Shown here piece after piece: positions 1-45,908 of a stretch of 45,908 nucleotides of DNA. The stretch is from Oscillospiraceae bacterium (GTDB lineage Bacteria > Bacillota > Clostridia > Oscillospirales > Oscillospiraceae). Each line of letters begins with the position of its first letter. Within the stretch, counting starts at the first letter, position 1. Under the pieces are notes generated by a model that did not search any database, was not told the origin of the DNA, and saw nothing but the letters and a program-made list of their open reading frames with translations. Location: positions 1-45,908 of the forward strand of contig JAAWEH010000010.1 in NCBI GenBank assembly GCA_022794215.1, read 5' to 3'. Both the position numbers and the translations under genes were made by a program.

Positions 1-378
<378 letters not shown>

Positions 379-400
379 TCCACTGCCTCAAATGAAAGAA

Positions 401-432
401 GAGGGCCAGTCGAAAGACTGGCCCTCTTTTTT
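401..432 (+). terminator. Intrinsic terminator of tuf
   Basis: A perfect 11-bp stem (401-411 with 416-426), a GAAA tetraloop and six T residues. It ends the tuf transcript. Confidence 0.95.
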
Positions 433-458
433 GCGCAGATGAAGAAACGGGGGCCGTC

Positions 459-487
459 TTGCAATGGATGGGGATATGTGATAGGAT
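459..487 (+). promoter_or_regulatory. Sigma-A promoter for the methyltransferase gene
   Basis: TTGCAA (459-464), a 17-bp spacer and TAGGAT (482-487). It lies between the tuf terminator and the methyltransferase start. Confidence 0.55.
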
Positions 488-515
488 TTGACCAATGAGT
501 GCTGGGAGGTTCCCT

Positions 516-1247
516 ATGAAAAACGAATATGAAAACGATGCCTTTTTTGACCGGTACGCCCAAATGAGCCGGAGCAGGGAGGGCCTTGCCGGGGCCGGGG
601 AGTGGCACCGGCTCCGGCCGCTGTTTCCCGCCTTGGAGAGCAGGCGGGTGCTGGATCTGGGCTGCGGGTACGGCTGGCACTGCAAATATGCCGCAGAGCA
701 CGGAGCGGCGGAGGTGCTGGGGCTCGACATGAGCGCTAAAATGCTGGGGGAAGCGAAAAGACGCAACAGCCATAAGACAATTACATATCGTCTGTGCGGG
801 ATCGAGGAGTATGAATATCCGGAGAAACGCTGGGACTGCGTGTTGTCAAACCTTGCCCTCCATTATATTGAGGATCTGGACGCGGTTTTCCAAAAGGTCT
901 GGCATACACTGGTTCCCGGTGGAGTGTTCCTTTTTAATATCGAGCACCCGGTTTTTACTGCCGGGGTAGCCCAGGATTGGGAATACGATGAGCAGGGAAA
1001 GCCCCGGCACTGGCCTGTGGATGACTATTTCCGCCCCGGCCTGCGCCTGACCCGCTTTTTGGGTTGCCCGGTGGAAAAGCAGCACCACACCCTGACCCAG
1101 ATACTCATGGGGCTGCTGGAAAACGGCTTTGAGCTGGAGGCGGTGGAGGAGGCGCAGCCTTCAGCAGAACTGTTGGAGCAGCCGGGGATGGCTGATGAGC
1201 TGCGCAGACCCATGATGCTTTTGGTACGGGCAAGGGCCCGGAAATAA
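516..1247 (+). CDS. Class I SAM-dependent methyltransferase
   Basis: A 243-residue protein with the Rossmann methyltransferase fold. Motif I is VLDLGCGYGWHC (around residue 45), followed by an acidic motif II (VLGLDMS) and the post-motif LSNLALHYI. This matches the Methyltransf_11 / UbiE-like group, which methylates small molecules or other unidentified acceptors; the substrate cannot be told from sequence. I chose ATG 516 over the in-frame ATG 495 because GGGAGG at 504-509 sits 6 bases before 516 and inside the longer version. It is a monocistronic gene with its own promoter. Confidence 0.85.
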   Translation: MKNEYENDAFFDRYAQMSRSREGLAGAGEWHRLRPLFPALESRRVLDLGCGYGWHCKYAAEHGAAEVLGLDMSAKMLGEAKRRNSHKTITYRLCGIEEYEYPEKRWDCVLSNLALHYIEDLDAVFQKVWHTLVPGGVFLFNIEHPVFTAGVAQDWEYDEQGKPRHWPVDDYFRPGLRLTRFLGCPVEKQHHTLTQILMGLLENGFELEAVEEAQPSAELLEQPGMADELRRPMMLLVRARARK

Positions 1248-1254
1248 GGCCTAC

Positions 1255-1283
1255 TTGCCACCCCATGCCAAATATGCTACAAT
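1255..1283 (+). promoter_or_regulatory. Sigma-A promoter for the MscS-family gene
   Basis: TTGCCA (1255-1260), 17-bp spacer, TACAAT (1278-1283). The predicted transcription start lies downstream of ATG 1265, which excludes that codon as the translation start of the next gene. Confidence 0.75.
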
Positions 1284-1321
1284 GTAGCACATACCAGTTG
1301 AAAGAAAAAGGGGAGACAGCT

Positions 1322-2185
1322 ATGCCCACTGCGGTAGATACAGAGACCGCCCAGGAGACGATAGGGATCATTGAACAGGCCGTGAAGGACTTTTCCTGGC
1401 AGACGGCCGCCGTGCTGGTGTGCCTGCTGGTGGCCTGCGTGGTGGTCATTCGCATCGTGGTGACCCTGGCAGACCGGGCCATGACCCAGGCCAAGCTGGA
1501 CCGGGGGGTACGTACCTTCCTGCGTTCGGGGCTGAAGGTGGTACTGTGGCTGGTGGCTGTCTGCGCCCTGCTGGGCTATCTGGGTGTGCCCATGACCTCC
1601 CTTGTGGCGCTGCTGAGTGTGTTAGGCCTGGCGGTTTCCCTGGCCATTCAGGGAACGCTGTCCAACCTGGCCGGCGGGATCATGCTCCTCTCGGCCCACC
1701 CTTTTTCCGCCGGAGACTTTGTGGAGGCCGGAGGGGTCAGCGGCACCGTGCAGGAAGTGGGCCTTGTCTACACCAAGCTGGACACCATCGACAACAAGGT
1801 GGTCTATATCCCCAACGGGGAGATCTCGGGCAAGACCATCACAAACTATTCCGGCAACGACAAACGCCGGGTGGAACTGAAGGTCACCGCCTCCTACAAC
1901 GACGCGCCGGAAAAGGTAAAGAAGGCCATGGCCGGGGTGGTGGAGAGCCATCCTCTGGTTCTGCCCGATCCCGAGCCGATGATCCGGGTCAGCGGCTACG
2001 CAAGCAGTTCTATCGAGTATATCCTCCGGGTCTGGTGCGCCACCGGAGATTACTGGACGGTATATTTTGACCTGACAGAGCAGATAAAGACCGCCTTTGA
2101 CGCCGCCGGCATCGAGATGACCTACGATCATCTGAACGTGCACATCATAGGGGACGCCGCCCAGGCGAAGGACGAAAGGAGATAA
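1322..2185 (+). CDS. Small-conductance mechanosensitive channel, MscS family
   Basis: The 287-residue length is almost that of E. coli MscS. There are three N-terminal membrane segments (about 27-48, 70-88, 92-120). The third carries the Gly/Ala-packed pore helix with AIQGTLSNLAGGI. The cytoplasmic beta-domain follows, with VYIPNGEISGKTITNYS and the C-terminal vestibule. MscS channels open on membrane tension and release solutes during hypo-osmotic shock. ATG 1322 was chosen because GGGGAG lies just before it and because the promoter starts transcription after the upstream in-frame ATG 1265. The next gene follows after only four bases, suggesting co-transcription. Confidence 0.93.
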   Translation: MPTAVDTETAQETIGIIEQAVKDFSWQTAAVLVCLLVACVVVIRIVVTLADRAMTQAKLDRGVRTFLRSGLKVVLWLVAVCALLGYLGVPMTSLVALLSVLGLAVSLAIQGTLSNLAGGIMLLSAHPFSAGDFVEAGGVSGTVQEVGLVYTKLDTIDNKVVYIPNGEISGKTITNYSGNDKRRVELKVTASYNDAPEKVKKAMAGVVESHPLVLPDPEPMIRVSGYASSSIEYILRVWCATGDYWTVYFDLTEQIKTAFDAAGIEMTYDHLNVHIIGDAAQAKDERR

Positions 2186-2189
2186 CAAG

Positions 2190-2750
2190 ATGGAGGATGC
2201 AAAGAAAAAGAAGATAAGCCAGGCCTGCTGGCTCATCTTTCTTGGGGAAGGGATCAAGCTTGTGGTGGCCCTGCTCTACGCCAGCTCGCTGGAAGGGGTT
2301 CTGGCCTCCGCAGTGGGCGGAGCGCTTATGTTGGCAGGGCTTTTCCTGCTGCGGAAGGAGCATCCTGCCTATGGTCGGGCGCTGTACCTGGGGGAGGGCC
2401 AGCTGGTCTTTGCCCTGGGCGGCGGACTGATGGGCGAAAGCCTTCTGGCCACGATCGTCACCTTGATCGGCCAGCTGCTGTTCGTGGGGGAGATCTTTTT
2501 CTTTGGCCTGGCGATGGAGGAGCTGCTGAAGGGCAAGGGGAAGATCGAGCTTGCCAAGCGGTGCCTGATGATCCGGCAGATGTTTTTGATCTACGTGGTG
2601 GTAAACGTTGCAGGGGTTGTATTCTCCATTGTCCCCCTGTTCCAGGATGCGGCCTCCGTAGCCCTGACCTTCACGGCCCTATTCTGGATCGTGGCTTCGG
2701 GCACCTTCCTGATTTTCCTGACCCAGTGCGCAAAAGCGGTTCAGGAGTGA
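2190..2750 (+). CDS. Unknown multi-pass membrane protein
   Basis: A 186-residue protein of which I do not recognise the family. It begins with a short lysine-rich cytoplasmic segment (MEDAKKKKISQ) followed by about five hydrophobic segments (roughly 12-30, 35-52, 65-100, 124-145, 155-178). A charged loop (LLKGKGKIELAKRC) sits between the third and fourth. An AGGAG site precedes ATG 2190. It begins four bases after the MscS gene, so the two are probably one transcript, ending at the terminator at 2761-2795. A role in membrane or osmotic homeostasis is only guilt by association. Confidence 0.75.
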   Translation: MEDAKKKKISQACWLIFLGEGIKLVVALLYASSLEGVLASAVGGALMLAGLFLLRKEHPAYGRALYLGEGQLVFALGGGLMGESLLATIVTLIGQLLFVGEIFFFGLAMEELLKGKGKIELAKRCLMIRQMFLIYVVVNVAGVVFSIVPLFQDAASVALTFTALFWIVASGTFLIFLTQCAKAVQE

Positions 2751-2760
2751 GAGGCAATAA

Positions 2761-2795
2761 AAAACGCGGCGCTTATCAAAGCGCCGCGTTTTTCT
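2761..2795. terminator. Bidirectional intrinsic terminator
   Basis: The stem AAAACGCGGCGCTT (2761-2774) pairs with AAGCGCCGCGTTTT (2779-2792), with A and T runs at the two ends. It can terminate the plus-strand membrane protein gene and the minus-strand gene that converges on it. Confidence 0.9.
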
Positions 2796-2796
2796 T

Positions 2797-3261
2797 TCAT
2801 TGAGGCATGGCCAGCCCGTGGAGGAAGGAGCCTCCCATAACCTCGCCGCCCACGACCCGGTTTTTGCACACCAGAAGATGGGCCACTACGCCGGTCTCCC
2901 CGGTGGGATAGTTGAGCACCTCATAGGTATATCGACGCACCCGCTTCCCCGCATACTTTCCCAGATCAAAGCCCTGACCGGTCTGGAGCTCCAGATACTG
3001 GCTGTACTCTGGCCCAAATTCCTCCGGCAGCTCCAGCTCCTCCACCAGCACCGCCTGGGGGGAGACCTGCCAGCCCCAGTCGGCGAGATAGGCCACCCGG
3101 TCCTCCTCGCTCTTGATTCCCTTGGGGCTTACTGTGGCTGCCGCCGCCGTTCCGCGGTTTCCCAGCAGGGTCAGTACCGCTGCCGAGATGCACAGCAGAG
3201 CGCCCAAAGTCAAAAGGATCTTTTTGCGGTTGATCTTTGCCGTCCAAATAAACACATCCAT
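2797..3261 (-). CDS. DUF4830-like membrane-anchored protein
   Basis: A 154-residue protein with one N-terminal membrane anchor or signal segment (about 15-33: ILLTLGALLCISAAVLTLL) and an extracytoplasmic domain. The domain has DRVAYLADWGWQVSP, ELPEEFGPEYSQYLELQ, GFDLGKYAGKRVRRYTYEV and a terminal VGGEVMGG. This pattern (FGW early, FDLSKYKGK-R-YTYEI-NYP late) is what I remember of DUF4830 proteins from Clostridia, whose function is unknown. There is no lipobox cysteine. The ATG is preceded by a GAGGGG site. It faces rsuA across a region with a long inverted repeat. Confidence 0.75.
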   Translation of the reverse strand: MDVFIWTAKINRKKILLTLGALLCISAAVLTLLGNRGTAAAATVSPKGIKSEEDRVAYLADWGWQVSPQAVLVEELELPEEFGPEYSQYLELQTGQGFDLGKYAGKRVRRYTYEVLNYPTGETGVVAHLLVCKNRVVGGEVMGGSFLHGLAMPQ

Positions 3262-3283
3262 CGCCCCTCATTTTTGTCTTGTC

Positions 3284-3330
3284 GCTTCCATTGACAAAGG
3301 CGGACAGGCTCTGCCCTTGTCAATGGAAGC
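3284..3330. repeat. Long inverted repeat between divergent genes
   Basis: Left arm GCTTCCATTGACAA (3284-3297) and right arm TTGTCAATGGAAGC (3317-3330) are perfect 14-bp complements. The pairing can continue inward for three or four more pairs (GGC/GCC) after one mismatch. It lies between the DUF4830-like gene and rsuA. There is no T tract, so it is not an ordinary terminator. It could be a regulator binding site or a folded leader. Confidence 0.7.
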
Positions 3331-3336
3331 TATTCA

Positions 3337-3371
3337 TTGATATGGAAAAAAGGCTTGTCATATGATACAAT
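3337..3371 (+). promoter_or_regulatory. Sigma-A promoter for the pseudouridine synthase gene
   Basis: TTGATA (3337-3342), an 18-bp spacer and TATGAT (3361-3366). TACAAT (3366-3371) overlaps it as an alternative -10. Confidence 0.6.
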
Positions 3372-3427
3372 AAATCAAAAAGGGGCGGGCGGTGCCCATC
3401 TGCTCTACCCTGAAAGGAGGTCTCCCC

Positions 3428-4144
3428 ATGGAGCGTATCGACAAAATATTGGCCAACACCGGCCGCTGGTCCCGAAAGGAGGCCGCCGCCCTGATCCGAG
3501 GGGGCCGGGTGACAGCGGAGGGCAGGGTGGTAACCAGTCGGGAGGAAAAATTTCCTTCTGGTGGGAGGATCCAGGTGGATGGCGAACTGATCTCCACCGA
3601 AAAATACACCTACCTCATGTTCCACAAACCTTCCGGCCTGGTCTCCGCCACTGAGGATCCCCGGGAGCCCACCGTTCTCTCCCTCCTGCCCGGGCACCTG
3701 CAAAAGATAGGTCTTTTTCCGGCGGGGCGGCTGGACAAGGACACGCTGGGCCTTCTGCTGCTGACCAACGACGGACCCCTCGCCCACGCCCTTCTCTCTC
3801 CCAGCCGCCACGTAGACAAGACCTATCTCGTCCGGGTGGAGGGAGAACTGGAGAAGGCCGATGAGGAGGCGTTCCGGAAGGGCGTCACCCTGGCCGACGG
3901 CTATGAATGTCTCCCGGCAGGCCTGGAGCGGCTGGGCCAGAACGAGGCCATCGTCACCCTTCACGAGGGGAAATACCACCAGATCAAGCGCATGTGCGCC
4001 GCCCGCGGAAAGCCGGTGACCTTCCTCAAACGCCTGACCTTCGGCCCCCTTGTCCTGGACGAGGCCTTGGCGCCCGGACAGTGGCGAAGCCTGACGGAAG
4101 AGGAACTTGCCGCCTTAAAACAGGCGGGAGGCAAGGGGAAATGA
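3428..4144 (+). CDS. rsuA: 16S rRNA pseudouridine synthase, RsuA family
   Basis: A 238-residue protein. An N-terminal S4 RNA-binding domain (RIDKILANTGRWSRKEAAAL, residues 3-22) is followed by the RsuA/RluB-type synthase domain. The catalytic Asp lies in GRLDKDTLGLLLLTNDG, and HQIKRMCAA is the second conserved motif. RsuA makes pseudouridine 516 of 16S rRNA; RluB/E/F relatives act on 23S rRNA, so the exact target is inferred. ATG 3428 is chosen over GTG 3392 because AAAGGAGG (3413-3420) lies 7 bases before it. The gene has its own promoter and is followed by a likely terminator. Confidence 0.92.
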   Translation: MERIDKILANTGRWSRKEAAALIRGGRVTAEGRVVTSREEKFPSGGRIQVDGELISTEKYTYLMFHKPSGLVSATEDPREPTVLSLLPGHLQKIGLFPAGRLDKDTLGLLLLTNDGPLAHALLSPSRHVDKTYLVRVEGELEKADEEAFRKGVTLADGYECLPAGLERLGQNEAIVTLHEGKYHQIKRMCAARGKPVTFLKRLTFGPLVLDEALAPGQWRSLTEEELAALKQAGGKGK

Positions 4145-4178
4145 GGGGCTGCGGAGCGAGGGTTTTGGCGGTGTTGCC

Positions 4179-4218
4179 CCGAAGGAAAAAAGTTCCGCCC
4201 CCGCCCTTCGGCATTTTT
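4179..4218 (+). terminator. Probable terminator after rsuA
   Basis: CCGAAGG (4179-4185) pairs with CCTTCGG (4205-4211) across a 19-base loop, followed by five T residues. The large loop makes this a moderate call. Confidence 0.5.
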
Positions 4219-4241
4219 CACAAAAAACTTGTCGTTTCCTA

Positions 4242-4270
4242 TTGAAAAAGGAGAAAAAGACCGCTATAAT
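4242..4270 (+). promoter_or_regulatory. Near-consensus sigma-A promoter for the PucR-like regulator
   Basis: TTGAAA (4242-4247), a 17-bp spacer and TATAAT (4265-4270). Confidence 0.85.
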
Positions 4271-4332
4271 ATAGAAGTGATAAATTGGAATCCAACCACC
4301 CGACAGGGAATTTGGCAAGGGAGGCAATGCAA

Positions 4333-5424
4333 ATGCCCAACAGGATCTTTCAGAGTGTCTTGCTGCAGATGAAGGAAGGAACAAGCCGGGCGGTGGGCGT
4401 CATCGACGGAGAGGGAACTGTGGTTGCCTGCAGTGACCCATCCTTGATCGGTGAACGCTGGGGCTCTGTGGTAGAGCGGGTCAACGCGGCGGAAAGCGGC
4501 GTGGTGACCGGAGAGGGCCGGACGTTCCGGGCCCTGTCCCGCTGGGGAGCGCAGTATGAGTACGCCGGCTTTGTGGAGGGGGAGGACGATACGGCCAAGT
4601 CCCTCTGCACCATTTCTGCCGTAGCCCTGAACGGCGCAAAGCAGAACTATGAGGAAAAGCATGACAAGGGAACCTTTGTCAAAAACATTATCTCAGACAA
4701 TATCCTCCTGGGCGATATTTATGTCCGGGCCAAGGAGCTTCATTTTGCCTGTGATGTTCCCAGGGGGGTCTTTCTGGTTCGCCAGGAGGAGCCTGCAAAC
4801 CCGGCGATGATCGACGCCATCCAGGCCCAGTTTCCCGATAAGCAGGCAGACTTTGTCCTGTCGGTGAGCGAGACCGACGTGGTAGTCATCAAGCAGCTGC
4901 CTGAAAACGTGGAGAGCAAGCGCCTGGATAAGATCGCCCAGCAGATCGAAGAGGGTCTGGAGGCCGAGCTGAAGCTGAAGGCCGTAGTGGGCATCGGCAC
5001 CGTGGTCTCCAACATCCGGGATCTGGCCCGGGCCTATAAAGAGGCTCAGCTGGCCATTGAGGTGGGTAAGGTTTTCGAGACCGAGCAGAGCATCATCAAC
5101 TATGAGAACCTGGGCATCGGACGGCTGATCTATCAGTTGCCCACCACCCTGTGCGAAATGTTCCTGCGGGAAGTGTTTAAGAAGAACCCCATCGACGCGC
5201 TGGATCAGGAGACCCTGTTCACCATCAACAAATTCTTTGAGAACAACCTGAACGTGTCTGAGACCGCCCGGAAGCTCTTTGTCCACCGGAACACCCTGGT
5301 CTACCGGCTGGAAAAGATCAAGAAGCTCACCGGCCTTGACCTGCGGGAGTTTGACGACGCCATCACCTTCAAGGTGGCTCTCATGGTCAAGAAATACCTG
5401 GTCTCCCGGGGTATCGAGGGGTAA
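4333..5424 (+). CDS. PucR/CdaR-type helix-turn-helix transcriptional regulator
   Basis: A 363-residue protein. The N-terminal half resembles the sugar-diacid-recognition type sensor (GTSRAVGVIDGEGTVVACSD; SLIGERWGSVVERV). The C-terminal 60 residues are the PucR helix-turn-helix (FFENNLNVSETARKLFVHRN, then TLVYRLEKIKKLTGLDLREF). Such proteins respond to small metabolites; the ligand here is unknown. The start is ATG 4333, eight bases after GGGAGG (4319-4324); TTG 4285 and ATG 4327 are less well placed. It lies directly upstream of ftsE with an inverted repeat between, so it may regulate or be co-transcribed with the division genes. That link is inference. Confidence 0.85.
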   Translation: MPNRIFQSVLLQMKEGTSRAVGVIDGEGTVVACSDPSLIGERWGSVVERVNAAESGVVTGEGRTFRALSRWGAQYEYAGFVEGEDDTAKSLCTISAVALNGAKQNYEEKHDKGTFVKNIISDNILLGDIYVRAKELHFACDVPRGVFLVRQEEPANPAMIDAIQAQFPDKQADFVLSVSETDVVVIKQLPENVESKRLDKIAQQIEEGLEAELKLKAVVGIGTVVSNIRDLARAYKEAQLAIEVGKVFETEQSIINYENLGIGRLIYQLPTTLCEMFLREVFKKNPIDALDQETLFTINKFFENNLNVSETARKLFVHRNTLVYRLEKIKKLTGLDLREFDDAITFKVALMVKKYLVSRGIEG

Positions 5425-5445
5425 GGCACAGATTTCATATGGAAG

Positions 5446-5501
5446 AACGATTGACGATCGAACCCAGGCAGGAAAGCGCCGGTGTCTGATTGTCAATCGT
5501 T
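5446..5501 (+). repeat. Inverted repeat upstream of ftsE
   Basis: AACGATTGACGATC (5446-5459) and GATTGTCAATCGTT (5488-5501) are complementary at 13 of 14 positions, around a 28-base loop. A short T run follows (four Ts to 5503). It lies between the PucR-like regulator and ftsE and ends 16 bases before the ftsE start. It could be a weak terminator/attenuator or an operator. Confidence 0.6.
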
Positions 5502-5517
5502 TTGTGGGGAGCATTCA

Positions 5518-6201
5518 ATGATTCGTCTATTGGACATTCAAAAAACCTATGACAACGGCACAAAGGCCCTCAAAGGGGTCTCTTTGCGCATTGACGACGG
5601 GGAGTTTGCCTTCCTGGTAGGGCCCTCGGGCTCGGGCAAGTCCACCATCATCAAGCTGATCACCGGGGAGATCCACCCCTCCGCGGGGCGGATCATGGTC
5701 AACGGGTACAACCTGACCAGCATTCGGGTCAATCAGCTTCCCTATATGCGCCGAACCCTTGGGGTCATTTTCCAGGATTTCCGGCTCATCGACAAAAAGA
5801 CGGTGTGGGAGAACCTGACCTTCGCCATGCGGGCGGTAGGGGCCTCCCCCCGGGAGATCCGCAAGCGGATCCCCTACGTGCTGGATCTGGTGGGCCTTGC
5901 GGGAAAGGGTGACCGGTATCCCGGCCAGCTCTCCGGCGGCGAGCAGCAGCGGGTGGCCATCGCCCGGGCTCTGGTGAACAACCCCCAGATGATCATTGCC
6001 GACGAGCCCACAGGCAATCTGGATCCTCAGCGTTCCCTGGAGATCATGATGCTGTTGGAGAAGATCAACGAACTGGGCACCACCATGCTGGTGGTCACCC
6101 ATGAGAAGGAGCTGGTGAACCGCTTCTCCAAGCGGGTCATCGCCATCGAGAACGGACGCATCATCAGTGATGAGACAGGCGGGTACTATAAGAATGAATA
6201 A
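5518..6201 (+). CDS. ftsE: Cell division ATP-binding protein FtsE
   Basis: A 227-residue ABC ATPase. Walker A is GPSGSGKST (residues 35-43), the signature is [15 protein letters not shown], Walker B is [11 protein letters not shown] and the switch His is in VVTHEKE. FtsE pairs with FtsX at the division or sporulation site, transmitting ATP turnover to extracellular peptidoglycan hydrolases. ATG 5518 is used rather than GTG 5482 because GGGGAG (5506-5511) is 6 bases upstream of it and the family starts at MIRL. Its stop overlaps the ftsX start by 8 bases, indicating translational coupling. Confidence 0.97.
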
Positions 6202-7093
6202 ATCACGTAATTTGAGCTATTACCTTTCCGAAGGCTTTCACTCCATCTTTACCCACGGCCTTATGTCCTTTGCGGCGGTGTGTATGATCGTGGCCTGCCT
6301 TCTGATCATGGGCTCCTTCTCTCTGGTGGCCTTGAACCTGGAGCGGGAGCTGGGGAATTTGGAGCGGGACAACGAGTTTTTGGCCTTTGTGGACGAAAGC
6401 TACACCCGGGAGCAGGCCCTGGCCCTCCAGACCGTGCTGGAGGCAGTGCCCAACGTGTCCCAGGTGAGCTTTACCGGCAAGGAGGAGGCCAAGGTCAACT
6501 ACGCTGACCAATATGCCAGCGACGCCAATGCCGCCCTCTATTCCGAGCTGCCTGACGAGGTGTTCCGGGATCGGTATTCGATCCATATGGAGGATATCTC
6601 CCAAATGACGCAGACCATCCGGGCGGTGGACGCGGTGGAGGGCATCGCCGGCCACCGGGCGGCCCCCGAGATCGCCGAGGGCTTTGTGATGATCCGCAAC
6701 GTGGCGGCAGGTGTGGCCCTTGTGCTGATCCTGATGCTGTTGGCCATCTCCCTGTTTATCATCTACAACACCATCAAGCTGGGCACGTTTACCAGACGGG
6801 AAGAGATCGCCATTATGAAGATGTGCGGCGCCACCAACGGCTTTGTCCGGGGCCCCTTTATCTTTGAGGGAATGCTTCTGGGATTGGCGGGCGCGGTGGT
6901 GGCCTTCTTCCTTCAGTGGGGGGTCTACACCCTGATCGCCCAGGCCATCGACACTGGGGAGGCCTTCCAGTTGCTTACCGTCATCCCCTTTGGAGAGATG
7001 TGGCCCCGGGTGCTGGGCATCTTTGCCGGCACAGGCCTGGTGGTGGGTACCGGCGGAAGCGTTATGGCCATCCGTAAGTTCCTGCAGGTATAA
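6194..7093 (+). CDS. ftsX: Cell division protein FtsX, permease-like
   Basis: A 299-residue protein with FtsX topology. It has a short cytoplasmic N-terminus (NLSYYLSEGFHSIFTHGLMS), one membrane segment (about 20-42), a large extracellular domain (about 45-165) and three C-terminal membrane segments (around 170-193, 222-244, 266-288). The cytoplasmic loop LGTFTRREEIAIMKMCGAT is characteristic. FtsX binds FtsE inside and a coiled-coil hydrolase or activator outside. ATG 6194, inside the end of ftsE, matches family starts; the in-frame GTG 6167 would add nine non-conserved residues. The next gene is the expected M23 partner. Confidence 0.95.
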   Translation: MNKSRNLSYYLSEGFHSIFTHGLMSFAAVCMIVACLLIMGSFSLVALNLERELGNLERDNEFLAFVDESYTREQALALQTVLEAVPNVSQVSFTGKEEAKVNYADQYASDANAALYSELPDEVFRDRYSIHMEDISQMTQTIRAVDAVEGIAGHRAAPEIAEGFVMIRNVAAGVALVLILMLLAISLFIIYNTIKLGTFTRREEIAIMKMCGATNGFVRGPFIFEGMLLGLAGAVVAFFLQWGVYTLIAQAIDTGEAFQLLTVIPFGEMWPRVLGIFAGTGLVVGTGGSVMAIRKFLQV

Positions 7094-7153
7094 ATGGGCT
7101 GAACGGCCCTTTTTGCAAGTGTTTCGTTTCAGAAGATAACGGAGGAAACCATT

Positions 7154-8428
7154 TTGAAGGGAAATCAGAAGCAAAAAAAGAAAAAGGTGCACCTGGAGTG
7201 GCGCCGGATCTTTGTGGGGGCTCTGGCGGTGGTGCTGGTGCTGGCCATGCTGCTGCCCCTTATCAGCAGCGCCATCTTGAACGCCCACGCCGCCACGCAG
7301 TCGGAGCTGAAGGGGCAGATTTCCAGCTTGAAGGACAGCGCGTCTGAGGCCGCGGCCCGGAAGAAGGAATACCAGCAGCAGCTGGACGCCATTCAAAACG
7401 ATAAGGCCCAGGCCCAGGAGCGCAAGCGCATCCTTTCCGAGCAGCTCAACGCCATCAATGCCCAGGTGACCAGCACGGAGACCCAGATCAACGTGTATAA
7501 CACCCTGATTGCCGAGCAGGAGGCGGCCTTGGCCGAGGCGCAGACGAAGGAACAAACCGCCTATGAACGCTTTTGCCAGCGGGCCCGCTCCATGGAGGAG
7601 GCAGGCACCGTGTCCTATTGGTCGGTGCTGTTTTCCGCAAAGAGCTATTCCGACCTTTTGGATCGGCTGGCCCTGGTGGACGAGATCATGGCCTATGACA
7701 ATGGTGTGGTAGAGAGCCTGACCGCCGCCCGGCAAGAGGTGGAGGATACCCTGGCCGCCCTGAATGAGTCCAAGGCGGAGCTGGACGAACAAAAGCGTCA
7801 GCTGGACATCCAGTATGCAGAGCAGGCCGCTAAGGTCTCCGAGGCCCAGGCCCTGTTCAATGAACTGGCCAACCAAGCGGAGGAGGCCCAGGCCCTGGTA
7901 GAGGCGGAAGAGGCCGAGATCAAGCGCCTGGAGCAGGAGCAGGCTCAAAAGGAGAAGGAGCTGCAAAGGCTGATCGACGCCCAAAAGGTCACGTTCACAA
8001 CCGGCTCCGGCTATACCTATCCTCTGCCCGCCGGCAACGTGACGGTCACCTCCCAGTTTGGCCCCCGGACGCACCCCATCACCGGAAAGTATCATAACCA
8101 TACCGGCGCTGACATCGCCGCACCGGGCGGAACCAATATTTATGCTGTGCAGGGCGGTGTGGTGCAGACCTCGGCCTATGCGCCCAGCTCTTACGGAGAG
8201 TATGTGGTCATCAACCACGGCAATGGCGTGACCACCCTGTATGCCCATATGCAGCGGGGCTCCCGAAAGGTGAAGGAGGGGGATGTGGTCTCCCAGGGGC
8301 AGGTTTTGGGCCTGGTGGGTATGACCGGCTCAGCCACGGGCAATCATCTCCATTTGGAGCTGCGGAAAAACGGCGTTCGGCAGAATCCCTTGCCCATGTT
8401 CCCCAGCGTAAAGTTCATCTATTGGTAA
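7154..8428 (+). CDS. EnvC-like coiled-coil M23 peptidase (probable FtsEX partner)
   Basis: A 424-residue exported protein. It has a basic N-terminus and a hydrophobic signal or anchor (about 20-42) ending near NAHA. A long Glu/Gln/Ala-rich coiled coil follows (about 47-275), then a C-terminal LytM/M23 domain. The domain's zinc ligands are visible: the His and Asp in HNHTGADIAAPGG and HLHLE. M23 enzymes cut peptidoglycan cross-bridges. The coiled coil plus position after ftsEX is the arrangement of EnvC/PcsB-type proteins activated by FtsX. Unlike E. coli EnvC, the zinc residues are kept, so it may itself be catalytic. It starts with TTG 7154, eight bases after GGAGG. A strong terminator follows. 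Confidence 0.92.
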   Translation: MKGNQKQKKKKVHLEWRRIFVGALAVVLVLAMLLPLISSAILNAHAATQSELKGQISSLKDSASEAAARKKEYQQQLDAIQNDKAQAQERKRILSEQLNAINAQVTSTETQINVYNTLIAEQEAALAEAQTKEQTAYERFCQRARSMEEAGTVSYWSVLFSAKSYSDLLDRLALVDEIMAYDNGVVESLTAARQEVEDTLAALNESKAELDEQKRQLDIQYAEQAAKVSEAQALFNELANQAEEAQALVEAEEAEIKRLEQEQAQKEKELQRLIDAQKVTFTTGSGYTYPLPAGNVTVTSQFGPRTHPITGKYHNHTGADIAAPGGTNIYAVQGGVVQTSAYAPSSYGEYVVINHGNGVTTLYAHMQRGSRKVKEGDVVSQGQVLGLVGMTGSATGNHLHLELRKNGVRQNPLPMFPSVKFIYW

Positions 8429-8440
8429 CGGACGACTCAC

Positions 8441-8475
8441 GGCGGGCGGAGGGAACCTCCGCCCGTCTTTCTTTT
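8441..8475 (+). terminator. Intrinsic terminator of the ftsEX-M23 operon
   Basis: The perfect 10-bp stem CGGGCGGAGG (8443-8452) / CCTCCGCCCG (8456-8465), extendable by two pairs, has a GAA loop and is followed by TTTCTTTT. The next gene starts 24 bases later, so some readthrough is possible. Confidence 0.9.
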
Positions 8476-8498
8476 GAGGCGGGAAAGGAGTGAAAAAG

Positions 8499-9665
8499 AT
8501 GAGAAAAGAGAGATTTTCCGGCAAACAAATGCTCTTGGCGGCCCTGGCCGGCGCAGGTACGGCGGTGCTGGTTTTGGCGGTGGGGCTGATGCTGATCCTG
8601 GGGCCTTATGTTCTGACCCTGGCGGAGGGCTGGGGACTGATCCAAAGCCAGTTTGTGGGAGAATACGACCCGGAGCAGGTGATCGACAGCGCCCTGGCCG
8701 GCATGGTCAGCGGTACGGGAGACCGCTGGAGCTACTACTTGAATGCCGAGGGATATGCCGCCCAGAGACAGCGGCGGGACAACTCCTATGTGGGGATCGG
8801 CGTCACCGTAGAGCTGGCGGAGGATCGGGGGCTGCGTGTGCTGGAAGTCCACGAAAATTCCCCCGCGGAAAAGGGAGGGCTGAAACCGGGAGAACTGCTT
8901 ACCGCCGTAGACGCAGTCTCTCTGGCGGGACTGAGCCTGGAAGAAGCTACAGCCCTGATCCAGGGGGAGGACGGCACTGCCCTGACCCTTACGGTACAAG
9001 ATCCGGAGGGCGGGCAGAGGAGCGTGGAGCTGCGCCGGGAGGCCATGGAAAATGTCTCGGTGCGGTATGACCTGCTGCCGGACGAGGTGGGATATATCCA
9101 AGTGAAAAACTTCTATAGCCACAGCGCCGACCAGCTGAAAGCGGCGGTGGAGGATCTGACGGGCCAGGGGGCCCGGGCCCTCATCTTTGATATGCGCAAC
9201 AATGGCGGCGGCTATGTGGATCAGCTGACGGATATGCTGGATTATCTGCTGCCGGAGGGCCCTATTTTCCGCTCTGAGACCAAGGGGGGCTGGGAATCGG
9301 TGACCCAGTCGGACGAAGGGTGTGTAGATCTGCCCATGGTCACCCTGGTCAATGCCGATACCTATTCTGCCGCCGAGATTTTTGCCGCCCAGCTTCAGGA
9401 GAGCGTGGGAGCCCCCATCGTGGGGGAGCCCACCTCGGGTAAGGGCTACTCCCAGCAGGCGATTCCCCTGCCAAACGGCGGGGCGCTGAATTTGTCTACG
9501 GCGCGGTACCGTACGGGGGGCGGGGTTTCGCTCATTGGCACCGGGGTGAGCTTAGATAAGCAGGTGTCCTTGGGGGAGAAGGAGTCTAACCTTCTGGCGG
9601 CGGGCGCGCTGGCCTATGAGGAGGACGCCCAGCTCCAGGCGGCTATGGATTTTTTGACCCCATAA
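8499..9665 (+). CDS. S41-family carboxy-terminal processing protease (CtpA-like)
   Basis: A 388-residue protein. An N-terminal membrane anchor (about 10-36) is followed by a PDZ domain (YVGIGVTVELAED through GGQRSVELRRE). The S41 protease domain holds the catalytic Ser in DTYSAAEIFAAQL and the Lys in EPTSGKGYSQQ; FDMRNNGGGYVDQL is also conserved. These extracellular proteases trim or degrade cell-envelope proteins. In many Firmicutes a Ctp gene follows ftsEX and the M23 gene, suggesting control of the hydrolase, though that is inference. ATG 8499 is 8 bases after AAGGAG; the GTG at 8490 overlaps that site. Confidence 0.92.
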   Translation: MRKERFSGKQMLLAALAGAGTAVLVLAVGLMLILGPYVLTLAEGWGLIQSQFVGEYDPEQVIDSALAGMVSGTGDRWSYYLNAEGYAAQRQRRDNSYVGIGVTVELAEDRGLRVLEVHENSPAEKGGLKPGELLTAVDAVSLAGLSLEEATALIQGEDGTALTLTVQDPEGGQRSVELRREAMENVSVRYDLLPDEVGYIQVKNFYSHSADQLKAAVEDLTGQGARALIFDMRNNGGGYVDQLTDMLDYLLPEGPIFRSETKGGWESVTQSDEGCVDLPMVTLVNADTYSAAEIFAAQLQESVGAPIVGEPTSGKGYSQQAIPLPNGGALNLSTARYRTGGGVSLIGTGVSLDKQVSLGEKESNLLAAGALAYEEDAQLQAAMDFLTP

Positions 9666-9808
9666 AGGGGTCAAAAAGTACGATTAAGGGCCCAAAAGTA
9701 TCCTAAATAGACAGCCACCTTTGGAACAGCCGTGAGATGATCCGAAGGGGGCTGTTCCGTCATCTTCCTCCCTGCCGGCGCATACCATCCCCCAGAGGGG
9801 GTGGAGAT

Positions 9809-10489
9809 ATGGTGGCGTGGCTGCGGCCGACACAGGAGCGAAGGCTCCGGCCTGCTTTGGCTCCGGTCTGCGTCCGGGGACTTTGGCTGATGGAGGTTTC
9901 TCTGCCGCCGGGAAAGCGGGAGCGCCGGCTTCGACAGGCGGCCCGGCTCCTTGGCAGGCAGGGGATCCGCCGGATTATTCCGCCGGAGGGATGGGAGGAC
10001 GAGGGCGGCTTTGAGCGCTGGGGACTGTCTGCGGTTAATCCCCTGCCCCTGTGCCGGAGGAAGGGGGACGAGCTGGCCCTGTGTCTGCTGTCCCATCTGC
10101 CCCCGCAGCAGCGCCGGGTTGCCCTTCGGGGCGGGGCGGCGGGAAATGAGGCCTGGGTGCTGGCCCAGGGTCTCTGCCCTTGGGTAAAGGCCCTCAGCCT
10201 GGACTTTGAGCGGGGGGAGGAGGCGCTGGCCCGCCGGCTTCGGGAGGCGTATGGGGCGGCCCCCGTCCATCTGGGCTGGGGGCAGGAACCCCAGGTATCC
10301 ATAGAGCTGGAGCCCCGGCCAAACCCGGCGGGGAAGGTTATTCGGCTTTGGGGAAAGCCGGATTTGGGAGGGCTTGTCCTGAAAGGGGAAGGGACGCTTC
10401 CGGAGGGGATGGACTCTCTGCTTTTTTTAGAGCTTTTGTGGGAGACGGGCCGGCTTACGGCGAAGGAGATTCGGGCGGAATGGCCTTGA
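9809..10489 (+). CDS. Unknown arginine- and tryptophan-rich protein
   Basis: A 226-residue protein that I do not recognise. It is soluble by appearance, with no membrane segment, and rich in Arg, Leu, Trp and Pro. Conserved-looking stretches are RQAARLLGRQGIRRIIPPEG, RRVALRGGAAGNEAWVLAQG and VSIELEPRPNPAGKVIRLWG. ATG 9809 follows AGGGGG at 9796-9801 with good spacing; a longer in-frame start at 9737 lies over a hairpin and lacks a ribosome site. The last codons overlap the -35 box of the greA promoter. Function cannot be assigned. Confidence 0.65.
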   Translation: MVAWLRPTQERRLRPALAPVCVRGLWLMEVSLPPGKRERRLRQAARLLGRQGIRRIIPPEGWEDEGGFERWGLSAVNPLPLCRRKGDELALCLLSHLPPQQRRVALRGGAAGNEAWVLAQGLCPWVKALSLDFERGEEALARRLREAYGAAPVHLGWGQEPQVSIELEPRPNPAGKVIRLWGKPDLGGLVLKGEGTLPEGMDSLLFLELLWETGRLTAKEIRAEWP

Positions 10490-10514
10490 CAGAAGGGAAG
10501 AAAATACATATAAT
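10486..10514 (+). promoter_or_regulatory. Consensus sigma-A promoter for greA-lysS
   Basis: TTGACA (10486-10491), exactly 17 bp, TATAAT (10509-10514). It matches consensus at all 12 positions. The transcript has a leader of about 85 nt before greA. Confidence 0.93.
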
Positions 10515-10605
10515 ACAGGATAATGTATGAGTGGTAGTGTGCCCATGAAAGAAAATGGGCAGGTTCGAGCATTAAAACAGTTAACAGGAAAGGTGACGCA
10601 AAAAC

Positions 10606-11082
10606 ATGGCCAAGCAGTACAAACTGACCCCCCAGCGTTTGGAGCAGCTCCAGGAGGAACTCAATTACCTGAAGACCGTCCGGGAACGGGAGGTGGCAGA
10701 GCAGATTAAAGAGGCCCGCTCCTTCGGCGACCTGAGCGAAAACAGCGAATATGACGAGGCCAAAAATGAGCAGGGCAAGCTCTATTCCCGCATTGCCGAG
10801 ATCGAGGCCGTGCTGGACAACTATGTGCTCATCGAGGAGCAGCACTTTGACGCCAACGCCGTCAGCCTGGGCAGCCAGGTGAAGGTGAAGGATAAGGAGA
10901 CCGGAGAGGAGGACGTCTACCGGATCGTGGGCTCCCAGGAGGCCGATCCCATGAATGGCCGCATCTCGGAGGATTCCCCCTTCGGCAAGGCCCTGCTGGG
11001 CAAAGTGGTGGGCGAGGACGTGGAAGTGGACGCCCCCGCCGGACTGCTCTATTACACCGTTATGGATATTCAGAAGGGCTGA
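10606..11082 (+). CDS. greA: Transcription elongation factor GreA
   Basis: A 158-residue protein of normal GreA length. The N-terminal antiparallel coiled coil (residues 1-75) carries the acidic tip RSFGDLSENSEYDEAKNEQG. Its Asp and Glu stimulate transcript cleavage by backtracked RNA polymerase. The C-terminal FKBP-like domain (80-158) has SPFGKALLGKVVGEDVEV. It is transcribed from a consensus promoter and followed 31 bases later by lysS, a frequent neighbour in Firmicutes. Confidence 0.97.
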   Translation: MAKQYKLTPQRLEQLQEELNYLKTVREREVAEQIKEARSFGDLSENSEYDEAKNEQGKLYSRIAEIEAVLDNYVLIEEQHFDANAVSLGSQVKVKDKETGEEDVYRIVGSQEADPMNGRISEDSPFGKALLGKVVGEDVEVDAPAGLLYYTVMDIQKG

Positions 11083-11113
11083 AAAACAGGCCCTCAGGAT
11101 AGGAGAAATCATT

Positions 11114-12616
11114 ATGGCAGAGGAACAAAAGAACGCTTCCCAGCAGCCCGAACTGTCTGAACTGCTGCGCCTGCGCCGGGAGAAGCTCTCTGTGCTGCAG
11201 GAGGCGGGGGAAGATCCCTTCCAGGAGACCCGCTTTGACTGGGACGCCACCAGTCAGCAGATCAAGGACAACTTTGACGCCATGGAGGGAAAGAGCGTCA
11301 AGGTGGCAGGCCGGCTCATGTCCAAGCGGGGCATGGGCAAGGTGTCCTTCTGCGACCTTCAGGATCGGGACGGGCGGATCCAGCTCTACGCCCGCCAGGA
11401 CGAGATGGATGAGACGGTCTATAAGAAGTTCAAGAAATTTGACATCGGCGACATTGTGGGCGTGGACGGCGAGGTGTTCCGCACCCAGCGGGGGGAGATG
11501 AGCGTCCGGGCGAAAAACATCACCCTGCTCGCCAAGTCCCTGCTGCCCCTTCCCGAGAAGTTCCACGGCCTTCAGGACAAGGAACTGCGCTACCGCCAGC
11601 GGTATGTGGATCTCATCATGAACCCTGAGGTGAAGCGGAACTTTATCATCCGCAGCCAGTTTGTCAAGCATCTTCGGGACTTCCTGGATAACCGGGGCTT
11701 CCTGGAGGTAGAGACGCCTGTGCTCAACACCATCCAGGGGGGCGCCACCGCCCGGCCCTTCGTGACCCATCACAATACCCTGGACATCGACATGTTCCTG
11801 CGGATCGCCACCGAGCTTCCCCTGAAGCGGCTGATCGTGGGCGGCATGGATCGGGTCTACGACCTGGGCCGCATTTTCCGCAACGAGGGCATGGATCCCA
11901 AGCACAACCCGGAGTTCACCACCGTGGAGCTTTACCAGGCCTATGCCGACTTCAACGACATGATGGATCTCTTTGAGGAACTGCTGTCCTCCGCCGCCCA
12001 GAAAATTCTGGGCACCTACGAGGTGGAATGGCTGGGGGAGAAGGTCTCCCTGGCTCCCGGCTGGCGGAGGCTTCCCATGCACGAGGCGGTGAAGGAATAC
12101 TGCGGCATCGACTTTATGGCCATCTCTTCTGACGAGGAGGCTGTCAAGGCCGCCAAGAGCATTGGCGTGGAGCTCCCCTCCACCAAGGAGCCTACCTGGG
12201 GCAACGCCCTCTACGAGTGCTTTGACCAGCGGGTGGAGGAGAAGCTCATTCAGCCCACTTTCATCACCATGCACCCGGTGGATGTGTCGCCCCTTGCCAA
12301 GCGGAGCCCCAAGGATCCCCGGCTCACCGAGCGGTTCGAGCTGTTCATCTGCCACTCCGAGATGGGCAATGCCTTCTCCGAACTCAACGACCCCATTGAC
12401 CAGCGCCAGCGTTTCCAGAAGGAAGTGGAGGCCCGGGCCAAGGGCGATGACGAGGCCGGCATGATGGACGAGGACTTCCTCACCGCCCTGGAGTACGGTA
12501 TGCCCCCCACGGGCGGCTTGGGTATCGGGATCGACCGGGTGGTCATGCTCCTGACCGGGGCCGATTCCATCCGGGATGTGCTCTTGTTCCCGACCATGCG
12601 TCCGCTGGATAAGTGA
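11114..12616 (+). CDS. lysS: Lysyl-tRNA synthetase, class II
   Basis: A 500-residue enzyme that charges tRNA-Lys. An N-terminal OB-fold anticodon-binding domain (about 60-165: VKVAGRLMSKRGMGKVSF) is followed by the class II catalytic core. Motif 2 is YDLGRIFRNEGMDPKHNPEF and motif 3 is GLGIGIDRVVMLL; ATARPFVTHHN is the LysRS-specific segment. ATG 11114, after AGGAGAA, replaces a longer upstream frame that runs through greA. The length is normal for bacterial LysRS. Confidence 0.97.
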   Translation: MAEEQKNASQQPELSELLRLRREKLSVLQEAGEDPFQETRFDWDATSQQIKDNFDAMEGKSVKVAGRLMSKRGMGKVSFCDLQDRDGRIQLYARQDEMDETVYKKFKKFDIGDIVGVDGEVFRTQRGEMSVRAKNITLLAKSLLPLPEKFHGLQDKELRYRQRYVDLIMNPEVKRNFIIRSQFVKHLRDFLDNRGFLEVETPVLNTIQGGATARPFVTHHNTLDIDMFLRIATELPLKRLIVGGMDRVYDLGRIFRNEGMDPKHNPEFTTVELYQAYADFNDMMDLFEELLSSAAQKILGTYEVEWLGEKVSLAPGWRRLPMHEAVKEYCGIDFMAISSDEEAVKAAKSIGVELPSTKEPTWGNALYECFDQRVEEKLIQPTFITMHPVDVSPLAKRSPKDPRLTERFELFICHSEMGNAFSELNDPIDQRQRFQKEVEARAKGDDEAGMMDEDFLTALEYGMPPTGGLGIGIDRVVMLLTGADSIRDVLLFPTMRPLDK

Positions 12617-12629
12617 TAGGAGGGGCCTT

Positions 12630-12818
12630 ATGAAGAAGCAGCTGAGAGTGATCGTTGAAAATTGCCCTCAAAATCATCCCTGCCCCTCTGTCCGGGTCTG
12701 CCCGGTGGGGGCGCTGGTTCAAACGGGTTTCCAAGCCCCTGTGGTGGATGAAGAGAAGTGCATCCGCTGTGGGAAGTGCGCCAATTTTTGCCCGAAAAAG
12801 GCATTGGTGCTGGAATAG
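12630..12818 (+). CDS. Small ferredoxin-like 4Fe-4S protein with atypical first motif
   Basis: A 62-residue protein. The second half has the canonical cluster motif CIRCGKCANFCP (Cys 44, 47, 50, 54). The first half has Cys 12, 18 and 24 spaced C-x5-C-x5-CP instead of the usual C-x2-C-x2-C-x3-CP. One 4Fe-4S cluster (44, 47, 50 plus 24) is well supported; the second site lacks an obvious fourth cysteine. ATG 12630 follows TAGGAGGGG closely. It starts 13 bases after lysS and is probably co-transcribed. A role in electron transfer is inferred; the partner is unknown. Confidence 0.8.
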   Translation: MKKQLRVIVENCPQNHPCPSVRVCPVGALVQTGFQAPVVDEEKCIRCGKCANFCPKKALVLE

Positions 12819-12848
12819 GAAACGGGCCCATATACGGGCGTACATTTC

Positions 12849-12882
12849 ACGGCATACCGGCGGAACATCGCCGGTATGCCGT
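12849..12882 (+). terminator. Strong hairpin, possible weak terminator
   Basis: A perfect 14-bp stem, ACGGCATACCGGCG (12849-12862) with CGCCGGTATGCCGT (12869-12882), and a GAACAT loop. Only three Ts lie at its 3' foot, so termination may be partial. It separates the ferredoxin gene from ktrB. Confidence 0.55.
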
Positions 12883-12914
12883 TTGACCCTATCCATAGGA
12901 AAGGAGGACAGGCT

Positions 12915-14297
12915 GTGCAGGAGCGTTTTGAACAATTTATCAAAAACCGTTTTATCCGCTCCCGGCGGCTCAATGCCACCCGGCTTGTGGCGGCCTCCTT
13001 TGCAGCGTTGATCCTGGCAGGGGCGCTGCTGCTGACCCTGCCCTTTGCGGCCCGGAACGGGGAGAGCGTGGGATTTTTTACGGCCCTGTTTACATCCACC
13101 TCGGCCACCTGTGTCACTGGGCTGGTGCTGGTGGACACCTGGACGGCCTGGTCTTTGTTTGGCCAGGTGGTGATCCTTCTGCTGATCCAGCTGGGGGGCT
13201 TGGGGTTTATGACGGTCATCACGCTGATCTCTCTGGCCCAGCGGCGGCACATTGGCCTTTCCGAGCGGCTGCTGATGGTCTCCACCCTGAACCTCAGCGA
13301 CCTGGACGGCGTAGTCCGGGTGGTGCGCCGGGCGCTGATGGGGACAGCCCTTTTTGAAGGGGTGGGCGCGCTGCTGCTGGCGGTGCGGATGGTGCCTCGG
13401 TTTGGCCTTATTCGGGGGATATGGCACGCCGTATTCCATTCGGTATCCGCCTTTTGCAATGCGGGCTTTGACCTTCAGGGAGGGGATACCGGGCCTTTTT
13501 CCAGTCTCTCCGGCTTCTCCGACGATCCCTTGACCCTGCTGGTGACGGGAGGACTGATCATCATTGGAGGTCTGGGCTTCCTGGTCTGGGACGATGTGGC
13601 CTCCCACCGAAGCTGGAAGAAGCTGACGCTCTATAGCCGCCTGGTGCTGAGCCTGACGGCGGCACTGGTGATTGGCGGAACGCTGTTTTTCTTTGCCACG
13701 GAGGGGGAGAACCCCGCTACGCTGGGCGCCATGCCTCTGCCGGAGCGGTGGCTCAATGCGCTGTTTCAGTCGGTGACCCTCCGCACAGCCGGCTTCAATG
13801 TTATCGACCAGGGGGCCATGAAGGACAGCTCCCTGGTGATGAGCTGCATCTTTATGCTGATTGGCGGCTCCTCCGGTTCCACCGCCGGCGGTATCAAGAC
13901 GGTGACGGTATGGGTGCTGCTGCTCACGCTGGTCACCGGGCTCAAGGGGCGGGAGAGCATTACCTTCCGGGGACGCACCCTGCCCAACCGCCGGGCCATG
14001 AGCGCCATGAACCTGTTTTTGATGGTGCTTTTTATGATGCTGTTTGGCTCTATGGCCATCTCTCTGGCGGACAATGCGCCCTATCTTTCCGCCGCCTTTG
14101 AGACAGCCTCCGCCTTAGGGACGGTAGGGCTTTCTGCCGGTTTGACCTCCGGGCTGTCCCGGTTTTCCCAGGGGCTGCTGATCTTGATGATGTACACCGG
14201 CCGGGTGGGGGTGCTCTCCTGCTCCATCGCCTTCCTGATCCGGCCCAAGGACGCCCTTGATATCAAATATCCCAAGTTCGACATTTTGATCGGCTGA
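12915..14297 (+). CDS. ktrB: Potassium uptake protein, TrkH/KtrB family
   Basis: A 460-residue channel-like transporter with the four-fold M1-P-M2 repeat. The four pore loops are visible: ATCVTGL (first), AFCNAGF (second), TLRTAGF (third) and LGTVGLS (fourth). Each carries the filter glycine. It moves K+ (often with Na+) through the membrane and is gated by its RCK partner, encoded 14 bases downstream. GTG 12915 is 7 bases after AAGGAGG (12901-12907); the upstream in-frame ATG 12876 lies in the hairpin. The size and the single-RCK partner favour KtrAB over TrkAH. Confidence 0.94.
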   Translation: MQERFEQFIKNRFIRSRRLNATRLVAASFAALILAGALLLTLPFAARNGESVGFFTALFTSTSATCVTGLVLVDTWTAWSLFGQVVILLLIQLGGLGFMTVITLISLAQRRHIGLSERLLMVSTLNLSDLDGVVRVVRRALMGTALFEGVGALLLAVRMVPRFGLIRGIWHAVFHSVSAFCNAGFDLQGGDTGPFSSLSGFSDDPLTLLVTGGLIIIGGLGFLVWDDVASHRSWKKLTLYSRLVLSLTAALVIGGTLFFFATEGENPATLGAMPLPERWLNALFQSVTLRTAGFNVIDQGAMKDSSLVMSCIFMLIGGSSGSTAGGIKTVTVWVLLLTLVTGLKGRESITFRGRTLPNRRAMSAMNLFLMVLFMMLFGSMAISLADNAPYLSAAFETASALGTVGLSAGLTSGLSRFSQGLLILMMYTGRVGVLSCSIAFLIRPKDALDIKYPKFDILIG

Positions 14298-14311
14298 GAG
14301 GAGAGAGACAG

Positions 14312-14968
14312 ATGAAGACGTTTGTGGTGATTGGCCTGGGGCGGTTTGGAACAGCCCTGGCCACCGAGCTTTCCGCTTTGGGCCACGAGGTGCTGGCCAT
14401 GGATATGGACGAGGATCGGGTTCAGGAGGTGGCCGACACGGTGACCCACGCGGTGGCGGCGGACGCCCGGAATCCCGCGGTACTTCGCTCCCTGGGGATG
14501 CGCAACTATGACTGCGCCATTGTAGCGGTGGGCGGAGAGATCGGCACATCCACCCTCATTACCCTGAACCTGAAGGAGCTGGGGATGAGGGAGGTTATCT
14601 GCAAGGCAAAAAGCCACGTTCACCGGAAGGTGCTGGAGAAGATTGGCGCGGACCGGGTGCTGTTTCCGGAGCATGAGATGGGCGTGAAGCTGGCCCAGGG
14701 GCTCAGCTCTTCCAATGTGCTCAACTTTATCGAGGTTTCGGAGGATTTCGGTATTGTGGAGCTGGAGGCTCCCAACTCCTGGGTGGGAAAGACCATCCGG
14801 GATCTGGATGTGCGCAACGCTTACCATGTGACCATTATTGCTGTTCGGGGGGCTGACACCGGAAAGCTGGATGTGTCTCCCCGGGCGGATAAGCCGCTGG
14901 AAAAGGGGGACAAGGTGGTGGCTCTGGGGCGGAGCGAGGCCATCAACCTGCTTCATGAGGTGAAGTGA
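14312..14968 (+). CDS. ktrA: Potassium channel regulatory subunit, TrkA/KtrA (RCK) family
   Basis: A 218-residue cytoplasmic gating protein. RCK_N (1-120) has the nucleotide-binding GLGRFGTALATELSALGHEV, followed by acidic DMDEDRV. RCK_C is at about 135-218. KtrA rings bind ATP/ADP at RCK_N and, in several Firmicutes, c-di-AMP at RCK_C; whether the latter holds here is not visible. GAGGAGAG precedes ATG 14312. Its TGA overlaps the next gene's ATG. Confidence 0.95.
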   Translation: MKTFVVIGLGRFGTALATELSALGHEVLAMDMDEDRVQEVADTVTHAVAADARNPAVLRSLGMRNYDCAIVAVGGEIGTSTLITLNLKELGMREVICKAKSHVHRKVLEKIGADRVLFPEHEMGVKLAQGLSSSNVLNFIEVSEDFGIVELEAPNSWVGKTIRDLDVRNAYHVTIIAVRGADTGKLDVSPRADKPLEKGDKVVALGRSEAINLLHEVK

Positions 14969-15723
14969 TGGAGACCATCACCAGCCGTCAAAACCCTCTG
15001 TTTCAAAAGATAAGGAAGCTGAATGCCTCCAATGCGTTCCGCCGGCAGCAGGGCCTGTTTGTGTGCGAGGGGCCCAAGCTGCTGGAGGAGGCGGTGAAGT
15101 GGGGAGCTTCCATTGAGCTGGCGGTGAAAACCCCGGGATTTGAGCTGCCGCAGGGCCTTGTTTGCCGGGTGGTGGAGACGCCGGGGGACGTGCTGCCCTC
15201 TTTGGCGGACACCAAGACGCCCCAGAAGGTGGTTTTTGCCTGCGCTCTTCCTGATACGGTTCTGCCGGAGAGGTTGGAGGGCGGCCGCTATCTGGTGCTG
15301 GACGGGGTTCAGGATCCGGGGAACATGGGAACCATCTGGCGCACCGCCGACGCCTTTGGCGCCCGGGGACTGATCTTGACGGGAAACTGTGGGGAGCCCT
15401 TTGCGCCCAAAGCGGTTCGGGCTTCCATGGGAGCCTGCTTCCGGCTCCCGGTTTGGAGGGGGGAGCGGCAGGCGGTGGCCGAAGTACTGGCGGCCTCTGA
15501 AATCCCCCTCTACGCCACCGCCCTGCGGGAGGATACGGTGGAGGTGGGGACGGTGGATCTGTCCGGAGCCGCTGTGGTCATTGGGAGTGAAGGGAAGGGC
15601 ATCTCGGAGGAGATGCTGACCCTTTGCGGGAAAACGCTGAAGATCCCGATGGTGGAACGGTGTGAATCCTTGAACGCCGCTGTGGCTGCCGCCGTCGTTT
15701 TGTGGGAAGGCTGGCGGAAATAG
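14968..15723 (+). CDS. TrmH/SpoU-family RNA 2'-O-methyltransferase
   Basis: A 251-residue protein. An N-terminal substrate-binding domain (METITSRQNPLFQKIRKL; GLFVCEGPKLLEEAV) is followed by the SPOUT knot. The three SpoU motifs are visible: LDGVQDPGNMGTIWRTADAF (1), VIGSEGKGISEE (2) and IPMVERCESLNAAVAAAVVL (3). It methylates ribose in rRNA or tRNA; the RlmB/TsnR-like subgroup is likely but the target is not determined. ATG 14968 is in a TGATG overlap with ktrA, so it is translationally coupled. Confidence 0.92.
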   Translation: METITSRQNPLFQKIRKLNASNAFRRQQGLFVCEGPKLLEEAVKWGASIELAVKTPGFELPQGLVCRVVETPGDVLPSLADTKTPQKVVFACALPDTVLPERLEGGRYLVLDGVQDPGNMGTIWRTADAFGARGLILTGNCGEPFAPKAVRASMGACFRLPVWRGERQAVAEVLAASEIPLYATALREDTVEVGTVDLSGAAVVIGSEGKGISEEMLTLCGKTLKIPMVERCESLNAAVAAAVVLWEGWRK

Positions 15724-15758
15724 GATAGGGGAGAAATCGCCTTTCAGGGGGGAGAAAT

Positions 15759-16973
15759 GTGGCCAATTTGAAATATTTTCTTTGGCTGACAAACTGCAAG
15801 GGGCTCCAGCCGGGGGACCCGGGCAGGCTGCTGGCCCATTTCGGCACCCCGGAGGCGGTCTATTTTGCCGAGAGAGAAGAGTATGACCTGCTGGGTTTGC
15901 CCCAGGGGAAGAAACGGGCCCTGGAGGACAAAAGTCTGGCCGGGGTGGAGCGGATACTGGCCGACTGCGACCGGCTGGGCATCCACATTATGACCATCCA
16001 GGATGCGGACTATCCCGAGCGTCTGGCCCAAATCTGCGACCCGCCCTGTGTGCTCTATTGGCGGGGCAAGCCCCTTGGGGTGGATGAGCGCTTGAGCGTG
16101 GGCGTGGTGGGGACGCGGAAATGCACGCCCTACGGGGAGGCCCTGGCGGGAAAGCTGGGGTTGGAGCTGGCCCGGGAGGGTGTGGGCGTGGTCTCCGGTA
16201 TTGCGGAGGGCATCGACGCCGCAGGACTGAAAGGGGCGCTCCAGGGCGGCGGCACGGTGGTCAGCGTTTTGGGTGGAGGATTGGACGTGATCTACCCCAA
16301 AAAGCACCGCTGGCTTTATGAGGATGTGGCCGTTGCGGGCACCCTGATCAGTGAGTACCCGCCGGGGGTGGAGACGGCCAGGCAGCATTTCCCCGTGCGG
16401 AACCGGATCATCAGCGGGCTATCCATGGGTGTGGTCGTGGTGGAGGCGGGCGAGCCCAGCGGCGCGCTGATCACCGCACACACAGCTTTGGAGCAGAATC
16501 GGGAGGTGTTTGCCTTTCCCGGCCCGGTGGGGGCTCCGGCCAGCTTGGGATGCAACCGGCTGATCCAACAGGGGGAGGCAAAGCTGGTTCTTTCCGCCAA
16601 AGATGTGCTGGAGGAGTTTGCGCCCCTCTTTTCCGGGCGGAACCAAGAGCCTTTGGAGGAGGAGACGGTTTTGGAGCGGCTGGAGGCTGCTCCACCATCG
16701 GAGATTCCGAAGGAAAAAACACAAAAAAGGGTTGACACGGCGCCGTCTCGGGCATATATTTCTCTATCAGACGATCCTGAGGCCTTCACCGATGACGAGC
16801 GGGACATTCTCCTGGCCATCCAGCGCAGGAGTTTGACCCCGGACGACATTTCGGAGCAGACCCAGATTCCGGCCCGCCGGGTGCTTTCGGCCCTGACCAT
16901 GCTCCAGCTTCGGGGTTTGGTGGAGGAGAAGCCCGGCAAGCGGTTTTTTGCCGCTGTTATTTTAACGCCCTGA
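15759..16973 (+). CDS. dprA: DNA-processing protein DprA
   Basis: A 404-residue protein. An N-terminal helical domain (1-70) precedes the DprA Rossmann-like core: VGTRKCTPYGE, VSGIAEGIDAAGL, SVLGGGLDVIYPKKH, SEYPPG, FPVRNRIISGLS and GALITAHTALEQNREVFAFP. A linker and a C-terminal winged-helix segment (about 340-404) follow. DprA loads RecA on incoming single-stranded DNA during transformation and is widespread even in species not known to be competent. GTG 15759 follows a GGGGGGAGA site. It lies upstream of topA, the usual Firmicute order. Confidence 0.95.
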   Translation: MANLKYFLWLTNCKGLQPGDPGRLLAHFGTPEAVYFAEREEYDLLGLPQGKKRALEDKSLAGVERILADCDRLGIHIMTIQDADYPERLAQICDPPCVLYWRGKPLGVDERLSVGVVGTRKCTPYGEALAGKLGLELAREGVGVVSGIAEGIDAAGLKGALQGGGTVVSVLGGGLDVIYPKKHRWLYEDVAVAGTLISEYPPGVETARQHFPVRNRIISGLSMGVVVVEAGEPSGALITAHTALEQNREVFAFPGPVGAPASLGCNRLIQQGEAKLVLSAKDVLEEFAPLFSGRNQEPLEEETVLERLEAAPPSEIPKEKTQKRVDTAPSRAYISLSDDPEAFTDDERDILLAIQRRSLTPDDISEQTQIPARRVLSALTMLQLRGLVEEKPGKRFFAAVILTP

Positions 16974-17020
16974 CCGATGTTTCGCGCTTTTCCGAATAAT
17001 CCACGCACGGAGGTTATACT

Positions 17021-19282
17021 GTGGCAACAAAAACAAAAAACAACTTGGTCATTGTGGAGTCCCCCGCCAAGGCCAAGACCATTACCAAATATCTGGGCCC
17101 GGGCTATGAGGTGAAGGCCTCTATGGGTCACATCCGGGATCTGCCCAAGAGCAAGATCGGAGTGGATGTGGATCACGGCTTTGCGGTGGACTATCAGCCC
17201 ATCAAAGGGAAGGAGGATGTCATCTCCGACCTGAAGAAGGCGGCCAAGAAGAGCGAAAAGGTCTATCTGGCCACCGACCCTGACCGGGAGGGAGAGGCCA
17301 TCTCCTGGCACCTGAAGGAGCTGCTGGATCTGCCCGATGAGAGCACCTACCGGGTTACCTTCAACGAGATCACCAAAAAGGTGGTCAGCGAGTCCATTGC
17401 CGCCCCCCGGCAGATCGACATGGATCTGGTGGACGCCCAGCAGGCCCGGCGGGTGCTGGATCGGGTGGTGGGATATCAGATCTCCCCCTTCCTGTGGAAA
17501 AAGATCCGCCGGGGGCTCTCTGCCGGACGGGTTCAGTCGGTGGCGACGAGACTGGTCTGCGAGCGGGAGGAGGAGATCCGGGCCTTCCAGCCGGAGGAAT
17601 ACTGGTCTCTGGACGCCCTTTTGGAGCGGGTAAAGCCCAATGTGGGCAAGTTCACCGCCCAGTTTTATGGGAAAGAGAAGAAGATGGAGCTCCACAGCGA
17701 GGGGGAGGTCAACGCCGTGATGGAGGCGGTGAAGGCCGGCTCTTTCACCGTGACCGGAGTGAAGGAACAGGAGAAGACCCGGAATCCGGCGCCCCCCTTT
17801 ACCACCTCCACCCTTCAGCAGGAGGCCAGCCGAAAGCTGAATATGCCGCCCCGCCGGGCCATGGCCATTGCCCAGCAGCTCTATGAGGGCGTGGATATCA
17901 CCGGGGAGGGAACCGTGGGTCTCATTACCTATATGAGAACCGATTCCCTGCGCCTTTCTGACGAGGCCACTGCCGCCGCCCGGAGCTTCATTCTGGGCCG
18001 TTACGGGAAGGAATACTATCCGGGCAGCCCCCGGGTCTATAAGGCCAAGGCGGGGGCCCAGGACGCCCACGAAGCCATCCGGCCCTCCAACGTGGAGCTG
18101 ACCCCGGAGAACATCAAGAAAGACCTAACCAATGAGCAGTACCGGCTCTATAAGCTGATCTGGAGCCGCTTTTTGGCCTGCCAGATGGCCTCTGCCACCT
18201 ATGACAGCGTGACCATTGAGGCAAGTTCCAGCGATTATCGCTTCCGGGCCACCCACACGGCCCTGAAATTTTCCGGGTATACGGCGGTATATGTGGAGGG
18301 AAAGGATGAGGAGGAGGAAGCGCCCCAGTCCCCTCTGCCCGATCTGAAGGAGGGGGAGGCCCTGACGCTGAAGGGCCTGGAGCCCAAGCAGCACTTTACC
18401 CAGCCCCCCGCCCGGTATACCGAGGCCAGTCTTATCAAGGCTCTGGAGGAAAAGGGGATTGGCCGGCCCTCCACCTACGCCCCCACCATCTCCACCATTG
18501 AAGGGCGGGAGTATGTGGTGAAGGAGGGCAAGTATCTGCGCACCACCCCCCTGGGTGAGACGGTAAACACGGTGATGAAGGACAAGTTCCCGGACATTGT
18601 GGACTATGATTTCACCGCCCAGATGGAGGAGAAGCTGGATCGGGTGGAGCAGGGCGAGGAGAAGTGGAAAGATCTGCTGGGAGACTTCTACGGCGACTTT
18701 GCCAAGGAGCTGGAGAAAGCGGAGGCCGACGTAGGGGAGCGGATCAAGGTGCCGGACGAGGTCTCTGAGGAGATCTGCCCCCTGTGCGGGAAGAACCTGG
18801 TATTCAAGTCGGGACGGTTTGGCCGGTTCCTGGCCTGCCCCGGCTGGCCGGAGTGCGGCCACACCCAGCCTATCGTGGAGCAGATGCCCGGCAAGTGCCC
18901 CAAGTGCGGCGGGCGGCTGCTCAAGCGGACGGGCACCAGCAAGAAAAACAGCAAGCCCTACACGTACTATGCCTGTGAATTCGTCACACGGCGGGAGAGC
19001 GCGCCCCGCCAGTGCGACTTTATGACCTTTGACGTGCCCGTGGCAGACAACTGCCCCCAGTGCGGCCAGACCATGTTCAAGCTCTCCGGCCGGGGGGCGA
19101 AAAAGCCCTTCTGCATCAACGATAAGTGTCCCAACTTCCTGCCGGAGGACAAGCGGGGCTACTACAAGAAGAAGGATGAAACGGCTGCCGCCGGGGAGAA
19201 GAAGCCGGCGGCGAAGAAAAAAGCGGCCGCCAAAAAGCCGGCGGCCAAAAAGACTGCAGCGAAGAAGGGGGCGAAGAAATAA
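17021..19282 (+). CDS. topA: DNA topoisomerase I (type IA)
   Basis: A 753-residue enzyme that relaxes negative supercoils. The TOPRIM domain opens with [13 protein letters not shown] and has [14 protein letters not shown]. The catalytic Tyr is residue 304 in [14 protein letters not shown]. Three C-terminal zinc-binding segments start with [16 protein letters not shown] and CPQCGQTM. The last 30 residues are a Lys/Ala tail (repeated AAKK and PAAKK), a nonspecific DNA-binding feature seen in several Gram-positive TopA proteins. GTG 17021 is 7 bases after CGGAGG. trmFO follows after 27 bases. Confidence 0.97.
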
Positions 19283-19309
19283 GCCGCCGGAGAGAAGGGA
19301 GGACAGAAG

Positions 19310-20611
19310 ATGGAGCCGGTAAGCGTGATCGGGGCGGGACTGGCCGGGTGTGAGTGCGCCTGGCAGCTGGCCAACCGGGGAATCCCCGTGGTTTTGCGGG
19401 AGATGAAGCCTCAGAAGGCCACCCCCGCCCACCATAGCCCAAACTTTGCCGAGCTGGTCTGCTCCAACTCCCTGCGCTCGGATCAGCCGGAGAATGCGGT
19501 GGGGCTTCTCAAGGAGGAGATGCGCCGGCTCCACAGCCTGATCCTCTCCTGCGCCGACGAGCACCGGGTGGAGGCGGGAGGAGCCCTGGCGGTAGACCGG
19601 GAGGGGTTTTCCGCCGCCGTCACCGAGAAGGTGAGAAGCCATCCTCTCATCACCGTGGCGGAGGGGGAGGTAACGGAGATCCCGGAGGGGGAGGTGGTCA
19701 TCGCCGCGGGGCCTTTGGCCTCCGACAGCCTGACCGCCGCCATTGCCAAGGCCTTCCCGGACAGCGGAACCCTCAATTTCTTTGACGCGGCTGCCCCCCT
19801 GGTGAGCTTTGAGTCCATCGACATGGATCAGGCCTGGTTTGCCTCCCGGTATGACAAGGGGACGGCGGATTATATCAACTGCGCCCTTTCTCAGGAGGAG
19901 TATCTGGCCTTCTGGCAGGCTCTGCGGACAGCGGAGGAGGCGGAGGTTCACGGCTTTGAGGACAAGCAGGTCTTTGAGGGCTGTATGCCGGTGGAGGTCA
20001 TGGCCCGAAGAGGGGAGGACACCCTCCGGTACGGCCCCCTGAAGCCCAAAGGCCTGAAGGATCCCAAGACGGGGCGGGAGCCCTATGCGGTGGTTCAGCT
20101 GCGCAAGGACAACGCCCAGGGAAGCGTATATAACCTAGTGGGATTTCAGACCCATCTGAAATGGCCGGAGCAGAGGCGGGTGTTCTCCATGATCCCCGCC
20201 CTGGCCCACGCGGAGTTTTTGCGCTATGGGGTCATGCATCGGAATACTTACTTGAAGTCCCCCGGCTTTTTGGACCGGTATTACCGGGTGAAGCAGTGTC
20301 CCCGCATCTCCTTTGCCGGACAGATTACCGGGGTGGAGGGGTATGTGGAGTCGACCGCCAGCGGGTGCCTGGTGGGGATCGAGCTGGCGCGGAGGCTTTT
20401 GGGGCAGCCGCCGGCGGATTTCCCTGCCGAGACGGCCATCGGAGCGCTGGCCCTCTACATTTCCAACGAGAGTGTCACCGATTTTCAACCCATGAACATC
20501 AACTTCGGCATCATGCCGCCCTGGCCCGAGCGGGTGAAGGGGGGCAAGCGGGAGAAGAATACGCTGATCGCGAACCGGGCGCTGGAGGCTCTGGGGTCAA
20601 GGGATGTGTAA
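19310..20611 (+). CDS. trmFO: tRNA (uracil-54-C5)-methyltransferase, folate/FAD-dependent TrmFO
   Basis: A 433-residue flavoprotein that makes ribothymidine at position 54 of tRNA using methylenetetrahydrofolate. The FAD-binding GxGxxG is VIGAGLAGCECAWQL (6-20). ELVCSNSLRSD contains Cys 51 and VFEGCMPVEVMA the second conserved Cys. FAGQITGVEGYVESTASG is the GidA-like motif. AAGGGAGG precedes ATG 19310. Its last 15 bases are overlapped by the convergent small gene of module A. Confidence 0.96.
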   Translation: MEPVSVIGAGLAGCECAWQLANRGIPVVLREMKPQKATPAHHSPNFAELVCSNSLRSDQPENAVGLLKEEMRRLHSLILSCADEHRVEAGGALAVDREGFSAAVTEKVRSHPLITVAEGEVTEIPEGEVVIAAGPLASDSLTAAIAKAFPDSGTLNFFDAAAPLVSFESIDMDQAWFASRYDKGTADYINCALSQEEYLAFWQALRTAEEAEVHGFEDKQVFEGCMPVEVMARRGEDTLRYGPLKPKGLKDPKTGREPYAVVQLRKDNAQGSVYNLVGFQTHLKWPEQRRVFSMIPALAHAEFLRYGVMHRNTYLKSPGFLDRYYRVKQCPRISFAGQITGVEGYVESTASGCLVGIELARRLLGQPPADFPAETAIGALALYISNESVTDFQPMNINFGIMPPWPERVKGGKREKNTLIANRALEALGSRDV

Positions 20612-20812
20612 GCCCAGCTTGACCAGACGGCGGAACAGGCGGAGGCGTTCGTTGTTCTCGTGATCTATGGATTCCAGGAAGTAGGCGTCGAAGAGTTTGT
20701 TTTGCTCCGGGGTGAAGGTGGCGAAGAGGGCTTGGGCCGCCGGGTCGGAGTAGTGTTGGACGGGCAGGGATTCTTCGATGAGATAGTAGATTTGGTCGAT
20801 CAGGTCTTGCAT
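20597..20812 (-). CDS. Small helical protein of module A (DUF6809-like?)
   Basis: A 71-residue protein, probably all helical and acidic in its first half (MQDLIDQIYYLIEESLPVQ) and basic near the end (RLRLFRRLVKLGLHIP). The last 28-residue block aligns without gaps to the module B protein at 40877-41110 (shared D, E, R, F and terminal LGL; 7 of 28 identical). The size and the LGL ending recall the poorly known DUF6809 family, but I am not sure. GAGGTGAT precedes the ATG. It is divergent from an XRE gene, reads from an operator-covered promoter and overlaps the trmFO 3' end by 15 bp. Function is unknown; a partner or target of the repressor is a guess. Confidence 0.7.
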   Translation of the reverse strand: MQDLIDQIYYLIEESLPVQHYSDPAAQALFATFTPEQNKLFDAYFLESIDHENNERLRLFRRLVKLGLHIP

Positions 20813-20823
20813 AGTATCACCTC

Positions 20824-20864
20824 AACACTTTTAGTGTTATGTACAGTATAACACTAAAAGTGCA
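20824..20864. promoter_or_regulatory. Two tandem dyad operators between XRE and small gene (module A)
   Basis: Dyad 1 is AACACT-TTT-AGTGTT (20824-20838). Dyad 2 is AACACT-AAA-AGTGCA (20850-20864). Their centres are 26 bp apart. Together they form a larger perfect inverted repeat with 15-bp arms (20826-20840 and 20848-20862). Such paired operators typify small XRE repressors that shut a divergent promoter. The second dyad lies in the minus-strand promoter spacer. Confidence 0.8.
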
Positions 20865-20872
20865 AATGTCAA
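20845..20872 (-). promoter_or_regulatory. Minus-strand promoter for the module A small gene
   Basis: On the minus strand TTGACA (20872-20867), a 16-bp spacer and TATACT (20850-20845). The spacer is occupied by the second dyad, so repressor binding would block it. Confidence 0.7.
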
Positions 20873-20891
20873 TATTGAAAGGCAAGAAAAG

Positions 20892-21101
20892 ATGAAAATT
20901 TTTGCAGAGCGGTTGCGGAAGGTTCGCACAGACGCAGGGGAAAGCAGGGAAGCGTTGAGCAACGCCCTTGGGCTTTCTGTAAGCCAAATCAGTGAAATGG
21001 AAAATGACAGGAAGGGCACGACCTTGGAAAAATTGGTGGTGCTTTGCCGGCATTACAACGTTTCTGCAGATTATTTGTTGGGGCTTTCTGATACTCCGTA
21101 G
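20892..21101 (+). CDS. Short XRE-family repressor of module A
   Basis: A 69-residue protein that is one HTH_XRE domain. It has FAERLRKVRTDAGESREALS, then ALGLSVSQISEMENDRKGTT as the recognition helix region, and ends in NVSADYLLGLSDTP. It aligns with the module B repressor (40584-40802) at about 45% identity by hand count, including a shared NVSADYLLG block. It lies 27 bases beyond two operator dyads, so autoregulation and control of the divergent small gene are likely. The gene is less GC-rich than its neighbours, consistent with acquisition. The non-coding repeat begins 66 bases downstream. Confidence 0.88.
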   Translation: MKIFAERLRKVRTDAGESREALSNALGLSVSQISEMENDRKGTTLEKLVVLCRHYNVSADYLLGLSDTP

Positions 21102-21167
21102 GGGTGGGGGCAAACCCGCCCGGCGGAAGCGGTTGCCCGGTTTGGTGTTCGTTTTGGTACAACGCTC

Positions 21168-21695
21168 TTTTTTCGGCCTCCCGGCCGGGGCCAAAACCGC
21201 TTTAGAAGCGGTTCTGGACTCCGAATCTTTAAGGGCAAAGACCAGAGGAATAAACTGCGAACTACGGTACAACCGCAGAGAGCACCTACGCTGATAGATT
21301 ATCCCTCGGGCAAGAAGCTTTGGGATATCCTTCTATCGACCGGCGGCTTCCTCACAGCGACCCGCTGTCCCTTTTGCGCCGCTGCCGCTGATAAGAGCGT
21401 AGCCTTTACGCTCTTCGCTGAAATAAACGCCGCCTGGCTGGTCTGGCGGCCCCGCCGCCAACCCAACAAGGTTGCTGTCTCCAGGCGTTTCCTGGTCGGC
21501 GGCTCTCTCTGCCTCTTTGCTGATCGGTAACGGCAGTGGGGCTGGAGGAGCTATCCTAACTTTACGTATAAGCCGGAAACATAACCGTCAGAAAGCTTTT
21601 CTTGGGGAGTCTGAGGGGCCATTCTTTTCTCGAAAAGAATGGTCCTTCAGAAACCACGCAACGTTGAAATTTGATCGCACCCACCAACCAAACGG
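21168..21695 (+). repeat. Dispersed structured repeat, copy A (~530 bp, non-coding)
   Basis: This fills most of the 635-bp gap between the XRE gene and plsX. It matches 40019-40568 in the same chromosomal orientation. Strongly conserved blocks are 21168-21220, 21325-21420 and 21460-21695. The block at 21248-21324 is not shared, and copy B has its own insertion of similar length. Hairpins include 21191-21217 (CCA-AACCGCTT/AAGCGGTT-TGG), AGAGCGT/ACGCTCT near 21393-21416 and a 42-nt hairpin at 21610-21651. Reading frames across it show mostly amino-acid-changing differences between copies, so it is unlikely to code. It could be a large structured RNA or a non-autonomous mobile element. Confidence 0.85.
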
Positions 21696-21736
21696 CACCA
21701 CCCACCGATACCACCCCACCAAGGAGGTAACATACC

Positions 21737-22786
21737 ATGAAAATCATCATAGACGCCATGGGCGGCGACAACGCCCCCCGCTGTAACGTAGAGGGAGCCC
21801 TGGCCGCCGTGCGGGAGCTGGGAGTGGAGGCAGTCCTGGTGGGCCGTGGAGACGAGATCCTGGCCGTTCTGCATGACATGGGGCTGGACGCCCCGCCGCC
21901 GGGATTGGAGATCGTCCATGCCTCCGAGGTGGTGGACATGGAGGACAACGCCGCCACTGCCTTTAAGGAGAAGAAGGACTCCTCTCTGACCGTGGGCTTG
22001 AACCTGGTGAAGGAGGGCAAGGGGGACGCCTTTGTCTCCGCCGGCTCCACCGGAGCCCTTTTGTCGGCCGCCACCCTGGTGACCAAGCGGATCCGGGGGA
22101 TCCGCCGGGCGGCTATGGCCCCCAAGATCCCCACCGCCAACGGAGGGGCCATTCTCATCGACTGCGGCGCCACGGCCGAGTGTACCCCCGAGTATCTGCT
22201 GCAGTTTGCCTTTATGGGCTCTTACTACGCCGAGCACATCCTGGGCAGGCCGGAGCCCCGGGTGGGACTGCTGAACATCGGCGCGGAGGAGAGCAAGGGG
22301 CTGGATCTCCAGCGGGAGACCTACGCCCTTTTGAAGCAGGCGGAGAAAGAGGGGCGGATCCACTTTGTGGGCAATGTGGAGGCCCGGGAAGCGGTGCTGG
22401 GGGCGGTGGACGTGATCGTCTGCGACGGCTATTCGGGCAACATTTTCCTTAAGACCCTGGAGGGTACCGCCCTGTTTTTGGCGGCTGAGATGAAGAAAAT
22501 GTTCAAGAAGAATTTGCTGACCAAGGTCTCGGCCCTCATGGTCTCCGGCGGGATCAAGGACTTTAAGAAGCTGATGGACTCCCGGGAGGTGGGGGGGACG
22601 CCCCTCATCGGCATCTCCAAGCCGGTGATCAAGGCCCACGGATCCTCCGACGGCTACGCCATCAAAAATGCCATCGGGCAGGCGGCAAAATTTGCCTCCT
22701 CGGGTATGATCGAAAATATTGCGGAAAATGTGTCTTATATGCGCCTTCCGGTGGGAAAAGCCCTGAAAGAGCAGGATGGAGAATGA
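21737..22786 (+). CDS. plsX: Phosphate acyltransferase PlsX
   Basis: A 349-residue enzyme converting acyl-ACP and phosphate to acyl-phosphate, the first step of PlsX/PlsY phospholipid synthesis. It begins with IIIDAMGGDNAP and contains SAGSTGALLSAATL, ILIDCGATAEC, VGLLNIGAEESKG, VCDGYSGNIFLKTLEG and GISKPVIKAHGSSD, all hallmarks of PlsX. AAGGAGG (21721-21727) is well placed. It is followed by acpP and rnc as in many Firmicutes. I see no convincing promoter in the 40 bases between the repeat and the gene, so its promoter may lie within or before the repeat. Confidence 0.97.
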   Translation: MKIIIDAMGGDNAPRCNVEGALAAVRELGVEAVLVGRGDEILAVLHDMGLDAPPPGLEIVHASEVVDMEDNAATAFKEKKDSSLTVGLNLVKEGKGDAFVSAGSTGALLSAATLVTKRIRGIRRAAMAPKIPTANGGAILIDCGATAECTPEYLLQFAFMGSYYAEHILGRPEPRVGLLNIGAEESKGLDLQRETYALLKQAEKEGRIHFVGNVEAREAVLGAVDVIVCDGYSGNIFLKTLEGTALFLAAEMKKMFKKNLLTKVSALMVSGGIKDFKKLMDSREVGGTPLIGISKPVIKAHGSSDGYAIKNAIGQAAKFASSGMIENIAENVSYMRLPVGKALKEQDGE

Positions 22787-22837
22787 TTTTCGGGAAAAAT
22801 TCGGGGGGACTTTTGTGAGGGGAAGAAAAAATCCCCC

Positions 22838-22866
22838 TTGACAGGACGGAAGATATTGCCTATTAT
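22838..22866 (+). promoter_or_regulatory. Sigma-A promoter for acpP-rnc
   Basis: TTGACA (22838-22843), 17 bp, TATTAT (22861-22866). Directly after it lies a small dyad, CTTAG-TGAT-TTAAG (22867-22880), over the likely start site; this could be an operator for a fatty-acid regulator, but it does not clearly match FapR or FabT sites. Confidence 0.85.
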
Positions 22867-22904
22867 CTTAGTGATTTAAGCGCCAAAGGATAGGAGCGAT
22901 CGTG

Positions 22905-23138
22905 ATGATTTATGAGCGTTTGGTAAAACTGATTTCTGAGCAGTTCGGCATGGAGCCGGAGGAGATCACCGAGGAGACCGGGTTTGAGGATCTGGGCGCC
23001 GATTCGGTGGATCTGGTGGAGCTGTCTATGAACCTGGAGGAGGAGTTCGGCATCGACGAGATGGGGGAAGAGGACATCGCCTCCATCCACAACGTGGGCG
23101 ATCTGGCCAACTTCCTTCGGGGCAAGCTGGGCGAATGA
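22905..23138 (+). CDS. acpP: Acyl carrier protein
   Basis: A 77-residue acidic protein carrying growing fatty acids on a phosphopantetheine arm. The attachment Ser is in DLGADSVDLVELSMNLEEEF, and EELTEE-like acidic helices precede it. ATG 22905 is 8 bases after AGGAG; the adjoining GTG 22902 is less well spaced. It lies between plsX and rnc and its stop overlaps the rnc start (ATGATG), so the two are coupled. Confidence 0.96.
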   Translation: MIYERLVKLISEQFGMEPEEITEETGFEDLGADSVDLVELSMNLEEEFGIDEMGEEDIASIHNVGDLANFLRGKLGE

Positions 23139-23812
23139 TGGAGAGCCTGGAAGCAAAGCTGGGCTATACCTTTCGGGATCGTTCCCTGCTGGAGAATGCC
23201 CTGACCCACAGCTCTTACGCCAATGAAAACCGCAGTCCCATGGGCAGCAACGAGCGGCTGGAGTTCCTGGGGGATTCCATCCTGGGAATGGTGACGGCGG
23301 ATTTTCTTTACAAGGAGCACCCTGACCTGCCCGAGGGGGATCTGACCCGGAAGCGGGCCGCCCTGGTGCGGGAGGAGAGCTTGGTGGAGGTGGCTGACTG
23401 GCTGGAGCTGGGGGCCTATCTGCGCCTGGGCCGGGGAGAGGACGCCGGCGGCGGCCGGGAGAGAAATTCCATCCGGGCCGACGCGGTGGAGGCGGTGCTG
23501 GCTGCGGTCTACCTGGACGGAGGGCTGATGGAGGCCCGGAAGATCATCCGCCGCTTTATCCTGGACAAGGAGCAGGAAAAGACTGCCAGCCGGGACTTTA
23601 AGACGGCCCTTCAGGAGCTGGTGCAGCGGGAGAGCGGCCAGGTGCTGACCTACCGGCTTACCGGACAGTCCGGCCCCGACCACGCCAAGGTCTTTGCCGT
23701 GGCGGTGGAGCTCAACGGCAAGACCGTGGGGGAAGGACAGGGCCACAGCAAGAAAGAGGCCGAGCAGATGGCGGCCAAGGCGGCCATCGAAGGGCTCAAA
23801 GAGAAGGGTTAA
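23135..23812 (+). CDS. rnc: Ribonuclease III
   Basis: A 225-residue double-strand RNase that processes rRNA precursors and structured RNAs. The catalytic domain has LTHSSYANEN, the signature ERLEFLGDSILGMV and the second acidic cluster IRADAVEAVLAAVYLDGG. The C-terminal dsRNA-binding domain begins at about residue 150 (DFKTALQELVQRESG...) and ends with KEAEQMAAKAAIEGL. Translation starts at ATG 23135 or 23138 within the acpP stop. A terminator follows. Confidence 0.96.
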   Translation: MMESLEAKLGYTFRDRSLLENALTHSSYANENRSPMGSNERLEFLGDSILGMVTADFLYKEHPDLPEGDLTRKRAALVREESLVEVADWLELGAYLRLGRGEDAGGGRERNSIRADAVEAVLAAVYLDGGLMEARKIIRRFILDKEQEKTASRDFKTALQELVQRESGQVLTYRLTGQSGPDHAKVFAVAVELNGKTVGEGQGHSKKEAEQMAAKAAIEGLKEKG

Positions 23813-23823
23813 AAAAGAAAAGG

Positions 23824-23860
23824 TGCCGGAGGCCCGGGGCGGCTCCGGCATTTTCCTTTT
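23824..23860 (+). terminator. Intrinsic terminator after rnc
   Basis: TGCCGGAG (23824-23831) pairs with CTCCGGCA (23843-23850), followed by TTTTCCTTTT. The ribosome site of the next gene begins immediately after, so readthrough may feed it. Confidence 0.75.
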
Positions 23861-23876
23861 GAAAGGGGCATGGGGT

Positions 23877-24608
23877 ATGTTTGAGCAGTGGAAAGAGCAA
23901 GAGCTGGCCCAGATCAAGGAACAATATGGAAAGGCAAGGATCATAACCCTGGCCGTGGTGGTTCTGATGGCATTGAACCTGCCGATGGAGCTGGGGATGC
24001 TTCTGGACGGCGGCGGAGGGTTTGGGGCAGTTTCTCTTGCCGTTACCCTGGGAGTCATGGTCTTGGCATGGAGGCTGGGGGATTACAAAAGCCGATTTGT
24101 CAAGCCCCTGCTGGCTGCCGTTGAGGAGAGCCTGCCCACCCAGGGAGAGCGGGAGCGCTTTGCCCAGCAGATGGGGGCGGCCACTCAGATCCCTTACTCC
24201 CCGGCCCCCCAGACAAAACCCGGCCTGATGCTGCTGGGGGAGGACTACTGCTACTTTCGGCAGCCGAGGCGGGTTCGCATCCTGAAAAACCGGGAGCTCC
24301 GCCGGGCCGAGCTGACCAGGGGAACCTATACTGTGGGCCGGGGGCATATCCGCATCTGCTATGACCTGTCCCTGTTTGGGGAGGAGGAAAAGCCCCTGTG
24401 GAGAGCCAGCTATCCGGCCGAGGAAGAGGCCTATCAAACCCTGGAGCTCCTGCGCGGTAAGCTGCCGGCCAACCTGAGGGTGGAGGACGGCATTGCCTAC
24501 GGCAAGACGGAGGAGGGGCGAAAGAAGGCGCGGAGATCAGAAGGGCTCCAGATACTGCTCTGCATCGCCATTGTGGTGGTGCTGGTGATCATTGCAAAGG
24601 TACTGTAA
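23877..24608 (+). CDS. Unknown membrane protein
   Basis: A 243-residue protein that I do not recognise. It has two N-terminal membrane segments (about 22-42 and 48-66), a cytoplasmic-looking middle region (70-215) and a final membrane segment (ILLCIAIVVVLVIIAKVL, 225-243). The middle contains TKPGLMLLGEDYCYFRQPRR and GRGHIRICYDLSLFG. AAAGGGG precedes ATG 23877 by 8 bases; longer frames run back into rnc. It is placed between rnc and a bidirectional terminator. Confidence 0.7.
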   Translation: MFEQWKEQELAQIKEQYGKARIITLAVVVLMALNLPMELGMLLDGGGGFGAVSLAVTLGVMVLAWRLGDYKSRFVKPLLAAVEESLPTQGERERFAQQMGAATQIPYSPAPQTKPGLMLLGEDYCYFRQPRRVRILKNRELRRAELTRGTYTVGRGHIRICYDLSLFGEEEKPLWRASYPAEEEAYQTLELLRGKLPANLRVEDGIAYGKTEEGRKKARRSEGLQILLCIAIVVVLVIIAKVL

Positions 24609-24616
24609 AGGGAAAG

Positions 24617-24650
24617 AAAAGCCCCATGGGAGATCCCCATGGGGCTTTTT
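24617..24650. terminator. Bidirectional intrinsic terminator
   Basis: AAAAGCCCCATGGG (24617-24630) pairs perfectly with CCCATGGGGCTTTT (24636-24649), with A and T runs on either side. It serves both converging genes. Confidence 0.93.
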
Positions 24651-24654
24651 ACTG

Positions 24655-25371
24655 CTATTTGGAGGCTTTGGGGGACGGACTTAGTTCCTTGATCTGCTCG
24701 TATACGCTCTTGGGGCGTTTGGCGCGGTGGAGAAGGGCTTCGGCGATGGCCAAAACAGCCGCTCCGCCGAAGGCAAGGCCGGCCACCAGGGCCGCGGCCC
24801 TGGCCCAGAATGCTTCGGGCAGGATCAGGATGATCTCGTCGGTGCGGTAGTCAAAGATCCAGTTGGTCTTGCCGGGGAAGAAGGCTGTATGGAAAGCGGT
24901 AAAGAGACTTGTGAAGTCCGTCAAGGCCCAGAGGCCCAAGATCAGCACCGCTGCCCCCATCCCCACCAGGGCCCAGAAGCAGGGCCCCCGGCCTCCGAAG
25001 CGGTGGAGGGTCAGCTTCTTTGCGGCCACAAGGATCAAAATGGCGGCCAGCAGTGCGGCGGTGATCTCCAGCACGTGAAAGTCCAGCCAGAAAAGCCGCT
25101 GGCAGTCCACAAAGTGCTCCCGGCCGCTCTCCGACCAGCGAAGGGCCCCGGTGCCAAAGGGTTCGTCCTTCACCAGAAAGTCCATCACCTCGTCAAAGGC
25201 GCCCCGGATGGTCTCCTGGGAGTACCCGGTCTGGGCGGAGAGCTCCAGAGCCTCGGCCTGGGAATAGTAGAAGGGCCGGTACAGGATGGGCACGGCAATG
25301 GCCCCGGTGAGCAGGAACAGGGCCAGCAGCACCGAGGTGAGGGCGGAAAAGAATTGAGACGGTTTTTTCAT
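24655..25371 (-). CDS. DUF1461/TIGR01906 membrane protein, Lit-like lipoprotein transacylase candidate
   Basis: A 238-residue protein with about four membrane segments (about 8-30, 95-118, 131-152, 190-212). It has the family pattern: an extracytoplasmic loop with SESGREHFVDCQRLFW and a later AFHTAFFPGKTNWIFD...DEIILILPE. From memory, this family (DUF1461, TIGR01906) includes Lit, which moves an acyl chain on the N-terminal cysteine of lipoproteins to make the lyso form. Two conserved His are important in Lit; here the candidates are His 86 and His 161. The start at 25371 has AGGGGG 6 bases upstream, better than 25389. Family is fairly sure, activity is inferred. Confidence 0.8.
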   Translation of the reverse strand: MKKPSQFFSALTSVLLALFLLTGAIAVPILYRPFYYSQAEALELSAQTGYSQETIRGAFDEVMDFLVKDEPFGTGALRWSESGREHFVDCQRLFWLDFHVLEITAALLAAILILVAAKKLTLHRFGGRGPCFWALVGMGAAVLILGLWALTDFTSLFTAFHTAFFPGKTNWIFDYRTDEIILILPEAFWARAAALVAGLAFGGAAVLAIAEALLHRAKRPKSVYEQIKELSPSPKASK

Positions 25372-25512
25372 TGGGATCCCCCTTTTCATGCTCCTGGAAC
25401 AAAACGATCAAAACCTGAGAGGACAGGAAAAACAGCCGCATGCCGGCGCGGGGACAGCGGGAAGGAAGGCCGGAATCGTATGTCCCGGCATAAATGCCGC
25501 AGCAGACGGCGG

Positions 25513-26877
25513 TCAGGCAGTGGGGGCGGCTGCCTTGGCATAGGCCTCCCGGCGGATAAAGAGGAAGCAGAGAACATGGACGCCGCCGGTGATGATCCAG
25601 GTGACGGGATAGGACAAATAGAGGCACTGGGGAGTGTGATAGATCTGGAACACGGTGGCCACCCAGATAAGCCGCAGCCCGCAGGCGCCCAGAATGGAAA
25701 CCACCATGGGGGCCAGCGACCATCCCAACCCCCGAAGGGAGCCCACCATCACGTCCATAATGCCGCACAGGAAATAGGGAGCGGCCACATACATCAGCCG
25801 AATCATCCCCTGGTCGATAACGTCGGGGCTGGGAGAGTAGATCCCCAGCAGGGTGCGGCCGAAGAAGCAAGCAAGACCGCCCAGAAAGAGTCCGGTAAAG
25901 ATGACAAAGCCCTGGCACCAAAGCAGAACCTTATCCACCCGCTCACATTTGCCCGCGCCATAGTTTTGGCTGGTGAAGGTCAGGCAGGTCTGGTGGAAGG
26001 CGTTCATGCCCATGTAGACAAAGCCCTCAATGTTGGCGCTGGCCCCGGATCCGGCCATGACAATGTCTCCAAAGGAGTTGATGGAGGACTGGATGACCAC
26101 GTTGGACAGGGAGAACACGATGCCCTGGAACCCGGCGGGCAGGCCGATGCGGACGATTTCCCCCAACACGGGGCGGTCAATGCGCAGGGCCTTCAGATCC
26201 AGGCGGAGGGGCCCGGTCTCCCGGGTCAGGCAGCGCAGCACAAGGGCGGCAGAGATGTACTGGGAGATGATGGTGGCGATGGCCACTCCCGCCACGTCCA
26301 GATGGAATACGATGACCAGCAGCAGGTTTAAAAGGGCGTTGATGATGCCGGCGATGGTCAGATAGTTCAGGGGCCGCCGGGTGTCGCCCCCCGCCCGGAG
26401 CAGGGCGCTGCCGAAGTTGTAAAACAGGGAGGCGGGCATCCCCAAAAAGTAGATGCGCAGGTACAGGGTGGAAAGACCGATGACATTTTCCGGGGAGGAC
26501 ATCAACTCCAGCAGCTGCCGGGCGGCAAAGACGCCGAAGATCCCCAGAAAGACGCCGCTGCACAGACTGAGCAGGATGGCCGTGTGGACGGCCCGTTCCG
26601 CCCGGTCTGTGTCCCCGTGGCCAATGGACTGGGCCACCGTTACGTTGGCGCCGATGGACAGACCCATGAACAGGTTGATAAGCAGGTTGATGAGGGAACT
26701 GGTGGAGGTGACGGCGGCCAGGGAAGCGTCCCCGGCGAATTTGCCCACCACAATGATATCGGCTGCATTAAACAGAAGCTGCATAATGCTGGAAAGCATG
26801 AGGGGAAGGGCGAAGGCCAGGATCTTGGGCGCCAGAGAGCCGGTACACATATCAATTTCGTGACGTTTTGTCTGCAT
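25513..26877 (-). CDS. MATE-family efflux transporter
   Basis: A 454-residue protein with 12 predicted membrane segments in two homologous halves, typical for MATE (DinF/NorM-like) exporters that move drugs or metabolites out in exchange for Na+ or H+. Recognisable segments are FALPLMLSSIMQLLFNAADI, GKFAGDASLAAVTSTSSLI, GLSIGANVTVAQSIGHGD, LLRAGGDTRRPLNYL and FTSQNYGAGKCERVDK. AAAGGGG lies upstream of the ATG and a minus-strand promoter is present. The 141 bases between this gene and the Lit-like gene show no clear terminator or promoter, so they may be co-transcribed. Confidence 0.93.
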   Translation of the reverse strand: MQTKRHEIDMCTGSLAPKILAFALPLMLSSIMQLLFNAADIIVVGKFAGDASLAAVTSTSSLINLLINLFMGLSIGANVTVAQSIGHGDTDRAERAVHTAILLSLCSGVFLGIFGVFAARQLLELMSSPENVIGLSTLYLRIYFLGMPASLFYNFGSALLRAGGDTRRPLNYLTIAGIINALLNLLLVIVFHLDVAGVAIATIISQYISAALVLRCLTRETGPLRLDLKALRIDRPVLGEIVRIGLPAGFQGIVFSLSNVVIQSSINSFGDIVMAGSGASANIEGFVYMGMNAFHQTCLTFTSQNYGAGKCERVDKVLLWCQGFVIFTGLFLGGLACFFGRTLLGIYSPSPDVIDQGMIRLMYVAAPYFLCGIMDVMVGSLRGLGWSLAPMVVSILGACGLRLIWVATVFQIYHTPQCLYLSYPVTWIITGGVHVLCFLFIRREAYAKAAAPTA

Positions 26878-26907
26878 AAGTATAAAAACCCCTTTTCTCT
26901 GCTTTTA

Positions 26908-26936
26908 AGGATACCATGTCCGGGCCTTGTTTGCAA
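26908..26936 (-). promoter_or_regulatory. Minus-strand promoter for the MATE gene
   Basis: On the minus strand TTGCAA (26936-26931), a 17-bp spacer and TATCCT (26913-26908). The -35 lies in a small palindrome, CCTTG-TTTG-CAAGG (26925-26938), a possible operator. Confidence 0.6.
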
Positions 26937-26971
26937 GGGTTGGGAAGGGAGTGAAAAGCAATGAAAAATAA

Positions 26972-27000
26972 TTGCAAAGGAGGAGGATTTTTGCTATAAT
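26972..27000 (+). promoter_or_regulatory. Sigma-A promoter for smc
   Basis: TTGCAA (26972-26977), 17 bp, TATAAT (26995-27000). Confidence 0.85.
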
Positions 27001-27083
27001 ATATTATCTATCGCTATGTCCGAAGGATGAATGAAAAGATGGCGGCGGCAAAGGGGCCGCCGCCAGAAGAAATGAGTGAGACC

Positions 27084-30000
27084 ATGTACCTAAAAGCGCT
27101 GGAGATCCAGGGGTTCAAAAGCTTTCCCGACAAGACGGTGCTGTCGTTCAATGAGGATATCACCGCCATTGTGGGCCCCAACGGATCGGGAAAATCGAAT
27201 ATCTCCGACGCCATCCGCTGGGTCATGGGGGAGCAGTCCACCCGGGCGCTCCGGGGCGGAAAGATGGAGGACGTGATCTTCGGCGGCACAGCCAAGCGCA
27301 AGCAGCTGGGCTTTGCCGAGGTGTCCCTTGTGCTGGACAACACCGAACACATCTTTCCCCACATGGAGGACAGCGAGGTCATGGTCACCCGGCGGTACTA
27401 CCGCTCGGGGGAGAGTGAGTATTACATCAACCGCCGGTCAGTGCGCCTGCGGGATGTGAATGAGCTGTTTATGGACACCGGCCTTGGCCGGGAGGGGTAT
27501 TCCATCATCGGCCAGGGCAAGATCGACGAAATCTTGTCGGTGAAATCCTCCGACCGCCGGGAGGTCTTTGAGGAGGCTGCCGGCATCTCCCGCTACCGCC
27601 ACCGGAAGGAGGAGTCCGAGCGGAAGCTGGAGCGTACCGAGGAAAACCTGACGAGGATCAACGACAAGATCGATGAGCTGGAGCTTCAGGTGGAGCCCCT
27701 GCGGGTTTCGGCGGAGAAGGCGAAAAAGTTCCTCATCCTCCGGGATGAGCTGCGGGGACTGGAGATCTCCCTGTGGCTGGAGCAGCTGGAGCGGATCCGC
27801 ACCGGGGCCATCAAGATCCAGGCCGATTATGAAAACGCGGTGCGCCAAAAGACCGAGGCCCAGGCCGAGGTGGAGAAGCTCTACGCGGCAGCCGAGGCCA
27901 TCGGCGCCCAGATGCGGCAGAAAGAGATGGAAGCCGAGGGCATCCGCTTTGAGATGATGGGCCGTCAGGCCGACGCCAACGAGTGCGAGAAAGCCATCGG
28001 GGTGCTGAAGGCCAATATTCAGAACAACATGGAAAATACCGACCGCCTCCAGCGGGAGATGGAGACCCAGGAGGGGCGGGCAGGCTCCATCGAGGGGCAG
28101 ATCGCCCAGCGGAAGGAGCGGCTGGCCGCGATCCAGGCGGAGACCGAGGGCCTGGAGGCCCAGATCGGTGAGAAGCAGGCCCAGGCCGACGAGCTGGGCC
28201 GGAACGCGGGAAGTCTGGCCGCCGAGATGGAGGCTCTGCGCCAGAAGGAGACGATGGAGACTGCCTCCGCCGCCGAGGCGAAGGCTTTGCTCTCCGCCCT
28301 GGCTGCCGCCGCCCAGGAGGTTATGGATCGGGACGAGTCGGTGAGAAAGGATCTGGCCGCAGGGGAGGAGCGCCTTGAAGCGGCCCAAGGGGAATACAAG
28401 GAGGCCCGGAAGGAACTGGATCAGGCCCGGGAGGATCGGGATTCCATCAAGAATATCATCAGCGGCTACGCCCTGCGCCTGTCCAGCCGGAACAAGAAGC
28501 TCCAGGAGGCGGAGGAAAAGCATGTGAAGCTCCAGATGGAGGTCAACACACTCCAGTCCCGGATCCATATGCTCGCCGAGATGGAGAAGCTCTACGAGGG
28601 CTATTCCAAGGCCGTCAAGATGGTGATGGGGGAGGCCGAGCGGGGCCAGATGAAGGGCATTCTGGGGCCGGTGGCAGGACTTCTCCGGGTCTCCGGGGAA
28701 TATACTGTGGCCATTGAGACCGCTTTGGGCTCCGCTATGCAGAACATTGTGGTGGAGCGGGAGGAGGACGGCAAAAACGCCATCCAATACCTGAAGCGCA
28801 GGGACGCGGGCAGGTGTACCTTCCTGCCTCTGAACGCCATTGAGCCGGCCGAGTTTAAGGACGGCGACGTGGTGGATGAGCCGGGCTTTGTGGGCTTGGG
28901 CGATGAGCTTATCGAGTGTGAAAAGAAGTATGAGAAGGTGTTTTCCTATCTCCTGGGCCGTACCGTCATTGCCGAGGATATGGACAGCGCCATTGCCATG
29001 GCGCGGAAATATAAGCACCGGCTGAAGATCGTTACCCTGGATGGTCAGGTATTGAATCCCGGCGGTTCCATGACCGGCGGCTCGGCCTCCCGGACGGCGG
29101 GCATCCTGTCCCGCCAGGGGGAGCTGGAGCGGCTGCGGGAGCAGGAAGGAGATCTGAACGGCAAGCTCTCCGCCGCGGCCAAGGAGCTGGAGGAGGCCAA
29201 GCGGGAGGTCACCGGCGCCCAGTACGAGATGGATGCCGCCCAAGCGCAGCAGCGCTCCCACGAGGACGATATCCTGAAGCTGGAGGAGCGGGTGGGCCAC
29301 TTGAAGCAGGCGGTGGCCGACGTGGAGCGCCAGCAGGAGGAATGGAAAGAGGAGCTGGAGCAGCTCTCCCAGCGTGCCCAGCGCACTGAGGCGGATACCG
29401 AGAACGCCAGGAAGCGCATCGAGGAGCTGGAGGGCTCCGCCGCCGCCCTTCGCGCGCAGGCCGAAAGCAAGATCCAGGGCCAGAACGAGGTTCGGGAGCG
29501 GAGCGAGGCCCTGGGAGCGGAGATTGCCGCCCTGGGCGCCCAGAAAGCGGCATTGGAGGCGGAGACCCTGGCTTCCCGCCAATCTCTGCGGGAGCTGGAG
29601 GAGCTGCGGCAGGACATGGTGGGAGACCGGGAGGACCGGATCCGGCGGATCGAGGAATTGAAGCTCCAAAATGAGGAACTGGCAAACCAGATCCAGGAGA
29701 AGGAGGAGCGGCTCCAGACCATCAAGACGCAGAACGCCGAAAAGCAAGCGGATATCGTTCGTCTCAATCAGGAGCGCCTTGACCTGGAAGGGGAGAGAAC
29801 AAAGGCGGACAAGGCCAGCCGGGACAAGAACAACGAGCTGCTGGCCATGGAGCGGGAAGTCTCGGTGCTGGAGCAGAAAAAGACCACCGCCGAGATGGAG
29901 GAGCGCCAGATCCTGGATCGGCTGTGGGAGACCTATGAGCTCAGTCACGAGGCGGCCAAGGCCCAGCGGGTGGAGCTGGAGAGCGTGGCCAAGGCCCAGA

Positions 30001-30656
30001 GGCGGGTGGGTGAGCTGAAGCGTTCCATCTCCGCTTTGGGCAATATCAACCTGGACGCCATTGAGGAGTTCCAGCGGGTCAATGAGAGATATACCTACTT
30101 TACCGACCAGCGCAACGACGTACAGAAGGCCAAGAGCGAGCTTTTGAAGATCATTGCGGATGTTACCGGAGAGATGGAGCGCATCTTTGCCGAGCAGTTT
30201 AGCAAGATCAACGAGGCCTTCCAGCAGACCTTTACCGAGCTCTTCGGCGGCGGCAAAGCCACCCTGGAGCTGGAGGATCCGGAGGACATTTTGAACTGTG
30301 GCATCGAGATCAAGGTTCAGCCCCCGGGAAAGAGCCTGAAGATCATCACCCTCCTTTCCGGCGGCGAGAAGGCGTTTGTGGCCATTGCCCTGTATTTCTC
30401 CATCCTGAAGGTTCGCCCCACCCCCTTCGTAGTCATGGACGAAATTGAGGCGGCCTTGGACGATCCCAATGTGGTTCGCTTTGCCCGGTATATGCGCCAG
30501 GTGGCCGACCACACCCAATTCATCGTCATCACCCACCGCCGGGGCACCATGGAGGAGGCCGACGCCCTCTACGGTGTGACCATGCAGGAGCAGGGCGTTA
30601 CAAGGGTACTTACCATTAACCTCAACGATGTGGAGAAAGAGCTGAATATCAAATAA
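27084..30656 (+). CDS. smc: Chromosome segregation protein SMC
   Basis: An ATPase of about 1190 residues that compacts and separates chromosomes with ScpA/ScpB. Walker A is GPNGSGKSN (31-39). Long coiled coils flank a hinge (about 520-640, beginning GILGPVAGLLRV). The C-terminal head has LLSGGEKAFVAIAL and Walker B FVVMDEIEAALDD. The conserved N-terminus MYLKALEIQGFKSFPDK is at ATG 27084, which I use. The frame is open further upstream with ATGs at 27027, 27039 and 27072, so the start is not certain; no upstream ATG has an ideal ribosome site. An overlapping short basic reading frame (27031-27075) ends at ATG 27072. ftsY is two genes downstream. Confidence 0.95.
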   Translation: MYLKALEIQGFKSFPDKTVLSFNEDITAIVGPNGSGKSNISDAIRWVMGEQSTRALRGGKMEDVIFGGTAKRKQLGFAEVSLVLDNTEHIFPHMEDSEVMVTRRYYRSGESEYYINRRSVRLRDVNELFMDTGLGREGYSIIGQGKIDEILSVKSSDRREVFEEAAGISRYRHRKEESERKLERTEENLTRINDKIDELELQVEPLRVSAEKAKKFLILRDELRGLEISLWLEQLERIRTGAIKIQADYENAVRQKTEAQAEVEKLYAAAEAIGAQMRQKEMEAEGIRFEMMGRQADANECEKAIGVLKANIQNNMENTDRLQREMETQEGRAGSIEGQIAQRKERLAAIQAETEGLEAQIGEKQAQADELGRNAGSLAAEMEALRQKETMETASAAEAKALLSALAAAAQEVMDRDESVRKDLAAGEERLEAAQGEYKEARKELDQAREDRDSIKNIISGYALRLSSRNKKLQEAEEKHVKLQMEVNTLQSRIHMLAEMEKLYEGYSKAVKMVMGEAERGQMKGILGPVAGLLRVSGEYTVAIETALGSAMQNIVVEREEDGKNAIQYLKRRDAGRCTFLPLNAIEPAEFKDGDVVDEPGFVGLGDELIECEKKYEKVFSYLLGRTVIAEDMDSAIAMARKYKHRLKIVTLDGQVLNPGGSMTGGSASRTAGILSRQGELERLREQEGDLNGKLSAAAKELEEAKREVTGAQYEMDAAQAQQRSHEDDILKLEERVGHLKQAVADVERQQEEWKEELEQLSQRAQRTEADTENARKRIEELEGSAAALRAQAESKIQGQNEVRERSEALGAEIAALGAQKAALEAETLASRQSLRELEELRQDMVGDREDRIRRIEELKLQNEELANQIQEKEERLQTIKTQNAEKQADIVRLNQERLDLEGERTKADKASRDKNNELLAMEREVSVLEQKKTTAEMEERQILDRLWETYELSHEAAKAQRVELESVAKAQRRVGELKRSISALGNINLDAIEEFQRVNERYTYFTDQRNDVQKAKSELLKIIADVTGEMERIFAEQFSKINEAFQQTFTELFGGGKATLELEDPEDILNCGIEIKVQPPGKSLKIITLLSGGEKAFVAIALYFSILKVRPTPFVVMDEIEAALDDPNVVRFARYMRQVADHTQFIVITHRRGTMEEADALYGVTMQEQGVTRVLTINLNDVEKELNIK

Positions 30657-30674
30657 TAAAAAAGGATGTCGAGC

Positions 30675-30923
30675 ATGAAACTGAAAACCTGTAGAACGAT
30701 CCAAATTATCCTGTTTGCTGTCCTGATCGCATCCATGTTTGCGGTGGAGCTTGCCGGGGGACGGTATGTGGAGACCATGGCCTGCTTCGGTGTGGCGGTG
30801 GTCTCCGGCGGGGCGCTGCTGGTGGTGCATCGGTTTTGGAAATGCCCCCACTGCGGCGCCCGTATGGGGTGGAAGCTGGCTGCCACGGAATGTCCCAAGT
30901 GCAAGAAAAAGCTGGAGGATTGA
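30675..30923 (+). CDS. Small membrane protein with C-terminal zinc ribbon
   Basis: An 82-residue protein with two membrane segments (about 7-26 and 36-53) and a C-terminal CPHCG...CPKC zinc-ribbon (FWKCPHCGARMGWKLAATEC then PKCKKKLED). I do not recognise a named family. ATG 30675 is 8 bases after AAAGGA; ATG 30666 overlaps that site. It starts 18 bases after smc and is probably co-transcribed with smc and ftsY. The role is unknown. Confidence 0.75.
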   Translation: MKLKTCRTIQIILFAVLIASMFAVELAGGRYVETMACFGVAVVSGGALLVVHRFWKCPHCGARMGWKLAATECPKCKKKLED

Positions 30924-30986
30924 CTTGGCCTGCCCGAGGGCAACGGACTGAAATTTTGGGATAAGCTATCCAAAAGGAGACGTTTT

Positions 30987-31886
30987 ATGGGCTTTTTTGA
31001 AAAGATACGCCAGGGCTTGACCCGTACCAAGGAGAACATTGGCCATTCCTTCGACCAACTCTTTGCCGGGGAGCTGGACGATGACTTTTACGACAGCCTG
31101 GAGGAGACCCTGATCCTCTCCGACATGGGGGTGGACACGGCCATGGAGGTCAGCGGGGAGCTGCGCCGCCGGGCAAAGGAGAACAAGATCCGCACCACCG
31201 CCGACGCCAGGGAAGCCATGAAGGACATCCTCACCGGGCTGCTGAGCGTGGGGGAGGGGAACCTGGATCTGGAGCGCCGGCCCACGGTGTGCCTCTTCAT
31301 TGGGGTTAACGGAGTGGGAAAGACCACCACCATCGGTAAGCTGGCCGCCCGACTGAAGGGGGAGGGCCTGCGGGTTCTTATGGCCGCAGGAGATACGTTC
31401 CGCGCCGCCGCGGCCGATCAGCTGACCATCTGGTCCGAGCGGGCGGGGGTGGATATCGTCCGCCAGCACGAGGGGGCGGATCCTGCCGCCGTGGTGTTTG
31501 ACGCCCTCAGCGCAGCCAAGGCCCGGAACACCGATGTGGTGCTGGTGGATACGGCAGGCCGGCTTCACAACAAGCAAAACCTGATGAACGAGCTGAACAA
31601 GATCTCCCGGGTCATTGACCGGGAGCTGCCCGAGGCCAGCCGGGAGACCCTGTTGGTGCTGGACGCCACCACCGGACAAAACGGCCTTATCCAGGCCCGA
31701 CAGTTTAAGGAGTCCGCCGGTCTTACCGGTGTAGTCCTCACCAAGCTGGACGGCACGGCCAAGGGCGGCATTGTCATCGCCATTGCCAAGGAATTGGGGG
31801 TGCCGGTGAAGTTTATCGGCGTGGGCGAAGGGGTGGACGACCTGATGCCCTTTGAGCCGGAGAGCTTTGTGGAAGCCCTGCTTTGA
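30987..31886 (+). CDS. ftsY: Signal recognition particle receptor FtsY
   Basis: A 299-residue SRP GTPase docking ribosome-nascent chain complexes at the Sec translocon. The short N domain (1-85) lacks the long acidic A domain of E. coli, as usual in Firmicutes. The G domain has GVNGVGKTTTIGKLA (G1), AGDTFRAAAADQL (G2), VDTAGRLHNKQNLM (G3), TKLDGTAKGG (G4) and FIGVGEGVDDL. AAAAGGAG precedes ATG 30987. The smc...ftsY linkage is common in Gram-positives. Confidence 0.97.
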   Translation: MGFFEKIRQGLTRTKENIGHSFDQLFAGELDDDFYDSLEETLILSDMGVDTAMEVSGELRRRAKENKIRTTADAREAMKDILTGLLSVGEGNLDLERRPTVCLFIGVNGVGKTTTIGKLAARLKGEGLRVLMAAGDTFRAAAADQLTIWSERAGVDIVRQHEGADPAAVVFDALSAAKARNTDVVLVDTAGRLHNKQNLMNELNKISRVIDRELPEASRETLLVLDATTGQNGLIQARQFKESAGLTGVVLTKLDGTAKGGIVIAIAKELGVPVKFIGVGEGVDDLMPFEPESFVEALL

Positions 31887-31956
31887 GTTTTGTCTGCAGG
31901 GGCGGGCTGTGCCGGCCCCTGCATTTGATGGAAAGAATAGGAAAGGAAGCGTGCAT

Positions 31957-32673
31957 ATGTCCCGCATCGACGGAAGAAAGAACGACCAGCTGCGCCCCAT
32001 TGAGATCACCCCCCATTTCAGCAAATTTGCGGAGGGCTCCTGCCTTATCCGCTGCGGCAACACCATGGTTCTCTGCTGTGCCAGCGTGGAGGATCGAACC
32101 CCGCCCCATGTCCCCGAGGGGGAGGGGTGGGTCACCGCTGAATACTCCATGCTCCCCCGGGCCAACCGGGAGCGGAGCAAGCGGGACATCGCCAAGCTGA
32201 AGCTGTCCCCCAGAAGCGCAGAGATCCAGCGGCTGGTGGGCCGTTCCCTCCGGGCCTGCGTGGATATGAAAAAGCTGGGGGAGCACACGATCAACATCGA
32301 CTGCGATGTGCTTCAGGGGGACGGCGGCACCCGAACCGCCAGTGTCACCGGCGGCTATGTGGCCCTGGCCCTGGCTGTCAAAAAGCTGATGGCGGAAGGG
32401 CTTATCGCAGAAAATCCCCTGGTGGACAGCGTGGCCGCTGTGTCGGCCGGCATTGTGGGGGATGAGCTGCTGCTGGATCTGTGCTATGAGGAGGATTCCT
32501 CTGCCCAGGTGGATCTGAATTGCGTCATGACCGGTTCGGGCCGGCTGGTGGAGCTCCAGGGCACCGGGGAGGGCCGTGCCTTCACCATTCAGGAGCAGCG
32601 GGATCTGGTGGAGCTCTGTGCCAAGGGGATCGAAGAGATCCAGAATGTCCAGAAAAGTGTGCTGGGGGGCTAA
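31957..32673 (+). CDS. rph: Ribonuclease PH
   Basis: A 238-residue phosphorolytic exonuclease that trims tRNA 3' ends. It opens with RIDGRKNDQLRPIEI and contains CSVEDR-like ASVEDRTPPHVP, TAEYSMLPRANRERS and IDCDVLQGDGGTRTASVTGG, all family signatures. ATG 31957 follows AGGAAAGG; the frame upstream is open but unconserved. It starts the operon rph-rdgB-yhbY-nadD/yqeK-LCP-rsfS, with very short gaps. Confidence 0.96.
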   Translation: MSRIDGRKNDQLRPIEITPHFSKFAEGSCLIRCGNTMVLCCASVEDRTPPHVPEGEGWVTAEYSMLPRANRERSKRDIAKLKLSPRSAEIQRLVGRSLRACVDMKKLGEHTINIDCDVLQGDGGTRTASVTGGYVALALAVKKLMAEGLIAENPLVDSVAAVSAGIVGDELLLDLCYEEDSSAQVDLNCVMTGSGRLVELQGTGEGRAFTIQEQRDLVELCAKGIEEIQNVQKSVLGG

Positions 32674-32678
32674 AACAG

Positions 32679-33269
32679 ATGAAAATGGTATTGGCCAGCA
32701 AGAACGCCCATAAGCTCTCTGAAATGTCCGCCATCCTCTCCCAACTGGGGATTGAGGTGGTGCTGGAGTCTGACGTCGGCATTGACGTGGAGGTGGAGGA
32801 GACAGGCACCACCTTTGAGGAGAACGCGGCGCTGAAGGCTGCGGCTGTCATGCAGGCCAGCGGCCTGCCCGCCATTGCCGACGACTCCGGTCTCTGCGTC
32901 ACCGCCCTGGGGGGCGGCCCGGGGGTCTATTCTGCCCGCTACGGTGGGGAGGGGCTGGACGATGTGGGCCGCTACCGGCTGGTTCTCAGCGGCCTGAGCG
33001 GTCAACTGGATCGGAGCGCCAAGTTCGTCTCCTGCATCTGCTGCGCCTTTCCCAATGGAGATACGGTGACTGCCCGGGGGGAGTGCCCGGGGCTCATCAC
33101 CTATTCCCCCAGAGGCGAGGACGGCTTTGGCTATGACCCCATCTTCCTGGTGCCCGAGAAGAAAAAGACCTTTGCCCAGATGACGGCGGAGGAGAAGAAC
33201 GCCATTTCCCACCGGGGAGTGGCCCTGCAGAAATTCAAAGTGGAATTGGAGAAATATTTAAATGGCTGA
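32679..33269 (+). CDS. rdgB: XTP/dITP diphosphatase (RdgB/HAM1 family)
   Basis: A 196-residue house-cleaning pyrophosphatase that removes ITP, dITP and XTP. Motifs: LASKNAHKLSEM at the N-terminus, EETGTTFEENAALKA, ADDSGLCVTALGG, GVYSARYGGE, GEDGFGYDPIFLVPEKKKTF and ISHRGVALQKF. ATG 32679 is 9 bases after a GGGGGG run. It overlaps yhbY by 8 bases. Confidence 0.95.
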   Translation: MKMVLASKNAHKLSEMSAILSQLGIEVVLESDVGIDVEVEETGTTFEENAALKAAAVMQASGLPAIADDSGLCVTALGGGPGVYSARYGGEGLDDVGRYRLVLSGLSGQLDRSAKFVSCICCAFPNGDTVTARGECPGLITYSPRGEDGFGYDPIFLVPEKKKTFAQMTAEEKNAISHRGVALQKFKVELEKYLNG

Positions 33270-33573
33270 ACTGACAAGCAAGCAGCGCGCGCAGCTCCGG
33301 GCCATGGCCAACTCGCTGGAGCCCATTGTCCATATAGGCAAGGGGGATCTGGGGGAGAATCTGATCCGTCAGGCGGATGAGGCGCTGGAGGCCCGGGAGC
33401 TCATCAAGTGCCGGGTGCTGGAGACCTCGGAATATACCGCCCGGGAGGCGGCTGACGCGCTGGGCAAGGCCACCCGGTCTGAGGTGGTACAGGTCATTGG
33501 AACAAAATTTATTTTGTATCGTCAAAGTCATAAAAAGGACAAAAAGGATAAAATTGTTCTCATACGAAAATGA
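33262..33573 (+). CDS. yhbY: YhbY/CRM-domain RNA-binding protein
   Basis: A 103-residue protein made of one CRM domain: LTSKQRAQLRAMANSLEPIV, the GxxG loop region HIGKGDLGENLIRQ, and ELIKCRVLETSEYT. YhbY binds pre-50S ribosomal particles. The C-terminus is Lys-rich (SHKKDKKDKIVLIRK). Its start overlaps rdgB, indicating coupling; the nadD fusion follows. Confidence 0.94.
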   Translation: MAELTSKQRAQLRAMANSLEPIVHIGKGDLGENLIRQADEALEARELIKCRVLETSEYTAREAADALGKATRSEVVQVIGTKFILYRQSHKKDKKDKIVLIRK

Positions 33574-33600
33574 TCACAAGGGAAAAAGGGGAGATCCTGT

Positions 33601-34800
33601 GTGAAGATCGGTGTATACGGAGGAACCTTTAATCCGCCCCACCTGGGGCACCTGATCTCGGCCCGGTTTGCGATGGACGCGCTGGGTCTGGACAAGCTGA
33701 TCTTTGTCCCGGCGGCTGTTCCGCCTCACAAGGAGCTGCCTGAGGGCTCGCCCTCGGCGGAAAAACGGCTGGAAATGATGGCCATTGCCGCGGATACCCT
33801 GCTGCTGCCGGGGAAGGTAGAGGTCTCTGACATGGAGCTGCGGCGGGAGGGGAAAAGCTATACTGCGGATACCCTGCGCCAGCTCCGCGGCCAATATCCC
33901 CAAGATGAGCTGTGGCTGCTGATGGGGGCCGATATGTTCCTGAGCCTTCCAAATTGGCGGGAGCCGGAGACCATCTGCGCCCTGGCCCATTTGGCGGCGT
34001 TTGCCCGAAAGGAAGGGGATACGGAAGAGGCGCTGGAACGGCAGGGAAGCTATTTGAGCCGAACCTACGGAGCAAAAACCCGGGTGGTTCAGCTTCCCCG
34101 GATCACCCCTGTGTCCTCCACCCAGCTGCGGGAGCTGCTGAAGAGAGGAGAAGGGCAGCGGTATCTTCCCCTTGCTGTCTATGGCTATATTCTGCGCCAC
34201 GGCCTTTATGGGGTGCAGGCGGATCTGACGGCTCTGAGCAACGAGGATCTGCGCGCCTGCTCCCTTTCCATGGTTTATGCCAAACGCCACGCCCACATTC
34301 TGGGGGTGGAGGAGGAGGCCGTCCGTCTGGCAAAGCGCTGGGGCGCAGACCAGGAGCTGGCCCGCCGCGGGGGGATCCTGCACGACTGCACCAAGTATCT
34401 GTCCCTGGAAGAGCATTTGGCCATCTGCGAGAAATACGGCATTGTCCCCGATGAGCTGGAGAGGGAGAGCCCCAAGCTGCTCCACTCAAAAACGGGAGCG
34501 GCCCTGGCCCGGAACCTATACGGGCAAAACGACGAGATCTATTGGGCCATCTATTGGCACACCACGGGAAAGGCGGATATGTCGCTGCTGGAGAAGATCA
34601 TTTATCTGGCTGATTACATAGAGCCCAACCGGGATTTCGAGGGAGTGGAGGAGATGCGCAGGCTCTGCTACGAGGATCTGGACGCCGGGCTTTTGATGGG
34701 CCTGGAGATGAGTGTAGAGGATCTGAATGAGCGGGGCGTGCCCATCCATAAAAATACACGAGGAGCCTTGGAATGGCTGCGGGAACACCGGAAAGGATAA
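33601..34800 (+). CDS. nadD: Fusion of NadD (nicotinate-nucleotide adenylyltransferase) and YqeK HD hydrolase
   Basis: A 399-residue protein with two enzymes. Residues 1-200 are NadD: GVYGGTFNPPHLGHL, VPPHKELPEGSPS, LLMGADMFLSLPNW and ITPVSSTQLRELL, ending at ILRHGLYG; it makes NaAD from NaMN and ATP. Residues 208-399 are YqeK: KRHAHILGVEEEAVRLAKRW, the HD motif in GGILHDCTKYL, HSKTGAALARNLYG, WHTTGKADMS and IIYLADYIEPNRDF. YqeK cleaves Ap4A symmetrically. The two are separate adjacent genes in Bacillus; here a single open frame with no stop joins them. GTG start after AAGGGGAGA. Confidence 0.95.
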   Translation: MKIGVYGGTFNPPHLGHLISARFAMDALGLDKLIFVPAAVPPHKELPEGSPSAEKRLEMMAIAADTLLLPGKVEVSDMELRREGKSYTADTLRQLRGQYPQDELWLLMGADMFLSLPNWREPETICALAHLAAFARKEGDTEEALERQGSYLSRTYGAKTRVVQLPRITPVSSTQLRELLKRGEGQRYLPLAVYGYILRHGLYGVQADLTALSNEDLRACSLSMVYAKRHAHILGVEEEAVRLAKRWGADQELARRGGILHDCTKYLSLEEHLAICEKYGIVPDELERESPKLLHSKTGAALARNLYGQNDEIYWAIYWHTTGKADMSLLEKIIYLADYIEPNRDFEGVEEMRRLCYEDLDAGLLMGLEMSVEDLNERGVPIHKNTRGALEWLREHRKG

Positions 34801-34803
34801 GCG

Positions 34804-36339
34804 ATGAGCCAATCGAATCAGAAAAAGAAAAGGCCCACCCCCAAAAGAGCCACAGGGGGGAGTTCTGCGAAAAAGAAAGCGGAGAGCCAGTATACCACCC
34901 AGCAGAAGGTTTTGCGGGGGATTTATATTGCCTTGACGGTGATTTCCGCCATTATCGTGCTGGCTTATATCGGGATCCACCTGTTTGCGGCCCCTCCAAA
35001 ACCTGGTCCCGACGGGGAGATCGAGCTGACCAGGCCTCCCCAGGCTACCACCACGATTGACCCCGTTACCGGGGAGGAGATCGAAATTGAGATTCCTGGC
35101 CTGCCCGCCGACCGGAAGACGGAATTCTACACCTTCCTGGTGGTGGGCCAGAGTCAGGACTCCGGCGGCAAGCTTTCCGACACCATGATGCTGGTGGCCT
35201 ACGACGTGCCCAACCAGAAGCTCAGTGTTATGAACCTGCCCCGGGACACCTGGGTGCGGTACAATGGCCAGACCATTATGATCAACGCGGTCTATAACGC
35301 CGCCGGCGGCCGTAACGATGACGCCAAGGGTATCGCGGGCCTGAAAACCGCGGTTCGAGACCTGACGGGGATCTACCCCGACTTCCATGTGATCATCCAG
35401 TGGGAGGCTCTGGGGGAGCTGGTGGACGCTATCGGCGGAGTTTACTTTGACGTGCCCTTTGACATGTATTACAACGACCTCAGCCAGCATTTCAAAATCG
35501 ATGTAAAGAAAGGCTACCAGCTTTTAGACGGCGAGGGGGCCATGGGTGTGGTTCGTTGGCGGAAGAACAGCATTGGAGATACGGGCAGGGAGGATAGGAG
35601 CTACGGCTATGCCGAGGGCGACCTGGGCCGCATCAAGACCCAGCAGGCTTTTATGAAGGCGGTTATCGCCAAGTGCATCCAGCCCGAGGTGCTGTTGGGC
35701 AATCTGAAGGAGTATATCGACATTTTCCAGAAAAATGTGCTCACCGACCTGTCGGTGGCCAATATGGCATACTTTGGCAAGGCGGCCATCGGTGGGCTGG
35801 ACATGGACAACGTGAGCTTTGTCACCCTGCCCAACAAGAGCGCCGGGGACGGTGCCCACCTGCTGCCCATCGGCAGCCAGATCGTCAAGGAGATCAACGG
35901 GGGCTTCAATCCCTATGAGCACGACATTCGTCTGGGAGAGCTGCGCCTGGCGGACGTGTCGCCGCTGGTGACGCCAACCCCTGATCCGGAGGAGAGCGAG
36001 ACTCCGGACGTCACCGAGGATCCGGAGGAAACCGGCGATCCGCAATCCACGGCCAGTCCCCGGCCCAGCGGCGGAGACGACATTCTTCTGCCGCCGGGAA
36101 CCATCAGCCGGCCCACCGCCAGTCCCAACAGCAGCGCCACTCCCCGCCCCAGCGGGAGCGCGGCGCCCAGCGGCAACCCGTCTGCCGGCCCCGGCAATAG
36201 TCCTGCGCCCACCCCGTCGGCGGCAGCCACCGAATCCCCCCAGCCGGTCCCCAGCGCCGAGCCTCCGGCGGAGACCCCGGCAGTCCCCCCTGTAACCCCG
36301 CCTCCGGCAGAAGAGCCTATCCTGCCTCCCGGCGTGTGA
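34804..36339 (+). CDS. LytR-CpsA-Psr (LCP) family protein with disordered C-terminal tail
   Basis: A 511-residue protein. It has a Lys-rich cytoplasmic N-terminus (1-37), one membrane segment (38-62) and an extracellular LCP domain (about 105-330) with DTMMLVAYDV, VMNLPRDTWV and the Arg-rich VVRWRKNSIG. The last 125 residues are Pro/Ser/Thr/Glu-rich low complexity (repeated TPDPEE, SPRPSG, APSGNP). LCP enzymes attach secondary wall polymers to peptidoglycan. The tail probably spans or contacts the wall. It follows the nadD fusion by three bases, as in many Clostridia. Confidence 0.93.
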   Translation: MSQSNQKKKRPTPKRATGGSSAKKKAESQYTTQQKVLRGIYIALTVISAIIVLAYIGIHLFAAPPKPGPDGEIELTRPPQATTTIDPVTGEEIEIEIPGLPADRKTEFYTFLVVGQSQDSGGKLSDTMMLVAYDVPNQKLSVMNLPRDTWVRYNGQTIMINAVYNAAGGRNDDAKGIAGLKTAVRDLTGIYPDFHVIIQWEALGELVDAIGGVYFDVPFDMYYNDLSQHFKIDVKKGYQLLDGEGAMGVVRWRKNSIGDTGREDRSYGYAEGDLGRIKTQQAFMKAVIAKCIQPEVLLGNLKEYIDIFQKNVLTDLSVANMAYFGKAAIGGLDMDNVSFVTLPNKSAGDGAHLLPIGSQIVKEINGGFNPYEHDIRLGELRLADVSPLVTPTPDPEESETPDVTEDPEETGDPQSTASPRPSGGDDILLPPGTISRPTASPNSSATPRPSGSAAPSGNPSAGPGNSPAPTPSAAATESPQPVPSAEPPAETPAVPPVTPPPAEEPILPPGV

Positions 36340-36358
36340 TAACGAAAGGAGAAAACTT

Positions 36359-36721
36359 ATGACCTCAAGAGAGACCGCCCTCCTGCTCGCCAAAGCACTG
36401 GACAGCAAGAAAGGGCTTGATATCAAGGTGCTGGAGACCGGGGAGCTGACTACCCTGGCTGACTATTTTGTCCTCTGCTCCGCTGGTTCCTCCACCCAGA
36501 TCCGAGCCCTGGCCGACGCCTGCGAGAAGGCCATGAAGGAGGAGCTGGGGGAGGATCCCCACCACGTGGAGGGGCACCGGGGAAATACCTGGGTGCTGCT
36601 GGACTTTTCCGCGGTGGTGGTTCACATCTTCAACGAGGAGGCCCGCCAGTTCTACGACCTGGAGCGCCTCTGGAGCGACGCCACTCCCGTGGATCTGAGC
36701 GGGGTTCTGACGGAGAATTGA
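36359..36721 (+). CDS. rsfS: Ribosome silencing factor RsfS
   Basis: A 120-residue protein that binds uL14 and blocks subunit joining when nutrients are low. Family motifs: LDSKKGLDIKVLETGELTTL, ADYFVLCSAGSSTQIRALAD, HVEGHRGNTWVLLDFSAVVV and FNEEARQFYDLERLWSDA. AAAGGAG precedes ATG 36359. It is the last gene of the rph operon. Confidence 0.95.
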   Translation: MTSRETALLLAKALDSKKGLDIKVLETGELTTLADYFVLCSAGSSTQIRALADACEKAMKEELGEDPHHVEGHRGNTWVLLDFSAVVVHIFNEEARQFYDLERLWSDATPVDLSGVLTEN

Positions 36722-36810
36722 TTTGCACCGGCGCCGGTCACAACGCTGAAGGGCGGGGCAGTCACCCGGCTGTTTATGGGCCGCTGTGTCGGAACATTCT
36801 TTGAACAGGA

Positions 36811-36847
36811 AAAAAGAGCGGGTCTCTCAGAGAGGCCCGCTCTTTTT
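36811..36847. terminator. Bidirectional intrinsic terminator
   Basis: AAAAAGAGCGGGTCTCT (36811-36827) pairs with AGAGGCCCGCTCTTTTT (36831-36847), with one G-T pair. It lies between rsfS and the convergent GDSL gene, whose stop overlaps it. Confidence 0.92.
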
Positions 36848-37418
36848 ATATCCACTTTTCTTCCTTCAGCCGCTGAAATATCAGCTGGGCCAGCAGTGCC
36901 TGCCCTTCGCTGTTCAGGTGGCGAACGGGCTTGTCGTTGTAAAGCTGGAACTGCTCCCGGAAATGCTCGGTGGTGTCCAGGAAGAGCGCTCCGTACTGCC
37001 CGCACAGCTCCCGGATAGCCCCGTTCCACTCCGGCAGCCGCTCTTGGGCCCCGGGGAAGCCGTAGCCCTCCCCGAACCAGAGGATGGACAGCACCAGCAT
37101 GGGCCGCTGCCCATTCTGCTCCAAAATCCGCTTCAGGTAGGAGAGATATGCCTCCAGTGTGGACTCAGGCATTTTGATGTTGTTGGTGCCGAAGGCCAGG
37201 ATCACCCTGTCGGCGCCCTGGGTCAAGCCGTCGAACTGGGCCCGGGCAAAGGCGATCTCCTCGCCGGGATAGCCCTCGTTCACCACGGTGAGATCCGCTC
37301 CCTGGGCCCGGCACAGCCCCTCCAACCGGGCGGGCCAGGCCTCCTCAATGGGGCCGGGCCAGGAATAGGCCCCCAGCCAATACCGGGTGTTGGAATCCCC
37401 GAATGCGATCCATTTCAT
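36846..37418 (-). CDS. SGNH/GDSL-family hydrolase
   Basis: A 190-residue esterase-like protein. Block I is IAFGDSNTRYWLGA with the catalytic Ser; Gly is in VNEGYPG, block III Asn in AFGTNNIKM, and the His is near HLNSEGQALLAQL. It may deacylate a cell-wall or lipid ester; the substrate is unknown. The start at 37418 overlaps the stop of the upstream dipeptidase gene (ATGA) and lies 7 bases after GAGGAG. This coupling suggests a shared role with the D,D-dipeptidase. Confidence 0.88.
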   Translation of the reverse strand: MKWIAFGDSNTRYWLGAYSWPGPIEEAWPARLEGLCRAQGADLTVVNEGYPGEEIAFARAQFDGLTQGADRVILAFGTNNIKMPESTLEAYLSYLKRILEQNGQRPMLVLSILWFGEGYGFPGAQERLPEWNGAIRELCGQYGALFLDTTEHFREQFQLYNDKPVRHLNSEGQALLAQLIFQRLKEEKWI

Positions 37419-38122
37419 TCCCCGCACTCCTCACAAAAGCCGTAGATCGGCGTATTTCCGGTCTGCGCTGCCCACTGCCGCTCCCCGTAGGCGTAGTGCC
37501 ACCACTCACAGGAGTAGTTTACCAGCCCCACCGATGCCATCAGGTGATAGAGGATGCGCCGGTGATCCCGGGCCTGCTCCAGCTCGGGAGGACAGGCCTG
37601 CTCCAGCCAGTCGGTATGGGCCAGGGCGGTAAAATCGTCAAAGCCGGTGCCCATGTCCAGGGGAAGGCCGTCTTTGCATAACGTCAGATCCACCGCGCCT
37701 CCCGTGGTGTGGGGGGCGGGGCGGCTGAGCCGCTTGACGGGCTTTGCCACGAACTCGTCCAGGATCAGTTCCACCTCCGCGGGACTGGCCTGGGGCCGCT
37801 GGGCCATAATAGCGGCCCGGAACTGCTCGTAGAGCGAGCGCTGAACCGCCAGGGGCCGCAGGGCGTCAAAGATCAGAATAGACCAGCCCTCCGGCAGCTT
37901 TTCCGCCGCCAGAACCAGCCGCTGAGCCACTCCCAACCGCAGCAGACAGCGGTCCATGGTTCCGGGAAGTCCCTGGGATCGGTAGGCTGCCCCAAAGGTG
38001 ATCTTGGGGGAAAGCCCGGTGGGATCCACCAGGGGTTCCCCACACTCCACCGGAGCGGATACCCGCTCCCAATCCTGCTCCGCCGGGGCGGGAATGGGGG
38101 CCAAAAATTCATTGGGAAACAC
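37415..38122 (-). CDS. D-alanyl-D-alanine dipeptidase, M15D (VanX/DdpX-like)
   Basis: A 235-residue zinc dipeptidase. Zinc-site motifs are PHTTGGAVDLTL (His and Asp) and EWWHYAYG (catalytic Glu and His). The conserved Arg is in IFDALRPLAVQRSL. VanX in resistance clusters hydrolyses D-Ala-D-Ala; there is no VanH, VanA/B or VanS/R neighbour, so a housekeeping role (turnover of wall-derived D-Ala-D-Ala, like DdpX) is more likely. There is no signal peptide, so it is cytoplasmic. It starts with GTG, one base after the GNAT stop. Confidence 0.88.
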   Translation of the reverse strand: MFPNEFLAPIPAPAEQDWERVSAPVECGEPLVDPTGLSPKITFGAAYRSQGLPGTMDRCLLRLGVAQRLVLAAEKLPEGWSILIFDALRPLAVQRSLYEQFRAAIMAQRPQASPAEVELILDEFVAKPVKRLSRPAPHTTGGAVDLTLCKDGLPLDMGTGFDDFTALAHTDWLEQACPPELEQARDHRRILYHLMASVGLVNYSCEWWHYAYGERQWAAQTGNTPIYGFCEECGE

Positions 38123-38123
38123 C

Positions 38124-38792
38124 TTAAACTACCTCAAACCAGTTGGAAACCACGTCTGTCTGGGCAAATCCTTCCGCCTGGTAAAGAGCCAGAGCCCCGG
38201 GGTTGGCGGTGGATACCTTCAGGCAGCAGGCGGAGGCCTTGTTCAGACAGTCCATGGCAGTTCGCAGCAGCGTCCGTCCCAGGCCTTGCCGCCAAAGCTC
38301 GGGTTCCACGGCCAGGGTTACCAGCTCCGGGATCTTATCCGTCAGATCCCACTCAAAGGCGCCCACCAGCTTGTCCCCCTGATAGGCCAGGTTGTAGCGG
38401 TGGTTCTGCAGCCGCAGATCGCCGGGACGCTGGGTGGCGGCGTTGGGCACCTGGGCAAAGGCCCGGTTTACCAGCCCGAGATAAAGGGTTTCCTCCTGCC
38501 CCTTCCGGGGAGAGCGGAGGTTCAGTTTGGCCTGGGGCTTCTCGGCGGGCAGCTTCCGCTCCATGCGCACCATGTCGTGAACATGGCTCAGCCGCCAGAC
38601 CCCTACCGGGCCGGGGTGTAAAGGTTCCCCCTCCGGCAGGGAGGTGGCCCAGACCTGCTTGGCCCCGGCCCGCTTCAGCTTCTCCATTCCCTTGCCCAGC
38701 GCTTCGCCCAGCCGCTCCTCGGGACAGTCCCGAAGAATGATGTAGCCGATGCCCCGGGTGGGAACCTCTCTTTGAATGATTTCGATGACCAT
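38124..38792 (-). CDS. GNAT-family N-acetyltransferase
   Basis: A 222-residue protein. The C-terminal GNAT domain has VTLAVEPELWRQGLGRTLLR (acetyl-CoA loop Q/RxxGxG) and KVSTANPGALALYQAEGF. The N-terminal half (1-110) is less conserved and may be a degenerate second GNAT domain. The acceptor is unknown. The start at 38792 is 6 bases after AAGGAGG; an open frame 66 bases longer is not supported. It is first in a tightly packed three-gene run with the dipeptidase and GDSL genes. Confidence 0.85.
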   Translation of the reverse strand: MVIEIIQREVPTRGIGYIILRDCPEERLGEALGKGMEKLKRAGAKQVWATSLPEGEPLHPGPVGVWRLSHVHDMVRMERKLPAEKPQAKLNLRSPRKGQEETLYLGLVNRAFAQVPNAATQRPGDLRLQNHRYNLAYQGDKLVGAFEWDLTDKIPELVTLAVEPELWRQGLGRTLLRTAMDCLNKASACCLKVSTANPGALALYQAEGFAQTDVVSNWFEVV

Positions 38793-38870
38793 AAAGGCCT
38801 CCTTCGATGGAGGGAGCCGCCAGGCGGCCCGCTCAGATATGGCAAGGCGGTTCGGCACAGCCGGCCCGTC

Positions 38871-39935
38871 TTACAGGATGATAAGCTCCTTGGGGGAGTG
38901 GGTGATGTCGGTGCATCCGGTGGCCTCCATGCGCACCACGTCCTCAATGCGCACGCCGAACTTGCCGGGCAGATAGATCCCCGGCTCGGCGGAGACCATA
39001 GCGCCCACGGGCATGGGGGTGGTGTCCCGGGTGTTGGCGTTGGGGTTCTCGTGGATCTCGATGCCCACGCTGTGGCCGTAGCCGTGGCCGAAGTAGGGGC
39101 CGTAGCCGGCCTCCTCGATGACCTTGGCGGCGGCCCTGTGGATGTCCACCCCGGGCACCCCGGCCTTGGAAGCGGCAATGCCCGCCTTCTGGGCGGCCAG
39201 CACCGTTTCATAGACCCGTTTCTTCTCGTCGTCGATCTGCCCCAGAGCCACCGTCCGGGTCATGTCAGAACAGTACCCGCCATAGACGCAGCCGAAGTCC
39301 ATGGTAATGAACTCCCCCTTCTGCACCTGGCGGGCTCCGGGGATGGCGTGGGGCTTGGAGCCGTTGGGGCCGGAGGCCACGATGGGGTCGAAGGAGGTGC
39401 GCTGGGCGCCAAAGCGCATCATATCGTAGACCAGCTTGGCGGCGATCTCCGCCTCGGTCATGCCGGGCTGGATGAACTTGATGATCTCGCTGAAGGCTTT
39501 GTCGGTGATGTCCTGGGCCTTGATCATCCGGGCAAGCTCCTCCTCGTCCTTGGCGGCGCGCAGGCCGGTGATGAGGCCGTTGGCGGGCACCAGCTGGGCG
39601 TGGAGATCCTTGGTGAGGGCATTGAACTGCCCCAGGGACATATATCCGTCCTCAATGCCCAGGGTCTTGACGCCGTGGGCGTCGATGAACTCGTTGATAA
39701 GAGCGGCGTAGTTTCTCTGCCCGTCCACCATGACCACCTCGGCGCCCTGGACGGTCTCGTTGGCGTGCTCGATGTAGCGGGAGTCGGTGATATACCGGAC
39801 GGCGTTGGCCGTGACGATGGCGTAACCCTCTCCGTGGAGGCCCACGGCGTAGAACTCGCCGGGCTCGGAGGAGCAGAGCATGGCGTCGATGTGGAACTCG
39901 GGCAGTTTGGCTGCAATTTGTTTCAGGTGGTTCAT
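38871..39935 (-). CDS. Xaa-Pro aminopeptidase-like M24 peptidase
   Basis: A 354-residue metallopeptidase. An N-terminal creatinase-like domain (1-125) is followed by the pita-bread fold. The metal ligands are visible: Asp in FITMDFGC, Asp in GGYCSDMTRT, His in GHGYGHSVG, Glu in AEPGIYLPG and Glu in VRIEDVV. It removes N-terminal residues before proline. AAGGAAGG precedes the ATG. The region upstream holds repeat copy B, starting 83 bases away. Confidence 0.94.
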   Translation of the reverse strand: MNHLKQIAAKLPEFHIDAMLCSSEPGEFYAVGLHGEGYAIVTANAVRYITDSRYIEHANETVQGAEVVMVDGQRNYAALINEFIDAHGVKTLGIEDGYMSLGQFNALTKDLHAQLVPANGLITGLRAAKDEEELARMIKAQDITDKAFSEIIKFIQPGMTEAEIAAKLVYDMMRFGAQRTSFDPIVASGPNGSKPHAIPGARQVQKGEFITMDFGCVYGGYCSDMTRTVALGQIDDEKKRVYETVLAAQKAGIAASKAGVPGVDIHRAAAKVIEEAGYGPYFGHGYGHSVGIEIHENPNANTRDTTPMPVGAMVSAEPGIYLPGKFGVRIEDVVRMEATGCTDITHSPKELIIL

Positions 39936-40018
39936 GGTGTAAAGACTTCCTTCCTTATAAGTTGTTATTTTTGATGGCGATTCATTTGCCTATTGGGTTG
40001 GTATTATGTTGTACTGCG

Positions 40019-40568
40019 TTTTCCGGCTTCCCGGCCGGGGCCAAAACCGCTTGAAAGCGGTTCTGGACTGCGTCGTCGCAAAGTCCGCTATGCTCCGCTT
40101 CCGCCTATGGCGAAAGCTCCACCCGCTCCCTTGCTCCTCCTTCCCCCACAAAGCCATCCGGCTTTGCGGGGCCCCCGAAGGGCATAGACCAGTGAGGTAT
40201 CCTTCTATCGACCGGCGGCTCCCTCAAGGCGACCCGTGGCCCCTTTTGCGCCGCTGCCGCTGAATAGAGCGTAGCCTTTAAGCTCTTCGCTGAAAGCGGC
40301 GCCGCCTGGGTGGGGTGCGGCCCCTGCCGCCAACCCAACAAGGCTGCTGTCTCCAGGCGTTTCCCGGTCAGCGGCAATTCTCTGTCTCTTTGCTGATTGG
40401 TAACGGCAGTGAGGCTGACGGAGCTATCCTAACTTTACATATAAGCCGGAAATACAACCGTCAGAAAGCTTTTCTTGGGGAGTCTGAGGGGCCATTCTTT
40501 TCTCGAAAAGAATGGTCCTTCAGAAACCACGCAACGTTGAAATTTGATCGCAACCACCAACCAAACGG
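40019..40568 (+). repeat. Dispersed structured repeat, copy B (~550 bp, non-coding)
   Basis: This occupies most of the 648-bp gap between the M24 gene and the module B repressor. It matches 21168-21695. Shared blocks are 40019-40070 (TTTTCCGGC...TTCTGGACT), 40176-40300 and 40330-40568. The stretch around 40075-40170 is unique to this copy. The hairpin at 40041-40066 keeps its stem while its loop differs from copy A. The 42-nt hairpin at 40483-40524 is identical to copy A. On the chromosome it reads the same way as copy A, but relative to the adjacent XRE gene it is reversed. Confidence 0.85.
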
Positions 40569-40583
40569 TAAAACCCATCAGTC

Positions 40584-40802
40584 TTACGGAGCATCCGTAC
40601 GCCCCAAAAGATAATCAGCGGAAACGTTAAAGTAGTCGCAGAGGAGATAGAGACGGGGCATTGTAGTGCCGGTTTTGCCTCCCTCCATATCGCTGACTTG
40701 GGTAGGAGTGACCCCCAACAGTTTTGCAATATCGGCTTGTGTTTTACCCAGTTGCTTTCTAAGAAGAAAGAGCCGTTGCCCAAATATTTTTGCATCAAAC
40801 AT
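40584..40802 (-). CDS. Short XRE-family repressor of module B
   Basis: A 72-residue single HTH_XRE domain protein. It has KIFGQRLFLLRKQLGKTQAD, then IAKLLGVTPTQVSDMEGGKT, and ends with NVSADYLLGRTDAP. It is a paralogue of the module A repressor (about 45% identical by hand). AGGGGG lies 8 bases before the ATG. It is divergent from the small gene at 40877 and likely controls it. The AT-rich composition contrasts with the flanking core genes. Confidence 0.88.
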   Translation of the reverse strand: MFDAKIFGQRLFLLRKQLGKTQADIAKLLGVTPTQVSDMEGGKTGTTMPRLYLLCDYFNVSADYLLGRTDAP

Positions 40803-40815
40803 AAGGATACCCCCC

Positions 40816-40844
40816 TTGACACACTTAGAAAAAAGCTATATAAT
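40816..40844 (+). promoter_or_regulatory. Consensus promoter for the module B small gene
   Basis: TTGACA (40816-40821), 17 bp, TATAAT (40839-40844), a perfect match to consensus. ACACTTAG (40821-40828) overlaps the -35 and resembles a half-site of the module A operator (ACACTTTTAG), so repressor control is plausible; a full dyad is not seen. Confidence 0.9.
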
Positions 40845-40876
40845 AAACATAGAAAATATCTAATAAAGGTGATTCT

Positions 40877-41110
40877 ATGGATTTCTTGGAAGAACTGTTT
40901 ACCTCGCTGTGGCAGGAGCCAGACCCCAAAACGGAGGAATACCTGGCGAATAAAAAGCTCCGGGATAAACTGTATGAAAAAGTGGAGGGACTGTCCGGGG
41001 CGGATCTGATGGATAAATTTATGAATGCCCATTGGGAGTACATGGAGCTGGAGTGCCAAAGGTTTTTCCTCAATGGCATCCGCCTTGGCCTGGAATTACT
41101 GCGCCTGTAA
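40877..41110 (+). CDS. Small helical protein of module B (DUF6809-like?)
   Basis: A 77-residue acidic, probably helical protein (MDFLEELFTSLWQEPDPKTE ... ECQRFFLNGIRLGLELLRL). Its last part aligns ungapped over 28 residues with the module A small protein, ending in the same LGL. AAGGTG precedes ATG 40877 and a consensus promoter drives it. Its 3' end overlaps the convergent nfo gene by 15 bp, the same overlap as between the module A gene and trmFO. Function is unknown. Confidence 0.75.
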   Translation: MDFLEELFTSLWQEPDPKTEEYLANKKLRDKLYEKVEGLSGADLMDKFMNAHWEYMELECQRFFLNGIRLGLELLRL

Positions 41111-41944
41111 ATATAACCTCTTCATGACCAGCGCGTCCTTCTCCTGGGTGCCCGCACTCTCGCAGATAAAGGTGGGCTCCCACCCCCGGCGGGCGATCTC
41201 CGCCATAAGGGGAGCCGGGTCGGGGCCGAAGCCCCCGTTGTCGTCAAAGGTGCGGTGGCATTTCTCCCCGCCCTTGATGGTGAACTCGATTTGGGAAAAA
41301 TGGCTGTGAAAGCCTTTGACCCGCGACCGCCCAAGGGCGGCTTCCATCTGATCCAGCATGGCCTTGCAGGCCTCGGGGCCTGTCAGTTCGCCCAAAGACC
41401 GGGCGTAGAGATGGCCGAAATCCACGCAGGGGATGAGCCGCTCATCCAGCTGACACAGTTCCAGCACCTCGTCCAAGTCCCCCAGCTGTCCGATCTTCCC
41501 CATGGTCTCGGGGCAGAGGGCAATGTGGGCGTAACCTTCGTCCTCCCAGGCCTTTAGAACTTCCTTCATGGAGGCGGTGGCAATGTCCAGCGCCTCCCGC
41601 CGGGTTCGCTTCATCAGGGCGCCGGTGTGAACTACCACCCGCGTAGCCCCCATCCAGTCTGCCACCTGGCAGGCGGAGAGGATATACCCTGTGGTCTTTT
41701 TCAGGCTCTCCGGATCCGGATTGGCAAGGTTAATAAAGTAAGGGGCGTGGAGGGACATGGAAATGCCGGCCTCCTTTGCCGCCAGCCCCACCTTTCGGGC
41801 GGAATCCTCCCCCACATGAACCCCCTTGCCGCACTGGTATTCATAGCAGTCCAGCCCCAGAGAGGCGATCCACCCGGGGGCGTCGGCGGAGGATTTATAG
41901 GGGAAAGCGTCGGCATTGCCGGCGGGGCCGAACTTGGCGGACAT
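41096..41944 (-). CDS. nfo: Endonuclease IV-like AP endonuclease (TIM barrel)
   Basis: A 282-residue protein of normal Nfo length. Metal-site motifs are visible: SLHAPYFINLANPD, RVVVHTGAL, LCPETMGKIGQLG, PCVDFGHLYAR, KGFHSHFSQIEFT and FICESAGTQEKDAL. Nfo cuts DNA at abasic sites. The last motif and the HSHFS variant differ slightly from E. coli Nfo, so a related sugar-isomerase-like function cannot be fully excluded. It is 15 bases after yqeG and probably in its operon. Confidence 0.85.
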   Translation of the reverse strand: MSAKFGPAGNADAFPYKSSADAPGWIASLGLDCYEYQCGKGVHVGEDSARKVGLAAKEAGISMSLHAPYFINLANPDPESLKKTTGYILSACQVADWMGATRVVVHTGALMKRTRREALDIATASMKEVLKAWEDEGYAHIALCPETMGKIGQLGDLDEVLELCQLDERLIPCVDFGHLYARSLGELTGPEACKAMLDQMEAALGRSRVKGFHSHFSQIEFTIKGGEKCHRTFDDNGGFGPDPAPLMAEIARRGWEPTFICESAGTQEKDALVMKRLYLQAQ

Positions 41945-41959
41945 GGCTTCACTTCCTTT

Positions 41960-42472
41960 TCAAAATGGGTGGTCGTGGCGGGCCATGGCCGCCAGACGGA
42001 AGGGGGTTTCAATGGCATAGCGCACCCGCCGCAGGGGATTTTTTCCCCAGGCCATGGGCCGGATCAGCACGGTGGTGATCCCCGCCCGGTTGCCCCCTAA
42101 AATATCGGTAAAAATCTGGTCTCCCACCACAAGGGCCTCTTCCTTCCGGATGCCGGTCTGGGACAGAGCCTCCCGAAAGCCCTTGGTGCCGGGCTTTCCC
42201 GCGTGACGGACGTAGGGAACCCCCAGCGCCTCGCAGAAATCGGGACAGCGGCGGCTTTTCCGGCTGTTGGAGACCACGAAAAGAGAGACGCCGCCGGCGG
42301 CCAGCGCCTCCTTCCAAGCCGTAAGCTGGGGGGAGGGAAGGGCCTGCTCATAGGGGGTCAGGGTATTGTCCAGATCAGCCAGCACCAGCTTTACCCCGGC
42401 CTTTTGCAGGCGCTGAGGGGTCAACCAGTAAATGCTCTCCGCCAGATGGCAGGGGATGAGAGAGAACGCCAA
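41960..42472 (-). CDS. yqeG: YqeG-family HAD-IIIA phosphatase
   Basis: A 170-residue HAD hydrolase. Motif I is LADLDNTLTPYE, motif II VVSNSRKSR, then the conserved Lys in HAGKPGTKGF and motif III VVGDQIFTDILGGN. The group is linked by others to phosphatidylglycerophosphate phosphatases (Gep4/PgpP). Translation starts at TTG 42472 after GAGGTGA. A minus-strand promoter lies upstream. Confidence 0.9.
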   Translation of the reverse strand: MAFSLIPCHLAESIYWLTPQRLQKAGVKLVLADLDNTLTPYEQALPSPQLTAWKEALAAGGVSLFVVSNSRKSRRCPDFCEALGVPYVRHAGKPGTKGFREALSQTGIRKEEALVVGDQIFTDILGGNRAGITTVLIRPMAWGKNPLRRVRYAIETPFRLAAMARHDHPF

Positions 42473-42524
42473 GGGATCACCTCTTTTGGTCGGGGACTTC
42501 TGTTTTGCCTGTTACGCTCATAAG

Positions 42525-42554
42525 ATTATAACACTTTTATGGGTATTTGGACAA
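42525..42554 (-). promoter_or_regulatory. Minus-strand promoter for yqeG-nfo
   Basis: On the minus strand TTGTCC (42554-42549), 18 bp, TATAAT (42530-42525). Confidence 0.65.
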
Positions 42555-42568
42555 GGGGGAAATAGAAG

Positions 42569-43336
42569 ATGGAGCAGATCAAACAGCTTATCATAGCGGT
42601 GGCGCCGGGACAGCTTACAGCTGCCGGCGGATGGGGCCGGCCCATAGCGCACATGGCCTACCGGGTGGGGGCGGGGCCCCATCTCTTTCGGGCCAGCGGC
42701 CCGGTGAGTCCCCAAGGGGGCCTTATGGTCATCGACGACGCCGGTTTTTCCGGCGGCGGAGAGGCGGAGGGCTTTTGCAACGAGGTGCTGCGGGAGTGTG
42801 CGGCCCGGAAGTTCACCGGGGTGGTCTGCCGCTTCCTGGGCCGTCCGGCCCCCGTGCTGTCGGAATCGACTGCCCGGCTGAGCGAGCTGTGCCGGAGGCG
42901 GGGGATGGAATGCTATGTCACCGAGCCCTACGGGATCTCCGGCGCCCGGGTCATCATCTCTACCGCCCTTTCCGGCGGTTCCCTTCAGGGCCGGCTGGAG
43001 GCGGCAGGGGAACAGTTCGGCATGGAGCGCATCGCCCTGTGGGTGGAGCGTTCGGCGGAGGATTTCCTCCTGCCCTCTCCCGGCGGCACAGGGGCGCCCT
43101 TGACGGCGGAGGAACTGCTCCGCCGCCGGGAAGAATACGGAGCCGACATCTTTTTCTCCCGGGAGCTGTGCGCCCATTACTTTACCTATATGTCCGGTGA
43201 GAAGGGCCATTTTGTCCTCTTCGACGATGCCGGCAGCATCCGCAAAAAGATCCTTCTGGCCTCGGAGCTGGGCATCCAGACAGCCTTCCTTCCATATGAG
43301 ACCACCGAGGATCTGTTGGGGGAGCTGTTGGCGTAG
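42569..43336 (+). CDS. Unknown protein, possibly TIM-barrel/GH18-like
   Basis: A 255-residue soluble protein that I do not firmly recognise. The alternating strand-helix pattern (GGLMVIDDAGFSGGGEAEGF, RKFTGVVCRFLG, RGMECYVTEPYGISGARVII, ERIALWVERSAEDFLL, GHFVLFDDAGSIRKK, IQTAFLPYETTEDLLGELL) suggests a TIM barrel like GH18 relatives, without a clear catalytic DxxDxDxE. It has no signal peptide. AGGGGGAAA lies upstream of ATG 42569. It is divergent from yqeG and followed by a bidirectional terminator. Confidence 0.7.
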   Translation: MEQIKQLIIAVAPGQLTAAGGWGRPIAHMAYRVGAGPHLFRASGPVSPQGGLMVIDDAGFSGGGEAEGFCNEVLRECAARKFTGVVCRFLGRPAPVLSESTARLSELCRRRGMECYVTEPYGISGARVIISTALSGGSLQGRLEAAGEQFGMERIALWVERSAEDFLLPSPGGTGAPLTAEELLRRREEYGADIFFSRELCAHYFTYMSGEKGHFVLFDDAGSIRKKILLASELGIQTAFLPYETTEDLLGELLA

Positions 43337-43408
43337 CGCGCGCTTGCCGCCGGGGTTTCAAGCCTGCGCTGCTCCCAATGCGGTGAAATTGCCCCATGGG
43401 ACAAAGAA

Positions 43409-43440
43409 AAAAGCCCTGTGTCGCATGACACAGGGCTTTT
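43409..43440. terminator. Bidirectional intrinsic terminator
   Basis: AAAAGCCCTGTGTC (43409-43422) pairs perfectly with GACACAGGGCTTTT (43427-43440) around GCAT. It serves the unknown gene and the convergent rpsU. Confidence 0.93.
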
Positions 43441-43448
43441 AGCGCTTC

Positions 43449-43631
43449 TTAGTAGAACTTTTTACGGTTCTTCCGGGCGGCCTCAGACTTCTTGCGGCGC
43501 TTGACGCTGGGGCTCTCGTAATGCTCACGCTTACGAACCTCAGCCAGCACGCCAGACTTGGCGCAGCTGCGCTTGAAGCGCTTGAGTGCGTTTTCCAGGG
43601 ACTCGCCCTCTTTTACATGGATTTCCGACAT
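43449..43631 (-). CDS. rpsU: Ribosomal protein bS21
   Basis: A 60-residue basic protein of the 30S subunit: [20 protein letters not shown], then [20 protein letters not shown] and a Lys/Arg tail. Start 43631 follows GGAGGGAGGGG. The transcript has a leader of about 75 nt from a consensus promoter. Confidence 0.96.
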
Positions 43632-43709
43632 TGTATTTCCCCTCCCTCCGAAGCGGCAGAAACTCGTCCACCGCGAAAGGGCCACATAGCTATGGCTTTA
43701 ACAGCAATT

Positions 43710-43738
43710 ATTATATGTGATTTGCGGGGGAATGTCAA
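43710..43738 (-). promoter_or_regulatory. Consensus minus-strand promoter for rpsU
   Basis: On the minus strand TTGACA (43738-43733), 17 bp, TATAAT (43715-43710), matching consensus throughout. Confidence 0.93.
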
Positions 43739-43807
43739 GGCACATTTTCTTTGACTTTACCCTCTTTTGCCCGAAAAGAGCCGATGCAACCGCTGGTTGC
43801 TAAAATT

Positions 43808-43850
43808 CCAAGGGCCCTTGGTGGACTTTTGGGGGATAAAATGGTATTTT
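43808..43850 (+). promoter_or_regulatory. Palindrome and probable promoter of the membrane XRE gene
   Basis: CCAAGGGCCCTTGG (43808-43821) is a perfect 14-bp palindrome immediately before a weak -35 (TGGACT, 43822-43827), 17-bp spacer and TATTTT (43845-43850). It is a candidate autoregulatory operator. Confidence 0.5.
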
Positions 43851-43875
43851 TATTTCCAGCGAAGGAGGAACTGCC

Positions 43876-44709
43876 ATGAGGCTTGGAGAAAACATCAACC
43901 GCCTGCGAAGCAGGCAAGGCATGAGCCAGGGAGATCTGGCGGAGGCCCTGGAGGTGTCCCGCCAGTCGGTCTCTAAGTGGGAGACCGACGCCTCGGTGCC
44001 GGAATTGGAAAAACTGATAAAGCTCTCGGAGCTGTTTGGGGTGACGCTGGATCAGTTGGTAACAGGGAAGGAGCCGGAGCAGACGGACAGCCCCAAATCG
44101 GAGCAGCTCCCGCCCCAAATTATTGTGGAGAGACCGGCTCTGTCGGGCCGAAAGGTGGCCGGCGTCATCCTGTTGTCCATGGCCTTTATTACAGTCCTGC
44201 TGTGTACCCTGATGGGGGATCTGCTGGTGGGGCTGGTGCTGTGTGTGCCCTTTCTGCTCTGCGGCCTGATCTGCTTTTGGGCAAAAAAGCGCCCCGGCCT
44301 CTGGTGCGCCTGGGCTCTGATTCTGATGGCGGACGGGTATTTGCGCTGGGGGACGGGGCTGAGCTGGGCCACCATACGGCTGACCCTTTTGTGGGAACCT
44401 TCTTGGAACTACACCCGGCTGGCCATCGCCTGGGTTCAATTCCTCTGCGGGATTCTCTTGCTGGTGGTGACGGCGGTGAAACTGGGGAAAGAGCCCATGG
44501 AGTGGACAAAGCGAAACAAAAGCCTTTGCCTGGGCGGGGCGGCGGTATTCCTTCTGCTGTGCCTGCCCCTGAGCGCCTGGATCTTCCAGGTAGGCGGACG
44601 TTCTGTCAGCGGCCTGGTCACCTTTGTGAGCTGGCTCCAGGACAGCCTGCGGCTCATCTTGCTGACGGCTCTTTTGACCGCGGTGATCCGGGGAAAAAGA
44701 AAGGCTTGA
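43876..44709 (+). CDS. Membrane-anchored XRE-family transcriptional regulator
   Basis: A 277-residue protein. HTH_XRE (1-60: LGENINRLRSRQGMSQGDLA, then VSRQSVSKWETDASVPELEK) is followed by a linker (62-92) and about six hydrophobic segments (roughly 94-110, 112-134, 139-158, 180-203, 217-235, 246-270). The DNA-binding domain is therefore attached to a multi-pass membrane domain that may sense a membrane signal. GAAGGAGG is well placed before ATG 43876. It is a single-gene unit. Confidence 0.9.
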   Translation: MRLGENINRLRSRQGMSQGDLAEALEVSRQSVSKWETDASVPELEKLIKLSELFGVTLDQLVTGKEPEQTDSPKSEQLPPQIIVERPALSGRKVAGVILLSMAFITVLLCTLMGDLLVGLVLCVPFLLCGLICFWAKKRPGLWCAWALILMADGYLRWGTGLSWATIRLTLLWEPSWNYTRLAIAWVQFLCGILLLVVTAVKLGKEPMEWTKRNKSLCLGGAAVFLLLCLPLSAWIFQVGGRSVSGLVTFVSWLQDSLRLILLTALLTAVIRGKRKA

Positions 44710-44750
44710 AAAAGCGCCCTCTTCCCGAAGGAAGGGGGCGCTTTTGTATC
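44710..44750. terminator. Bidirectional intrinsic terminator
   Basis: AAAAGCGCCCTCTTCC (44710-44725) pairs with GGAAGGGGGCGCTTTT (44730-44745), loop CGAA. It serves the XRE gene and convergent leuS. Confidence 0.92.
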
Positions 44751-44753
44751 TTT

Positions 44754-45908
44754 TTAGGCCTTGGGTTTGCCGATGAAGTTCACCAGCTTGCCGGGGACGT
44801 GGATGACCTTGACGATCTCCAGGGGCTCCAGGAATTTGGCCACGGTGGGAACTTCCTTGGCGGCGGCTTCGATGACGGCGTTGTCGCTGCCGGCGGGAAC
44901 CTCCACGGTGCCGCGGAGCTTGCCGGCAACCTGGATGGCGATGGTTACGGTCTGGGCCACCGTCTTGCTCTCGTCGTAGGCGGGCCAGGGCTGCTCGCAG
45001 GCCATGCCGCCCGACTCCTTGGCATAGCCCATGCTCTCCCACAGCTCCTCGGCCATGTGGGGGGCAAAGGGGGAGAGCATCAGCAGCAGAGCGCCGTAAT
45101 CCCCCTTGGTGCAGCCGTTGGCATAGAAGTCGTTGACCAGGGCCATGAGGGTGGCGATGGCGGTGTTGAACTTCATGGCGTCGATGTCCTCGCCTACCTT
45201 CTTGATGGCCTTGTGGAGGGCGGCGGCGTTCACATTGCTCTGGCCCGCCTCGCCGCTGACCTTCTCGGAGAGGTTCCACACCCGGTCCAGGAACCGCTTA
45301 CAGCCCTTGACGCCGTTGTCACTCCAGGAGGCGGCCTTCTCGAAGTCGCCGATGAACATGATATAGGTGCGCATGGTGTCCGCGCCATAGGCTGCGATGA
45401 CGTCGTTGGGGTTGATGACGTTGCCCCGGGATTTGCTCATCTTCTCCCCGCCCTCGCCCAGGATCATGCCGTGGCTGGTGCGCTTGGCGTAGGGCTCTTT
45501 GGTGGGCACTACCCCCAGGTCGTAAAGGAACTTGTGCCAGAACCGGGAGTAGAGAAGGTGGAGGGTGGTATGCTCCATGCCGCCGTTATACCAGTCCACG
45601 GGAGACCAGTACTTGAGGGCTTCCTTGGAGGCCAGGGCCTCAGTGTTGTGGGGATCCATATACCGCAGGAAATACCAACTGGAGCCCGCCCACTGGGGCA
45701 TGGTGTCGGTCTCCCGGCGGGCGGGAGCGCCGCAGCAGGGGCAGGTGGTGTTGACCCAGTCGGTCATCTTGGAGATGGGACTTTCCCCGTCGTCGGTGGG
45801 CTCATAGTTTTCTACCTCGGGGAGGGTCAGGGGCAGCTGCTCCTCGGGCAGGGGCACCCAGCCGCACTTGTCGCACCAGACCATGGGGATGGGCTCGCCC
45901 CAGTACCG
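44754..45908 (-). CDS. leuS: Leucyl-tRNA synthetase, C-terminal part (5' end outside window)
   Basis: The last 384 residues of LeuRS; the frame is open to the window edge (preceding residues RYWGEPIP). It contains a zinc-binding pair of motifs (CDKCGW, CPCCGAP), [32 protein letters not shown], the ATP motif [11 protein letters not shown], an anticodon-binding domain and the C-terminal domain ending [13 protein letters not shown]. It charges tRNA-Leu. The editing domain and start lie beyond the window. Confidence 0.97.

Follow-up and report, generated by a model that had tools for sequence, protein, structure and literature searches.

The intergenic block at 21168-21695 of the window, by which we mean the whole stretch of 45,908 nucleotides of Oscillospiraceae DNA analysed here, is a copy of a large, modular and non-autonomous intergenic repeat of one genus that works like the pneumococcal BOX element and other mosaic elements, a reading to which we would give somewhat better than three chances in four. 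The sequence is repeated and modular, it does not code for protein, a hairpin at its 3' end is selected for pairing, orthologous sites are patchily occupied, and near-identical copies stand in different species. Mobilisation in trans, recognition of its hairpins and perhaps some effect on neighbouring genes would complete the picture, as considered below.

A mosaic, non-coding repeat

The first-pass annotation had described the block as intergenic, as aligning with 40019-40568, and as one copy of a large dispersed repeat with conserved hairpins. When 21168-21695 was compared with its own genome by BLAST, this partner (copy B) was recovered as two segments, 40019-40072 (91%, query 2-56) and 40198-40568 (91%, E 5e-146, query 159-528), and the alignment is thus borne out as 55 + 371 bp at 91% with an unrelated stretch separating both segments. 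The hairpins are real as well, the arms 21610-21629 and 21632-21651 being 90% complementary. By BLAST, the non-matching middle comprises ~100 bp in A and ~125 bp in B, and a looser search lengthens the match up to 40180. The middles annotated as non-homologous inserts are therefore present, but the one in B is better described as a variant or alternative module than as random filler, because the copy on contig C29 of the host genome (G000) has the same stretch (94% over 175 bp). Repetition was confirmed, although two copies turned out to be too few: own-genome BLAST gives ~20 places and a mosaic unit. Homology of copy A to the other copies runs from ~21168 to ~21697-21704. The features discussed here are as follows.

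20597..20812, - strand: small gene divergent from the XRE gene; DUF6809-like by eye alone, no Pfam match
20892..21101, + strand: small XRE-type regulator gene; HTH_3/HTH_31 above cut-off; stop faces copy A
21168..21704, + strand: copy A of the mosaic repeat, between the XRE gene and the plsX-like gene
21168..21442, + strand: 5' module; CCGGCC left hairpin, AAAACCGC/GCGGTT hairpin, GACCCG...CCGCTGCCGCTGA block
21433..21604, + strand: type-1 core; CCAGGCGTTTCC ... GGAGGAGCTATCCTAACTTTACGTATAAGCCGGAAACA ... GCTTTTCTTG
21610..21651, + strand: 3' hairpin with strong covariation; head TTCTTGGGGAG before it
21652..21704, + strand: right end; consensus ...GATCGCAACCACCAACCAAACGGTACCACC
21737..22786, + strand: PF02504 fatty-acid-synthesis protein, which we take to be plsX; downstream of copy A, anchor of site A
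38871..39935, - strand: Peptidase M24 gene, presumably 'pepP'; beside copy B, anchor of site B
40019..40578, + strand: copy B, between the M24-peptidase gene and an XRE gene
40073..40179, + strand: stretch of B without alignment to A; alternative module, also in G000:C29
40483..40524, + strand: 3' hairpin of copy B
40584..40802, - strand: small XRE-type regulator gene; stop faces copy B
40877..41110, + strand: DUF6809-like gene in divergent orientation to the XRE gene; 20.2 bits, under the Pfam cut-off of 27

The repeat is mosaic DNA. Its 5' module measures ~275 bp and its core ~170 bp, whole elements range over ~0.15-0.9 kb, and 5' module, core and 3' hairpin are found together, apart, or inverted relative to one another. 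In three of the genomes (G005, G008 and G001) the 5' module mostly lacks the type-1 core, and several of these copies then have, judged by eye, another middle. Among the fetched loci, the orientation of module 21340-21442 relative to the 3' hairpin is the same in 17 pairs and inverted in 7 of 24 (rows from both hairpin queries were merged by eye, taking 27 'same' rows to 17), and in three loci (L030, L137, L164) hairpins occur on both sides. The core sequence is strongly conserved across species and sites in an alignment of 15 copies; the alignments of the 5' module and of the 3' hairpin hold 31 and 34 copies. At 55-58% G+C, against 60% for the window, the repeat is not AT-rich.

The variable loops hold small palindromes, GTAG-headed by eye in L059, L061 and L065. 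A hairpin insert of ~58 bp (CTCCCGCTT...AGCGGGAGT) occupies the same core spot in three G000 copies (L038, L040, L042), and a similar hairpin insert occurs in G015 (L124). At G009:C102 (L069 412-1308), two variants of the 3' hairpin flank ~0.9 kb with an open frame on the opposite strand, an arrangement suggestive of a gene captured by the repeat or inserted in it.

The host genome is a MAG of 1.30 Mb in 29 contigs, 68% complete, in which BLAST found 32 pieces that we grouped into ~20 places; the best own-genome matches are G000:C6:10784-11310, at 85% over the full length, and copy B. Contigs C13 (L048 1-112) and C20 (L047 1-112) share their first stretch of sequence, which leads into a partial copy; this points to the repeat as a place where the assembly breaks, and since both begin so close to a partial copy the true number in G000 is probably higher than counted. 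Beyond the host, matches were found in 15 of 60 genomes (own plus 59 relatives): 13 of 15 congeners, against at least 1 of 44 other relatives, that one by a 22-bp word. Relatives were scored by at most 10 candidates per genome, and both copy numbers and out-of-genus reach are therefore lower bounds. With a sequence model of the core (R1), 8 of 16 genus genomes were recovered, G010 and G006 weakly. Run over 200 sampled family genomes with at most 14 candidates per genome and stricter filters, again giving a lower bound outside the genus, the model was positive in at least four, two of the genus and two others; we discounted the two out-of-genus matches (E 3e-4 and 8e-4), which fall within open frames of 537 and 377 aa. 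The exact core pattern occurs in genome_contigs in 7 stretches of 5 genomes, the own genome perhaps excluded, all of them Oscillospiraceae MAGs and one labelled uncultured Pseudoflavonifractor. Across the genomes sampled, the repeat is confined to one Oscillospiraceae genus. A phage origin was considered and set aside, the exact core pattern having no match in viral_contigs. A different composite repeat at G000:C5 (L049 2060-2330), made of G+C-rich hairpins, ends in the same type of 3' hairpin and is more widely distributed; with at most 5 candidates per genome scored, pieces related to it were found in at least 18 of 150 family genomes, most of the outside matches covering its other hairpins.

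That the block is not an obvious gene, as annotated, held up. Six-frame translation of 16 core-bearing copies from six genomes, over the part from ~21330 on, found stops in all six frames of 8/8 G000 copies and of 3/3 site-B copies of sister species, while two short copies do have open frames, G012_c two and G015_a one. Gap lengths relative to copy A are mostly not divisible by 3, and substitutions, counted in 6 copies, spread evenly over the three codon positions with no 3-base periodicity. Six frames inside the repeat gave nothing above the Pfam cut-off (sole match E 0.11), and eight frames gave no NCBIfam match at E <= 1. We reject a coding function on these grounds.

Structure, strand and the case for a large RNA

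ROOL, GOLLD, OLE and HEARO are RNAs of large size, with conserved blocks and variable arms, and the first-pass annotation had proposed that the block might be an undescribed large RNA, to be examined for covariation and compared with such families. The covariation is strong in one place. In the alignment of the 3' hairpin 93.3% of 608 cells are paired (83.5% in shuffles), double changes occur at 11 of 19 pairs, and the covariation score is 0.378 compared with 0.197; on four of five measures 0/500 shuffles scored as high, the count of further pair types alone being unremarkable (43/500). Sliding the partner arm destroys the pairing signal. This hairpin is real and under selection for pairing. 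The other parts, aligned separately, behave differently in that compensatory changes are few: 8 of 30 predicted pairs of the 275-bp 5' module show any double change, in one to three sequences each, and 1 of 16 predicted pairs of the core does. Covariation is thus strong in the 3' hairpin and weak in the 5' module and core, rather than running throughout the fold.

An RNA of ROOL, GOLLD or HEARO style, multi-copy, transcribed from each copy and built of a conserved core with variable arms, would account for the covarying 3' hairpin and for a core motif kept across species and sites. It would also fit the consensus folding energy of the 5' module, which was lower than in all 60 column shuffles on either strand (-78.7 vs -64.9 +/- 4.6 on the + strand, -84.9 vs -69.9 +/- 6.0 on the - strand). 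The same figures, however, show both strands folding about equally well, as does the copy A block (z -4.2 on the + strand, -3.6 on the - strand), and the strand evidence from the two hairpins conflicts: on the + strand the 3' hairpin has more G-T than A-C pairs (53 vs 27, with 15 of the 27 A-C at the outermost pair), a point in favour of an RNA, whereas one pair of the 5' hairpin is A-C on the + strand in 24/30 copies, that is, a wobble on the other strand. Besides the scarcity of compensatory pairs outside the 3' hairpin, the modules may be missing or inverted, and neither orthologous site examined is filled across the genus. At both window copies no promoter-like site was found, and terminator-like sites were not clearly above chance. 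The comparison with known large RNAs did not come out in favour of the annotation: the window and 20 fetched loci gave 0 Rfam matches at gathering thresholds (ROOL, GOLLD, OLE, HEARO and group II introns included), a permissive scan of 21100-21760 returned a yeast snoRNA model alone (E 0.38), and no Rfam family fits. Of the large-RNA proposal, the covarying hairpin stands; we regard a large RNA as unlikely.

Orthologous sites, neighbours and probable movement

The 14 genomes surveyed upstream of plsX (site A, with a GIDA gene, presumably trmFO, as a further Pfam anchor) were rechecked for repeats and XRE genes by BLAST. The element is complete in G000. About 256 bp matching the 5' module are present in G005 and about 78 bp of type-2 3' end in G001; G012 combines ~200 bp of core with other hairpins, several pieces occur in G011, and G015 has a single weak piece of 85 bp. 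Five genomes gave no repeat match by BLAST, the XRE match being 118 (G014), 53 (G007), 45 (G006), 14 (G008) and 14 bp (G002) from plsX; G010 and G013 lack the XRE gene, and G004 is cut, its contig beginning with the gene itself. At site B (16 genomes, upstream of the M24 peptidase, with an AP-endonuclease-type protein as a further anchor), G000 and G008 have the type-1 element, G009 has its left part with the rest on another contig, and G001 has type-2 pieces. G014 has no upstream sequence there, the element-XRE side being on another contig. G010, G011 and G015 have an XRE match 25, 26 and 51 bp from the peptidase gene with no repeat between, and G011 has repeat pieces beyond the XRE cassette. 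G003 has 240 bp with no repeat match, G005 neither an XRE nor a repeat match in 464 bp, and the available stretches of G013, G007, G002, G006, G012 and G004 (short in the last two) contain no XRE gene. At site B, what looked by eye like pieces in G005 and G003, and at site A a short palindrome in G014, gave no BLAST match to the repeat at E <= 1e-3 and were dropped. At both window sites, then, sister species differ in whether the orthologous locus carries the whole element, part of it or none; because the species are too diverged for base-exact empty sites, gain and loss at a given site are indistinguishable. The XRE gene itself is present or absent across the genus at both sites, and beside the peptidase gene its divergence exceeds that of its neighbours.

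The site-B copies of G014 and G009 are 99.3% identical, leaving out the ~0.9-kb G009 insertion, and each is ~97% identical to that of G008. Of 17 flanking windows of 100 columns compared between G014 and G009, 15 have 65-84% identity; the other two lie within the XRE gene and have 53-55%. In a tree in which most forks are unresolved, the G014, G009 and G008 copies group together and G000 copy B falls with other G000 copies, not with its positional counterparts. Recent exchange between species or conversion between copies explains the near-identity better than slow vertical descent under selection, and the repeat seems to have moved between species. Counter to a mobile repeat, the copies at site B have been retained in at least four species, for which selection would be another explanation, and the strong conservation of the core is needless for a decaying parasite.

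Orientation relative to the flanking genes looks random (10/9/9/8 plus one undecided, 37 copies). It was scored from codon-scored gene calls, which replaced calls by longest ORF after the latter misread known genes; small XRE genes are missed by these calls, so that some copies were scored by the gene beyond. The XRE genes themselves were sought with four queries around 45 hand-listed copies with hand-set ends, among them 16 of the ~20 G000 places (C5, C13, C20 and the C29 relic left out). An XRE gene lies within 130 bp of 11 of these 45 copies, and in all 14 copies with one within 800 bp its stop codon faces the element. XRE genes are common in G000 (33 HTH_3 matches), so that ~5% of copies would be expected near one by chance; with orthologous sites merged by hand, 8 of 41 are near an XRE gene, P 0.0012 under an assumed rate of 5.3%, a rough background that takes the 33 matches and one gene per kb. 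The excess of copies behind XRE genes over this rough expectation is suggestive.

No transposase linked to the repeat was identified in the 16 genus genomes searched for Y1 (PF01797). Matches to this family occur in 8 of the 16, with none in G005, which has many copies, or in G009 and G014, which have the near-identical ones. None of the 15 Y1 loci is flanked by the repeat on both sides, and one match touches it within the fetched locus, a truncated relic at G000:C29 (~13,040-13,260, L052/L093) in which a RAYT-like Y1 frame is cut after ~80 residues and runs into the repeat's right end. With 14 of 15 Y1 loci devoid of element sequence, Y1/RAYT as the mobilising partner is unproven. A MITE with terminal inverted repeats was also considered, some left ends resembling the inverted right end by eye, and was abandoned; the left end matches the inverted right end above shuffles in 1/24 only. 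No target duplication is visible by eye, the orthologous sites being too diverged for exact comparison. The annotation's other proposal, a non-autonomous mobile element, gains support from the dispersed copies, the empty orthologous sites, the cross-species near-identity and the unbiased orientation. It had named the absence of covariation and of a transcript, together with ends and target duplications typical of a simple transposon, as speaking against its reading; what we find is one covarying hairpin and neither such ends nor such duplications.

We consider the following scenario. An enzyme acting in trans would insert the copies, perhaps recognising the hairpin-forming ends and not inverted termini; the middle would then be reshuffled as copies recombine with one another and take up small palindromic repeats. 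The 3' hairpin might be selected as the substrate of this enzyme, or as an attenuator-like or RNase-III-like structure in the read-through RNA of the neighbours.

Other arrangements of the same observations can be envisaged. The element might be a 3'-end partner of XRE genes, serving as their 3' UTR or as a DNA site to which the XRE protein binds, and spreading with XRE/DUF6809-type cassettes. The 11 close copies, the uniform facing of the stop codons and the excess after merging of orthologous sites are what this would predict, but for 34 of the 45 copies there is no XRE gene at 130 bp or less, cassettes without the element exist at both sites, and either end of the element can face the XRE gene; moreover, the excess itself depends on hand-set ends, four queries and a rough background rate, and we hold such a partnership to be very unlikely. 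Simple decay of a once autonomous IS200/605- or RAYT-type element might be read from the subterminal hairpins at both ends which, without terminal inverted repeats or target duplications, fit HUH transposases, and the relic at G000:C29, whose first ~80 RAYT-like residues run into the element's right end, could be read in its favour. That junction is possibly a chance insertion, however, and the Y1 loci without element sequence (14/15), together with the genomes without Y1 matches, make plain decay remnants highly improbable. A more adventurous version, which we think quite unlikely, would see here a new class of large mobile element, moved by some factor as an ssDNA hairpin or a structured RNA, landing preferentially just 3' of XRE cassettes, using or controlled by those regulators, with the core (GGAGGAGCTATYCTAA...ATAAGCCGGAAACA) as its recognition or catalytic part.

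Comparison with known repeats and RNAs

Conserved segments, variable arms and hairpins need not mean a new large RNA; mosaic mobile repeats show the same features, and orthologous empty sites help to separate the two. Our repeat resembles ROOL, GOLLD, OLE and HEARO in size and in its conserved blocks with variable arms; it differs from them in that it matches none of them at the Rfam gathering threshold and in that its modules recombine and invert. What we do find, namely dispersed intergenic copies, separable modules and presence or absence at orthologous sites, is what characterises mosaic repeats of the BOX/BIME kind.

The likeness to MITEs and to the neisserial Correia/NIME elements (as given in the excerpted text of PMC3049150) lies in a non-coding, base-paired, non-autonomous sequence presumed to be moved in trans; unlike these, our repeat has no terminal inverted repeats, no target duplications were seen, and its G+C is 55-58%. 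With REP, REPIN and BIME sequences it shares a palindromic, extragenic and mosaic character, stems with alternative complementary bases, and the GTAG-headed short palindromes seen by eye inside variable loops of several copies. The excerpt of PMC3733652 links GTAG palindromes with 5-13 bp stems to RAYT transposases, and the GTAG repeats that the paper lists come from other phyla; neither Firmicutes nor Clostridi appears as a word in it. The units of REP, REPIN and BIME are 20-40 bp, compared with ~150-900 bp here, and, in contrast to REP/REPIN with RAYT, no Y1/RAYT gene is flanked by our repeat.

The closest likeness, by description, is to BOX of Streptococcus pneumoniae and S. suis: a modular intergenic repeat with a variable middle, a strong predicted fold and mutual insertion. 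According to the excerpted text of PMC3049150, BOX elements are composites of boxA, boxB and boxC, probably parasitic, strongly folding and slow-moving, which insert into one another and may affect the genes co-transcribed with them. Our repeat departs from BOX in its larger modules (up to 275 bp) and in its host, an Oscillospiraceae genus, and no boxB-like tandem array or IS with similar ends was seen here. It is large for its kind and often stands behind XRE genes, which raises the question of its target sites in gut Oscillospiraceae. We found no published account of this family in the open-access papers searched; a repeat family hitherto undescribed is unsurprising, because 67 stem-loop families were newly reported from 40 bacterial genomes (PMC2267715, in its excerpted text). 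What the window contains is apparently an undescribed large mosaic, non-autonomous intergenic repeat of BOX/BIME-like kind, resembling parasitic repeats more than a new functional RNA.
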